This document shows positions 1 through 64,000 of a DNA stretch of 64,000 nucleotides, piece by piece. Source of the DNA: Amyelois transitella (taxonomy: Eukaryota; Arthropoda; Insecta; Lepidoptera; Pyralidae); contig NC_083535.1 in assembly GCF_032362555.1 (NCBI RefSeq), positions 13,454,001-13,518,000 of the forward strand. The letters are read 5' to 3'. Position numbers and translations under genes: made by a program. How positions within the stretch are numbered: position 1 is the stretch's first letter; each line of letters opens with the position of its first letter. Below the pieces are notes generated by a model. It was not told the DNA's origin and searched no databases. It saw nothing but the letters and a program-made list of their open reading frames with translations.

Positions 1-3000
1 ATTACACAATATTCATAATGAACTTAAAACATTATTCCGCAAAACTGTTTTAGTAAGTCTTCAATTTCAAAATGGAACCACTACTAAATCGATTCATTAG
101 CTCATATTCAGTTCAATATTTACTTCCTACCTTTCTTTTTGTAACATTAATGCCGCAAAAAAAAACTGTCTGTAAGTCAAAAAAATACATTATAAAATTT
201 CCTTATCGCATTGAAAGGTTTACAAACAAACAAACAAACTAATGAATACAGCTTTAATGCAAGGCTTTGAATTACGAAAGCATATCGCGTCGTCTATCTC
301 CGCGACACCCCTCACGACAAACCACCCTGTTTTTGCCAATTCTATGCGCGCTAATATTAAAAATGCGAATGTTTGTGATTATGTATTTATGTATGGATGT
401 TTAGACAGATAGATAGATAGATAATTCATTTATTTGATTTGCTACACACATTTTACAATTTCATATGAAATACAAATTAATTAGGGTGTGAGTTGCAGCA
501 ATACAAAAATGTTTGTTACTCTTTCACGCAAATACTACCGAACCGATTACGATTAAATTCGGTATGTAGATAGCTGAAGACCCAGAATAATTTATAGGCT
601 ACTTTTTATCCCGGTGTTCCCGCGGGATTGATTGTTACGTTAAGGTAGGGGCGTACTTTGATTTAAAAGAGCTTAGCAGAGAGCGTAAGAAGTATTCAGG
701 GATAGTGTCGCGTGGAAAGATGTGGGCTCTGTCTACCCCTCCAAGAGTGTAAATATATTTATATAGGAATACATAAAGAGGCTAAAAAAACCCCTTATTT
801 TGCCTGACAGAACTAATTACCTCGAAAATACTGGAAGTCCTTGCACAGCAGCGGTATGTTTTAATAGATGGAAATGATATTTATATAGTGACAGGTTGCC
901 AACTCAGTAGTGAATAAAAATATTTATTTTTACCTCAACTCTTTACATACTAATAAAAACTGCATTCATTATGGTACCTACCTTGCATCTAAGTGCAGCG
1001 ATCGCCCGCCCACCCCTATTCCACGCGGGCGGTTCATTAAACCCCCTCTTTTATCAAATAAATATGAGTGCAATTACAATTAAGAGTTTGAGTCAGTACT
1101 TCTACATTTAGATTTTTGGGGACGCATATTCTATTAAACACGGTTTGAAATCGATTTTTTCATTTGAATGAAAATAATAGCCGGTTATTTTTAGCTTTTA
1201 AACTTGGGATTCTTATTTTAGGTGATGGACTAGCAACCAACACTGTCAATATTTGAATCTCAATCTCATTATTAACCATATAACCTTATTTACTGTTACT
1301 GTAAACTCTGTCCACCCCGTAAGGGATAAAGACGAGATTAAATATGTGGCAGATGTTGTTAAAAATTGTTAAAATTTAGAATATTCGATTAGAAAACTTA
1401 CTTAACTAACCAGAATGAGGCGAAATGTTAAAACTTCCATACATCAACATATCACACTACCTTGCCATTAAACCCTACAGTTTAACCCTGCTTAAGGGCC
1501 ACCCTAATGCATACCGGCCGTTTTAAAAAGGTCCCTGTGCGCAGTCGGTTTGTTTTTTAATCAGATATCAATATATTTAGACGTATCATATCAAACCTTT
1601 TTGAAGAATAAGGTCCTATGTGTTTCACTAAATGAATTAAGAGCTATTTGATGGTGCATTAGGTTTATTGTAAAATAGTTGGTAAGTTTAGTTTTTCATA
1701 AAGAAACCCATAAATTTGGTCGAAATTAATGTGGATAAGACTTTAAATTTTCTATATATCTGTATACTACATCATTTCTTTCTCATGGATGTCGTAAAAG
1801 GCGACTAAGGGATAGGCTTATAAACATGCGATTCTTGTTTTAGGCGATGGGCCAGCCACCCTCCACTGTTTGAATCTCAATTCTTTTACTTTAATTTAAA
1901 TTATTAAGCCAAACAAATGAGCGTGGCCTTTCAGTCTTACCTAGACTGTTGGCCCTGTCTACACCGGAAGGTGAGGAAGGACGTGATTATATTTAAGTAT
2001 GTATGTATGAATACATATTTACAAATATTCACGTCTGTATCTGTTACGGAGCACACAGAGCCAACTATCTCCAAAAGACCGAATACTGCATTCTGTTTTA
2101 TTGTTTGTTTGTAAATTGTAAAAGTCAATTAAGTGAATGCTAATAAAGTTAAGGATTCAAAACGCGCTGGGCTATCAACCTAGTGTCCCTATCTCAATCT
2201 GTCTCTATAATCTATAAGTACTTATATTATAAAGCTGAAGAGTTTGTTTGTTTGTTTAAACGCGCTAAACTCAGGAACTTCTAGTTCGGATTGAAAATTG
2301 TTGTTGTGTTGAATAGACCATTTATCGAGGAAGGCTTTAGGCTATATAACATCACGCTGCAACTTTGAGGAGCAAATAAATAATGGAAAATATGAAAAAA
2401 GACGGGGGAAATTATTCATCCTTGAGGGCTTCAATGATGTCTAAAATAACTATTCTGATTAGCTGCCAATATTTTCGAAACTGTTGGCTCTGTACCCCGT
2501 AAAGGAATAAGACTTGATATATGTATGTTTTTTTTGTATCTCTATTTGAAAACAGTACATAAGGAAATTACTTAGTTAATAAATTAAAATCCATACTAAG
2601 CTGTCTCTAATACCTGGTGCAACTCGGAAGCAAAGTAAAAAAGTAGTTCATATAGGAGTGCAACCTACCGGCCGACAGACGTGGGGACTGGTAGTAACCG
2701 AACCCTGCTCACAAAAGAGGTATGTCGAATAATTTGAATTTGATAATATAGTTTTATTTTTCATTGTAATAATTTGAAAGCTTTTTAAAAAGTTTTTTTT
2801 TGGTAAATGGTTACAAAAGTTGAGGCAAAGACAAGATAGATGGAAAGCAATTTTTATTTTATTTTATTCAGTTTGAAATTTGGCGGACTTTCGTACATCA
2901 GAAAACTTATATTACAGGCATATTTAAATTTTTTAAGTACTTTATTCTTAAGACGACGAACTTGCTTAAAGAGAGTTATGAATGTGGACGAAGCGAAAGA

Positions 3001-5111
3001 AGTATGCAGGGATCGTGGCAAGTGGAAAGGTGTGGTCTCTGCCTAGCACTACGGTAAAGAGGCGTTATTTATTTGTATGCATGTAAGTTTTACTAAAGGC
3101 TCAAACTTTATTATTAATATTTCGATTTGATTTCTTTGTTTCCGTGACTTTGGATTCAATTAAATTTATTACAGCTGATGCGAGCGCTTCTTATGTTTTT
3201 AGTAAATAATTTTAATTTCCTTTAGTTATTAAGTGACGACAAGAAGGAAATATATTTTTCCAAAATGCAAAATCAGTAAAATGCATTAGCGAATTAATTT
3301 TATCTTGTAAACATTTGTAGACTGAAGAATGTAACTTGCATATAATATACAGAAAAACTTAAAAATGTATCATCATATACCTACCTAAAGAAATGTATAA
3401 AATTTTGTTTAGGGTTAGGGGCGTGATTTTTATTTTTACGCATATGTTTATTTGTATTGTCGTGTCATTTTGTATTAAAAAGTTATTTTTTTTAGCTGAA
3501 CTTAATGTTTACGCTTATAAAGACATAGGTAGTCAGCAACTTTTAAAACGTAACTGATAATAACATTTTAATATGGTTATCGAGTTATCGATGTCTTTTA
3601 ATTAAATCTGTACATCAAAGTATTTAAAAGACTTAACGCTAATAATACCTAGCAAAATAAAAAAATAAATACAAAAATTGTCTTTGAAAATAAAAAGTAA
3701 TAAGAAATTAATCCAATCACAACATTGGTTGACGTCAAATAAATTACTTAAAACTAAGTTTACTGCCGCTTCCACAGCGTCAGTGCAGAAGAAGAAGTAA
3801 CAAACTGCACTGCAGTATTTTCTTCAAACTTCTCAACTATCCAAACTTAAAATAAGAATAACCGTTTAACATGGCGTCAGCTTCTCCTGCAACTAATTTT
3901 AAAATTATTCTAAGTTAATTGATCTATATTATACAAAGTTCATTAAAATCGTAAGTTTACTAGTTTCTACTACTACCGCGTGAGTCACACAGGGGAGGTC
4001 GCGTGCTCAAACATACTCTACACCCCCCAGCGTAACATGACCCCTCTGACCCACTCCTTGCCAACTAATTCAATTAACAATGTGCGTTTCCTTGCAAAGC
4101 GAGGTTCAGGATACACTGGTCGATGGATTTACGGTGTTAGATAGGGTTGTGACTCATAATATGAATGTCACGATTAAGAAAGTGCATGTTTTGAATTTGT
4201 GCATTCGTTAGGAAATAAATAATGCGTTTGTTAGTTCGATGACACGTTATAAAAAAAGTTTCTTTGCATACATTTTGTTAAATGTACCAATTTTGAGTAA
4301 AAACGAATGCTACCAATAGTTATGGTAGAAAGATATATGCCTAGTATTAAAACTATTGTACAAAATATAGTGCCGTGTGGTTCCCGGCACCAATAGAAAA
4401 AAAGAATAGGACCACTCCATCTCTCTCCCATGGATGTCGTAAAAGGCGACTAAGGGCTAGGCTTACAAACTTAGGATTCTTCTTTTAGGCGATGGGCTAG
4501 CAACCTGTCACTATTTGAATCTCAATTCTATCATTAAACCAAACAGCTGAACGTGGCCTATCAGTCTTTACAAGACTGTTGGCTCTGTCTACCCCGCAAG
4601 GGATATAGACGTGATAATATGTATGTATGTACAAAATATAAATGTACCACACAATTGGCGGGCTTAATGCTAGAAGCATTAGGTATCTGCCAGTCAACCA
4701 TCCAAAACTAAATTAATATAATTTTACTTAAACAAAATCTATACTAATATTATAGTTTGTTTGTCTGAACGTGCTAAGCTCAGGAAGTACTGGTTCGAAT
4801 TGAAAAATTATTTTGTGTTGAATAGACCATTTATCGAGGAAGGCTTTAGGCTATATAACATCACGCTGCAAGTATGAGGAGCGAAGAAATAACGGAAAAT
4901 GTGAAAAAAATTGGGGAAAATTCTTCATACTTAAGGGCTTCAATGATGCCCAAAATAACTATACCACGCGGACGAAGTCGCGGGCACAGCTATACAATAC
5001 AATATAATTATAATGAACATACATAAAAACTACAATAAATAAACATTATAAATAAATAAGATACCTATCCGATGGCTCTAAATTAAGTATTACAATGCGT
5101 TTGTATTTCAG
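1..5111. other. Upstream non-coding region, repeat-rich
   Basis: I see no coding exon here. It holds a short GATA microsatellite (about 404-424), Helitron-like fragments (about 508-640, 2213-2455 and 4737-4992, plus strand), LINE 3'-tail fragments (about 665-755 and 2940-3070, plus), SINE-like fragments (about 1205-1345 and 1745-2010, plus), a repeat rich in ACTGCCGCTTCC-type words (about 3705-3865), and a complete SINE-like copy at 4370-4630. Some of it may be a 5' UTR intron of the Ig gene, because that gene's start codon sits just after a splice acceptor (AG at 5110-5111). Confidence 0.6.
4370..4630 (+). mobile_element. SINE-like element with 12-bp target duplication
   Basis: Reference copy of the window's commonest repeat (about 260 bp). 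It opens with GTGCCGTGTGGTTCCCGGCA (potential hairpin GTGCCG...CGGCAC), continues through TGGATGTCGTAAAAGGCGAC and GGCGATGGGCTAGCAACCTG, and ends with CTACCCCGCAAGGGATATAG then ACGTGATAATATGTATGTATGT. It is flanked by GTACAAAATATA at 4358-4369 and 4629-4640, so it integrates by target-primed reverse transcription. It has no ORF. Its 3' end resembles that of the RTE-like LINE at 41095-44202. Confidence 0.85.
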
Positions 5112-5119
5112 ATCACAAA

Positions 5120-5177
5120 ATGCTGTCTTTTTTAGTGCTATCGTGCTGTATTCAGTGCATCTTAGCTATAGACACAG
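5120..5177 (+). CDS. Ig receptor exon 1: start and signal peptide
   Basis: Encodes residues 1-19, beginning MLSFLVLSCC and ending IDT; a typical hydrophobic secretion signal. The exon is preceded by an acceptor AG at 5110-5111, so transcription starts further upstream. The donor GTATGT follows at 5178, leaving one base of a split codon. Confidence 0.8.
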
Positions 5178-8100
5178 GTATGTACGTGTAAAAGTAATTT
5201 ATAGTTTGTTAGAGGTCTGTAAGTTAGTGGATATACTTTTCAAAGCATAGCTTAAACCCTTTATAATTCTGATTTCTGTGCAGAAACGATTACAGCAGAA
5301 TTTGGCATAATATACATATGTACATATATACATATAGTCACATCTAGCTAGCTTCTTGCAGCCCATCGCCTACAAGAAGAGTCCCAAGTTTATTATCCTT
5401 TCCTTAGTCGCCTTTGACGACATCTATGGGAAGACATGTAGTGATTTTATTCTATATTAAATTTGTATTATTACAATAAACTCAAATTCAATATTAAATA
5501 TTAAATTTGTGTCGTTACAATAAACTCAAATTATTTAAAAAATACTTATTCTACTTTGAACAGAGGTAGTGGTCCTAAGAGCGGTGCGCGGGCGCGACGC
5601 CCGGCTGCCGTGTGGTCAGGGCAAGGTGTTCCTGGACGGTCCCGACTCCTACGTGTTGTGGTTGAAGAACGACAGGGACTTCCTCTACAGGTTCCCTAAT
5701 GACGACACCGAGAGACGGTGAGAATGCAATACTTACTCCTCCGTTATTGTACTAAATCATACATACATATGGTCACGTCTATATCCTTTGTGGGCTAGAC
5801 AGAGCCAACCGTCTTGAAAAAACTGAATGGCCACGTTCAGCTATTTGGCTTAATGATAGAATTGAGATTCAAATAGTGATAGGTTGCTAGCCCATCGCCT
5901 AAAAAAGAATCCCAAGTTTGTAAGCCTATCCCTTAGTCGCCTTTTACGACATACATGGGAAAGAGACGGAGTGATCCTATTCTTTTTTGTATTGGCGCCG
6001 GGAACCACACGGCACTTATCTATGGCACTCTTCTCATTATAAAACAGGCGATAATATTGTTTTGAGACACAAATGACACTGTCTTTCAGTTCAATAAACC
6101 AACTGCCCTCATCGTCGTGCGCCGGCGCATCGTGCCCGGAAGACACCTCCCTCCTGCTGAAGAGGGTGGGTGACCTGGACGGCGGCGTGTACCGCTGCCG
6201 AGTTCACTACCAGGCGTCACCATCAGTCGACTATGTCATTGACGTCAGATTAGTGGGTACGTTGTACATACATACATACATAACATCACGCCTCTTTACC
6301 GGAGGGGTAGGCAGAGACTACCTCTTTCCACTTACCACGATCTCTGCATATTTCCTTCGCTTCATCCACATTCATAAATCTCTTCATGCAAGCTCGGCGG
6401 TTTCGGGTACGTTGTATTGAACATCAGTATTAAAACGAGTGCCGTGTGGTTCCCGGCACCAATAGAAAAAAAATAGGACTACTTCATCTTTTGCTCACGG
6501 ATGTCGTAAAAGGCGACTAAGGTATTGGTTTATAAACTTGGGATTCTTATTTTAGGCGATGGGCTAGCAACCTGTCACTATTTGAATCTCAATTCTATCA
6601 AAAAGCCAAACAGCTGAACGTGGCCTTTCAGTCTTTTCGAGACTGTTGGCTCTGTCTACCCCGTAAGGGATTTAGACGTGATGATATGTATGTATGTATT
6701 AAAACGAGCAAATTTACGTGTGCCGTGTGGTTAGGAATTGGAACACTCCATAACTTTCTCGTGGATGTCGTTGAAGGTGACTAAGGGACAGGTAATGAAC
6801 TCGGGATTCTTCTCGTAGGTGATGGACTAATTCATCATCTAATCAATCATTAAGCGAAACAGCTGAAACCCTAACAGTATTTTTACAACTGTTCGCTCTG
6901 TCTTCCCCGCAAGAGATAAAGACGTGATGATATGTATGTATCTTATCAAATCTCAGGTCAGAAAGATCAGGTCAAGAGAGTAATGAATGTGAATGATCAT
7001 TATACAGGGTACGTTCTTATAAAGTGACTCTGTCTACCCCTCCGGAGTTTACCCAACCTACCTACTTTATATACTCCGCAGATTCCCCCGGGATTCCCAG
7101 GATCTACGACGAGGCGGGGGACGAGATAAAGAAAGCATACGTGGGTCCTCTCAGCCTCGGATCTGACTTCGCGCTGATCTGCGAAGTTGATGATGGTAAT
7201 TATTATGTCTACTAGAAGCTAAACCCTGAATGTCTTTATTCCTAAACTAGCTGTGCCCGCGACTTCGTCCGCGTGGAATAATAAGCCTTCAAGGATGAAT
7301 ATTTTCTATAGATAATATTACTTCGCTCCTTATAGTTGCAGCGTGATGTTATATAGCCTTAAGCCTTCCTCGATAAATGGTCTATTCAACACAAAAAGAT
7401 TTTTTCAATTCGAACCAGTAGTTCCTGAGATTAGCGCGTTCAAACAAACAAACTCTTCAGCTTTATAATATTAGTATAGATAGATCTTGCGAGGCTATTC
7501 ACGTTCGTTGATAAGATATAATTATATATAAGTATAGTTGCCAATAAGTTTGAATACTAACCGATGCTCTTACGGTGAGGGAAAACATCGTGAGGAAACC
7601 TACACAGTCAGGCAACTGGATGTGTAACCATGGTCGATCCAATACGGGTTAGGTCAGATTAGATTGCAGAGGTCAGACGGGAGCAGCTTCGTGTAAAAAC
7701 CTGACTTCCCAATCCAGGATTCATGGTCAAAAGCATACCCGGGATCCTCTCCAGAGTGGTGAGGATGCAGCCGGGACTAAAAGCCAGGAGGAAGGAATTA
7801 AGTATAGTTAAGAAAATAGTCTTAGAATTGAAGCCGGAAGACCGGAAGAAGTGGACAGAGAGTAGGTAAGCTGATCCCAGGTCCCGAGACTTAAAGGTGG
7901 GGGGTGCAACTGAGAATCACTTTGAGAATTGAATAAAACTCTTCATATTCCTCTTCCAGATCAGCCAGACACCCTGGTATACTGGCGTCGCAACAACGAG
8001 GTGATAGAGCGTGCGCATACGGCCCGTCCCGGCGTGCTGCGTGCCGAAGTGCGCGTGCGCAACGTAACGCGGGCCGAGCTCGACGCGCACTACGAGTGTC

Positions 8101-11100
8101 TCGCGCAGAACGCTGACGTCACGGAGCCGTTGAGCGCCAGCGTCGTGGTTAAGATGTACTGTAAGTAATTTAACTCAGGTCATACTTGACCAACCCCCGT
8201 AGTAGAGCGCGCGCGATGCCTTTTTTATCGCGCGAGAAACCATCGCTGTTTCGCTTTTTATACATACATACATAAAATCACGCCTCTTTCCCGGAGAGGT
8301 AGGCATCTCTGCATACTTCCTTCGCTTCATCCACATTCATAACTCTCTTCATGCAAGCTCGGCGGTTTCGGGTACTTTGGACCTGACCCTTTACCAGGAC
8401 GTCCTTAATTTGATCAAGATACGTTCTAGGTCTTCCCACTCCGACCGCAAGGGATATAGATATGATTATATGAATGAGGGATTTTCAGACTCGGACATTA
8501 TTTCCTGCGCCAAGTTTCCTGCTGATCTGATGCTCTTCCGCAGTGCCACCACTCAGCGTTGAGATCCGGCTGAACAACAATTTCGACTTCGAGGCGGGTC
8601 AGCCCAGGGTGGTGGACTGTGTGGTGGTCGGCTGTGTGCCCCCTCCCACCATCACCTGGCACCTTGGAGACAACCTGCTGAAGCCCAGCGTTCATAAGGT
8701 ATTCCTCTACGTATGTACCAAGTCTTATGATTCTACTGGAGTGCGATATCATTGCTCTTGGAGACAGAGCAGACAATAGGTGGCGGAATGCGTGGTGGTC
8801 TGCTGTATACCTCCTCCCATCATCACCCTGGTACCTTGGAGACAACCTGCTGAGGCCCAGCGTTCATAAGGTATTCCTCTACGTATGTACCAAGTCTTAT
8901 GATTCTACTGGAGTGCGATATCATGGCTCTTGGAGACGGAGCAGACAGAAGGTGGTGGAATACACGGTGGTCTGCTGTGTACCTCCTCTTATCATCACCC
9001 TGGTATCTTGGAGACAACCTGCTGAAGCCCAGCGTTCATAAGGTATTCCTCTACGTATGTACCAAGTCTTATGATTCTACTGGAGTGCGATATCATTGCT
9101 CTTGGAGACAGAGCAGACAATAGGTGGCGGACTGCGTGGTGGTCTGCTGTGTACCTCCCCCCATCATCACCCTGGTATCTTGGAGACAACCTGCTGAAGC
9201 CCAGCGTTCATTAGGTATCTAAATCCGTATGTGCCAAATCTTAGTCTTCTACTGGAGTGTTCAATGTTGGTCTTTGGAGCTAGTCAGGGTGTAGAAGTGC
9301 TGACTGATCCACTACAACACCTTGGAGACTTGCTGTGGTCCAGGGTTCTAAAGGTATTCTTTTGAGAATGTACCAAGTCTTAGTTACTTTCTGGAGTTAT
9401 CATTGCGCTTGGAGACAGACCTGCCCAAGGTTTTGGACTGTGGGTGATTAACTGGATTCGTTCTCTAAGCATCTCCAGATATATCGGGAAAATACCTGAG
9501 TTCATGCCTCTCCCACCATGACTTGGGATCTTGGAGAAAATCTGCTGAGAGCCAGCGTTCATAAGGTCCATGTATGTACCGTATATTTTCAATAAAACGA
9601 CGAGTTTCTAGCTAAGTCTTGTATAAGTGAATGTACCCCTAACTACATCTAGATAATGGTTGCTCAGTTAGCAACTATTTCGCAATATAAATTTAATTAT
9701 TTCGCCAATTTAAGATGTAATGTCTTAACACAGACAAAACATTCAGGATGTACTCCTTCAAGTTTACATTGTTGCATACGTAATCAACTCATCTCCGAAA
9801 ATTTATCTTGAGAAAATATCCATGGCAAAGGCTGTAGTTATACATACATACATACATATATACGGGACAAATTACACTGATTGAGTTAGCCTCGAAGTAA
9901 GTTCGAGACTTGTGTTACGAGATACAACTCAACGATACTATATTTTATAATAAATACTTATATAGATAAACATCCAAGATCCAGGCCAATCAGAAAAAGT
10001 TCTTTTCTCATCATGCCCTGACCGGGATTCGAACCCGGGACCACCGGTGTCACAGACAAGCGTACTACCGCCGGAGTTTCTGGTTTACAAAATATAAGTC
10101 TCTTGACATGTTCTTACTTGTTCCTGTTGGTAGGAGCTCCACGACGGCAACTACACAGTATCCTCGCTGACCCTGGCGCCATCTCTCCGCGACTCCAAGC
10201 ACGCGCTGGTCTGCCGAGCCCACAACCCTCACCTGGAGAACGCGGTCTTTGAGGATAAGGTCACGCTAAATGTAGGATGTAAGTACTTCGGTTATTTAAT
10301 CTAAGTTCTTCATTCATTCATGTTTTTTAATATAGACAATGTGCATTCGTCGACGATTTAGATTTAAGAGATCTATATTTGTAAATTGACGTCCGATAAA
10401 AATGCTGCAGTGTAGTTTGTTCCGCCGCTTCTTCTACACATGCGCTTTGGAAGCGGTAGTAGTTATAATTAGATTTAAGTTATGTGACGTCAATAAGTGA
10501 TACCTTGTATACAATTTTGAAAATAAATCTATTCTATTCTATGCGATAAAAAAATAGTATTTTAGAATTTCTTAGTCTGGTCATCCTGGCGATCAAGATT
10601 CGGATATTCTAAATCATGTAGCATGAAAAATGGTATAAGAAGAAAGATGTTTTCTTATCTTCTTCCCCTTTAGACCCGGTCGCATCCTCACCACTCTGGA
10701 GAGGAACCCCGGCTATGCCTTTGACGACCGAACCAAAACCTTACCGTTTCGACTGACGCTCTTAGGAATAGGCAAAATGTATCCTAATCTCCTGTGAAAA
10801 AGGCATGATTTTATTTGTGTGTATGTACGATTTTAAACTATACTTTCTTATGCCTAACTCTTCAGGATGATGGTAACATGCGGGTTCCAGGTTTTTAAAT
10901 TCGACGCAACTCGGACTAACGCTAGGAGAATTCTTTAAGGGAACCAGACAAGATGACGTTTAATTCTATTTTTTACTCGACTTGAGAAGGTTTTAGAAAC
11001 ATTGAGAAGTTCACCTCTTGAGATGTGCAACACTTGCAGATAAAATAATAACAAAAATCTTGTTTGTTTGTTTGTAAACTCTTTATTGCACATAAAAATA

Positions 11101-14100
11101 AATATAACAAAAAACAGTCATTGGATATAGAAGAATATGTACAATGGCGGACTTATCCCAATCGGGATTTCTTCTAGTCAACCAAAATAAGAAGAAAAAT
11201 CCATAATCAAAGAGGCAGCGCAGATTAAAAGCATTGAGGATGCGTTACAACAATCAATTAATTACAAACTAATTAATGATAAACATACATAAATAGAATA
11301 TATATAAACTTACATAAATATAAGTACACTCAAATGTTAGATGCATCAGAATATAGTCTTTTGATTAGTGTTTTAAAAGAACTTAATCTTATTATATTAG
11401 AATTTGTTATATTTATTTTTATGTGCAATAAAGGGTTTACAAACATTCTTTTACCGCCCACCAGATCGGCCAATTTGCCTCACGACGCGAGAGGAGACCG
11501 TGGGAGCCATCGAGAGAGAAGCGGAGACACTCACGTGCGTGGTGGACGCGTCTCCAGAACCGCTGCAGTTCAGCTGGACCTTCGCCGACTCCAGGACTCT
11601 GTACACCAGCGTCAAGGTAGGGAAGCTTCTTGACGGCGATGGCAAAATACCAATAATGCTATATTGGGCGTGCTTTCCAACATTTGGCCTTTTTCGTGAG
11701 AGTAACGGTTTTTTATCAGATTCGAGGGCGCGAATTCTTCCCCAGTCAAGATAAAGTATGTTTTATCGGAGACCTCTAAAGCTACCTATGACCTTGAGAA
11801 AAATTAACTGCATTAAGGTATTTTATTTATTTATTGCTATAAATCTACGTGTGTTTGAATTCTTAGTACTTTTTAGATGTTTACCTATATAAGTGGTTTA
11901 TATATCCATCCTGGCTCTATCTACCCCGTAAGGGATATAGACGTGATTATATGTATGTAAATATCTATATAAGTCTTTATTAATAAAATATAACATCTTT
12001 GAGTTAGTATCTCGTAGCTCAATACATTAACTTAGGTACTTCGACGCTAATATATCGGTCCCAAATATACATACCCTTGCGGGGTAGACAGAGCCAAATA
12101 TACTTATATATATATATTTTGTAAATCTCTAAACATTATTTCTTCCGTACCCAGAAAGTGCAGGGCCACCACCACCGCTACTCTTCGACTCTGACATGGC
12201 TGCCGCGCGACGGGGACGTGGGCATGCTTCTCTGCCGGGCCACCAACTCGTTTGGGGAGCAGAAGAGGCCTTGCAGCTACAACATAGCCCCGGGTGGGCC
12301 CCCGCAGCCGCCGGACTGCGCCGTGCTGAGAGCCTACCCTGACACACTGAGGGTGCAGTGTAAGAAAGGTATTTAATTTATTATTTACATACATACATAT
12401 GGTCACGTCTATATCCCTTGCGGGGTAGAGCCAACAGTCTTGAAAAGACTGAACGGCCACGCTCAGCTATTTGGTTCAATGATAGAATTGCGATTCAAAT
12501 AGTGACAGGTTGCTAGCCGCCATCGCCTAAAAAAGAATCACAAGTTTGTAAGCCTATCCCTAAATCGCCTTTATGACGGAGTGGTCCTATTCTTTTTTGT
12601 ATTGGTGCCGGGGACCCCACGGCACTTAATAACTTTAATTTTTATTTTTTATATGAATTACGCCGAGCTTGTATGAAGGATTTATGAATGTGGATGAAGC
12701 GAAGGAAGTGTGCAGAGATCGTGGCAAGTGGAAAGAGGTAGTCTCTGCCTACGCCTCCGGGAAAGAGGCGTGATTTTATGTATGTACTAGAGGCCGCCCG
12801 CGACTTCGTCCGCATAGAAACCCTATCAATCCCGCGGGAACTCTGGGATAAAAAGTAGCCTATGTGTTATTCTGGGTCTTCAGCTACCTACATACCAAAT
12901 TTCATGGTAATCGGTTCAGTAGTTTTTGCGTGAAAGAGTAACAAACATCCATACATCCATACAAACTTTCGCCTTTATAATAGTAGTAGGATTTATATAT
13001 AATATGTATGATGTATCCTATTATTGTGGAGTATCCTGTTATTGTGGAGAAAATAAATAAACTATTACTACTTATAAACAATTACTATCCTATCACCAAG
13101 GTTGGGACGGAGGCCGCCGTCAGACCATCCACCTGGAACTCCTGTCCTCCGACGGGACGGTGTCCCTCAACGTGTCTGACACCGCCGGACACTTCCAACT
13201 GCCGGACAATGATGAGGAGACCAACATCACCGCGGTAGTCTACGCCAGCAACGCCAGGGGACGGAGTGAGGTCAAGACGATACATCTTCACACGCTGAAG
13301 CCTTTGGTCGCATCAGGTGGATACATACAGTCACGTCTATATTCCTAACGGGGTAGACAGAGCCAATAGTCCCGGAAAGACAGAAAGGCCACGTTCAGCC
13401 ACTCGGCTTAATGATGGAATTGAGATCCAAATTGTGACAGGTTGCTAGCCCATCGCCTAAAAAAGGGATCGCCTATCCCCTAGTCGCCTTTTACGACATC
13501 CATGGGAAAGAAATGGAGTGATGGAGTACAAAAAAGTATAGGACATTTTGTATTGGTGCCGGGAACCACACCGGGAAACACACACAAAATCGTAGTCCGA
13601 CGGTATGTATGTATGTAAAGTATGATAACATACATCACGTCTTTACTCCTTACGGGATTAACGGAGCCAACAGTTGGCTATTAATATTGAAATTTGTATT
13701 TCATACATGTGGTCCTATTCTTTTTTGCACTGGAGCCGGGAACCACACGGCACAACGAAACAACAAACTAATTCATACAAATTTGTATTTCCTTAGGCTT
13801 ACAAAATTGGGATTCTTTTTTTTTAGGCGATGGGCCAGCAACCTGTCACTATTTGAATCTCAATTCTATCACAAAGCCAAACAGCTGAACGTGGCCATTC
13901 AGTCTTTTCAAGACTGTTGGCTCTGTCTACCTGTGACAATATCTATGTATGTTGTATTTCCTTGAGTAAAAACGTCAATTCTCACCAGTAACCGAAGACA
14001 CCCAACCTCGTCCCTGGACGAAATGGGTGGAGGCGGCTGCCGGGGCGGTCGTGGTCATCGCAGGACTTGCAGCCACCGTCCTCTGCGTGAGAGCAGTGAG

Positions 14101-16342
14101 GGCTCGGAGGGGGGGTGCTGACCACAATCCTGACCTGGTGCCGAGGTCTGATGGTGAGTTTCTGATAGCCAAGTCAAGCTTATAACACTATCACAATATT
14201 AGATCCCGAAACGGCTTGACCGATTCTCACGAAATTTTGTGAGCATGTTGAGTAGGTCTGAGAATCGGCCAACGTCTATTTTTCACAATATTCGTTCCTA
14301 TACTCCTCCGAAACGACTTGATCGATTCTCACGAAATTTTGTGAGCATGTTGAGTAGGTCTGAGAATCGGCCAACGACAATTTTTCACAATATTCGTTCA
14401 CGTACTCCTCCGAAACGGCTTGACCGATTCTCATGAAATTTTGTGAGCATATTGAGTAGGTCTGAGAATCGGCCAACGTCTATTTTTCATACCCCTAAGT
14501 GATAATGGTTGTCCACTCTTTACATTTTTTGTTTTAACTAGAAATTACTTAAGAATTATTTATATGGTAAAACAACGTTTGCCTTGACAGCTAGTATAGA
14601 TTTGTAGTTGTATTTGTAACGAATGTTCTCCCAAACAATAGAACCGATTTAAATGATATTTGGCACAATCTTCAGCAGTTCTACGTACGCCTTCCTCGAT
14701 AAATGGTCTATTCAACGCAAAAAGAATTTTTCAATTCGAACCAGTAGTGCCTGAGATTAGCGCGTTCAAACAAACAAACTCTTCAACTTTATATCATTAG
14801 CATAGAGTATAGATAAATAACTACTTCTTTCTTTTCTACTTAGGTTTCAGCCGTGGTTTCAAAGCTAATACTCCTTCAAATTCCAGGGTCCTTCCACCGG
14901 GAGCCCGACTTCGCCCGGGAGGAGCGCGTGGTGGGCACCACCAATATCACGGTCAACCAACTCGCCTCCTGTCAGAATGTAAGGATCCAATTATATTCTC
15001 TTTCTCTTCTGAGCTCCGGTTAAGTGTACATACATATGTATAATCACGTCTATATCCCTTGCGGGGTAGACAGAGCCAACAGTCTTGTAAAGACTGATAG
15101 GCCACGTTCAGCTATTTGGCTTTAGGATAGAATTGAGATTCAAATAGTGACAGGTTGCTAGCCTATCGCCTAAAAAAGAATCTCAAGTATGTAAGCCTAT
15201 CCCTTAGTCGCCTTTTACGACATCCATGGGAACGAGATGGAGTGGTCCTATTCTTTTTTGTATTGGTGCCGGGAACCACACGGCACTACAAAAGAAAGAA
15301 TTTATTAAGCTTATTTTTGAAGTATGTATGTATGTATGTACATATGTATGGCGATGTCGCTTTTGTTTCTCATTATTCTTTATTTTTTATCTAGATTATC
15401 GATAAATATATCTAGGTTATTAACATTACGTAAACAACTACACATATCAAAACAATACAAACAAACAATTAAACGGACTCACTTTCTCAATAATATATAT
15501 ATATATAAACATGTCGATATAAACGCATGCGCACCCCAGTGTAAACCCATGCCAATTGTTTCTTACGGGGTAATTATACCAAGTGGGTTTTGGGTTCAAA
15601 TCTTGGAGAAAGCGGTTCGTGTTGATCCGCGGTATCGTTTACTGCTAACTATGCGGGTAATGAGACGAGACCAGCTAAATGTATAGTAATTAATCACGTC
15701 TATATCCCTTGCGGGGTAGACAGAGCCATCAGTCTTGAAAAGACTGAATGGCCACGTTCAGCTATTTGGCTTAATGATAGAATTGAGATAATTAATCACT
15801 TACGCTTAAATTGGCTTTTTGTTGTAATCTTTTTAGGGGCTAGCTAAATCCATACATATATCACTTGCGGGGTAGACGGAGCCGACAATCTTAAAAGCGT
15901 TCAGCTGTTTGGCTTAACGATAGAATTGAGATTCCAATAGCGACAGGTTGTCAGCCCATCGCCTAAAAGTAGAATCCCAAGTTTATAAGCGTATCCCCTA
16001 CTCGCATTTTACGACATTAATTCTATCTTAAAGCCAAACAGCTGAACGTGGCCTATCAGCCTTTAAAAGACTGTTGACTCTGTCTACCCCGCAAGGGATA
16101 TAGACGTGATTTTATGTTGTAGTATGTATTAAATTCAAATCTTAAGACCTACGGTTTGGGCTTTGTCGTGAGATGTTATGTCAATTAATAGCATTTATTT
16201 TTAAATATATAAATAAATTATTTCCTAATGTTTTCAGCAATACTCGCCGTCTCCGGTCCCGTCGTGTCGCGTCTTAGTCGGCTGCGCACACGCACCCGCG
16301 CCCGACTCCTGCCCAGCGACACAACATTCGTATTACGTTTAA
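5120..16342 (+). CDS. Sidestep-like immunoglobulin-superfamily receptor, 13 coding exons
   Basis: Coding exons: 5120-5177, 5564-5717, 6090-6256, 7082-7195, 7960-8160, 8544-8698, 10134-10278, 11465-11616, 12155-12368, 13101-13316, 13989-14153, 14887-14978 and 16238-16342. All junctions are GT-AG and in phase, and the 1938 nt give 645 residues plus stop. The protein has a hydrophobic signal peptide (1-17), Ig domains with cysteine pairs C36-C107, C160-C211, C257-C310 and C356-C409, an FNIII-like domain (about 425-520), a membrane segment (about 539-559) and an 86-residue cytoplasmic tail. The pattern fits the insect Sidestep family of cell-surface receptors for Beaten-path proteins, which guide motor axons: a YVGPLSLG stretch before the Ig2 cysteine, PPPTITW in Ig3, FSW in the last Ig, and GWDGG in FNIII. 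Family members I know of have five Ig domains and this one shows four. Which paralogue it is cannot be told. A 5' UTR exon upstream is likely. Hemicentin- or nephrin-like proteins are less likely. Confidence 0.85.
5564..5717 (+). CDS. Ig receptor exon 2: first half of Ig1
   Basis: Carries the first Ig1 cysteine (LPC, residue 36) and the core tryptophan (VLWLK, residue 52). Enters with one base carried over and leaves with two. Clearly more GC-rich than the flanking intron. Confidence 0.85.
5763..6015 (-). mobile_element. SINE-like element in intron 2
   Basis: Antisense full-length copy from the CATACATATGGTCACG tail to the ACCACACGGCAC head, lying about 75 bp before the exon 3 acceptor of the Ig gene. 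Confidence 0.8.
6090..6256 (+). CDS. Ig receptor exon 3: second half of Ig1
   Basis: Contains the DGGVYRCRV motif with the second Ig1 cysteine (residue 107), plus an extra cysteine pair (C81, C86) in the middle of the domain. The antisense LINE tail fragment begins about ten bases after its donor. Confidence 0.85.
6265..6412 (-). mobile_element. LINE 3' tail fragment
   Basis: Antisense 5'-truncated copy of the RTE-like LINE tail (CATACATACATAACATCACG ... AAGCTCGGCGGTTTCGGGTA) starting about eight bases after the exon 3 donor. A similar fragment lies at about 8262-8385. Confidence 0.78.
6439..6699 (+). mobile_element. SINE-like element with target duplication
   Basis: Same family; flanked by GTATTAAAACGAG on both sides (about 6427-6438 and 6696-6708). 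The apical loop of its 3' stem reads GTAA rather than GCAA. A degenerate second copy follows at about 6718-6945. Confidence 0.82.
7082..7195 (+). CDS. Ig receptor exon 4: first half of Ig2
   Basis: Encodes PRIYDEAGDE...YVGPLSLG followed by the first Ig2 cysteine (LIC, residue 160). The VGP..LG motif before the cysteine is characteristic of Sidestep-type second Ig domains. The donor at 7196 is followed closely by a Helitron-like element. Confidence 0.85.
7243..7485 (-). mobile_element. Helitron-like non-autonomous element (type 1)
   Basis: Full-length copy from CTAGCTGTGCCCGCGACTTC to TTAGTATAGAT; its terminal hairpin plus CTAG is on the minus strand. No ORF. Confidence 0.62.
7960..8160 (+). 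CDS. Ig receptor exon 5: second half of Ig2
   Basis: Carries the core tryptophan (YWRRN, residue 173) and the second cysteine (HYEC, residue 211), ending with VVVKMY. The donor GTAAGT at 8161 is strong. Confidence 0.88.
8544..8698 (+). CDS. Ig receptor exon 6: first half of Ig3
   Basis: Carries the Ig3 cysteine (VVDC, residue 257) and PPPTITWHLGD with the core tryptophan (270). Ends in phase 0 at GTATTC. Its 3' half and the following intron are repeated downstream as a 172-bp tandem array of pseudo-exons. Confidence 0.88.
8699..9590 (+). repeat. 172-bp tandem array of degenerate exon 6 / intron 6 copies
   Basis: The exon 6 end plus its donor recurs with the donor GT at 8699, 8871, 9043 and 9215, exactly 172 bp apart. 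More diverged copies lie near 9350 and 9565. Each unit has about 90 bp resembling the exon 6 coding end (TGCCGTGTACCTCC-type words, then CAGCGTTCATAAG) followed by about 80 bp of intron. Copies differ from exon 6 by substitutions and an extra C before CTGGTA that shifts the frame, so they are not functional coding exons, although the donor survives in most. Confidence 0.85.
9859..10079 (-). mobile_element. tRNA-derived SINE copy
   Basis: On the minus strand a tRNA-like head (about 10079-10015) has an intact B-box-like GGGTTCGAATCCCGG and an upstream A-box-like region. It is followed by a body containing GGATGTTTATC and TTGAGTT...ATCTCGTA words. It resembles a real tRNA only over the head and continues into non-tRNA sequence, so I call it a SINE. 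Partial relatives lie near 11985-12057 and 32365-32465. Confidence 0.7.
10134..10278 (+). CDS. Ig receptor exon 7: second half of Ig3
   Basis: Begins ELHDGNYTVSSLTL and contains the second Ig3 cysteine (LVCRAHN, residue 310). In phase with exon 6 (phase 0) and with exon 8 (one base carried). Confidence 0.88.
10308..10545 (+). repeat. Interspersed retroelement-like repeat with TTCTA-rich tail
   Basis: One of a family that starts near ATTCATTCATG, contains GCTGCAGTGTAGTTTG and GCGGTAGTAGTTATAATT, and ends in AAATAAATCTATTCTATTCT. Other copies: about 22995-23232 and 37018-37248 (+), and 31870-32098, 47570-47765, 47966-48110 and 50534-50768 (-). The consistent AT-rich 3' tail and variable 5' extent suggest retroposition. 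It carries no ORF. Confidence 0.65.
11465..11616 (+). CDS. Ig receptor exon 8: first half of the last Ig
   Basis: Carries the cysteine in ETLTC (residue 356) and the FSWTF tryptophan (369), matching the last, membrane-proximal Ig of Sidestep proteins. The expected fourth Ig between exon 7 and this exon is not visible in the 1.2-kb intron. Confidence 0.87.
12155..12368 (+). CDS. Ig receptor exon 9: end of last Ig, start of FNIII
   Basis: Contains the second cysteine (GMLLCRATN, residue 409), then a proline-rich GGPPQPPDC linker and the first FNIII strands (LRVQCKK). An alternative acceptor nine bases further in is possible; the one used is ACCCAG. Confidence 0.87.
12390..12628 (-). mobile_element. 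SINE-like copy with (TATG)n tail
   Basis: Near full-length member of the abundant family described at 4370-4630, in antisense orientation. It starts with the CATACATACATATGG tail next to the exon 9 donor and ends with the CCGGGGACC...GGCAC head. Confidence 0.8.
12660..12785 (+). mobile_element. 5'-truncated LINE 3' tail fragment
   Basis: Matches the last roughly 40 codons and tail of the RTE-like LINE at 41095-44202 (coding for DEAKEVCRDRGKWKEV). It ends in GAGGCGTGATTTTATGTATG. Confidence 0.8.
12789..12993 (-). mobile_element. Helitron-like non-autonomous element (type 2)
   Basis: Starts CTAGAGGCCGCCCGCG and ends TAATAGTAGTAGGAT. Read on the minus strand it ends in a short hairpin (GCGGACGAAGTCGC) followed by CTAG, the terminal design of Helitrons. 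Sister copies: about 23660-23910, 35262-35500 and 49595-49785, with fragments at 508-640 and 21785-21920. It has no ORF. Confidence 0.6.
13101..13316 (+). CDS. Ig receptor exon 10: FNIII domain
   Basis: Begins GWDGG and continues through LELLSSDGTVSL to YASNARGRSE, a recognisable fibronectin type III fold with the Sidestep-type GxDGG start. The donor at 13317 (GTGGAT) is only a few bases from the tail of an inserted SINE. Confidence 0.87.
13320..13580 (-). mobile_element. SINE-like copy touching the exon 10 donor
   Basis: Antisense family member whose ATACATACAG tail starts three or four bases after the splice donor of exon 10, so the +4 to +6 donor positions derive from the insertion. Further rearranged family pieces lie at about 13625-13752 (-) and 13793-13952 (+). 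Confidence 0.75.
13989..14153 (+). CDS. Ig receptor exon 11: membrane segment
   Basis: Encodes a short juxtamembrane linker, then WVEAAAGAVVVIAGLAATVL (residues 538-557), then a basic stop-transfer stretch with several arginines. The orientation is single-pass, N-terminus outside. Confidence 0.87.
14207..14490 (+). repeat. 102-bp tandem repeat, about 2.8 units
   Basis: Units start with CGAAACG at 14207, 14309 and 14411 and share GATTCTCACGAAATTTTG and TCTGAGAATCGGCCAACG. They lie wholly in intron 11. Open frames across them only reflect the repeat and are not called genes. Confidence 0.85.
14887..14978 (+). CDS. Ig receptor exon 12: cytoplasmic tail
   Basis: Encodes GSFHREPDFAREERVVGTTN then ITVNQLASCQN. 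In phase with neighbours; no known signalling motif recognised. Confidence 0.8.
15030..15287 (-). mobile_element. SINE-like copy, full length
   Basis: Antisense member in intron 12, from CATACATATGTATAATCACG to GGAACCACACGGCAC. Partial relatives follow at about 15692-15792 (-), 15855-16015 (-) and 16019-16127 (+). The last two form an inverted pair. Confidence 0.8.
16238..16342 (+). CDS. Ig receptor exon 13: C-terminus and stop
   Basis: Encodes 34 residues starting QYSPSPVPSC and ending SYYV, with TAA at 16340-16342. Acceptor TTTTCAG; in phase with exon 12. The mature tail is short for the family. Confidence 0.72.
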   Translation, partial: QYSPSPVPSCRVLVGCAHAPAPDSCPATQHSYYV

Positions 16343-16578
16343 AAAAAACCACAACATCACTACATAGTATAAAACAAAGTCGCTATTTTAGTCTGTTTGT
16401 CTGTATGCTTAAATCTTTAAAATTACGCAACGGATTTTGATGCGGTTTTTTGTAACAGATAGAGTGATTCAAGAGGAAGGTTTTTATGTATAATAACATT
16501 TATAATTTTGCACCCGTGTAAAGCCGGGGTGGGTCGCTAGTTATTACTATAATAAATAAATATACACAATAGTCTCAA

Positions 16579-16842
16579 AAAGTGCCGTGTGGTTCCCGGC
16601 ACCAATAGAAAAAGAATAGGACCACTCCATCTCTTTACCATGGATGTCGTAAAAATCGACTAAGGGATAGGCTTATAAACTTGGGGATTGTTCTTTTAGG
16701 CGACGGTCTAGCAACCTGTCACTATTTGAATCGCAATTCTATCATTAAGCCATATAGCTGAACGTGGCCATTCAGTCTTTTCAAGACTGTTGGCTCTGTC
16801 TACCCCGCAAGGGATATAGACGTGATTATACGTATGTATGTA
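16579..16842 (+). mobile_element. SINE-like copy, full length
   Basis: Runs from GTGCCGTGTGGTTCCCGG through TAGCAACCTGTCACTATTTG to GACGTGATTATACGTATG. Flanking AGTCTCAAAAAG words on both sides (ending at 16578, and again at about 16843) look like a target-site duplication. Confidence 0.82.
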
Positions 16843-18414
16843 GTCTCAAAAAGACAGGGTGGCCACATTCAGCTTAATAATAGATTAACGATATTACTAC
16901 AAACACTCACTTGTATACAACACTGATAAATTCCTTTCAATTGTAAAATTAACCTTCTTTTCGACATTTTGCTGTTTGCCCCGGACTCGTGACGTGTATG
17001 CAAACCCCATGAGGGCAGGTTCTGTAGCGCTGTAAAGATAGGACGCCTCAGGCCTCAAAATGAGAGTGTAATGATGATTGGAGTGATTTTCTAGTCAAAC
17101 TAGTCATCTAATTTAGTATTCATTATAACTATTTAATATTTATACAGACGTTGGTTTATATACCTATATAAGTTAAAATTAGGTACATGAATTCAATAAA
17201 ATTGCGTGCGACTTCATCCGCGTGGTTTAAGGCTTTAGGCTATATAACATCACGCTGCAACTATTAGGAGCGAAGTAATAATGGAAAATGTGAAAAAAAC
17301 GATTGATCTCTCATTGAAAATGATTTATCCTTGAGGGCTTCAATGATGCCCAAAATAACTATTTCACGTGGACGAAGTCTCGGGCACAACTAGTTTTAAA
17401 ATAATATGGAACGGCGGGCATGATTGTATCGGCTATTATGATGACATAAATTGGAGTATCTATAAGTTTCTTATAGGTAGTCTCTGCCTACCCCTCTGGG
17501 AAAGAGGCGTGATGTTATGTATGTATGTATAAGTTTCTTTAACTACCTATATGAAAATCTTAAACATCAAGATGTACAAATATTTATAATAAATATAAAT
17601 ATATTTAATCTCTATACATAAACTCCTATACCCTATATAGCTACTAATATATATTAAAAAGCTTTGTACTATCTGAAGTTCTTTTGTAAATACTTACCAA
17701 CTCATATTGTAGGCATTTTAAAATGACATTGATCCAAAGGAATGTATAAATATATTGAAATACTGTAAAGAAATTACAGCCTAAGAAAATTACTATTTTG
17801 TAGGCTATACTTACTTTATAATAATGTATATGAAAGAAAAGAAAGAAGTGTGCAGGGATCGTGGCAAGTGGAAAGATATGGTCTCTGCCTACCCCTCCGG
17901 GATAGAGGCGTTATTTATGGATTTATTTATGTATGTATAATGACTGATTACTATTATAAGTTCTGAATAAACATTATATTCTGAAAATTAAAAATTTGTG
18001 TTATTTTTTTCTAACCCCATTCCATCCCCCTATAAATATTTGCGCTCTTTTTTTTGTTTTGAAATATATGTACCTTTATAAATACATTTTGAGTTACATT
18101 TATCCCAAGATAAAACAAAACATGAATTTATACAGTACACATAAATTCTGAAACTACTTAATCGATTTTGATAATATTCGATAAGAACATTGTTACCTTT
18201 AAGTTTAAGAAAGGGTACTTTTATTCCTAAATAGTTTATAGTTATTTTCGCTTCGTTTAATTTTATCTTTTATTTTTATGGAATAGTGATGAAAAATATA
18301 CAATTTTGTGAATTGAAAAATCAATTACTATCCGTCAACGCCGCCTTAAACTGTTATGTAGAATGAAAAGAGATATAATATTTAGTCTTTAGTACTTACA
18401 TAGAAGTTTATCTA

Positions 18415-18655
18415 AAACTAGCTGTGCCCGCGACTTCTTCCGCGTGGAATAGTTATTTTGGCCATCATTGAAGCCCTCAAGGATGAATAATTTTCCCCGT
18501 TTTTTCACATTTTCCATTATTTTTTCGTTTCTAATAGTTGCACCGTGATGTTTTATAGCCTAAATCCTTTCTCGATAAATGGTCTATTCAACGCAAAAAG
18601 AATTTTTCAATTTGAACCAGTAGTTCCTGGGATTGGCGCGTTCAAACAAACAAAC
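18415..18655 (-). mobile_element. Helitron-like non-autonomous element (type 1)
   Basis: Starts CTAGCTGTGCCCGCGACTTC and ends near AACAAACAAAC. Type 1 copies share AGCTGAAGAGTTTGTTTG at the other end and TTTATCGAGGAAGGC inside. Further copies: about 7243-7485 (-), 31138-31380 (+), 33085-33345 (+), 36328-36605 (-) and 51450-51725 (-). The minus-strand end is a hairpin then CTAG. Resemblance to the lepidopteran Lep1 Helitron family is from memory. Confidence 0.6.
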
Positions 18656-19619
18656 AAATTAGTGACAGGTTGCTAACCAATCGCCCAAAAAAAGAATCCC
18701 AAGTTTGTAAGCCTATCCCTTAGCCGCATTTTACGACATCCATGGGAAAGAGATGGAGTGGTCCTATTCTTTTTTATACTGGTGCCAGCAACCACACGGC
18801 ACTATTTCTTATTAAGTTGGAAAAGGTGACGAAAATTTTTGAAGCACCTGTGTGTGTATATACCTACAGTGTTTTTCATAAGAAATCATCTGTTTATTGG
18901 TTTCTAAAGCTGATAGAAAGTAGGAGGTTGAGAACATGCCTCAGGCTTTGTCTAAGACGGAAAGCAGCGGCCGTAGGAAATGTTAAAGTACTTTGTGGAG
19001 ATGACACATTGTGAAGCGGTAGCGTGTTTAATGTAAAGAATTACTTAAATCTTTAAATTAGTTTTTAAATTATATATATATTTATATACATATATAAATA
19101 TTTAAGTGCCGTGTGGTTCTCGGCACCAATACAAAAAAGAATAGGGCCACTCCATCTCTTTCACATGGATGTCGTAAAAGGCGACTAAGGGATAGGCTTA
19201 CAAACTTGGGATTCTTTCTTAAGGCGATGGGCTAGCAACCTGTCACTATTTGAATCTCATTTCTATCATTAAGCCAAACAGCTGAACGTCTTTCAGTCTT
19301 TTCAAGACTACTAACTCTGTCTACCCCGCAAGGGATGTGATATAACGAGACTATACACTTTATATATACGAGACGAGATACGTCAACTAAAAGATGTATT
19401 AAGGTACATACTTAAATTACATTTTATTATTTATTTTTATCCATGAGAAGAAAAAAACAAAATGAATTATCACATTTCATGATGAGTTTCTTTTGCATAT
19501 GTATTTTTCGATACACTACACAAGGCTAAGTAAATCTCCTTAACTTAAATTGTAACTTACCAACATTTTAACATCCAAATCATTTAGTATCATGTATTAA
19601 TTTATTGAATCGCGTACGC

Positions 19620-19860
19620 ACCAATCGTTTGCACGAATTGGCTAACTATTCATGTCAACATCTAAGCATCATGGAGAAACCGCTTTCTCAAACACAGCAG
19701 ACAGCCTTACCAGGGAGTGGGGATACGCCGTGAGGGGGGGTCCAGTCCGCCAGTCCCGCCGCGGCGCCGTCATCGCATGCGCAAGAGCAACTATTTTCTC
19801 TCTCGGCAATTGTTTTTATTTCACTCCTGCATGTAAAGCCAAAACACAAGGTCAGTAAAT
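19620..19860 (+). promoter_or_regulatory. Possible promoter / 5' non-coding exon
   Basis: A GC-richer patch (CCGCCAGTCCCGCCGCGGCG) in AT-rich surroundings, with CGCATGCGCA (resembling an NRF1 site) and a plausible donor CAAG|GTCAGTA at about 19852. It could be the first exon of the downstream calpain gene, whose start codon follows an acceptor at 26780. The open frame across it (19652-19858) shows no recognisable protein. Weak evidence. Confidence 0.25.
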
Positions 19861-22800
19861 TTTTAACAAAACCTCGATCAAATATGTGATGTTGAGTGAT
19901 GTTCAAATTTTGTGTGTGCTATGTATTGTATATCGTTATCAAAACCGGTTTAGTAAAAGTCGATCGGCTAGTTTTTTAATGGTATGGTGTGTTGATAACT
20001 AACGTTCGTTATCAATGCGTATGTATGTTGGTTAAACCGAAATGGTCAAAACAATAAATAATGTATTTTTTTTTATAATACGATACTAATATTACCTCTT
20101 TCCTAACATGTCTGTTCTTTCTATGGAATATAACTATATTGCGTTGAACTTAAGTTATGAGCGTAGAAACGTTAAAGTGTGACTAAATAATCTTTATTAC
20201 ACGTACATTTGTTCTACATTAGGTAACAGTAAATGAATATTGCAATTTTCATTTCGCGTTACCTACAACTTAAAACTTATTTACGATATTTATTCTTAAG
20301 TTTTCTCCCGCCCTAAGGTAGGGAAGAGATTGCTTTAGCGATAAACCCTCCTTTCTACTTTATAACCTGTGTTTTTTTCTGATTTCTATCTTTGTATGGA
20401 ATATATCTATCGTACATTTGATTCTGATAGGATGTAGATTTTAATATCCGCCTACCTCCTAAAGTTTGGTATTAAAATAGGTGAATCGGATATAAGCCCA
20501 CATTGTCTTAAGTCGTTCGCATTCGTCGGAGAATTTTACAAGCATTACAATTGTAACTTCTTTTACTAATACTAAGTTATTTAGTGAACACTTAATACAA
20601 ACAGTTATATTTCTAAGTAAATTGCATATAAATTAAGTATATAATACCCAGTAAAACGAAGAGGAAAAACGATCGAAGTAAAATTAAGGTAGGTACTTCA
20701 AGAATTATAAGTATTCTACATTTTAAGCGCTGCTTTTATCGCTGATTGTATCATTATACGTACGCCTTTTCCTAGGGGGGTAGGCAGACACTACGTCTTT
20801 CCACGTGCTACGATACCAACTTTTTTCGTTGCACCCTCATAACTCTCATATGTAATCTAGTTTGTTTATTCTTGACCTGACGTTTATTATTGTTATAACT
20901 ATTTATAAACGATGAAATATGACTTATTTTTTAAATTTGCGTTGAACTTTCTAAACTCTGGTGCTGCCCTACGTGGTAAGCAAAGAAAAGTCTTAGGTAG
21001 TGATAAAATTGAGATTAATTTATTGACAAGTTTTAAAGCCCTTTTTCTCGAAACTGGACATAAGAGAAAATACGTAGAAGATATAATTGTAAGTAGACGA
21101 GCGAATGCAGGTCATAAAAACACGTGGTAACATCCGGCTGTTCACGACATTACTGTCGCAAGTCAGGAGCGGTCGCGGGCCGTTGAGTAGACCGCTTTAG
21201 ACTGTTGTTGTTGTTAGCTTAGTGGTAATTACATAAATTACACCTTCGCGGTTAACATCGATACTAATTTTAATGATTAAAAATGTGAATTTGTGTTTTT
21301 TAGTCCTTGTTTTACGGAACCGTCCATTGCGAATGTTCATGAATGATTTCTAAACCACTGAACAGATGAAATTTTGCATTCATATAGTGTGGTATACGAA
21401 AAAGGAAATAGGATAATTAACAAATAAACTATAGGAGACTACATGCGAAAATAAAGTGTTTTATTTATTTATTTATTTAAACTTAAGTTAACAAAATACA
21501 AATGTATAGCACAATTGGCGGACTTAATGCTAGAAGCATTATCTACCAGTCAACCATTGGGTCTGACAGAGAACTTTATGTGGGGTCAAAGTATTATTTA
21601 TACTCTCCAAATCTTTTCATATCAATTTTTAAAGTGAAATATTGGTATCTTTCTTTTGGCGATGAGCTAGCAACCTGTCACTATTTGAATCTCGATTCTA
21701 TCATCAAGCCAAAAACCTGAACGTGGCCTATCAGTCTTTTCAAGACTGTTGGCTCTGTCTACCCCGCAAGGTATATATGTTATTTTGGCTCTCCAGCTAC
21801 CTTCATACCAAATTTCATTGTAATCGGTTCAGTAGTTTTTGCGTGAAAGAGTAACAAACATCCATACTGACATCCTGACATACTCACAAACTTTCGTATT
21901 TATAATATTAGTAGGATTGAACCATAAAAAACTAATGTCCGCCCGTGACTTGCGCCTCACTAATGAAGTTTTCGCCCGCTGGAGAGATGAGCAAGTGGGT
22001 CGGTGTGGCGGACAAGACGGATAAACGTGGATGATCCTAACATTAACTTGAAGATAAATCGAACGGAAAATAGTAATAATTCAAATTCAAAATTTTCATT
22101 CATTATCATAGGATACTTCATATCGCTGCATTATTGTCAAATCTTTTGGTTTCACAACATTGGTTGACTTCAAATAAATTACCTACTTAAAACCAAGTTT
22201 ACCTACTGCCGCTTCCAAGGCGTCCGTGCAGAAGAAGCGGTAACAAACTGCACTGCAACATAATATTCATCAGAACAGTACATTCAAAGGGTTAAGCTAA
22301 TGAAAGAAGATTTTACCAACCCTGTCACTATTTGAATCTCAATTCCATTATTAAGCTGACGTAAGCTAAACGTAGGCCTGTCATTGTAAGGCTCTGTCTT
22401 CCCCGCAAGGGACATAGACGTGATAATATGTATGTGTACGTTAGTTTAGGATTACATACGATTTAGTTAGATATATTTATTAGAAAATACCTTGGTCGCC
22501 TTTTACGACATCTATGAGATGGAGTGGACCATTCATTCTTCAAAACTGAACATATGTGTACCAGAGGGGTAGACAGAGACTACATCTTTCCACGATGCAC
22601 GCCATTATTTTTAGCTCCCATCACATTCATCTGTAGCTCGTCAAGTTAAGGTACTCTTGACCTGACCTTTCAAAACGGAAATGTAGCCAGATTTTTTCGG
22701 GATTATTACAAAAGTTACCTAGATATCAATCAGACACAAAGTCTGAAAGATGCATTCAGTAAACATTTGTGTACTTAATTGAATTTTATCGAATGTTGAC

Positions 22801-23659
22801 AAAATGCGACTTTTAAGTACATTTAAAAACTAAACATAAAATAAAATCAAGTAAAATTCCTAAACTACAAACTGAACAAATTATTTTGCATTTTTGACAT
22901 GGTGTTGACATAATTTGTGCAGTGTGTACATATTTTATTTTACGACTATCTTTATATTTATTTATTTAACAAAATATTCGTATTAATACAATTAGTTCTA
23001 CATTCATTCATGTTTTTTAATGAAGACAATGTGCATTCGTCCACGATGTAGTTTTAAAAGATCTACATTTGTCAATTGACGTCTGATGAAAATGCTGCAG
23101 TGTAGTTTGTGCCGCCGCTTCTTCTAGACATGCGCTTTTGGAGCGGTAGTAGTTATAATTAGATTTAAGTGATGTGACGTCAATAAGTGATACCTTGTAT
23201 CCAATTTTGAAAATAAATCTATTGTAATCTATTATTTAACTTTGAACCCCTTAGTAGAGTCCCACCACTAGGGAATTACTCCCGCACCGTAACGCAATAG
23301 CAATATCTACTCTGCGCAAGAATATTTCATTCAGTTATAAAGTGCTTCGTTATTGGTTACATTTGAAATTAGAATGTCCCTTAATCCGCCATACGGATCC
23401 TAAAGTGGAACAATCATCAGAAAAAGTCGAAACTAAGAAAAGCCATGCTCGATCGATTTGACAGTTCGTTGACCCCATTACGATGGCCAAATCAATAGAA
23501 AACAAATGTTATTCAGTCGTCATAAAGTTGAATTTCTTATGACGTATTGGCCATGGTGACCGCCGCCCAGTTTTGGAAGTTAGGACTGTTATAGAATTAT
23601 AATGGCACTAAATAAAGCTAAGATATATATTGCTATCTCTTTCGTGACTGGTGTGAAAA

Positions 23660-23910
23660 TAGGTTTGCATCCTACTAAGATTATAAATGCTAAAGTTTGT
23701 ATGTCAGCATGTCAGTATGGATGTTTGTTACTCTTTCACGCAAAAACTACTGAACCGATTACGATGAAATTTGGTTTGTAGCATATGTGTTATTCTTAAG
23801 CTGGGTAGCTTAAGTCCCAGAATAACACATATGCTACTTTTTATCCCAGAGTTAACGCGAGTTTGATAGGGTTTCCATGCGGACGAAGTCGCGGGCGGCC
23901 TCTAGTAATA
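23660..23910 (+). mobile_element. Helitron-like element (type 2) with internal palindrome
   Basis: Runs from TCCTACTAAGATTATAAATG to GCGGGCGGCCTCTAGTA. It contains a perfect 19-bp inverted repeat (23778-23796 and 23819-23837) not present in the sister copy at 12789-12993. Confidence 0.65.
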
Positions 23911-25381
23911 TAAAAAAGACTGGGCCTTCGCTCCTGGGGTAGTTACAATGAACATAATAACTGTTGCTTTTTGAGGAAAATTCCATTTAAATAGTGCCGT
24001 GTGGTTCCCTACACTATAATAGAATAGGACCATACATATATACCATACATACCATCACGCCTATTTCCCATTGGGGTAGGCAGAGACTATGGCGTTCCAG
24101 TTGCTACGATCCTCACAGACCTCTCCCGCTTCCTCCTCCTTCCTCGATAAATGGTCTATTAAACACAAAAAGAAATTTTTCAATTCGAACCAGTTGTTCC
24201 TGAGATTAGCGCGTTCAAACAAACATACAAAAACTCTTCGGCTTTATAATATTAGTATAGAATATATGATATTATTATTATATATTATAAAAAAAATGGA
24301 TTATTGAGCTTTGTATCAAAAAGACATCAACGCGTATGCGTCTCCAAAGCGCCATCTATTAAAGTTAAGTCATTTTTAATTAAATTTATCTCAGGACATT
24401 TAAATGTATTTTTTTATTATATAACATAGTCTAATATTTACATTTTTCTAGGAAACATTTAACTTCTAGAATATAAGGAATTGTTAAGATGTTATTCAAT
24501 TCAGTCTATAGTTATGTCTTCATATAATTACGTCAATTTACAAAAGCATACATACATAAATATTATCACGTCTTTATCCCTTGCGGGGTAGACAGAGCAA
24601 ACAGTCTTTAAAGACTGATAGGATACGTTTAGCTATTTGGCTTAATGATAGAATTGAGGTTCAAATATTGACAGATTGCTAGCCCATCGCCTAAAAGAAG
24701 AATCCTAAGTTTGTAAGCCTATCCCTTAGTCGCCTTTTACGACATCCATGGGAAAGAGATGGGTGTGGTCCAATTCTTTACATAGAAAACAAAGTGGTGT
24801 TAAAATAAATTATGTAGTATGTACCTACTTCTTAAGCGCAATTTACAAAAAAATGTCACTAAATGACTTCTGCAAACAATATGAATGTGTCAACGTGTAA
24901 CTGTGCTAGTCATTACGCAATTTGAGAATCAGGCACGGTAGGTGCAGCCACTGAAACAGATGTGTACCACGATTGTACAACGGGAGATAAATACACATAC
25001 ATACATACATATCGTCACGTCTATATCCCTTGCGGGGTAGACAGAGACAACAGTCTTGAAAAAACTGATAGGCCACGTTCAGCTATTTGGCTTAATGATA
25101 GAATTGAGATTCAAATTATGAATGAATTAATTATCTAGTTCCTTTATTGTTTGCCGGTTGACTGGAAGATATCCGTTCATGGGATAAGTCCGCCATTGCA
25201 AGTGATTTATTTATTTTATAACTATGTTCTATTTCTTGTTACTGTGTAAATTTCCGTACAATAAAGATATTACAAAAAAAAATAAACGTGAAATTACAAT
25301 TTTAGTTTACAAAAGTATCAATATAGGTACAAGAACTTAATGCCTTTTCTCTGTTTTATATCCCTAAATGCAGTTATTTCC

Positions 25382-25432
25382 CGCGTCAAGTCTGAACAAT
25401 ATTAGAATATAATATTGTTCAGACTTGACGCG
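25382..25432. repeat. Perfect 23-bp inverted repeat, 5-nt loop
   Basis: Arms 25382-25404 and 25410-25432 are exact reverse complements (arm starts CGCGTCAAGTCTGAACAATA), separated by GAATA. It would form a very stable hairpin in DNA or RNA. I do not recognise it as a known RNA; with 23 bp and no flanking pairing it is short for a microRNA precursor. Confidence 0.9.
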
Positions 25433-26418
25433 CAATATAAAAATATTAGAAATTCCATATAGCTATATGTAATTTGCTGGACCTAATAATCACGTAGAGA
25501 CGCTATTTCAGAATTCCGCAGGCAACTAGCGGGTTCACCCGACGCGGCCTGGCGATGCCTTAGATCAGGGAAAAAATGAAACTTGTTTTTTCGAATATAC
25601 TGTCTCGTTATCGTTTGAATCAATTCGTTTAAAAACCAGAGCTTTTTCGGGAAAGTTAGTACAATCCGTATAAATATTAAAGTTATTTACTCATTCCCGG
25701 ATAATTAATGTAGTGATTAACGAAAGTTTGGCTCCTGCAAGGCTTATAAAATTCGGGTTACCGACTATTAGATACCAACATCAAGCCGTGATAGCGTAAA
25801 GATTGAAAATACAATAAAGAAGGCATATCTCTTGTTATCTTTGATCTGACGATGGATCCTAACAGTAACGTTTACAAGATCAACATCACATTATTTATGA
25901 AGATATCAGCAATTAGTTGAACCGTTCTGAGCTACAATTTTGCCAATAAATTGGTACAAGTTATAAGGTAGATTGACCCAAAAACAAACAATTTATTTCT
26001 ACTATAAGTAACGTAATCAGAATTCGATTATCAGCTCATAGAAATCAGCATAAGTTTAATAACAGTGCTAATATTAAATATATATAATATTATTAGAGAA
26101 TTTTATAATTGAAAAATAGAAAACACTTAGACGAAACCAGTTAAAAGTAATATTGTCACCTAAAAAGAAAACCACATATAAAGCAATTATTTCACTCTGA
26201 AATAAGAAAATATGGAACTTATTTATTTTAACTTGTATGTACCAATGACTCTTCTATTGAGTTATGTTTATTAGTTTGAGAGCTAACAGATACTCAAACG
26301 GTAATAGAAAACATCGTTAGATAACCGTGATCCAATATAGGTTAAGTTCTCCTGCAAAGGTTGCAGTCACTCACACGACTCCCTTCATCGCGAGGGAGAC
26401 TCCAATCACATCCTTTTT

Positions 26419-26678
26419 GTATACTTTGCATACATACATACATATGGTCACGTCTATATCCCTTGCGGGGTAGACAGAGCCAATAGTCTTATAAAGACTG
26501 AATGGCCACGTTCAGCTATTTGGCTTAATGATAGAATTGAGATTCAAATAGTGACAGGTTGCTAGCCCATCGCCTAAAAATAATCCCAAGTTTGTAAGCC
26601 TATTCCTTAGTCGCCTTTTACGACACCAATACAAAAAAGAATAGGACCACTCCATCTCTTTCCCATGGTATACTTTGC
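26419..26678 (-). mobile_element. SINE-like element with inverted 5' end
   Basis: Flanked by GTATACTTTGC at 26419-26429 and 26668-26678. The body (26430-26623) is antisense, but the last roughly 44 bp (26624-26667), which should be the element's head in the same orientation, read in the opposite direction (ACCAATACAAAAAAGAATAG then GACCACTCC). Confidence 0.82.
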
Positions 26679-26782
26679 TTGAAAAAAAAAAACAATTTTG
26701 TTTTTTTTTTTTAATTTGGAACGCGGCTGCACATCACGTAATGAAGTATTATTATTATAAGATGGTTGCTTCTTGTTCCAGG

Positions 26783-26920
26783 ATGACTGATTATGAGAAA
26801 ATAAAGGCGATGTGTCTCGCCAAGGGGGAGTTGTGGGAAGACCCGGACTTCCCCGCCGTACAGACCTCCGTGTTCTACTACCAGAGGCCGCCGTTCCACT
26901 TCTTCTGGAAACGACCTAAG
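26783..26920 (+). CDS. CalpC: Calpain exon 1: N-terminus
   Basis: Residues 1-46, MTDYEKIKAMCLAKGELWED then PDFPAVQTSVFYYQ, the usual calpain N-terminal LWEDPDFP motif. Phase 0 donor at 26921. Confidence 0.88.
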
Positions 26921-29900
26921 GTAACTGTTTCTTTTCATAAATATATCTTTACTAATATTATAAAGCTGAAGGGTTTGTTTGAACGCGCTAATCTCTGGAA
27001 CTACTGGTTCGAATTGAAAAATTCTTTTTGTGTTTATTAGACCATTAATCGAGGAAGGCTTTAGGCTATTTATCATCACGCTGCAACTATAAGGAGCGAA
27101 GAAATAATGGAAAATGTGAAAAATAAAACGGTGAAACGCGACGCTATCAGTCAAAAACAGCGAAAAGTCTAAATCGCGCAAGCAAAGATTTCACGGATTG
27201 GTGCATATATATTTTTTTCATTTATTATCACCGTATTGCTCATTAATAAGATATAATCTTTAGTAATACTGGATCAATCATTAAAATTCTTTCACCGATT
27301 CACTGTCGATTCGTTACAAAGTAAGGGACATTATCGGCGGATGTCAGAGACTTTGTATGTGCCCCGGGCAAAGCCGTCGGGCGCCGCTAGTCATTAAAGT
27401 AGCAACGTGCATTTCATGCAGACAAAAGTTAGCATAATTTTCTAGGTAAATTATTTGAAACAAGCTTTTGCCCGGGGCGTTACACGCGTATGGAATAGTC
27501 GTTACTAATAATAATAATACGAACAAAATAACAGCTTACATACATATGGTCACGTCTATATCCTCGTCTATTTGGCTCAATGATAGAATTGAGATTCAAA
27601 TAGTGACAGGTTGCTAGCCCGTCGCCTAAAAAAGAATCCTCAGTTTGTAAGCATATCTCTTAGTCGCCTTTTACAACGTCCATGGGATAGAGATGCAGTA
27701 GTCCTATTCTTTTTTTGTATTGGTGCCGGGAACCACACGGCATGTATGTCAAAAAATCATAGTTACGTATTTCTTTTTTTACATTACTCTTTTACAGACC
27801 AGCATATAATACATTTATTATACTACGTACAAGTCAATGAAAATTTAATAAAGACGCGCTGGGCACGGTCAAAGAAAAATCTTTGTTCGTATTTTAAATT
27901 AACATTTTAAATTTATTTATGCACGGAGTAGTCATGGTGAAAGTAAGCCGAAGACACACTTAGCTACTGATTTGATTAACACACGAATTTGGACTTAAAC
28001 ACAATGTGTAGTGCCCCTTAGAGATTGGGAAAATCACGTCACGTGACCATGAATTCTATTGTCGCAATGAACGTCCGAGAATTCATGGACGATTTGGGAT
28101 CTTTATAAAATAATAGCTGTTTCTTGTGTTTCCGATTATTTGTGACTTAAAATTAAGTCTGTAACTGAAGTTAAGATTACTATCATCTGAAATGTAGCTG
28201 AAGCTTCCTTCCACTTACCCCAAAAATAGTCGCTCTTTTGCTGGGCTAATGCTCTTTTGATTGAACTTAGAATCACAAAGAATAACTACATATACCATTA
28301 TATATCAAAAATAAATTCTTTGATCAAATGAAACCTAGATTTCATGAATCACTATTGATATAAACTTGTTATAGAATCAATTCCCTGCATAGTCACCTTT
28401 TTTTTTTAAAATTAAAATGAATGTATGTTATTCCCTTTATCAACCTATGAAAAACATTAACAGCAGTCTAATTAATTGATAACCTAGGTGATGTGCAAAA
28501 CGCGGCATTATCGCAATAAGCAATCTCTTTTATGCAACCTTTTAGAGATTGTATTAGAGAAAAATAATATGGAACCTAAAAAAAAAAAAAAAAAAAACAC
28601 TTAAAATTTTGAAAAGAGAAAAATAAATATGGAGTCTCAAAAAAAAAAGAAAAATCCTTTTAAATTTTGCAAACAGAATGGAATCCAATTAATACCGAGA
28701 GTCAAAAAAGGAACATGGCTATTTTTAATTCCAGCCAGGTAGGTGTTTGCAAAGACATCAAGTTACCGCGGTCGTGACGAAGAACGTAACGTACCGTTAC
28801 GAGTACTATGGTATAACCCTAACACGTGACGAGAGTTGGCGTAGCCTTGGAGTAAAGAGGCAGAAGGTGCCTTCGCAAATCGGCGGGATTAAGGCCAGCG
28901 GGTTTTATTGCATTTGCTCTGCGAAGCTTAGTAGCGATTGTTAATTAGGTATTACCAATTTTTTGTTGAAGTATTTTTAATATCACCTAACGAAATTATA
29001 TAACATAATATTCTGTAGCATACTATTTATGCTATTTAGTCCATTATTTCCTTATATACATATTATCACGTCTTAATCTCTTACGGGGTAGACAGAGCCT
29101 ACATTCTCGAAAATACTGAGAGGCCACGTTCAGGTTCATGATGAAATTGACATTTAAAAAGTGACAAGGAATAGAGACGTGATTATATGAATGCATGTCA
29201 CGTTCCCTGCATATTTATTGCAAGTAGGTACGTTGGTTGATAAAATTGGCTAAACATAACAAATTAGACTCAAAATACTTACGTAGGTAGTTAACAGAGT
29301 GACTGACTTACACTAGACTCGGCTAATTAGCAATGCGAATATTTCGAAAAAGGTCAGAAATGTCGCAGAACGGGTATTGTGAATAAAACTGAACGAACTT
29401 GGTTGGTTCCACCCACGAATGCGCCCATGCACAGGCGAATTCAACATAAGGTGAACATCTTTTACTTTGCATACCTTTTACATGCAAACATAATCGCGTC
29501 TTTATCTCTTGCGTGGTAGACAGGACCAGCAGTCTCGCAAAAACTGAAAAGATGGTATTGAGATTCAAATATTTAGATACTTGTTTAAGAAAAATCTTCA
29601 GTTTGTTGGCCTTTTCTTTAGTCGCATTTTACGAAATCCTTGGGAAACAGACTGAGTGGTTGTATTTTAAAAGTGCATACAATTTACTTATTATAACTAG
29701 AGAGGTATGAATGTGGATGAAGCGAAAGAAGTATGCAGGGAATGCGACACGAGAAAAATTATTTTATATAATCACGTCGATATCCCTTGCGGGGTAGACA
29801 GAGCCAACAGTCTTTAAAAGACTGATAGGCCACGCTCAGCTGTTTGGGTTAATGATAGAATTGAGATTCAAATAGTGACAGGTTTCTATATATACATAAA

Positions 29901-32900
29901 AATTGTACTATATTTATAGTACGTATAATGAGTGACGCTCGCCTATAACGAAAAATCCCTTAAATACCCGTTCCCGTGGGAATTACGGGAAGTCCTTTCT
30001 TAGTGCACCTCTAGGCCGCATAAGGCACCTTCATACCGAAATTCATGTCTCCTGACCCAGGGGTGTTTGTGCGTTGTCCGTCAGTCACTCAGTCACAAGA
30101 GTCTTATATCTGCAAATCATTGTGAAGGCCAATTACGTCACTGTTGGTTATAAGTTTATAACCTAGTGCACATTGAAGTGACAAATATTATATACATACA
30201 TACATATAATCACGTCTATATCCCTTGCGGGGTAGACAGAGCCATAGACAGTGCTGGGTTGGTTCCCGGCACCAATAGAAAAAAGAATAGGACCACTCGA
30301 TCTCTCTCCCATGGATGTCGTGAAAGGCGACTAAGGGGTACGCTTATAAACTTGGGATTCTGCTTTTAGGCGATGGGCTAGCAACCTGTCACTATTTGAA
30401 TCTCAATTCTATCTTAAAGCCAAAAAGCTGAACGTGGCCGATCAGTCTTTAAAAGACTGTTGGCTCTGTCTACAAATATTATATTCCGAACGTTAATTTA
30501 AAAATTAAATTTATTTATTAAAAGGCGACTAAGGGATAGGCTTGTAAACTTTGGATTCTTCTTTAAGGCGATGGGCTAGCAACTATTTGAATCCCAATTA
30601 TATCATTAAGCCAAACAGCTTATTGTTATTTCGCCAATCAGTCTTTTTAAAACTGTTGGCTCTGACTACTCCGCAAGGGAAATAGACGTGATTATATGTA
30701 TGTATGTATCATTAAGCCATTGGTTTGAGTAAACACCTTTGAGTTTAGCGAGTACCAGTACTGCCTATGCCCAAAAAATGTATGTGTAAAAAGTATTGAC
30801 ATTATTCAGAATTCATTGATGCATTCAACGGAGTGACTCGTGCGCAGGTGGCGGGATACAGACGTTTATTATGATTAATACCGTTGTCTTACTACGAGTT
30901 TAGGTAATACGCAAGTCACTTAATTTACATACATACACACATAACGCTGTTATCTTTATGGGTAGAGCCTTCAAAAAAGCCTTCAAAAGCCTTCAAAAAA
31001 TGAAATTGGGAAAGGAGAGTTTGTTCTTCTAATTAGTTCCATGTTAAGCTTAATTTTTTTTTTGGTAGCGGAGAAAACTATATACTGAGACCCGCATGCT
31101 TTTGTTTCTGCACAGAAATCAATATCTATTATCTATATCTATAATATTATAAAGCTGAAGAGTTTGTTTGTTTGTTTGTTTGAACGCGCTAATCTCAGGA
31201 ACTACTGGTTTAAATTGAAAAATTATTTTTGTGTTGAATACAACGTTTATCGAGGAAGGCTATATAATATCACGGTGCAACTATTAGGAGCAAAGAAATG
31301 ATGGATAATGTGCAAAAAAATATTGATCCTTGAGGGCTTCAATGATGCCCAAAATAACTATTATACGGCCTCTAGTATAATATAAATTCAAAATGGCAAT
31401 GTTGCCAGCCTTTTGGGCACACTCGAGGTAATGCTATGCAGAGACTGTACAATTTGTAAATTAAATTTTAGTTTGTAATCATCTTTTTTTATTAGTAAGT
31501 TCATTTTAATTGAATTATATAGATAATAATAATTCATAATATATAAAAAAATGAATTTGAAAAGTAAACACTCTATTACATGTAACGAAGTGAAAACAAT
31601 GGACAACTTTGGAAAAATATCATGTCTATAAATCTCCTACGCGAAATATTTCGTATGAGTCAGGTTAATTTGCAACATGCTAAATACTTCCCACTCGAAC
31701 ATATATTTCGCCAAATCTCAATTTGACGAGTGGCTGTCTCTAAATAGGAAATCCTCCGCATCGGAGTAAAGGTCGTTAACATTTTTAGACTTATTCCTTC
31801 GATTATGGTTCACAAATTGTAATAATTATCATCCGTTGATCAATAATTCTCCAGACTATTGAAGTATAGATAGAATAGAATAGATTTATTTTCAAAATTG
31901 GATACAAGGTAGGTATCACTTATTTACGTCACATCACTTTAATCTTATTATAACTTCTAGCTTCAATAAATTTGGGTTTCTTTTTGTAGGTAGAAGCGGC
32001 GTAACAAACTACACTGCAGCATATTCACCGAACGTCAATTAACAAATGTAGATTTCTTAAATCTAAACCGTGGAAGAATGCACATTGTTTACTATAAAGA
32101 AAATACTAATTTATTATTTCAATGCGAATATTTCGTCAGATGAAATAAGTATAATATTGTAAAAATGGATATTGTTTCAGGAACTGTACCAGAACCCCGT
32201 ATTTATGTCTGACATCGACACATTTGACGTCACCCAGGGGAAATTAGGTGAGGTTATTGTTTTTACTACACGTACAGAGTATTGATATGTTAATAAATAA
32301 GTATGTCTCTAAGCAAAGTAAACTCCAAGTCAGTTCAAAAAGATGCTGCCTCAACGATACTATTGATAAACATCCAAGATCAAAGTAAATTAGAAAAAGT
32401 TTGTTTCTCATCATGCCCTGGCCGATATTCAAACCCGCGACCTACACAGACAAGCGCCTTACCCGTCTCCATCCACTCGTTGAAATCAGAATAATAAATT
32501 ATTAGGTAATAACAATGTATTTTTTAATTTAACCCGTTCTTCAATGTATTTTTTTTTCTAATCATAAGAAACTTAATTGGTGAACTTGATTAGGTACTTC
32601 AACTATTAGATATGATAAACGTATAGTATATCAAACACATAGTAAGTATAGTATGTCACTATGTTATGCAATGCGAATTTATTTTTGCATCAACAGCGAC
32701 TGTATTTTCCCACCATAACTTGATAATATTTCTGTAAAGTTTCATAAAATATCCATTAAATGATGACCATAGAGTAAATCATATTACAAAACAAACGGGT
32801 ATTTTAGTTAAACGCGTGCGGAGCTGCGGCCCAAAGCTAGTATTGTATATTTCAACGCTCAGAACATGATCTCAAATTCGACTTCACAGCCGGGTCATTG

Positions 32901-35900
32901 CCCGCGTATGTTTTGACAGCTTCAAGTTAAAGCGAAAGTTAGGCAGGACTACGGGCAAAAGTGAAACCTTTGAATTAATGTTCGATTTATACCAACGCAG
33001 GGTAATAGAAACCTTATAATTAAGTCATTTATGCCTTATATTTCCACTGTATGTCACGATGGTAGAATGTTTATTAATCTATACTTATATTATAAAGCTG
33101 ATAAGTTTGTTTGTTTGTTTGAACGCGATAATCTCAGAAATTGAATTGAAAAATTCGTTTTGCGTTGGATAGACCATTTATCGAGGAAGGCTTTTAGTCT
33201 ATATTATATCACGTTTCAACTATAAGGAACAAAGAAATAATGGAAAATGTGAAAAAAAAACGGAGAAAGTTATTCATCCTTGAGGGCTTCAATGATGCCC
33301 AAAATAACTATTCCACGCAGACGAAGTCGCGGGCACAGCTAATTCTATGATACTATTCTTAGGTGCCAGTAACTTGCATAGCCCAATAACATACTTAGGT
33401 AATTAAAATTCAAATAACCTAAAAAAAGCAACCGTAAGTTTTATTTGCTTTTCAGTTTTATAGACTGTTGGCTCTGTCTATCCTGTAAGACGTGATTATG
33501 TGTATAAAGAATTGTAACCTACATACATACATCCGACCCCGCACGAGTCGTGGGAGGAAATAACGGTGTCTTGCGTAACCTCACTGCACCATTTCACATT
33601 AATGGGGCGCCACCACGGAATCCGGAGAAAGTGGCGCTTTTCCCAACCATTTTCTTTACGTTGTGGTTGCTAATTTGCAATGGTGATGGAAATCGCGCTT
33701 TTTTAATAGCTGTTTTGTTTTAACGTGCTTGTTGCGATTATATATGTAGATACTATAATATTTATAAATACCAATTGAGGTATCTCGTGACCGGGGGGCT
33801 GGAAATCATCTGGCTCAGAGAATTAGCATTGCCATTCAAATTGGCAATGCTGCCAGCCTTCTGGGCACACTCGCGCATGTTGATGCTATGCAGGGACTGT
33901 ACAATTTGTAAATTAAATTTTAGTTTGTAATCATCTTTTCTCTTTCTTTTTTATAAGTAGTTTTACGTTTTAATTTTATTTAATTGTAATCTATTTTTAG
34001 TAGTTTGAAGTGTTTATAAATAATAATCTACTTTATAAATACTTAATACAGGTATTTGTTAACGCACGTAACGTACCTTTATTTCTGATACGAAACGTCT
34101 GTGATAAATAAAGGTTACGTTGCGCGCGCGTTTGATACCTGTATTGTTTATAAATAAAATAATGCAACGCGAAAGTTTAAAATCAGTTTTTTATGTTGAT
34201 ATTGAAAAGTGGTTAAGCGCTCGAATATTTTTTACAAGCTTTGCGAAAAAAATGCACCAGCTAAACGGTTTGCTGTTTGTTATGATTTTAAGTTAAATGA
34301 GCTTGCTCTGTAAATAAACATGCATCCATACATATATTCATAATCACGTCTAAATCCCTTGCGGGATAGACAGAACCATCAGTCTCGAAAAGACCAGTAG
34401 GCCCGATCAGCTATTTGGCTTAATGATAGAATTAAAATTCAAATAGTGACAGGTTGCTAGCCCATCGCATAAAAGAAGAATCCCAATTTTATAAGCCTAT
34501 CCCTTAGTCGCCCTTTCTGTATAATATAAATTTTTTTATCTCCTTTTTGGGAAAAAGTTTGCCTTTGTGCAATTTTATATTTAAAGGAGACTATAGTACC
34601 TATATATATATATATTTAGAGAATATGTAATAGTAGGTGTATATACTATAATTACTCTCTCAATATGACTATTATTTTCATTCACTTACATATCATATCT
34701 TTTTCTTAGTGTCAAATTAAAAAGCTACCGGAGTCTTTCACAAAAGCGGTTGTTCCAGGAGACAAGTGGTTGGTTTCCTGCCTTGGGGTGCTGTTCCTCA
34801 GCAAAGGACTCTTCCACAAGGTGGTACCCACAGACCAGCGGGTGGACAGGGAATACGCGGGGATATTCAGGTAATTTATAGTAATCCTTAGCTTCAATTC
34901 ACCAAAATTAACTTAGTATAAATATACATACATATGGTCACGTCTATGTCCCTTGCGTGGTAGACAGAGCCAACAGTCTTGAAAATACTGAATGACCACG
35001 ATCAGCTATTTGGCTTAATGATAGAATTGAGATTCAAATAGTGACGGATTGCTAGCCCATCGCCTAAAAAGAATCCCAAGTTTGTAAGCCTATCCCTTAG
35101 TCGATCTTTTACGACATCCATGGGAAAGAAATGGAGTGGTCCTATTCTTTTTTGTATTGGTGCCGGGAACCACACGGCATAAATATCCTAACTACTTAGG
35201 TATATAATATTATAAGTAAGGATAATATAATATTAGTAGTTAGGATATCTAAAAATTATAACTACTAATATTATAAATGCGAAAGTTTATATGTCAGTAT
35301 GGATGTTTGTTACTCCTTCACGCAAAAACTACTGAACCGATTACGATGACAAATTTCATCGTAATCGGTTCAGTAGTTTTCAGATAGTTTAGTAGTGTTT
35401 AAGTAGCTGAAGACCCAGAATAATATATAGGCTATTTTTTATCCCGGAGTTCCCGCGGGATTAATTCTACGCGGACGAAGTTGCGGGCGGCCTCTAGTAT
35501 TCCATAAAAATATTTAGGACCACTCCATCTCTTTCCCATGGATGTCGTAAAAGGCGATTTGGACATAGGCATTCCTTTAGTGCAGCGTTTACCGTGACCC
35601 ACAATGGGTTAAGTTCCCCTGCAAAGGTAGCAGAAGTCAGGCGGGAGTCGCTTCGTGTAAAAACTGAACTTACCCAACCCAGGATCCTGGACTAATGTGC
35701 ACCTTGGGACTAATTCCAGGAGGATGATGAGTGGTATGTGAGGTCAGGTCATCATAAATAATTAATTTTTTTTTTCCAAATTCTAAATTTTTATTAATTA
35801 TTATATGATACTTCATATCGCTTAACAATTGTCAAAACGTTTGGTTTCACAACATTGGTTGGCGTCAAATAAATTACTTAAAACTAAGTTTACTGCCGCT

Positions 35901-38900
35901 TCCGAGGCGTCAGTGCAGAAGAAGCGGTAACAAACTGCACTGCAGCATTTACTTCAACAACGTCAACTTCACAGATATCCAAACTTAGAATAGAATGTGG
36001 ACGAGAGAATACATTGTTCATATATAACACATTATATTACGGAAGTATTAAATTTATTTGATTCGATATACATATGGAAATGAACCATTTGTTTTAAAAA
36101 ATAAATTTACTTATGTAAATCTAACAGTTATTAGGTAAACTTATGGAGCCCAAGTCATTGATCTTCTCACAAAACCAGACAGCCGTTAGTCAATTTATAA
36201 TGGCCCTATAACTAACTAACCATATTTCTAATTGATAACTTATTTGGTCATGACGCGTATGGATTATTAAGACCAATTTAGTTAATGTGATGACTGCTGA
36301 ATGCTGCCTACCAGCAAATTTATACTGGCGCTAGCTGTGCTCCCGCGACTTCGTCCGCGTGGAATAGTTATTTTGGGTATCATTGAAGCCCTCAAGGAGG
36401 AAAAATTTTCCCCGTTTTTTTTACTTTTTCCATTATTTCTTCGCTCTTAATAGTTGCAGCGTGATGATAAATAGCCTAGAGCCTTCCTCGATAAATGGTC
36501 TATTGGACACATAGAGAATTTTTCAATTCGAACCAGTCGTTCCTGAGATTAGCGCGTTCAAACAAACAAACAAAAAAGCTCTTCAGTTTTATAATATATG
36601 TATTTTTTATTAAATTTATTAGCCATTCCCTTAATCGCGTTTTACGATATCCCCGGGTAAGAAAAGGAGTGTTTCTATTCTATTAAAGTGCCGGAAACCA
36701 CACTTCTAATAATAAACCTAAATGCATTCAGCAGTTGATGATGTGAGCGGACAGGTGATTATTTTTATCACTCGATTCATTCAAATAACTTTGCCCAATA
36801 TTTTTATTTCTCCGCGTAAGTTATTTCATTAGTCGCACGTTTAACTTGAAAGGCTGTTAAGTCATCAGCCTCCAAGGTTATTGGCTTAAATCTAGATATA
36901 ATTTAATTGTAATTTTGCAACGGCACAGTGAAAGGTGTTAAAACCTACATTTGTACCAACGTGCCCGACAACCTAAGTGGGTAATTTATTGTATTTAAAT
37001 TTTATACTGATAATATAATTCATTCATGTTTTTCTTTAATGTAGACTATGTGCATTCGTCCACGATTTAGATTTAAGAAATCTATATTTGTAAATTGACG
37101 TCCGGTGAAAATGCTGCAGTGCAGTTTGTTCCGCCGCTTCTTCTACACATGCGCTTGGAAGCGGTCGTAGTTATAATTAGATTCAAGTGATGTGACGTCA
37201 ATAAGTGATACCTTGTATACAATTTTGAAAATAAATCAATTCTATTCTATAACTTTTAATCTCTTATATCATCCAAGTCATAAAATAACGAAGATTTTTG
37301 CAATGATATTTTAACGAAGTGCTTATATTGAGTCTACTTAATTATGACCGCAAATACGTACACTTATTTTTACTTTTTATAGTTTAATGAAAAACTAATT
37401 TATTCACAAAAGCTTAGAACGTACACTATCTGGGTTACAAAAATGCTACTCGCAGTGGCGTAACTACAGGGTGGCAAGTCGGCAAAATGGCTCCCGGTCA
37501 GAGGAGAATCCCAACTCCCAACATTTCTTATTTATCATACATGTTTAGTAAAAAGAAAGTTTTAGTCTTTAATTTATTTTTGTTACCTACTCAGTTTCCT
37601 ACACAAGTAAAAAAAATATTAAAAATTCAAAGCTTTTGTAAAAAAAGGGTTGTAACCCAGTTTTAGAACGTACCTATCCGATGAATTTGCCACGGGCCAC
37701 GAATGGTATAGTTACGCCACTGGCTACTCGGCCGCTTTTCTGGTCCCAGGGACCCATTTCTATCTATCATGATAATTTAGTGCTCGCCTGCTGTTAAATA
37801 ATTTTCACTAGTTGGCCTAATGTGGTGTTTATTTTGTTTACTATTAGAGGTTCTACCATAGTTATCTATCATTCAGATTTCTATCAAACAATAACCTTTT
37901 ACTTGTTCAAATACCGCTTACTCCGGAGAGGAGCCCAGGGTGCGCGTTTTGACCATGATTCTGGATTGGGTAAGTGACCTTACACGAATCGACTCCCGCC
38001 CGACCTTTGCACGTGACCCTTATTGGATCATGGTAATAGCTATACTAGATTTATGAATGTTCCCATCTGTTTATGTTCCGGGAACCACACGGTATATCAA
38101 CCCATATTGTTCTATGGATACCAAATTGATATTCCAACATACATACATAAATAAAATCACGCCTCTTTCCAAAGGTGGTAAGCAGACACTACCTCTTGCC
38201 ACTTGCCACGATCTCTGCATACTTCGCTTCATCCACATTCATAACTCTCTTCATGCAAGCTCGGCGGTTCCGGGTGACTCTTGACCTGACCCTTTACCAG
38301 GACGTCCTTAATTTGATCAAGATTCGTTCGTCTAGGTCTTCCCACTCCGACCTTTCCCTCCACATTCTCCTTGTATATCTGCTTAGTCGACCTGCTTGAT
38401 ATTCCAACTTGCTCACAAATGTCTCCGATCGTTTCCAGGTTTCGCCTGTGGTGGTGCGGCCAATGGACAGAAGTGCTGGTGGACGACCGTCTCCCCACCG
38501 TGGACGAGAGGCTGGCCTTCCTCCAGTCCTCGCAGACGGGGCAGCTGTGGCCAGCGCTACTGGAGAAGGCTTACGCCAAGTAAGGATTTGTCATTGACTT
38601 AAGAACATTCATATGGTCACATTTATATCCCTTTCGGGGTATACAGCGCCAACAGTCTTGAAAAGACTGAATGGCCACGTTCAGCTATTTGGCTTAATGA
38701 TAGAATTGAGACTGAAGACTGAGACTTAAGAATGCTAGCGAATTTTTGGTACCCACGTTAATGAGTAGTCCCATTGGACTTGTGTGGTGAAGAGCTATAG
38801 AGCGTCGATGGTCGAATCGGTAACGTTCACGCTTAAAATTCGTGATACGCAGAAAAGAACAGGTTCGAATCCCATGTGCCATGTGCCAATGACTTCGAAA

Positions 38901-41900
38901 GTTGTGTACATTAGTCTGAATGCTGACGAAAAACATCGTGAGGAAACCTGCAAATTCCAGCAACTGGATGTGCAACCATTATCGATCCAATACGGGTTAG
39001 GTTCGCTTGCAAAGGTTTGTGGAGATCAGACGGGAGTTCTCTTCGCATGTATAAATAATAATAGCTTACTTTTAGACGAACGTATCTTGATCAAATTAAG
39101 GACGTCCTGGTAAAGGGTCAGGTCAAAAGTACCCGAAACCGCCGAGCTTGCGTGAAGAGAGTTATGAATGTGGATGAAGCGAAGGAAATATGCAGAGATC
39201 GTGGCAAGTGGAAAGAGGTAGTCTCTGCCTACCCCTCCGGGATTTTATGTATGTATGTATGTAGTTTTGAACTTGAATTTTTCAGATTGCACGGATCATA
39301 CGAGGCCCTGAAGTATGGCAATCTGCTGGACGGGTTGGCGGATCTGACAGGCGGCATTACGGAGTCAATCTCGGAGAAGGTTGATGTGGGTACTCTGGCG
39401 AACCTCTTGAGACATAACAGCCTTGTCACGGCATACTATTCCCCTGGAGTAAGTACCAATGCGCCTAGAATTGAGTCTATAGTGTTTATTCATCATTCAT
39501 AATTTCCTCTTCTTCCTATTGGCTTTAGTCCCGGTTGCATCCTCACCACTCTGGAGAGCAGCCCAGGGTTTGCCTTTGACCATGGATCTTGAATTTGGTG
39601 GATCAGGTTTTTACACGAAACGGCTACATCTGACCTCCGCAACCTTTGCTGAGGAACCTAACCCGTATTGGAACATATGGTCACACATCCAGTTGCCTGA
39701 AAGTGCAGGCTACCTCACGATGTTTTCCCTCGCCGTAAGAGTATCGGTTAGTATTCAAACTAATGTACATAACATACGTACATACATATGGTCACGTCTA
39801 TATCCCTTGCGGGGTAGACAGAGCCAACAGTCTTGAAAAGACTGAATAGCCACGTTCAGCTATTTGGCTCAATGATAGAATAGAGATTCAAATAGTAACA
39901 GGTTCCATCCATGGGAAAAAGATGAAGTGGTCCTATTCTTTTTTGTATTAATGCCGGGAAACACACGGCATGTTCATAACTTCGAAAATAGTCATCGGTA
40001 CATCGCTGCGTTGGGATTCGAACCGGTGCCTTTATACATTTTAAATATTTATAATTACTACTTATTTTTCAGCCTGCGTGTGGTTACCGGCACCAATACA
40101 AAAAAGAATAGGACCACTCCATCTCTTTCCCATGGATGTCGTAAAAGGCGACTAAGGGCTTACAAACTTGGGATTCTTTTTGAGGCGATGGGCTAGCAAC
40201 CTGCTACTATTTGAATCTCAATTCTATCATTAAGCCAACCAAATAGCTGAACGTGGCCATTCAGTCTTTGCAAGACTGTTGGCTTTTTCTACCCCGCAAG
40301 GGGTAAAGACGTGACCATATATATGTATGTATGTATGTTTTCAGCCTGCCGAGGAACCACTAGTGGGACTACACAGCGAAATGAATTACAGAATATACAG
40401 GGTAGATAAGGTATGTTAATGAACATTTATTTATTGGAATATTATACATTTTATATTTTTATTTTTTTTCCTTTTAGTTTTTTTTTTCTTTTTTATATAT
40501 ATATAGATATATACAGGTTGCTAGCCCACAACCTTAACTTAACACATAGAAGGTTTTACTTTGACTTGAATGACAATAAATTCTAATCGTATTTAGCTAG
40601 AAGGTTCACTCCCGTGGAAATTCATACTTATTAGGTTTGCTAAAGACCCCTTCGGCTGTAGGTCTGCTCGTTATAAGACGAAATTAAAAGAAATAATTTA
40701 TAACCAAGCACATTCTCAATGAGTGGGTGTTACAACAATTGGTTTATATAAAAATCTTAATCATCAAAGTCTGTGCCGTGTGGTTCCTGGCACCACTACA
40801 AAAAAGAATAGGACCACTCCATCTCTTTCCCATGGATGTCGTAAAAGACGATTAAGGTACAGGCTTACAAACTTGGGATTCATTTTTTAGGCGATGGTCA
40901 AGAAACCTGTCACTATTTGAATCTCAATTCTATAATTAAGCCAAATAGCTGAACATGGCCTATCAGTAGTTTCATAACTGTTGGCTCTGTCTACCCCACA
41001 AGGGATATAGACGTGACCATATTTATCTATGTTTGAAAGTGAGTTTAACGTTTTCTATGCACTATTTTGCCAGTGGAAACTTTATAGATTTATACATACA
41101 TACATACATACATAAAATCACGCCTCTTTCCCGGAGGGGTAGGCAGAGACTACCTCTTTCCACTTGCCACGATCTCTGCATACTTCTTTCGCTTCGTCCA
41201 CATTCATAACTCTCTTCATACAAGCTCGGCGGTTTCGGGTACTTTTGACCTGACCCTTTACCAGGACGTCCTTAATTTGATCAAGATACGTTCGTCTAGG
41301 TCTTCCCACTCCGACCTTTCCCTCCACACTCTCCTTGTATATCTGCTTAGTCAACCTGCTTTCATTCATCCTCTCCACATGACCGAACCATCTTAACATA
41401 CCCTTTTCTATTCCTGTAACTACATCTTCTTTCACATCACAACATTCCCTTATCACGCTGTTCCTTATCCTGTCACTCAATTTCACACCCATCATACTCC
41501 TTAACGCTCTCATTTCCACTGCATTTATTCTGCTTTCATGCTTCTTTTGCCATACCCAACTTTCACTCCCATACATTAATGTCGGGACCAACACGCCCCT
41601 GTGCACAGCCAGTCGAGCCTTTTTGGATAGTTTCTGACTGCTCATAAAGGCATGCAAAGCTCCATTCACCATGTTCCCCGCGTTCACTCTCCTTTCAATA
41701 TCACTATCATACTTGCCATCTGATGTAAACTTTGATCCTAGATATACAAACTCTTTCACTTGCTCCACTTTTTCTCCTCCAATCAAAATATTACATGCTG
41801 TCATTTCTTTCTCCATTTCAAAAACCAGTGTTTTAGTTTTACTTACGTTCACTTTCATTCCTTTCTCTTTTAAAGCTTCATGCATACAGTTTACCATCTC

Positions 41901-44900
41901 CTGTAACTCCTCCGCTGATGACGCCAGTATAACCTGATCGTCGGCATAGAGCAGACATTTGACGAGTAACTCATTCATCCTTAATCCACTTTTAGACTCT
42001 TTCAAATCTGTCAAACAGCTATCCATAAATAGGTTGAACAGCCACGGTGACGCAACACATCCTTGCCTAACGCCTTTCTCAATCTTAAACCACTCAGTGT
42101 GCGGTCCGTTTATCCTGACACAAGCACTCGAATCCTCATATAAGGATTTCAGTGCTCGTATTAAGAGACTGCTCACCCCATGCATAGAAAGTGCTGACCA
42201 CAATTCATTCCTCTCAACTCTGTCATAGGCCTTTTCCAGATCTACGAATGTGCAATAGACTTTTTGACTCTTGGCCAAAAACTTTTCGGCTATGCACCGC
42301 AAGGAAAAGACCTGATCAGTACATCCCATTCCCTTTCGAAATCCCGCTTGAGCATCCCATATTTTGTCATCAGTTTCATTCCTGACTCTATTAATCAATA
42401 CCTTAGCATACAATTTGCCGACGACGCTAAGCAGGCTTATACCACGATAATTTTTGCAGTCCAGCTGTGACCCTTTTCCTTTGTAAAGTGGCACGATAAC
42501 AGCCTTACACCAATCTTTTGGTACTCGGCCGCTTCTCCAACACAAATTGAAAAGGCAGTACAACTGACTAGCTACTACGCCTTTTCCTGCTTTAAGCATC
42601 TCGACCGACACTCTATCACACCCAGCAGCCTTTCCCGCTTTCATACTCTTAAGTGCTTCCACAATTTCGAACATTTCAATTTCGCCTTCCATCTCATTCT
42701 CTTTTTCTTCGCTATAGCAGAAATCTTTCTTATTTCCTTCCTTTTTTTCAAATAAACTTTCAAAATAGTCCTTCCATATCTTTAGTACACATTCTTCTCC
42801 TTTCACAACGCTACCATCCTGGCATCTGATCCTAGTCAGCTCTCTGGTTATAGTATTTCCTCGGGCTGACCTTACGGATTTCCAGAATACTTTCAGATTT
42901 GACTGAAAGTCTTCTGATAGCCTTTTATCAAAATCCTCTTTATACTCTTCTTTCTTTCTAATCACAGCTTTCTTAACCAAATCTTTCATTTTCTTATATT
43001 CCTTACGTGCTTCATTCACATCTTCATCTATAACCTCTTGCATTCTTAAGTTAGCTTTTGCTGCTAACAAATCCAGCCATGCTTTCTTCTTTAATCGCAC
43101 AAGTTCTTGCACATCTTTACTCATCCACGCATTTTTGTGATTTTTTCCTTTCCTTCTTCTACTTACACCACACACTTCAACAGCTACTTTCACAATTCTT
43201 TCTTTAAATTCCTTCCATCCATCTTCAATATCGCTCATTTCCTCTAAATCTTCAAATTCATCCTTCAGTCTATTAATATACTTCTTACTTACATCCATAT
43301 CTTGCAAATTTTCTACTTTTACTCTTTCCAAAGCGCTGGTTTGCTCCCTTACCCTGTGCCGCCAGCGATTGAAGATACCCCTTATCCGGGATATCACCAG
43401 TAAATGGTCCGAGTCAATGCCAGCACCGCGATATGCACGGGTATCCAGCACTTTGTTCTTCAATCTTTCATCTACAATCACAAAGTCTATCATACTTTTT
43501 AAAATACCTTCCACTCTTGTGTAGGTGTGGATCTCTTTATGTTGAAACATTGAGTTCGACACAAAAAGATCCCACTCTAGACAAATTTCTAATACACTTC
43601 TTCCATTATCATTCACCTTTTCGTCACCAAACGCACCAAGCACCTTTTCATATCCATCACGCTTTACACCCACCCATCCATTAAAATCACCTAACATAAT
43701 AATCTTCTCATTTGGCTTGGTAACTTTCAATACTTCTCTTACACTATTCCAGAACTCCTCGTTTTCGCTTTTTGCTGATGTTGTACCCCTCGAACCCACA
43801 TCCCAAGGTGCATAAACACCTAGAACGAAGATCCGAGTGATTCCAACTTTCAGCCTAATCCATAGAAGACGAGGGCTGACACACTCATACTCATTCACGC
43901 ACTCAGCCATTCGTGCAGAAAGAATTAGACCGACCCCTTGACAGCCTCGGCTGGTACTGGAAATTCCAGACCAATACGCCGTGTAAGGGCCGTGCTGCGT
44001 CGCGTCGCATCCTTTCCGCTTCGTTTCATTCACGCACAACACATCCAAACGTCTTTCATCCATCATCTGGCATACTTCCTCAATCTTATCCTTCATTCCT
44101 CCTCTTACATTCATCGTCGCAAAGCGGCTTTCAGCAGACCGCATACCGCTCCCGCCGGGAACGAGACGTGATGGGGTGCGGACACCACCCCATCACGTCT
44201 CGTTATAGATTTATATATTTTAATATGTGCATTACAGAGTTGAAACATTTCTATGTTTAACAAATAATACAAAATCAGTCTGTTCTCTTTTGCAGATTCG
44301 CACGACTGAAGGCATTATGTATTTGGTACTCATAAAAAGACCATTGACCCCGGGGGGGCGGCAAACTGGGACAACGCTGGACGTTACCACGTAAGTTGAA
44401 AGCCAGGCTGCCGTGGTATAGGTAACTAAAATGCCGTATCTGACATCAGGATTTACACCTTTTTACATACATACATACATACATAAAATCACGCCTCTTT
44501 CCCGGAGGGGTAGGCAGAGACTACCTCTTTCCACTTGCCACGATCTCTGCATACTTCTTTCGCTTCGTCCACATTCATAACTCTCTTCATACAAGCTCGG
44601 CGGTTTCGGGACCTTAGACCTTTTTTACCAGTAAAATAAGAAAAAAAAATCCCTTTCGATCTGTATATACGACTTTTTGGTACCTAACTTTAAGTCATAA
44701 ATAGGCGTTCTCATTGATGAATGGCATCAGTTAAAATTTTTATCGTAGTTTTTGACGTTTTACTTAAAACAAGGATTTGGCAGATAACGGCATTTTAGTT
44801 ATACCAGGGCAGCAGGGGGAAGAACCCCTGGTTAGTCCCAGTTACATCCTCATGAAGACGGGGTGTCGGGGTCTGGGATCAGCTTCCCTATACTCAGTCC

Positions 44901-47900
44901 ACTTTTTCCGGTCTTCCGGCTTAAATTCTAAGACCATTTTCTTAACTATACTTTTTTCCTGCCTCCTGGCTTTTAGACCCGGTTGCATCCTCATCAAGAC
45001 GGGGTATGCCTAAAGTGACAATACGTCCCGCTTTCGGCGGGATTGTCCCGCTTTCAGGCTGCCTGTCCCGCTGTCCCCAGCGAGAGCAAAAATGTCCCGC
45101 TTTTGCAAGCAAACCAAATTTTTATACCTACTTATTTTATATCAACATTGCACTCAAATCTTGCTGACGAGAACAGTCAGTCAAAAATACTAAATGTACA
45201 GACAAAATATTTTTACTGTTTTATTATATGTATAGATAATTATTCATAATTAACTTATATATTATGTAGGTATATAGGTAGTATATTTTTTATTTACTTA
45301 TGTACATTTTATTTTATTATGCCATTCAGTCTTTTCAAGACTATTGGCTCTGTCTACCCCGCAAGGGATATAGACGTGACCATATGTACATATGTATGTA
45401 TGTTACTTATGTACAAAATTCTGAAAGCGTCCCGCTCTAACGCAAAAAAAAATGGTCACGTTAGGTATGCCTTTGACCGTGGATCCTGGATTGGGTGAGT
45501 CAGGTTTTTACAATAAGCAATTCCGATCTGACCTCCGCAACTTTAGCAGGAGAACATAACCCGTATTGGATCGATTATAGTTACACATCCAGTTGCCTGA
45601 GTGTGCAGTTTTCTTCAAAATATTTTCCCTCACCGTAAGAGTAGAGTTAGTATTCAAACTAATGTTTATACATAACTTCGATAATAGTCATTGGTACATG
45701 GCCGAGATGGGATTCAAACCATTACCGTTTTTTGCGCATCACGTATTTTAACCATGCATCTTACCGATTCGACCAACGACTCTGAAGCACGTAATGTGAA
45801 AAAAGTTGAAAGCATCATAGTCACGTCTATATCCCTAGGGGCAGACAGGGCCAACAGTTTTCAAAAGACTGAAAGGCCACGCTCAGCTGTTTGGCTTAAT
45901 TATAGAATTGAGATTCAAATAGTTACAGGTCGCCAGCCCATCATCCAAAAAAAGAATCCCAAGTGTATAAGCCTATCCCTAAGTCGCCTATTACGACATC
46001 CATGGAAAAGAGCTGGAGTGGTCCCATTCTGGTGCCGGGAAATTATATAAATCTATGATTTATCACTTCAGATGGAAATTAATCACCCCTTATGAAAGAG
46101 AACGGCTGCTCTCCGATGGGAGGGGTACATGGATGCCCTTCACCGACTTCCAGAGGCTCTTCAGCAGGCTGGAGATAGTCCACTTGGACCCTGACACCAG
46201 CAAGCTGGAGTTTACAGACAAGGAGGCTTGGCATGTCAGAATGTTCCAGGGAAATTGGCGGAGAGGCGTCAGCGCGGGAGGATGTAGGAATAATGCCAGT
46301 GAGTCATATCCCAACAAACATTTAGGCGACGATTAGAGCTTATTTTGTTACTTAGTGGGCTACAAAGGCATTACAGTAGCAACACTTATGACTATTGGCG
46401 ATAAAGTGGCGTACCAAGTAACGTATATCACTTCTACTTATAATACAGAGTTACAAGCGCGACAATTAGGCGAGCTTAAAGGTTATGGATGTATTATGGC
46501 AAATCTTAACACTGTTGTACATGCACAGCATTTTGTGTTATAGCTTTAAGTGAATCTTAGAACTCTAAGATCTAAATAAGAATAAGAATTAGCTACTACC
46601 TCCAAAAGTGCTATGCAGGTGATAATAAACTCTTTACAAGAACCTAAAGTTGCACAATAGCGTTAATAAGCGCTACCAGCCTTACAATAGTGTTTATTTA
46701 ATCTTATATAGAACCAAATGCTTGAAGTTATACAAAACTCTCTTGCATTACCTTAAGTCAAATAGGAGTATAATTTTTCGCTATAACAGATCCTATAGCG
46801 TCTATTGTTACTTTTTTGTGACTAAAGGTAAAGTAATAGCGCTTAAGGTCACTACTGTATTTCTTATATTGACTACTTGTTTTTGACAATGGCGTCGCAA
46901 CCAAAATAAACAAAAATTGTTGTAAATACGTGGAAAAGTTTTCAGTAAATAGACAACATACATCGGGCGCTCGAATTATTTGCCAATAAATATGTAACAT
47001 ATTCACAGTGTACTTCCCTTCGCAGCAAAAATATGCTTTCATTTCTCACCATACAATATCACTTTTTTTTGTTTAATATAAAAATCATTAGTCGTAAACT
47101 TATAGCCATTGAAAATAAAATTATTTTATTATTAGATCACAAAATTAGTTTAATTATTTTGAATAGCGTTCAGACCGTTACAAAACACCTATTTACCTCC
47201 CTTTTAGCGCTTGAAAATATAATTAACGCCTTTGTATCTCTACTGTACCGCTTAAGGAGTCAGTTGACGCTTATTTACCCCTCTTGTATCGCTAAGAGAT
47301 CCTGTTACCGCTATAATAACTTTCTTGTAGCACTAATTGTACCTCTTAGTCAATTACCATAACTCTTGTATACCGTCATTATACAACCTTAAGTAATATA
47401 AAAATTGTGCCCAATTCGGGGGTAAAGTAGGGTTAGAGCGCGCTCTAACACTAATTTGTTACACCCATAAACCACTTTAGAATCTAGTTAGCGCTTTTAT
47501 AGACTTATTATAAATCTTACTTTAGCGCCTAATTGTTACTTGGGATATCATATTCTGGTATAGAATAGATTTTGAATAGAATACATATATTTTCAAAATT
47601 GGCTTCAAGGTATTGCTTATTTACGTCAATATATTCCAAAGCGCATGTGTAGAAGAAGCGGCGGAACAAACACTGCAGCATTTTTAGTGTGACGTCAATT
47701 TACAACTATACCTAAGTGTAGTTAATTTTAATCGTGGACGAATGCACATTGTCTTCGCTGGATACAACACTACTGGAGAAAGGGTAGAATGATGTTACGC
47801 CTTGATAGTTCCTAAAGCTAACGAGATTGCATGAGTAATTCATGCAATAGAGATCGTATAGCCAGTGGGAAGATGTTGCCTCTGCCGTCTTTATACAGAA

Positions 47901-50900
47901 ATCTTTCAAACTGGCATCATAGGGAGGGATACGAGCCACTTGGACCAAGACACCACTAACTGAAAGAATAGAATAGATTAAAATTTATTTTCAATTTTGG
48001 ATATCAGGTATCACTTATTTATACTCCATATTACTTAAATCTAATTATATTTACCACCGCTTCCAAAGCGCATGTGTAGAAGAAGCGGCAGAACAAACTA
48101 CACTGCAGCACGCTAGGATCTCGCACATTCTGTTATTTTAACATTTCTCAAAAAGTAATCTTCTCTTTCAGACTTCTTCCACATCAACCCACAAGTCCAA
48201 CTGATCCTCCACCAGCCCGGCACGGTTCTGGTCTCCCTCAACCAGCACAGCATCATGGAGCCCAAGGTCATAGGGTTTAGCATATACAAGATGCCAGCCT
48301 TTCTCCAGGAGACGGCTAACCATACCTTTTTTAAAGGAACCAAGAGTACCATCAATAGTCAATACACGAACAGTCGACAAGTTAGTCACAGGTAACAGTC
48401 AAATACACACTTTTCAGGATGAAACACATAACGAGAAACCCCTATGATTGTAACAAAAATAAAAAGAAGTAAATCTCTAAGATTCCAACCTTGATCGGAG
48501 AAATAAAGACCACATACAGGGTGACATTTAATTCAACTGCATAAATTTAACTGTTAAGTGTACTCATCTAAAGGATATTTAAAAACGTTAAAACAAAAAT
48601 ATTGGTTCATATTTCAGAAAGTACGAAAAAGAAGCATGGGTATAGTCTATGTTTAAAAGGATGCAGTTGTTTTAAATGTCACCCTGTATAATAAAGTTCA
48701 TTGAAGAAGTAAGTCATGTGAAACGTTATTACTTGCGATTTCTGCTTGCCTGGCGATTGATTTATTTATTTATACTTTATTGCGCCTAAAACAATGTACA
48801 ATAAGTGGACTTAATGTCCATAACGCATTTTCTACCATACCATTCATTCCATCCATAGAACTTGAGACCAAACTGATATTGTGATTTGCTCAGCGAAATC
48901 TGCATTAATTTGCTAGATCAAAGTGCCGTGTGGTTCCCGGCACCAATACAAAAAAAAATAGGACCACTCTTTCCCATGGATGTCGTAAAAGGCGACAATG
49001 GGATAGGCTTACAAACGCGGGATTCTTTTTTAGGCGATGGGCTAGCAACCTGTCACTATTTTAATCTCAATTCTATATTAAGCCAAATAGCTGAACGTGG
49101 CCATTCAGTCTTTTCAAGACTGTTGGCCCTGTCTACCTCGCAAAGGACATACACGTGACCATATGTATGTATGTATCAAAGTGACTTCCACGGCCGTTCA
49201 ATTACAGGTGCGAGTTGGACTCCGGGGCCTACCTGATAATCCCCACCACTTTCGAGCCACGCGAAGAAGCCGACTTCTCTCTAAGAGTTTTCTCATCGAA
49301 TTGCGTAATAGACATGATGGTGCTGGACTGCACCCCTCAAATACTGAAGACCGCCCTGAAGAAGGCGCCCGCTGGTCTTGACGCGACCAGCTTCGCCCAA
49401 TACGAGTCTGTGTTTCTGCAGCTAGCTGACGAGCGCAGAACAATAAACGCGTTTGAGCTTCAAGAGCTGTTGGACGCCTGCCTGCCGAATGATTACATCA
49501 AGAGCTGTGCTTCTTTGGACACGTGTAGACAGATTGTGCTGTCTTTGGATGTATCCTTTGGAAATTATTAAATAGTCTCACTCTGATGATGCAATAATCC
49601 TACTAATATTATAAATGCGAAAGTTTGTGTCAGGATGTCAGTGTGGATGTTTGTTACTCTTTCACGCAAGAACTACTGAGATTAGGATGAAATTTGGTAT
49701 GTAGGTAGCTGAAGACCCAGAATAACATATAGGCTTTTTATCCCGGAGTCCCCGCGGGAATGATTCGTCGCGGACGGCCTCTAGTGTCTAACTATAGTCT
49801 TTTTACATACATAAAATTTGCCTTTTTCCCGGAGTAGCAGGCAGAGACTACCTACATCTTTCCACTTGTCACGATCTCTGCATACTTCTTTCGCTTCGTT
49901 CACATCCATAACTCTCTACATGCAAGCTCGGCGGTTTCGGGTACTCTTTACCCCTATATATATATATATTTTTTTTTTAATATTTTTTTTTTAATTAACA
50001 GAATTTGTTTGTTATCAAATATTTAATAGTCACGGTTCGGCGGGCCGTCGCAGTGCGCAGTGGCAACTGCTTTATTATTGACCGGTGTCTTTGGAAGACC
50101 AGCGTCCAAGTGTTGTAAAATGCCTCTACACAAGCTGAGTGGACGTCGGATTAGTATTACAGTTTAGGCAACTGTTTGTATTTTTTTAAATATGCACTTA
50201 AGTATATTTTTAGTTCTAATTTAGCTGCACTGCACACATTGAATCTGAGCGACTTTTGAAGAAATTCTGACGCTTAAATGAATAATATATTTTGCAATTT
50301 TACCGATCAGCTGAACAACATTGTAGGTACGAAAGGTGGGATACCATAGATATTTTTCCTATTCGATTGTCTATATAACTTTCCTTAAAAAAAAATCAGG
50401 AAACCGGCTCCGGCCGCATCTCCCTGGAAAACTACAAAGATTTGATGTGTAGCCTTAAATATTGGCAGATGATTTTCAAGGTATGAAACATTTGCATATT
50501 ATCAGCGATTTTAGATAGCATAAGTGTTTATTTAGAATAGAATAGAATAGATTTATTTTCAAAATTGGATACAAGGTATCACTTATTGACGTCACATAAC
50601 TTAAATCTAATTATAGCTACTACCGCTTCCACAGCGCATGTGTAGAAGAAGCGGCGGAACGAACTACACACGGCAGCATTTTCATCGAACGTCAATTTAC
50701 AAATATAGATCTCTTAAATCTAAATCCTGGACGAATGCACATTGTCTACATTAAAAAACATGAATGAATGTAGAACTAATAGAAACACTCCATATCGTTC
50801 CCGTGGATGTCGTAAAAGGCGACTGATTCGATATATTCTAAGCGCTTTAAACAGTGACAGGTTGCTTGCCCATCGCCTATAAGAATAATCGCAAGTTAAT

Positions 50901-52628
50901 AAACAATATGTTCATAAATGCAAGATGGAGTGGTCCCATTCTTTTGTCAGGGACTTGATAACATTGTTTTTTCGTTTCAAGAACCACGCTCGCGAGAAGA
51001 TGGGCGTGCTAAGGGCGGAGAGACTCCGGGACGCCCTTCACGAGGTCGGGTTCGTGGTGCCGGAGCAGGTGCTGGCGCTGCTGGTGCTCCGGTTCATGAG
51101 GAAGGACGGCATGCTGAGGTTCGGAGACTTCGTGTGCGCCGTAATGCATCTGCATCGAGCTTTTAGTGAGTACTAGCTGTTGCCCGCGACTTCGTCCGCG
51201 TAAATTTCGATTTTTTCCGCGTAAACTTATTTGTAGGCCATCTTTGCCTTGAGTTTCTTCATTTTTTCATGATTCAATTGACGATAACTTTTTTTTTTTG
51301 GAAAAGAAGTATAATATTATTTATATACACACATACATACATATAGGACCACTCCATTTCTCTCCCATGGATGTCTAAGGGACATGCTCGCTCATAAAAA
51401 AGGGATTCTTCTTTTATTATATGTATGTTATCCCTTACCTTATATATAATACTAGCTGTGCCCGCAACTTCGTCTGCGTAGAATAGTTGTTTTGGGCATC
51501 ATTGAAGCGCTCAAGGTTGAATAATCTTCCCCGTTTTTTTCACATTTTCCATTATCTTTTTGCTCCTTATAGTTGCAGCGTGATGTTATATAGTATAAAG
51601 CCTTCTTCGATAAATGGTCTATTCAACGCAAAAAGAATTTTTCAATTCGAACCAGTAGTTCCTGAGATTAGCGCGTTCAAACAAACAAACAAACTCTTCA
51701 GCTTTTTAATATTAGTATAGATATAATTAAAATAAATATTTTTTCAGGTATATTCTACGCAAAAGACGGCGCTTACGACGGAATCATAAATTTAAGTTTC
51801 ACTGAGGTACGAATGTTTACTTAACATTGTAATTGCTGAAACTAAATTATTTATTATACTAATCAGATAACGGTGATAACATTTTTATATTTAAAACATA
51901 ATCTTAATTTTTATGAAACTTTAAATTTTTTTAATTCATGTAATGTGTTCAGTAAAATCAGTATCGCCTTAACTTTATGCAAGAACCATCTCATCACTAC
52001 ATATTGTAAAGTGCCTACATTTTCTGTCTGTATGTACCTATGCTCTAATCTCGGAAAGGTGCGGACAAAATTTGATCTTGTTTGCAATGTGTGATAGGGT
52101 TTTCTGAGGATGCACCGTGTGGTTCCCGGCACCAATAAAAAATAAAGAATAAAACCACTCCATCTCGTTCCCATGGATGTCGTAAAAGGAAGTAGTTATA
52201 ATTCGATTTAAGAGATGTGACGTCAGTAAATGATACCTTGAATCCAATTTTGAAAATAATTCTAAAGGCGACTAAGGGATAGGCTTATAAACGTGGGATT
52301 CTTTTTTTAGGCGACGGGCTAGCAACCTGTCACTATTTGAATCTTTAGCCAAATTATCAGTCATTTCAAGTTGTTGCTGGCTCTGTCTACCCTGGAAGGG
52401 ATATAGACGTGATTAAATGTACATATGTATGTTTATATCTATAAATGCTTACCGTTACAAAACAGGGACTGTTCTCCACTGGGAGTATCACCATCAGATC
52501 TGATACAATCAATACACACAAAAATAATAACAATTAAATGCTACCCGTGCAAAGCAGGGGCGGATCGCTAGTTTATTATAATAGTGCATTTTCATTTTCA
52601 GTGGCTGAAATACGCTTTTATGTGTTAG
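26783..52628 (+). CDS. CalpC: Catalytically dead calpain (Calpain-C type), 14 coding exons
   Basis: Coding exons: 26783-26920, 32181-32247, 34759-34870, 38439-38579, 39286-39448, 40345-40410, 44296-44390, 46072-46298, 48172-48391, 49208-49550, 50400-50480, 50982-51165, 51748-51806 and 52602-52628. They join in phase to 1923 nt (640 aa plus stop). Domain order is that of classical calpains: protease core (about 15-335; LWEDPDFPA, LLEKAYAK, LHGSYEAL, DLTGG), C2-like domain (about 336-455; AGGCRN, NPQVQL) and a penta-EF-hand domain (about 470-640, ending EWLKYAFMC). The catalytic Cys, His and Asn positions are K71 (GDKWL), M220 and R244. The 24-residue spacing of the last two matches active calpains, so the alignment is firm and the enzyme should lack proteolytic activity. 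Drosophila Calpain-C is known to have lost all three. An in-frame ATG at 26762 exists, but an acceptor at 26780-26781 favours 26783 as start. Confidence 0.88.
26921..32180 (+). other. Calpain intron 1
   Basis: No exon recognised. It contains truncated Helitron-like sequence (26945-27130), SINE-like copies (27537-27742 and 29755-29885, -; pieces at 30195-30475 and 30520-30708, +), A-rich tracts (28385-28660), a LINE tail (29700-29745), a Helitron-like copy (31138-31380, +) and a TTCTA-tail repeat (31870-32098, -). Open frames at 28747-28944 and 29323-29568 have no recognisable product. Confidence 0.6.
31138..31380 (+). mobile_element. Helitron-like non-autonomous element (type 1)
   Basis: Starts ATAATATTATAAAGCTGAAG, ends CTATTATACGGCCTCTAGT. 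Its 3' end is of the type 2 sort, suggesting a chimera or recombination between the two subfamilies. Confidence 0.55.
32181..32247 (+). CDS. CalpC: Calpain exon 2
   Basis: Residues 47-68, ELYQNPVFMSDIDTFDVTQG then KL, corresponding to the FD..QG.LGDCW approach to the active-site cysteine. Leaves one base. Confidence 0.88.
33085..33345 (+). mobile_element. Helitron-like non-autonomous element (type 1)
   Basis: From TATTATAAAGCTGATAAG to GACGAAGTCGCGGGCACAGC then TAATT; full-length in calpain intron 2. Confidence 0.6.
34045..34145. repeat. Imperfect 101-bp palindrome (MITE-like)
   Basis: Outer arms AATACAGGTAT and ATACCTGTATT, inner arms around ACCTTTATT and AATAAAGG, with CG-rich spacers. 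The whole interval folds back on itself. A target duplication is not clear, so the assignment as a small non-autonomous transposon is tentative. Confidence 0.55.
34759..34870 (+). CDS. CalpC: Calpain exon 3: catalytic Cys position is Lys
   Basis: Completes G69 and continues DKWLVSCLGVLFLSKGLFHK then VVPTDQ...YAGIF. The conserved GDCWLL motif reads GDKWLV. The acceptor TTGTTCCAG at 34758 is the only one giving the right phase; the upstream TCTTAG at about 34709 would hit a stop. Confidence 0.9.
34922..35178 (-). mobile_element. SINE-like copy, full length
   Basis: Antisense member just downstream of calpain exon 3, from ACATACATATGGTCACGTCT to CCGGGAACCACACGGCA. A truncated relative lies at about 34330-34515. 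Confidence 0.8.
35262..35500 (+). mobile_element. Helitron-like element (type 2) with 25-bp hairpin
   Basis: Runs from ACTACTAATATTATAAATGC to GCGGGCGGCCTCTAGTA. It contains a perfect 25-bp inverted repeat (35325-35349 and 35356-35380, 6-nt loop) that replaces part of the normal body. Confidence 0.68.
36328..36605 (-). mobile_element. Helitron-like non-autonomous element (type 1)
   Basis: From GCTAGCTGTGCTCCCGCGAC to TTCAGTTTTATAATA, in calpain intron 3. Confidence 0.6.
38139..38395 (-). mobile_element. 5'-truncated LINE copy with 13-bp target duplication
   Basis: Antisense 257-bp fragment of the RTE-like LINE tail, flanked by TTGATATTCCAAC at 38126-38138 and 38396-38408. It ends only 43 bp before calpain exon 4, so the branch-point region of that intron lies in the duplicated target and its short downstream remainder. 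Confidence 0.85.
38439..38579 (+). CDS. CalpC: Calpain exon 4
   Basis: Encodes [20 protein letters not shown] and continues to WPALLEKAYAK. The VVVDDRLPT and ALLEKAYAK motifs are calpain signatures. Donor AA|GTAAGG. Confidence 0.92.
38800..39050 (+). mobile_element. tRNA-derived SINE (second family)
   Basis: A tRNA-like head (about 38806-38873) with an A-box-like TGGTCGAATCGG and a perfect B-box GGTTCGAATCC, followed by a body with AAAACATCGTGAGGAAACCT and CCAATACGGGTTAGG. Antisense relatives: 39515-40040 (interrupted by a SINE of the other family) and 45465-45785; partial at 53320-53550. Confidence 0.7.
39053..39262 (+). mobile_element. LINE 3' tail fragment before calpain exon 5
   Basis: Sense 5'-truncated LINE copy (AGACGAACGTATCTTGATCA ... 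TTTTATGTATGTATGTATGT) that ends about 23 bp before the exon 5 acceptor; in effect its tail joins the polypyrimidine tract. Confidence 0.82.
39286..39448 (+). CDS. CalpC: Calpain exon 5
   Basis: Encodes KLHGSYEALKYGNLLDGLAD then LTGGITESISEK and ends YYSPG. The LxGSYEAL and D.TGG motifs are diagnostic. Phase 0 end. Confidence 0.92.
39777..39970 (-). mobile_element. SINE-like copy nested in a tRNA-derived SINE
   Basis: Antisense copy with an internal deletion, interrupting the second-family SINE (39515-39776 and 39971-40040). Target words ACATAAC / CATAAC appear on each side. Confidence 0.7.
40073..40338 (+). mobile_element. SINE-like copy adjoining calpain exon 6 acceptor
   Basis: Sense full-length copy whose tail ATGTATGTATGTATG runs directly into TTTTCAG, the acceptor of calpain exon 6 at 40345. 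Another full copy lies at 40772-41030 (+). Confidence 0.82.
40345..40410 (+). CDS. CalpC: Calpain exon 6: catalytic His position is Met
   Basis: Encodes 22 residues, PAEEPLVGLHSEMNYRIYRV then DK. Aligned to the calpain GHAYSV motif it reads EMNYRI, so the histidine is M220. A histidine three residues earlier (H217) is out of register. Confidence 0.85.
41118..44144 (-). CDS. LINE polyprotein: AP endonuclease and reverse transcriptase
   Basis: 1008 aa, no stops. The N-terminal apurinic-like endonuclease (about 1-260) has MNVRGG, CVNETK (E40), LGDFNGWVG (D153, N155) and IDSDHLLV (D246, H247). The reverse transcriptase (about 490-800) has NYRGISLL, AQAGFRKG, FVDLEKAYD (D635), GVRQGCVASP and YADD (733-736). 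The C-terminal region has WFGHVERM and GRPRRTYLDQI, typical of RTE-like elements. Its last codons (AYPSGKEA then stop) lie inside the conserved 3' stem-loop. It nicks target DNA and copies its own RNA into the site. Start chosen at the first ATG, 16 nt after the 5' hairpin; M11 is an alternative. The clade name is from motif memory. Confidence 0.88.
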   Translation of the reverse strand: MRSAESRFATMNVRGGMKDKIEEVCQMMDERRLDVLCVNETKRKGCDATQHGPYTAYWSGISSTSRGCQGVGLILSARMAECVNEYECVSPRLLWIRLKVGITRIFVLGVYAPWDVGSRGTTSAKSENEEFWNSVREVLKVTKPNEKIIMLGDFNGWVGVKRDGYEKVLGAFGDEKVNDNGRSVLEICLEWDLFVSNSMFQHKEIHTYTRVEGILKSMIDFVIVDERLKNKVLDTRAYRGAGIDSDHLLVISRIRGIFNRWRHRVREQTSALERVKVENLQDMDVSKKYINRLKDEFEDLEEMSDIEDGWKEFKERIVKVAVEVCGVSRRRKGKNHKNAWMSKDVQELVRLKKKAWLDLLAAKANLRMQEVIDEDVNEARKEYKKMKDLVKKAVIRKKEEYKEDFDKRLSEDFQSNLKVFWKSVRSARGNTITRELTRIRCQDGSVVKGEECVLKIWKDYFESLFEKKEGNKKDFCYSEEKENEMEGEIEMFEIVEALKSMKAGKAAGCDRVSVEMLKAGKGVVASQLYCLFNLCWRSGRVPKDWCKAVIVPLYKGKGSQLDCKNYRGISLLSVVGKLYAKVLINRVRNETDDKIWDAQAGFRKGMGCTDQVFSLRCIAEKFLAKSQKVYCTFVDLEKAYDRVERNELWSALSMHGVSSLLIRALKSLYEDSSACVRINGPHTEWFKIEKGVRQGCVASPWLFNLFMDSCLTDLKESKSGLRMNELLVKCLLYADDQVILASSAEELQEMVNCMHEALKEKGMKVNVSKTKTLVFEMEKEMTACNILIGGEKVEQVKEFVYLGSKFTSDGKYDSDIERRVNAGNMVNGALHAFMSSQKLSKKARLAVHRGVLVPTLMYGSESWVWQKKHESRINAVEMRALRSMMGVKLSDRIRNSVIRECCDVKEDVVTGIEKGMLRWFGHVERMNESRLTKQIYKESVEGKVGVGRPRRTYLDQIKDVLVKGQVKSTRNRRACMKRVMNVDEAKEVCRDRGKWKEVVSAYPSGKEA
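44160..44204. repeat. Perfect hairpin at the 5' end of the LINE
   Basis: Arms 44160-44178 and 44186-44204 are exact reverse complements (AACGAGACGTGATGGGGTG), loop 7 nt; the outer two bases overlap the target duplication. On the LINE sense strand this is the very 5' end, just before the ORF start. Confidence 0.9.
44296..44390 (+). CDS. CalpC: Calpain exon 7: catalytic Asn position is Arg
   Basis: Encodes IRTTEGIMYLVLIKRPLTPG then GRQTGTTLDVTT. The RNPWG motif reads KRPLT, so Asn is R244. From that residue to the next conserved Trp (in exon 8) is the same length as in active calpains, which supports this frame through the seven-G run. Confidence 0.82.
44465..44615 (-). mobile_element. LINE 3' tail fragment
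   Basis: Antisense copy of the tail of the nearby LINE, 5'-truncated, starting about 75 bp after the exon 7 donor. Confidence 0.8.
45465..45785 (-). mobile_element. tRNA-derived SINE (second family), nearly complete
   Basis: Antisense: body words TTGGATCGATTATAGTTACA-like, then a degraded tRNA-like head at about 45710-45785 (GGGATTCAAACCATTACCG ... CCGATTCGACCAACGAC). A sense SINE tail of the other family sits upstream (45320-45403). Confidence 0.65.
45820..46043 (-). mobile_element. SINE-like copy before calpain exon 8
   Basis: Antisense copy ending in GGTGCCGGGAAAT about 30 bp upstream of the exon 8 acceptor. Confidence 0.75.
46072..46298 (+). CDS. CalpC: Calpain exon 8: end of protease core, start of C2-like domain
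   Basis: Encodes WKLITPYERERLLSDGRGTW then MPFTDFQRLFSRLEIVHLDP and ends WRRGVSAGGCRNNA. It matches the calpain DGEFWMSF.DF...F..LEIC and AGGCRN motifs. Enters completing a split codon and leaves one base. Confidence 0.93.
46340..47560. repeat. Unexplained block rich in TAGCGCTTA / CTTGTACCGCT-like words
   Basis: An intronic interval unlike its neighbours. Short related words such as GCGCTTAAG, CTTGTATCGCTAAGAG, CTGTACCGCTTAAGGA, ACAATTAGGCG and GTTAC recur many times on both strands. CCAAGTAAC lies near the left side and GTTACTTGGG near the right. No ORF with a recognisable product. It may be a transposon with degenerate subterminal repeats, or an old satellite. Confidence 0.4.
47570..48110 (-). 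repeat. Two TTCTA-tail repeats
   Basis: Two antisense copies (47570-47765 and 47966-48110) of the family described at 10308-10545, each beginning with the TAGAATAGA-like complement of the tail. Confidence 0.65.
48172..48391 (+). CDS. CalpC: Calpain exon 9: C2-like domain
   Basis: Begins NFFHINPQVQLILHQPG, matching the NPQF.L strand after AGGCRN, then VLVSLNQHSIMEPKVIGFSI. Leaves two bases. Confidence 0.9.
48922..49175 (+). mobile_element. SINE-like copy before calpain exon 10
   Basis: Sense full-length copy with GATCAAAGTG / ATCAAAGTG flanking words; its ATGTATGTATGT tail is about 30 bp from the exon 10 acceptor. Confidence 0.82.
49208..49550 (+). CDS. CalpC: Calpain exon 10: end of C2-like domain and first EF-hands
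   Basis: Encodes RCELDSGAYLIIPTTFEPRE, the PxTFEP strand of the C2-like domain. A linker follows, then an EF-hand region (FLQLADERRTINAFELQELL ... CRQIVLSLD). Confidence 0.92.
49595..49785 (+). mobile_element. Helitron-like non-autonomous element (type 2)
   Basis: From AATCCTACTAATATTATAAA to CGCGGACGGCCTCTAGTG in calpain intron 10, followed by a LINE tail fragment at about 49803-49945 (-). Confidence 0.6.
50400..50480 (+). CDS. CalpC: Calpain exon 11: EF-hand loop
   Basis: Encodes ETGSGRISLENYKDLMCSLK then YWQMIFK. Together with the preceding D it gives an EF-hand loop D-E-T-G-S-G-R-I whose twelfth position is Asn rather than Glu, so calcium binding may be weak. Confidence 0.88.
50534..50768 (-). 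repeat. TTCTA-tail repeat, full length
   Basis: Antisense copy in calpain intron 11, from AGAATAGAATAGAATAG to AAACATGAATGAATG. Confidence 0.68.
50982..51165 (+). CDS. CalpC: Calpain exon 12: EF-hands
   Basis: Encodes NHAREKMGVLRAERLRDALH through GFVVPEQVLALLVLRFMRKD to AVMHLHRAF. The loop NHAREKMG lacks acidic ligands, indicating a non-calcium EF-hand. Confidence 0.9.
51450..51725 (-). mobile_element. Helitron-like non-autonomous element (type 1)
   Basis: From ACTAGCTGTGCCCGCAACTT to TTAGTATAGATATAA, about 22 bp before the acceptor of calpain exon 13. Confidence 0.6.
51748..51806 (+). CDS. CalpC: Calpain exon 13
   Basis: Encodes SIFYAKDGAYDGIINLSFTE, the linker into the last EF-hand. Phase 0 end. 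Confidence 0.85.
52108..52432 (+). mobile_element. SINE-like copy interrupted by a 75-bp repeat fragment
   Basis: A sense SINE split after GTCGTAAAAGG. The inserted piece (about 52190-52264) is the 3' end of the TTCTA-tail repeat, and AAAGG occurs on both sides. Confidence 0.75.
52602..52628 (+). CDS. CalpC: Calpain exon 14: last residues and stop
   Basis: Encodes WLKYAFMC and TAG (52626-52628). With the preceding E it matches the EWLxLTMYS-type ending of calpains. Confidence 0.85.
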   Translation, partial: WLKYAFMC

Positions 52629-53138
52629 CGGTTGTTCGAGTGGATACCAAGACGATATGAACACAAGTAGTCTGTGATTCTTAATATATAACACAATAGT
52701 TAGTATCGTGGAGACATAAGTGACTTTGCTCAGTGTTTAAATCCTTAAAAAAGTGCAAGTACATACATAGATTAAGTTTTTTTTAAAGTCATGTAAAGGT
52801 GAAACGTCAATGTCATCTAATAACTTAAGGTTGACATTTAACTATTGCATGGAAATAACCTAAAAATTTAAGAACTTAGTTTTTACATGCATCGTGAAGA
52901 CTTTTTTTCGGCTAAACAATTAATATAAGAGAGATTATAAATACTCAATGCATTTTGTTAGTTATTATTTTATATAAGGAGCCACGATCTCATGCAATAT
53001 GAACATAGTCTAAGATTTTATAATTTTAATCTTCCACCGAGCTGTTTTCATTTACCTTTATTTTTAATTTTTTTTTCACATATTTTTTAACTCCTTGTCG
53101 CTGGCGTTCTTGTTTTGCTGATTTTGTTTTAAAATGGA

Positions 53139-53166
53139 AATAAACTTTTTTTTTAACCCTAATAAA
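53139..53166 (+). terminator. Candidate poly(A) signals of the calpain gene
   Basis: AATAAA at 53139-53144 and again at 53161-53166, about 510-540 bp after the stop, followed by T-rich sequence. Based on motif only. Confidence 0.45.
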
Positions 53167-55211
53167 GTTATTGCATAACAAGAACGTTATTTTTTTTTTT
53201 ATTTAGTTGTTAGTATTACACTTTGTGAAACCTTTTCAGAAACTTATACTTTTTTATTAAAAAATAAATTACTTTAAAAGTCTATTATGCCATTTATTTA
53301 AATTTAACATCTATCTTCTTCCCCTTTGCTTTAGTTCCGGTGCATCCTCACCACTCTGGAGAGGAGCCAGGGATATGCTTTTAACCATAGATCCTGGATT
53401 GTGTGAGTCTGAATATTACACGAAGCGACTCCCATCTAACCTCCGCAACCTTTGCAGGGGAATCTAACCCGCATTGGATCAATAAAGGTTACACATCCAG
53501 TTTGCCTAAATGTGGAAGTTTCCTCACAAGTATGACCATCAATCTTTTTCATCATGATCGTACAACCACTTCTAAATTTATGTCAATTTATTGACGAGGT
53601 GATGAGGCCCAAGGTGGTGCACGCATGCTCAAATAATGCCTATTCACTCTTGCCTAAATGTTAATAAATTTTTATTAATAAAACAATATTATAATGTGAA
53701 ACGTTATTATGTTATTTATTTTGGGTTGAAAAATTACTCAAGAAATAAGAGATCACATTAATTAGGTACATATAAATCAAAAAAATACATTATTGCAGTT
53801 AACTCATAGTAAACACATTTATCCATAATATAAATAAGAGATTTGCTTTTTTGTAATGAAAAAACTTATAATATACTGTTTTTCTATTGTATAAATTTGG
53901 CATATCTGAGTACTAGACATTCAGGAGTATAATGGGACTTTCAAGAAATTACCATGGGTGCACTGCTTAGGACAAAGAAGGGTAACATTAATATTTTTAA
54001 GCATTTTTCTTGACATTCACACTATACAATTTCGATCATACTAATTTTATTGTAATAACATATAACGCAGATAAAAAAAACATTCACTTATATTTGTTTA
54101 TGGAAATAGAATTAAGTGCGACGAGGACGACACTATCTTATATATTAGCTATTTCATATTCTTCGCATGTAAACAAGATGGCCGAAAACTGTAATTAATT
54201 ACAAACATTTTACTACATAAAAAATTGCATGAATTTACATGATATTAATTGCACTTAATTATTATGCTTTTTTTTACAAATAACTTATTAAATTTACAAG
54301 GGTCACAGCAAATATTAAATTAAATGCTCATAAATAAAAAAGTTGTATAAGTCTTGTGTAAAAATGTGTTTTTCTATAAATTATATATGATTTATATCTG
54401 TTACGTTGTCCTGTTAATAATTAAGCCATCAAAAAATGGTCAGTATAAGAAACTTTCAATGATCAATGCATAAATAAATAGCAATAAATTAATCATTACT
54501 CTAATTACCAAAAATGATACTTAATAATAAACAAGCCTATCTACAAACAAATTATTAAAATTACAATTAATCTACCTACTTACTTGAAACGCCCCTGTAC
54601 GTTAAAATTTTCATACCACATAATAAATATTATATTTTACATCTAGTCTCAAAGTTGACACCTAGTAAGAAACACAAAATTATTTTTGGTAAAGTTGATT
54701 TTACTACTATGTAAGTAGTAAAATCAACTTTACCAAAATTAAGTAGTAAAATCAACTTTACCAAAATTAAGTAGTAAAATCAACTTTACCAAAATTAAGT
54801 AGTAAAATCAACTTTACCAAAAATAATTTTGTGTTGTACATATGTATAGTCACGTCTATTTCCCTTGTGTAGATGGAGCCAACAGTCTTGAAGAGACTGA
54901 TAGTCCATATTCAGGTGCATGTCTTATGATGGGATTGAGGTTCAAATAGTGACAGATTGCTAGCCTGTCATTATAAAACTATCCCTTAGTTGCCTTTTAT
55001 GACATCCATGGGAAAATTTTGGAGTGGTTCAAAATTCTTGCATGAAGAAATTTGCATAAAGGGACTCATAAATGTGGACGATATGAAAAAAGTATGCAGG
55101 GATAGTGGTAAATGGAAAGATGTAGCCTCTGCCTACCCCTTCGGGAAAGAGGCGTGGTTTAACGAATGTATGAAAACTCAAGCGTACAGAAGATTTATAA
55201 ACTAAATTTAA
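53167..55211. other. Intergenic region between calpain and SDHAF3
   Basis: Mostly AT-rich sequence with no recognised gene. It holds a tRNA-derived SINE fragment (53320-53550), an expanded hairpin (54671-54835), a SINE-like copy (about 54838-55025, -) and a LINE tail fragment (about 55040-55160, +). The two genes converge here. Confidence 0.6.
54671..54835. repeat. Foldback element with a one-sided 28-bp tandem expansion
   Basis: The left arm (54671-54707, starting AACACAAAATTATTTTTGG) is the reverse complement of the right end (up to 54835). The right side contains four copies of a 28-bp unit (AAGTAGTAAAATCAACTTTA then CCAAAATT) at 54713, 54741, 54769 and 54797. They are identical except where the last runs into the arm. 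Confidence 0.9.
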
Positions 55212-55930
55212 CTATGATTTATTACTACTGCCTGTGTTGTGTTCATCAGTCTCCGATGAAGCGGCTTTGTGGAGTTCGTACAACTGGACTATTTGCTCGT
55301 CTGACATGTGGTCTAGTAGCTTTGGGTCTAAGTACTTACCTAAGACTTTCCGCTTGGCTTGATTCATCGGTTTCATCTGTTTCGCTAAGTTTATCGCGTA
55401 GTCCTGTAATTAAAATAATTTATTAAATGCAGTTCCTCACACAAAAGGCAACTACTCATTTAACTTATGGTACACTTATGTTTTGGCTTGCTTATATTTA
55501 TAGGCATATTAAGTCCACTTCTACTCTTTCCCATGGATGTTGTTAAATGCGACAAAGGGTAGGTGTACATTCATCTAGGACAACCTACCCTGGTAGCATA
55601 GAAAAAACATGTTGTGTTCTTTTCACATGAAAATTGTAAAAGTCCATCAAGGCTCAGGCTAAAAATCTTAGGTTTAATCTTTAAGGGTTTTTCTGCCCAC
55701 CCAGCAAGGGATATAGTTGTAATTATATGTATGTATATAAAAAAAATACGTACAGTCCATTCATTCAAAAATATCCGTGCCTCAGCCTCTCCACAGGTTT
55801 TGTGTCTCTTGAATTCATCACGTGCGTAGTTGTCCCCTAGAACACGTAGCTCTGCAGGCATGCCACGGTGGAGACGGAATATCAACTTGTACAGCTTCCG
55901 AACTCTCAATGCATGTTCCTGACACGACAT
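55212..55930 (-). CDS. SDHAF3: Succinate dehydrogenase assembly factor 3 (ACN9 family)
   Basis: Two exons on the minus strand: 55930-55754 (59 codons) and 55403-55212 (63 codons plus TAG), giving 122 aa. The donor is ACT|GTACGT and the acceptor AATTACAG. The protein starts MSCQEHALRVRKLYKLIFRL, and HRGMPAELR, LGDNYARDEFKRHKT and ARIFLNEWT follow, then DYAINLAKQ and LLDHMSDEQIVQLYELHKAA. This is the LYR/LYK-motif ACN9 family, small mitochondrial matrix proteins that help insert iron-sulfur clusters into the SdhB subunit of complex II. The length agrees with the human protein (about 125 aa). The ATG at 55930 is the first in frame; GATTTGCAG just before it could also be a splice acceptor from a 5' UTR exon. 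Confidence 0.92.
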
Positions 55931-57683
55931 ACTGCAAATCAAATTTATATAGAATTTTTTACAAATATGATCTCTTAAATTTTCATTTCATTACATGATA
56001 CCTTATTGAAATTAAAAATTCTGTTACTTTTTGTCAGAAAGAGGGATGTATGACTGACTATGAACCTATATTTTCTATGGGTTCAGCTATTTTAAAGTGT
56101 GTGTTTTATTTGCCACGCTAAGCTGTATGGCTTAATGATGGTACACAGATTCAAATGGTGACAGGTTGCTAGCCCTAAAACAAGAATCTCAATGACTTTT
56201 TACGACATCCATGGGAAAGAGTAGAAGTGGACCTATTCTTTTTTTATTTGGGCAGGGAATCACAAGGCACTTAATTGTACCGAAAGTTAAATGAGTACCT
56301 AGTAAATAGTAAAGTTACGAAACACTAATATAACCTTAAAATTGGATGAAATTCCAACAATAATTATGAAATTTACCTTTTGGAGACTCTTTGGTAGATA
56401 TCAACTGAAATTATTCATAGGTAATTTGTAATTTATGTTATTACGCAAGAATTTGAACAAAAATTCGGTGAAATTAACATTGTTTTTTTTTTGTTTGACA
56501 GTTTACACTAAGACAGCCAGCAGTCATGACAGTCGGATATCTGTCACTGTCACACATCCCTAACTTTTTTATAGTGGTTCAAGCCGGGGCGAAGGAAATA
56601 ACATATATTTAAATTGTACAATCATCTATACATGCAGTCATGCACATAATAACGCCTTTATTCCTTACGGAGTATACAAAGCAAACAGTCTTGAAAAAGA
56701 TTAATTCTGTTTCCGCGGAAAATCACTACTGAAAGGGCTGTGCCTGTCGCCTGTAGCTGCTGTCTCTTTGATGTTTTCAAACAGATCTTGGACTTTTGGA
56801 CTATTGAATGTACAATGGTATGAAAGAATGGCACCAACTTCAATCAACTATGTGCAATTAGTTTTTGCACATGTATATTATAACAAAATACACAGTAACA
56901 CTCTCACATATAAGGGTCTCCCTGTTTAAACTTGATCCAGGATTTGAAAATATTTCAATAAGGGCGAGGGCCCTATTATGTAGTTACATTTAGATTTTCG
57001 ACATACATACGTTTTCTCACGTCCATATCCTTTGCGAGGTAGATAGTGGCAACAGTCTTGATAAGAGTCAGTCTTGAAAAGATTTCCGACCTAATTCTCT
57101 CCCAACTATTAGTTCTTTTGTTCTCGTCACCTTGGCAGGCGTAGGTCATTCCTTGATGGGACCAGGAGGGAAGACTGTTTCTCGAAGTCCAATATCATCT
57201 TACGCAACGTCTAGTAAGGATTCTACCAATTTTGGCCGGCGAAGATGGCTTGGTCAGACATTATCAAATAAACTGCAGATTCCGGTTCGATATGCTCGTG
57301 GTTATACGTCATGAAATCGGTTCTTTTTCATTTTGTCCATTTTTATACTCTGGGTGGTCAGGCTGGCGGTAATAATTTTACGAAACTTATTATATTATTT
57401 TAAATATATTGGACACTAATGTTCAATTATTTCACCCTCCCATCCTTGAGCATCGGAACTCATTTTAGGGTTCCGTAATCGTGACCGTGTATAAATATTA
57501 TGAGAATGTACACGGAACATTTTTCAATTTATTTGCATGTTGGCATACATATATACATAAAATCACGCCCTTTTCCCGGAGGGGTAGGCAGAGACTACCT
57601 CTTTCCACTTGCCATGATCTCTGCATACTTCCTTCGCTTCATCCACATTCATAACTCTCTTCATGCAAGCTCGGCGGTTTCAG
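55931..57683. other. Region between SDHAF3 and the DNA transposon
   Basis: Probably includes the SDHAF3 promoter (5' side of 55930). SINE-like fragments lie at about 56105-56275 (-) and 57000-57065, and a LINE tail at about 57548-57683 (-). A less AT-rich patch at 57130-57314 has an open frame (about 60 codons, ending PVRYARGYTS) after a CTTGGCAG acceptor-like site. I cannot assign it, and it may be a gene remnant. Confidence 0.45.
57676..57683. repeat. 8-bp target-site duplication, left copy
   Basis: GGTTTCAG, repeated at 61896-61903. Removing one copy and the element between restores a continuous LINE tail fragment (…CTCGGCGGTTTCAGGTACTT). Confidence 0.85.
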
Positions 57684-57958
57684 ATGTGCGTCAGAATGGC
57701 TGGTTGTCTGTGGCTTTGGTCTAAGAGAGTTGATCCAAAAATTGCTACATAATTGCTTATATTTGCTACATTTAATAAATAATTGCTACATACGATATAT
57801 ATCTAGAAATAAAATATTTTTTTTGACCAGCCATCCTGACGTTTGGTTGGCTGGTCACATCCTAGTTTAACGCCAAGCATGCACAGTTTCCTGAAATGTA
57901 TTGCGTCAATAATTGCTACATATTTACTTCATTTATATTATTTAGCTGTAATTTCAAA
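57684..57958 (+). repeat. Left terminal inverted repeat
   Basis: 275 bp matching 61621-61895 in reverse complement (one visible C/T difference at the inner edge). Similarity continues with more differences to about 58045. It contains several ATTGCTACAT motifs and an inverted copy of the terminal CGTCAGAATGGCTGGT. Confidence 0.92.
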
Positions 57959-58215
57959 TATGTGTTAAATAAACGATGTAGCAATTATTGAAATTATCCC
58001 AAGGAAAAGTGCCTGATAAAATAAAATAGGCAAATAGATGCAGTATTTTTTACTGAACAGCAGGCGGTTTGAATTATTAAATGGCATGTTAAGTTAGTGG
58101 ATAGTAAGAACATTATCGTAAATAAAAACAAAATGTGGGTTGTACTTATGTTTCAGTTTAATTATATTACAATTAAAAAATATTAAATTTGGTATTGATT
58201 GATCTGATATTTACA

Positions 58216-61200
58216 TTATTTTTTCGCATATATTATACAATGTGGTATTAGCTTCTTTTTACTCTTCGTAATTTTTTTCGATTCGTCATCATAACATATC
58301 CATTTTAAATTTCGTCTACAATGAGCTTTATAGTGACCAATTAGCGCTCCACATATTGGAGGCACGAACTCTATTATTGCTAGTAAATGGAACTCAGATC
58401 CTTCTAACAATAGAGATGTTGGTGGATCATCTATTGAAATAAATTGATCGGAATTGAATTCGAATGCTATAAGATCTCGTAAAGATACACTAAATGATTT
58501 GACACCTTTACATTGACTACGCCGGCATTCTGTAAGTTCTTGAGCATTAATTAAAGTATTTGCGGATACTTGTAAATCATTAATGGATGACGCTATATCA
58601 ACGTGTAGAACAGGTATCTTACGCTGAACTTTATTTATTACACAATCTGATTCTGTACAATGTTCACGTTCATCTGCACTGTATATACAGTCTATCAAAA
58701 TGCGCTCAAATATATTATTTACATTGCACTCACATCTGACTTCCACAGAGGATTCTTTTTCAACTTTTGAAAAATAGATTAGAGCCATTTCAGATCTTAT
58801 TTTGTACACTTCATCTGTATTCCTTCCACTCATGAGTCTGACTAGTTTACAGAATAAATTTTCACTTTTATGTATTATTTGACTTATCCGATAGCCATCG
58901 ATATATGCTATAGCTAACGCCTGACATACCGAGTCAATCGCGCATGTATTCCTCAATATAATATTTTTGTTATCAATTTTTAGCTTGCTTCCGTTAGACA
59001 AAAAAATAACCGGTTTCAAAGTTTTTCTTCTTTTAGTAACATTTCCTTTCCCTTTCCAGTTTTCGATGAAGGTAGGATCCTCGGAAAAAATAGAATCTTC
59101 TGTAAACTCTTCCTTCGGCTCCTTGCTAGACTTCTGCGTAGACGTTTTTGAATCTCTTTTTATTTCCTTTTCCTTAGTATGAAAATCAGCTCCAGTATTT
59201 TTTTTTAGAGTAATGTTCGGCAGTATCGATTTTCTCGGTGCAACCTTGATCTCTCCTTTTAAAAATTCTAAATGTTTCATAATGAATTCATCTGTTCTTA
59301 GTCTGTGTGATTTTGTGCTTAGGTGTAATAGCAGTCTTTTTATTGTTTTAAAGTATGATTCGACATTTGAAGAAGTAGGTGCCTCGATATCGGAATCATA
59401 AATATTCTTCATTACGTTTGACCACAAAGGAAAAAGATTCAGTAAACGTGATAGAGTTCCTATAAAAGCAGGATAGTGGTACAAATTGTCGTGATTGCCT
59501 ATATCTTCAGTATCCAGTGTAATTAATATTTTTTCTGTTTCAACTTTGTTGGTCAACCATTTAAAAAATCTGTTCTCTTCACTTAATTTGGTATCAGTTT
59601 TATTTTCGAATACTGACTTTTCAGCTTTAGGCACATCATTTATTCTGTCACTCTCTTGAATCTCTATCTCTGTATCTAGAGTCTGAAACTGATTCAATGT
59701 CTTTAATCGATTCTTAGCCAACTCACATCTAGAAGGAGAATTGGATTTATTACTGCCGTCGTGTTCATTCAAACAAACTGTAATGATATCAGTCAATATT
59801 TCTTTGGATTTTTCAAAATTTACGCACTCCTTCAAAGCTAACAGGCATTTAATATAAAATAATTTGACCCTATTGTCGACGTGCTTAAAACACGTTAAAT
59901 TAAAAATTATTTTCACAAAATGACTAGTGTCTATTCTAATGTAGCAATCGTCGCTTTTTTCGTCTTCTTCTAATTTTCTGTAGGATTCAATAGCATAATC
60001 TTTAGTAGAGTTATGTTTCGTAAAGGCCTTTACGCAAGCACCAATCAGCGCAGATGACTCATCGACAATGATTTCGTCTGGTTTTGGATTGCTCACGTGC
60101 CATGATTCCAGCCATTTGTATATTGTGTCCATAGAATGGCTTTCTGATACCATTTGGGTTACTGGGATACTACTGTGACCTTCATATGTTTTCATTACAC
60201 ATACATAAAACAATATGTGTTTGGTAATTGTAACATTATCTATAGGCCCAAATGTTTTGAAAATGCTTCCGGTGGCATCTATACTAACAATTAACTTGCC
60301 CGTTTTTTTAAATTCTTTGTAATATTGATCTTGGCACGGATCCCAATAATAAATATAAAATGGATACACAGAGATATGTTTGATAGCTTCTTTGTAAGGC
60401 GATATTTGGGTCATTAGCCATAAAGAAAGTATTTGGTTTTGATGAAAAAGTGAACTTTTTTTATGTTCGTGTTTTATTTGACGTAAGCACCCCGTTGTTG
60501 GTAAATGAGTAGGTTCAGGCTCATCTGAATTAACATCTAAATTATAATTATTTGCCATTGAGTTACGATATGAAATAGCGGAAACATATTTAAGTTCTTC
60601 GGCTATTTCAGCTCTTTTAACAGGAGAAAGTTTTATTTTTCTTATTGGAGTATGAACAAATGTTTCGTCGTAATTTGTTATAATGCATTTGCATTGAGCA
60701 ATTTTATCCGAAGGCCAGCTAATAATAACTTTCACATCAGCTGCACATTGTTTACAAGATCCAGTGCACGTTATATTGGTGTTCATAGAAATTGAATACT
60801 GTTTAAATGTCCAACTGTGTGCGGTTGGATGAACATCCCAAATTTTTTCTCGCAATTGATGAGCCCACTGATGTTTAGGCAAAAGATTTTTCAATCTAAA
60901 GACAGACTCAGATCCTTTATTTAATTTTATGCGTTTAGTTATTGGTTGCAAACGCTCCCACTGATACGTATCAATTAAAAAATTATACGTTAATGTGTTT
61001 CCAAGCGATTTGTTGCTGCCGTCTTGGCATTTATTTTCTATTCTATTATCACATTTATCATTTAAAGTAATTGTGCTTGGCTCTTCACAGCAAATATCAT
61101 CATTTGGTCTAAAAAAGTAATCAAAATTTTTCTTAACTGAAAGGTACAGTGCCTGTGTCGTAATCTTATTGGCTAATGCATTACTAATTTCACCAAACAG

Positions 61201-61311
61201 TGGATCTGTAGATGCTGGTAAATCTGACTTACTTGGAAAATACTTTTTGTATTGCAAGAAAACCCTTTTTTGTTCTTCGAGTGGCACGACAAACTTTCTT
61301 CCTCTCTTCAT
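58216..61311 (-). CDS. Transposase fused to a USP-like cysteine peptidase domain
   Basis: 1031 aa from the ATG at 61311 (an in-frame ATG at 61350 adds 13 hydrophobic residues and is less likely). N-terminal part: basic start MKRGRK, then a cysteine/histidine cluster (C182, C186, C189, C207, C209, H220) that could be a zinc-binding DNA-recognition domain. Central part: an RNase-H-like transposase core with D345 (SIDATGS), D417 (EIIVDESSALIGA), a DTSHFVK motif, and E651 (SSNVESYFKTIKR) as the likely third acidic residue. After a lysine/serine-rich linker (about 690-770), the C-terminal part has LRNTCAIDSVCQAL (C790) and GHYKAHCRRNLKWICYDD (H993, D1008 or D1009). These correspond to the Cys and His boxes of ubiquitin-specific proteases, with further paired cysteines in between. 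All expected catalytic residues appear present. Function of the peptidase in transposition is unknown. Confidence 0.82.
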   Translation of the reverse strand: MKRGRKFVVPLEEQKRVFLQYKKYFPSKSDLPASTDPLFGEISNALANKITTQALYLSVKKNFDYFFRPNDDICCEEPSTITLNDKCDNRIENKCQDGSNKSLGNTLTYNFLIDTYQWERLQPITKRIKLNKGSESVFRLKNLLPKHQWAHQLREKIWDVHPTAHSWTFKQYSISMNTNITCTGSCKQCAADVKVIISWPSDKIAQCKCIITNYDETFVHTPIRKIKLSPVKRAEIAEELKYVSAISYRNSMANNYNLDVNSDEPEPTHLPTTGCLRQIKHEHKKSSLFHQNQILSLWLMTQISPYKEAIKHISVYPFYIYYWDPCQDQYYKEFKKTGKLIVSIDATGSIFKTFGPIDNVTITKHILFYVCVMKTYEGHSSIPVTQMVSESHSMDTIYKWLESWHVSNPKPDEIIVDESSALIGACVKAFTKHNSTKDYAIESYRKLEEDEKSDDCYIRIDTSHFVKIIFNLTCFKHVDNRVKLFYIKCLLALKECVNFEKSKEILTDIITVCLNEHDGSNKSNSPSRCELAKNRLKTLNQFQTLDTEIEIQESDRINDVPKAEKSVFENKTDTKLSEENRFFKWLTNKVETEKILITLDTEDIGNHDNLYHYPAFIGTLSRLLNLFPLWSNVMKNIYDSDIEAPTSSNVESYFKTIKRLLLHLSTKSHRLRTDEFIMKHLEFLKGEIKVAPRKSILPNITLKKNTGADFHTKEKEIKRDSKTSTQKSSKEPKEEFTEDSIFSEDPTFIENWKGKGNVTKRRKTLKPVIFLSNGSKLKIDNKNIILRNTCAIDSVCQALAIAYIDGYRISQIIHKSENLFCKLVRLMSGRNTDEVYKIRSEMALIYFSKVEKESSVEVRCECNVNNIFERILIDCIYSADEREHCTESDCVINKVQRKIPVLHVDIASSINDLQVSANTLINAQELTECRRSQCKGVKSFSVSLRDLIAFEFNSDQFISIDDPPTSLLLEGSEFHLLAIIEFVPPICGALIGHYKAHCRRNLKWICYDDESKKITKSKKKLIPHCIIYAKK

Positions 61312-61620
61312 CGTCACAAACACCAAAAAACGAATTAAATATAGGTTCAAGAAGCAGTAAGTATCTACTTATTCCTTATTATTTATAGTGTAGAATAACA
61401 TTAAACAAGTCAACTCTGTAATTCCAATATTGATACTTTGATTTATTGAGGGTAGGTGCATATTTTTTATTGCATAAATCGTATTACTTACACGGTTACC
61501 AGAGCCTAAAAAATTAAGCCAACGAAATCTACATAACTGAGTATTTGCCTTTATTATTTTATCAGGCACTTTTTCCTTGTGATAATTGAAATGATTGCTA
61601 CATCCTTCATTTAACACATG

Positions 61621-61895
61621 TTTGAAGTTACAGCTAAATAATATAAATGAAGTAAATATGTAGCAATTATTGACGCAATACATTTCAGGAAACTGTGCAT
61701 GCTTGGCGTTAAACTAGGATGTGACCAGCCAACCAAACGTCAGGATGGCTGGTCAAAAAAAATATTTTATTTCTAGATATATATCGTATGTAGCAATTAT
61801 TTATTAAATGTAGCAAATATAAGCAATTATGTAGCAATTTTTGGATCAACTCTCTTAGACCAAAGCCACAGACAACCAGCCATTCTGACGCACAT
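61621..61895 (-). repeat. Right terminal inverted repeat
   Basis: Reverse complement of the left TIR. The inner extension (about 61535-61620) is similar to the left one but with visible substitutions and indels. The ORF start (61311) lies 224 bp inside the inner edge, so the promoter is probably in or next to this TIR. Confidence 0.92.
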
Positions 61896-62035
61896 GGTTT
61901 CAGGTACTTTTGACCTGACCCTTACCAGGACGTCCTTAATTTGATCAAGATACGTTCGTCTAGATCTTCCCACTCCGACCTTTCCCTCCACACTCTCCTT
62001 GTATATCTGCTTAGTCAACCTGCTTTCATTGCATG
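61896..62035 (-). mobile_element. Right part of the LINE tail split by the DNA transposon
   Basis: Begins with the duplicated GGTTTCAG, then continues the LINE fragment that stops at 57683 (TACTTTTGACCTGACCCTTA ... CTGCTTAGTCAACCTGCTTT). The DNA transposon therefore inserted into a pre-existing LINE remnant. Confidence 0.85.
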
Positions 62036-63697
62036 TTCGCACTTTGCAGATATTAAGATAAGAAATTAAAATCATGGGTTTAAGAAATTAAACATGGTTG
62101 AAATTGAACATATAACAAAATTTAATGGATAAATAAACTAGACCTAATTAAACTACTTAAAATACTAATTTAGGAATAGGCCTGTGAAGTTATTCAGGAA
62201 CAATAATAGAGCATATTTCTTTATTTTATGGCTTGTTTAAAGTTATGATAGACAGAATAAGTCTCATCAACATTCATAATATTCCCCAATGGCATTGAAA
62301 CAGAACAAAAAACATCTGAAATTGGGAATATTTATTGTTTTACAGTAATCTTGTAGTTGAATTTATAATTCCGAAACAAATGAAATGGAACAATAAAAAT
62401 TGTTCAATTCTACTTGAGATGGAAAAACTACAGAATCCTACGCTTCGCGTGGCCCGATACTGACTTTGCCGGTTTTTCTATACAATATTTCACATCATTT
62501 AGTTCTATAGAATTCTCCTAAAATTCATTACATTACCATACCAAAAGCAATCACATGGTACATATTGTGATTTTCTAAAATTAATTCAATTGTAGATTAT
62601 AAAACACAAGATAATATTCTTGTAGGCTCTATTACTTATTACAAATTCCTTTCCTGATAAATTCAAAATTTGCATTTGAGATAAGTACAACTATCTGTAA
62701 TTTTTGGTCATTTTCTGAACAGAGCTATCTTGTTCTTTCGTGATACTCAATAAAATATAAGATCAGATTTCTGAGGTAATGTTGAATTCACTGGTATCCT
62801 TCCTTCATTTAAAATTGACAGTTTGTTTTATTTATATCTATGACAAAAAATAATATTACAATCTATATATACTTTCACTGAACAAATTTTCACTTGCCTT
62901 TTAGGCAGGAAAGAGATATGAAAATACATATCAATATGCCTTACCAACTTTGGTAAATATCTATCGGTACAAATTAAAAGTATTTATATACAAGAATACA
63001 ATTGTGACAAATTACTATAGTAAATTTGCATTGCATATGTAAGTTGTAACATTAATTATTAAGATTTCTCATGAAGACAATGTATGATGGAAGTCAACCT
63101 ATAAAAAAGGCTTTATATAAAAAAAGCGCAGACGGATTACATAGAGGTTCTTATCCAGAATTACGCATGCCTTTTGTTGGATCGACTTATTGATTAATCT
63201 ATCGTTTCCTCTCAATGAAGTAGTACTTTGCTGTATTCATTTTAAATAACTACTTGAGAGATAACTGAGAATATATTGCCCTTATTTTGATTGACGGTAG
63301 AGATCATGCTTAAGCCGCATTCATACCGCATAAGTTTTATTCTATTTTTATGTGTTAATTTGTTTGTTACTATAAAAGAGAAAGGGCTTTGATAGTTGAC
63401 TCAAAATGAACACAGCAAAGTCACTTCTAACCACAATGACATCAATCAAATTGATGTGATCAAGCCAATATTCCAGAATCTCTAACAAAACCATCAATTT
63501 TGCTATCCTTCACGGGCACTTCAATTCCCAAAACCCGAAATTAACTATTTACAGTCACTAAAACTATTATATTAGCCGTGTGCATGAATATAAATCATGC
63601 CTCTACCCGTAGTGGTAGGCAGAGACGACACTTGTCCATTTTTTATGCACATTCGTATTGTACTATATACAAATCACTATCACTGGTTTTTCGAATG
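62036..63697. other. AT-rich flank, probably including the PRP4 kinase 3' UTR
   Basis: No ORF of note and few recognisable repeats; a LINE-tail relic at 63585-63625. On the minus strand an AATAAA lies at 63336-63341, about 360 nt after the PRP4 stop codon, and could be the poly(A) signal. Confidence 0.5.
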
Positions 63698-63904
63698 CTA
63701 TATTTTCTCTTGTATGAAGGGGTGAGCGAGGCAGTGGTTGACAGATGCCCGTTTGGAGGGGTCCAGCATCAGCATCCTCTCGAGCAGATCTTTGAGCTGG
63801 GCCATCTTCTTGGCTTCCGGCGCCGGCAGCCGGTGGTGGGGAGGCGCCAGTTCCGATTGGAGGTCCCTGGTCGGTTTTATACTTGACATTATCACAACTT
63901 TCTC
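63698..63904 (-). CDS. PRPF4B: PRP4 pre-mRNA splicing kinase, last coding exon (partial gene)
   Basis: Minus strand; the acceptor TTCAACAG precedes 63904, followed by 68 codons and stop: EKVVIMSSIKPTRDLQSELA, then a histidine/proline-rich stretch, then MAQLKDLLERMLMLDPSKRA and SVNHCLAHPFIQEKI. This is the extreme C-terminus of the PRPF4B/PRP4 kinase domain (the KDLL..LMLDP.KR...AL.H.FIQEKI end). PRP4 is a nuclear dual-specificity-like serine/threonine kinase that phosphorylates tri-snRNP proteins during spliceosome activation. The rest of the gene lies beyond position 64000. Confidence 0.9.
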   Translation of the reverse strand, partial: EKVVIMSSIKPTRDLQSELAPPHHRLPAPEAKKMAQLKDLLERMLMLDPSKRASVNHCLAHPFIQEKI

Positions 63905-64000
63905 CTGTTGAACAAAAATAAAATTTCTGTTATTATACATATTGTAGGTACGTTAAAAATGTTCAAAATTTAATTATGTAATAAGATTTAAAAAGAAATC
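63905..64000 (-). other. PRP4 kinase intron (partial)
   Basis: AT-rich sequence upstream (minus strand) of the last exon, with a polypyrimidine-like TTATTTTTGTTCAACAG acceptor; no exon visible before the window edge. Confidence 0.7.

Follow-up and report, generated by a model that had tools for sequence, protein, structure and literature searches.

A recently mobile DNA transposon of Amyelois transitella with a probably Mutator-like transposase fused to a predicted USP-fold domain

The window (the whole stretch of 64,000 nucleotides of Amyelois transitella DNA analysed here) holds at 58216-61311 one unbroken ORF of 1031 amino acids on the minus strand, with its ATG at 61311 and its TAA at 58216; read on the plus strand, this interval contains 67 stops. 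An earlier note on this DNA had reported a single ORF with these coordinates, which stand, and had left the strand unstated. The ORF is the only long one in a 4212-bp DNA transposon, whose boundaries, superfamily and copy number are additions to the earlier description. The features of the locus are the following.

57676..57683, no strand: target-site duplication (TSD) GGTTTCAG, left copy, 8 bp, perfect
57684..61895, minus: complete DNA transposon, 4212 bp, family 1, lying within a non-LTR retroelement's 3' end (inverted repeats, target duplication, empty sites, other copies)
57684..58036, plus: left terminal inverted repeat (TIR), 353 bp, begins ATGTGCGTCAGAATGGCTGG; 343 positions equal the right repeat
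58216..61311, minus: single 1031-aa ORF with N-terminal DNA-binding part (predicted), DDE transposase and USP-like domain (reading frame, genomic recurrence)
58219..59016, minus: USP-fold (C19-type) cysteine protease domain, residues 766-1031 (predicted fold, alignment)
58288..58290, minus: D1008, predicted third catalytic residue, in WICYDD (alignment)
58333..58335, minus: H993, predicted catalytic His, in GHYK (alignment)
58510..58659, minus: two CxxxxC pairs (C885/C890, C929/C934), putative zinc site of the USP fingers type (conservation)
58942..58944, minus: C790, predicted nucleophile, in NTCAID (alignment)
59239..60396, minus: RNase-H-like DDE catalytic region, residues ~306-691, with D345, D417, DxxH (461-464) and E651 (alignment, model, fold matches)
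60646..60819, minus: Cys/His zinc domain, FLYWCH/WRKY-GCM1-like, residues ~165-222, predicted to bind DNA (conservation, model, MULE alignment)
61542..61895, minus: right TIR, 354 bp (match to left repeat)
61896..61903, no strand: TSD GGTTTCAG, right copy, 8 bp, perfect

The residues named in the earlier note are present as numbered: D345, D417 and E651 in IDATGS, VDESSALIGA and SSNVESYF, C790 in the Cys box LRNTCAIDSVCQAL, and H993 and D1008/1009 in the His box GHYKAHC...WICYDD. Its observation of the ORF is thus confirmed, and its interpretation as a transposase-USP fusion is supported. A chance match of the motifs is ruled out by fold and conservation: the 1031-aa frame is stop-free in four genomic copies (~100% protein identity) and full-length in families at 33-43%.

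The insertion site was examined by joining the flanks of the element with one copy of the duplication and aligning them to the rest of the window. The joined flanks align across the site to 41366-41099 at 96% (the tail of the same non-LTR retroelement), to 38397-38138 (90%), 39073-39261 (92%) and 8446-8260 (82%), with further, shorter overlaps with other tail copies; since these alignments span the joined site, the tail copies in the window represent the empty site. The retroelement itself is seen at 41118-44192 (minus strand) as a 1024-aa open frame in which endonuclease and reverse transcriptase can be recognized by eye, and its 3' tail, which hosts the transposon, recurs in at least 10 other places in the window. 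The 9-mer TTGCTACAT occurs five times in each inverted repeat and once mid-element, and is absent from the rest of the window outside the element; these 9-mers are likely candidates for transposase binding sites.

A search with the window protein of the genome from which the window comes (327 Mb, 33 contigs) returned 31 matches, 11 of which are full length, stop-free and carry the same fusion. Family 1 has four full copies (L001-L004) at 99.93-99.98% DNA identity over ~4212 bp, each at a different site and with its own TSD (TCGAAGTA, GGTTTCAG, TATCTTTTT and TCCGTTCT), and an internal-deletion derivative (L012) with an 8-bp TSD, the remaining part of which is 100% identical. Several copies at different sites, target duplications and an empty site, as expected of cut-and-paste transposition, are therefore all found in this family. 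A DNA search of the genome with the terminal 300 bp gave at least 10 ends at 99-100% identity and at least one partial match at 88%; with so few ends, so alike, family 1 looks young and low in copy number. The partial match (L025, G000:C4:9244133-9244205) covers 73 bp, inverted-repeat positions 43-115, and is possibly an old relic or a miniature element.

Family 2 (L005/L014), at 43% protein identity to the window protein, has one intact copy, whose inverted repeats show no difference in 304 aligned bp and whose TSD measures 8 bp, and a second, interrupted copy (L013) at 99.1-99.8% protein identity. Family 3 (L006-L011), at 33% protein identity to the window protein, comprises six intact copies of ~5018 bp with repeats of 664-665 bp; four have clear TSDs of 9 bp; the remaining two, L006 and L011, form a tandem with one target sequence in common (TSD of 7-9 bp by boundary choice). 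These two (G000:C32:5640532-5651694) lie head to tail with identical protein scores and are parted only by the target copy cacggag, which suggests that the target duplication of one served the insertion of the other. A fourth family is known as a deletion derivative (L050), with repeats beginning ATGTGCGTGTGC and a 9-bp TSD. The remaining matches are partial or contain stops; among those inspected (L051-L054), the most divergent, L052 (25-33%), has NSTCAFDA and, in another frame, HHYVAY...WYKYD downstream of its transposase part. Over the 13 insertions scored, 11 have clear, perfect TSDs of 8 or 9 bp (L001-L004, L012, L014 for L005, L007-L010 and L050), 9 bp in six of the 13; the TIRs of full copies measure 302-665 bp.

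In the transposase half, C186 and C189 of the zinc domain are nearly invariant among the aligned relatives, its model has four strands at residues 167-212, and its counterpart in genomic MULE transposases can be aligned to it. D345, D417 and E651, the DDE residues proposed in the earlier note, are identical in 11/11 proteins of an alignment at 24-42% identity to the window protein, as are D461 and H464; a C/DxxH motif after the second D is a mark of MULEs. The RNase-H-like model matches transposases and integrases. The best fold match by Z (13.1) is ISCth4, which we take to belong to the IS256 family, the prokaryotic kin of MULEs, with the P element (11.1) and Hermes (10.9) close behind and retroviral integrase cores below these three. 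In Foldseek the P element comes first; the model has only four matches that reach E 0.001, and these include an unrelated KICSTOR chain. A single-sequence search of the PDB gave nothing useful. Pfam MULE (PF10551) does not appear when 17 members are compared with Pfam at E 10 (14 families matched), and was not matched in 10 queries at E 0.1; the superfamily assignment therefore rests on the fold, the TSDs and TIRs and a weak profile match. The latter was obtained by HHalign against 12 genomic MULE proteins (14 loci were tried; L048 has no ORF of 250 aa and the ORF of L047 is unrelated): the score of 39.3, at a stated probability of 22%, compares with a maximum of 22.3 in 60 column shuffles and 21.6 for the reversed profile. 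The match is collinear through the zinc domain, D1, D2 and the xxH motif, the third acidic residue being unaligned, and the comparison covers genomic MULE proteins.

We propose that the transposase is Mutator-like and belongs to a divergent clade, as the fold, the TSDs and TIRs and the weak profile match together suggest. That it should instead be placed with P elements, hAT or KDZ-like elements, or in a superfamily of its own, is rather unlikely. The failure of Pfam MULE to match the first 17 members even at E 10, the closeness of the P element and Hermes in Z, the first place of the P element in Foldseek and the third acidic residue lying outside the HHalign alignment all speak for it. TSDs of 8 bp, moreover, are also made by hAT, P and Zisupton elements, with which those found here are compatible. 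The spacing between D2 and E is 233 residues, compared with 120-172 (residues and gaps) in 11 of 12 arthropod MULE clades and 214 in the twelfth, according to the accessible text of a survey (PMC13359780). Against it stand ISCth4 as the best fold by Z, a collinear HHalign match well above all shuffled and reversed scores, and the 9-bp TSDs, which together with the inverted repeats agree with MULE-type ends (8-11 bp). As a separate observation, PF10551 Mutator transposase frames lie in 95 places of the genome, several groups being numerous, of identical score and stop-free, which suggests a large recent MULE expansion in A. transitella.

For the C-terminal region a USP fold is predicted with high confidence, in agreement with the earlier note. 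Foldseek TM-scores to single USPs are moderate (0.42-0.57, query-normalised, among the matches listed), and USP-type matches fill the list, OTU or Ulp1 proteins possibly standing lower, beyond the best matches. Like USPs (MEROPS C19; e.g. USP30 and USP46), USPL1 and CYLD, the domain combines this fold with the Cys-His-Asp order and zinc fingers; it differs from them in being a minimal domain of ~266 residues, fused to a transposase and lacking the canonical oxyanion Asn. Cys box, His box and Asp follow each other in USP order in 17/17 proteins of at least 900 aa, and C885, C890, C929 and C934 are all kept in the 10 aligned members that reach them. Profile matches are weak and sparse: the 250-aa C-terminal slice of the window copy scores 16.6 bits with Pfam UCH, under the cut-off, and UCH matches 2/17 whole proteins at E 10 and 5/9 C-terminal slices at E 1. 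The sole UCH match in 10 queries at E 0.1 is the C-terminus of the L006 family (27.5 bits, cut-off 23.9). A search of NCBIfam with three members gave nothing useful.

The same L006 family is the only member matching both UCH and C98, and does so far better with UCH (3e-06) than with C98 (0.018); by this sequence comparison ubiquitin is favoured over SUMO as the modifier. We regard as improbable an alternative in which the domain acts on SUMO as an isopeptidase of the USPL1 kind, undoing SUMO-dependent (piRNA or chromatin) silencing of the element. In a second fold comparison USPL1 is tied with ubiquitin USPs (identities 9-16% among the matches), but in Foldseek the top rows are ubiquitin USPs and USPL1 comes 43rd.

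It is also conceivable, though we think it distinctly improbable, that the domain is a pseudo-protease, i.e. a non-catalytic ubiquitin- or SUMO-binding or structural module that docks the transposase on modified chromatin. USPs usually have an oxyanion Asn five residues before the Cys; it is missing in 16/17 members, P0030 alone having Asn, so the chemistry may be altered, and for this reason the pseudo-enzyme stays among the explanations. In its favour are also the Asp at Cys+3, where canonical USPs have Asn, and the PAN2 pseudo-hydrolase among the listed fold matches. C-x-x-D boxes, however, occur in the active USP-fold enzymes CYLD and USPL1. Furthermore, 9/9 aligned domains retain the Cys, His and Asp jointly, the other eight being 25-38% identical to the window copy, and so do all 17 proteins of the larger set; at these sites one would expect an inactive enzyme to have drifted. 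C790 is kept in 10/10 aligned proteins reaching it, and H993 and D1008 in the nine holding that stretch, a count that leaves out P0014 (cut short) and P0017 (no such domain within the available sequence, L aligned at the His).

Protein searches found 36 database relatives (P0002-P0037), none of which carries a Pfam domain annotation in precomputed listings, so that copies may be mistaken for unknown host genes. The five named to organism are all lepidopteran and represent four superfamilies: Pieris macdunnoughi, Diatraea saccharalis (two), Tuta absoluta and Arctia plantaginis; both boxes are found in one of them, P0021 of Diatraea, the other four ending earlier. When the window protein, L005 and L006 are added, the Cys box is present in 22 of 39 proteins and both boxes in 20 (P0014 and P0036 are cut between the boxes). 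The 17 proteins without a Cys box all end before its place; thus the domain is missing from no database relative that reaches it, and a USP-less sister branch (P0017, P0020) is unsupported. The earlier note had allowed that the two halves might never be fused in other copies; they are fused in every one of the proteins of at least 900 aa. Trees of the two halves (17 proteins) share 9 of 14 splits, where 1000 label shuffles share 0.23 on average and never more than 3, which argues that transposase and USP domain have long travelled together. The five unshared splits have transposase-tree supports of 0.34-0.80 (three), 0.88 and 0.99. No viral contig was matched by the window protein, in a search sensitive to close relatives only.

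MULEs are known to capture fragments of host genes, but we give next to no likelihood to the idea that the USP part was recently captured from a host USP gene in the manner of Pack-MULEs, or that the fusion is a chimera of gene model or assembly. Both are refuted by relatives carrying the same fusion (families at 29-43% identity and P0021 of Diatraea saccharalis), by the tree splits common to both halves, and by the single uninterrupted frame, for which no gene model is involved. The 31 loci of the window protein and the 56 Pfam UCH loci of the genome have no overlap, and thus no host USP appears as a near relative, the UCH search being of limited sensitivity as it also misses the element's own domains.

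The analysis establishes the element structure, copy number, fusion, conservation and predicted fold, while DNA binding, peptidase activity, modifier, substrate and benefit are inferred. We consider it fairly probable that the locus is an autonomous, recently mobile Mutator-like element with a transposase-tethered, predicted-active USP isopeptidase acting in cis. The N-terminal helical/zinc region would bind the ~354-bp inverted repeats, probably at TTGCTACAT, and the RNase-H-like core (D345-D417-E651) would cut and join DNA, leaving target duplications of 8-9 bp. The isopeptidase (C790-H993-D1008, zinc fingers) is most likely catalytically active and, through its tether to the transposase, would act in cis, stripping the transposase, and likewise host proteins gathered in the transpososome (for instance chromatin or repair factors of the donor and target sites), of ubiquitin or a ubiquitin-like modifier. 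The transposase would thereby stay stable and the ends accessible. As the pairing is kept across relatives, the element probably uses the domain to strip ubiquitin-like tags. The function suggested in the earlier note, transposase stabilisation or escape from silencing, is putative and plausible. A wider reading, which we hold to be doubtful, is that the families form a clade of still-mobile animal Mutator-like transposons in which a fixed USP-type isopeptidase serves as a counter-defence, clearing host-set ubiquitin or SUMO from the transposase and from silencing chromatin at the element. If true, transposition would escape host control by a transposon-encoded deubiquitinase acting in cis.

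The earlier note had supposed that such a fusion is not a standard description; as regards the kind, this needs one correction. Ginger1 elements have TSDs of 4 bp. Their transposases in Hydra, aphid and Aplysia have C-terminal OTU or Ulp1 domains and, as far as the accessible text goes, resemble the present case in that the transposase of an animal cut-and-paste element carries a ubiquitin/SUMO-system cysteine protease at its end, but they are Gypsy-type integrases with GPY/F, and their protease is not of the USP fold (PMC2836005). The same text cites Mutator elements with Ulp1 from hydra, lancelet, Arabidopsis, maize, rice and melon, which likewise join a Mutator-type transposon to a ubiquitin-like-modifier protease; theirs is Ulp1 (C48), whereas here a USP (C19) accompanies a divergent transposase with no Pfam MULE match. 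It also mentions, without element structure, XP_001314237.1 of Trichomonas vaginalis, in which a USP-type domain (Peptidase C19) is joined to a transposase, in this case in a protist and with a transposase_11 core.

Phantom and arthropod MULE clades, in the accessible parts of two reports, have TSDs of 8-10 bp or none indicated and TIRs of 18-613 bp or none (PMC6446971, PMC13359780). They share with the present element the 8-10-bp TSD, variable TIRs, a FLYWCH finger in some and, in arthropods, the DDE core; the complete-MULE transposases of Lepidoptera in the 2026 arthropod survey measure 313-518 aa, compared with 1031 aa here (PMC13359780). The words ubiquitin, protease and peptidase do not occur in the main texts, supplements aside, of these two reports, and five protease terms are absent from the KDZ/TET paper (PMC12730594); PMC8277862 has no bearing on the fusion. 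Outside PMC2836005, the titles and abstract openings of the best-ranked papers describe no animal transposase with a USP domain, Repbase and most subscription literature being beyond this scope. Within the literature covered, a recently active USP-type version of the fusion in an animal element is therefore new. With Ulp1 in Mutator, OTU or Ulp1 in Ginger1 and USP here, several transposon groups have joined such proteases, and the USP fold is another protease fold fixed in a recently active animal element. Since the copies are intact and near-identical and their ends defined, the role of the fused protease is testable by simple experiments.

Both deletion derivatives inspected (L012 and L050) have kept the USP-coding end of the ORF and lost the transposase (two cases). 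The leftover frame of L050, 317 aa, is open, and P0013 (JGI source) equals this C-terminal ORF at 314 of 317 residues, so that either the sample contains DNA of this host or a close one, or the sequence was recently transferred horizontally. In the linker between the domains (residues ~740-752 of the window protein, P0001) a conserved motif, SIFSxxPxxxENW, is found in the window protein and its relatives, with S740, F742, P746 and E750-W752 nearly invariant.
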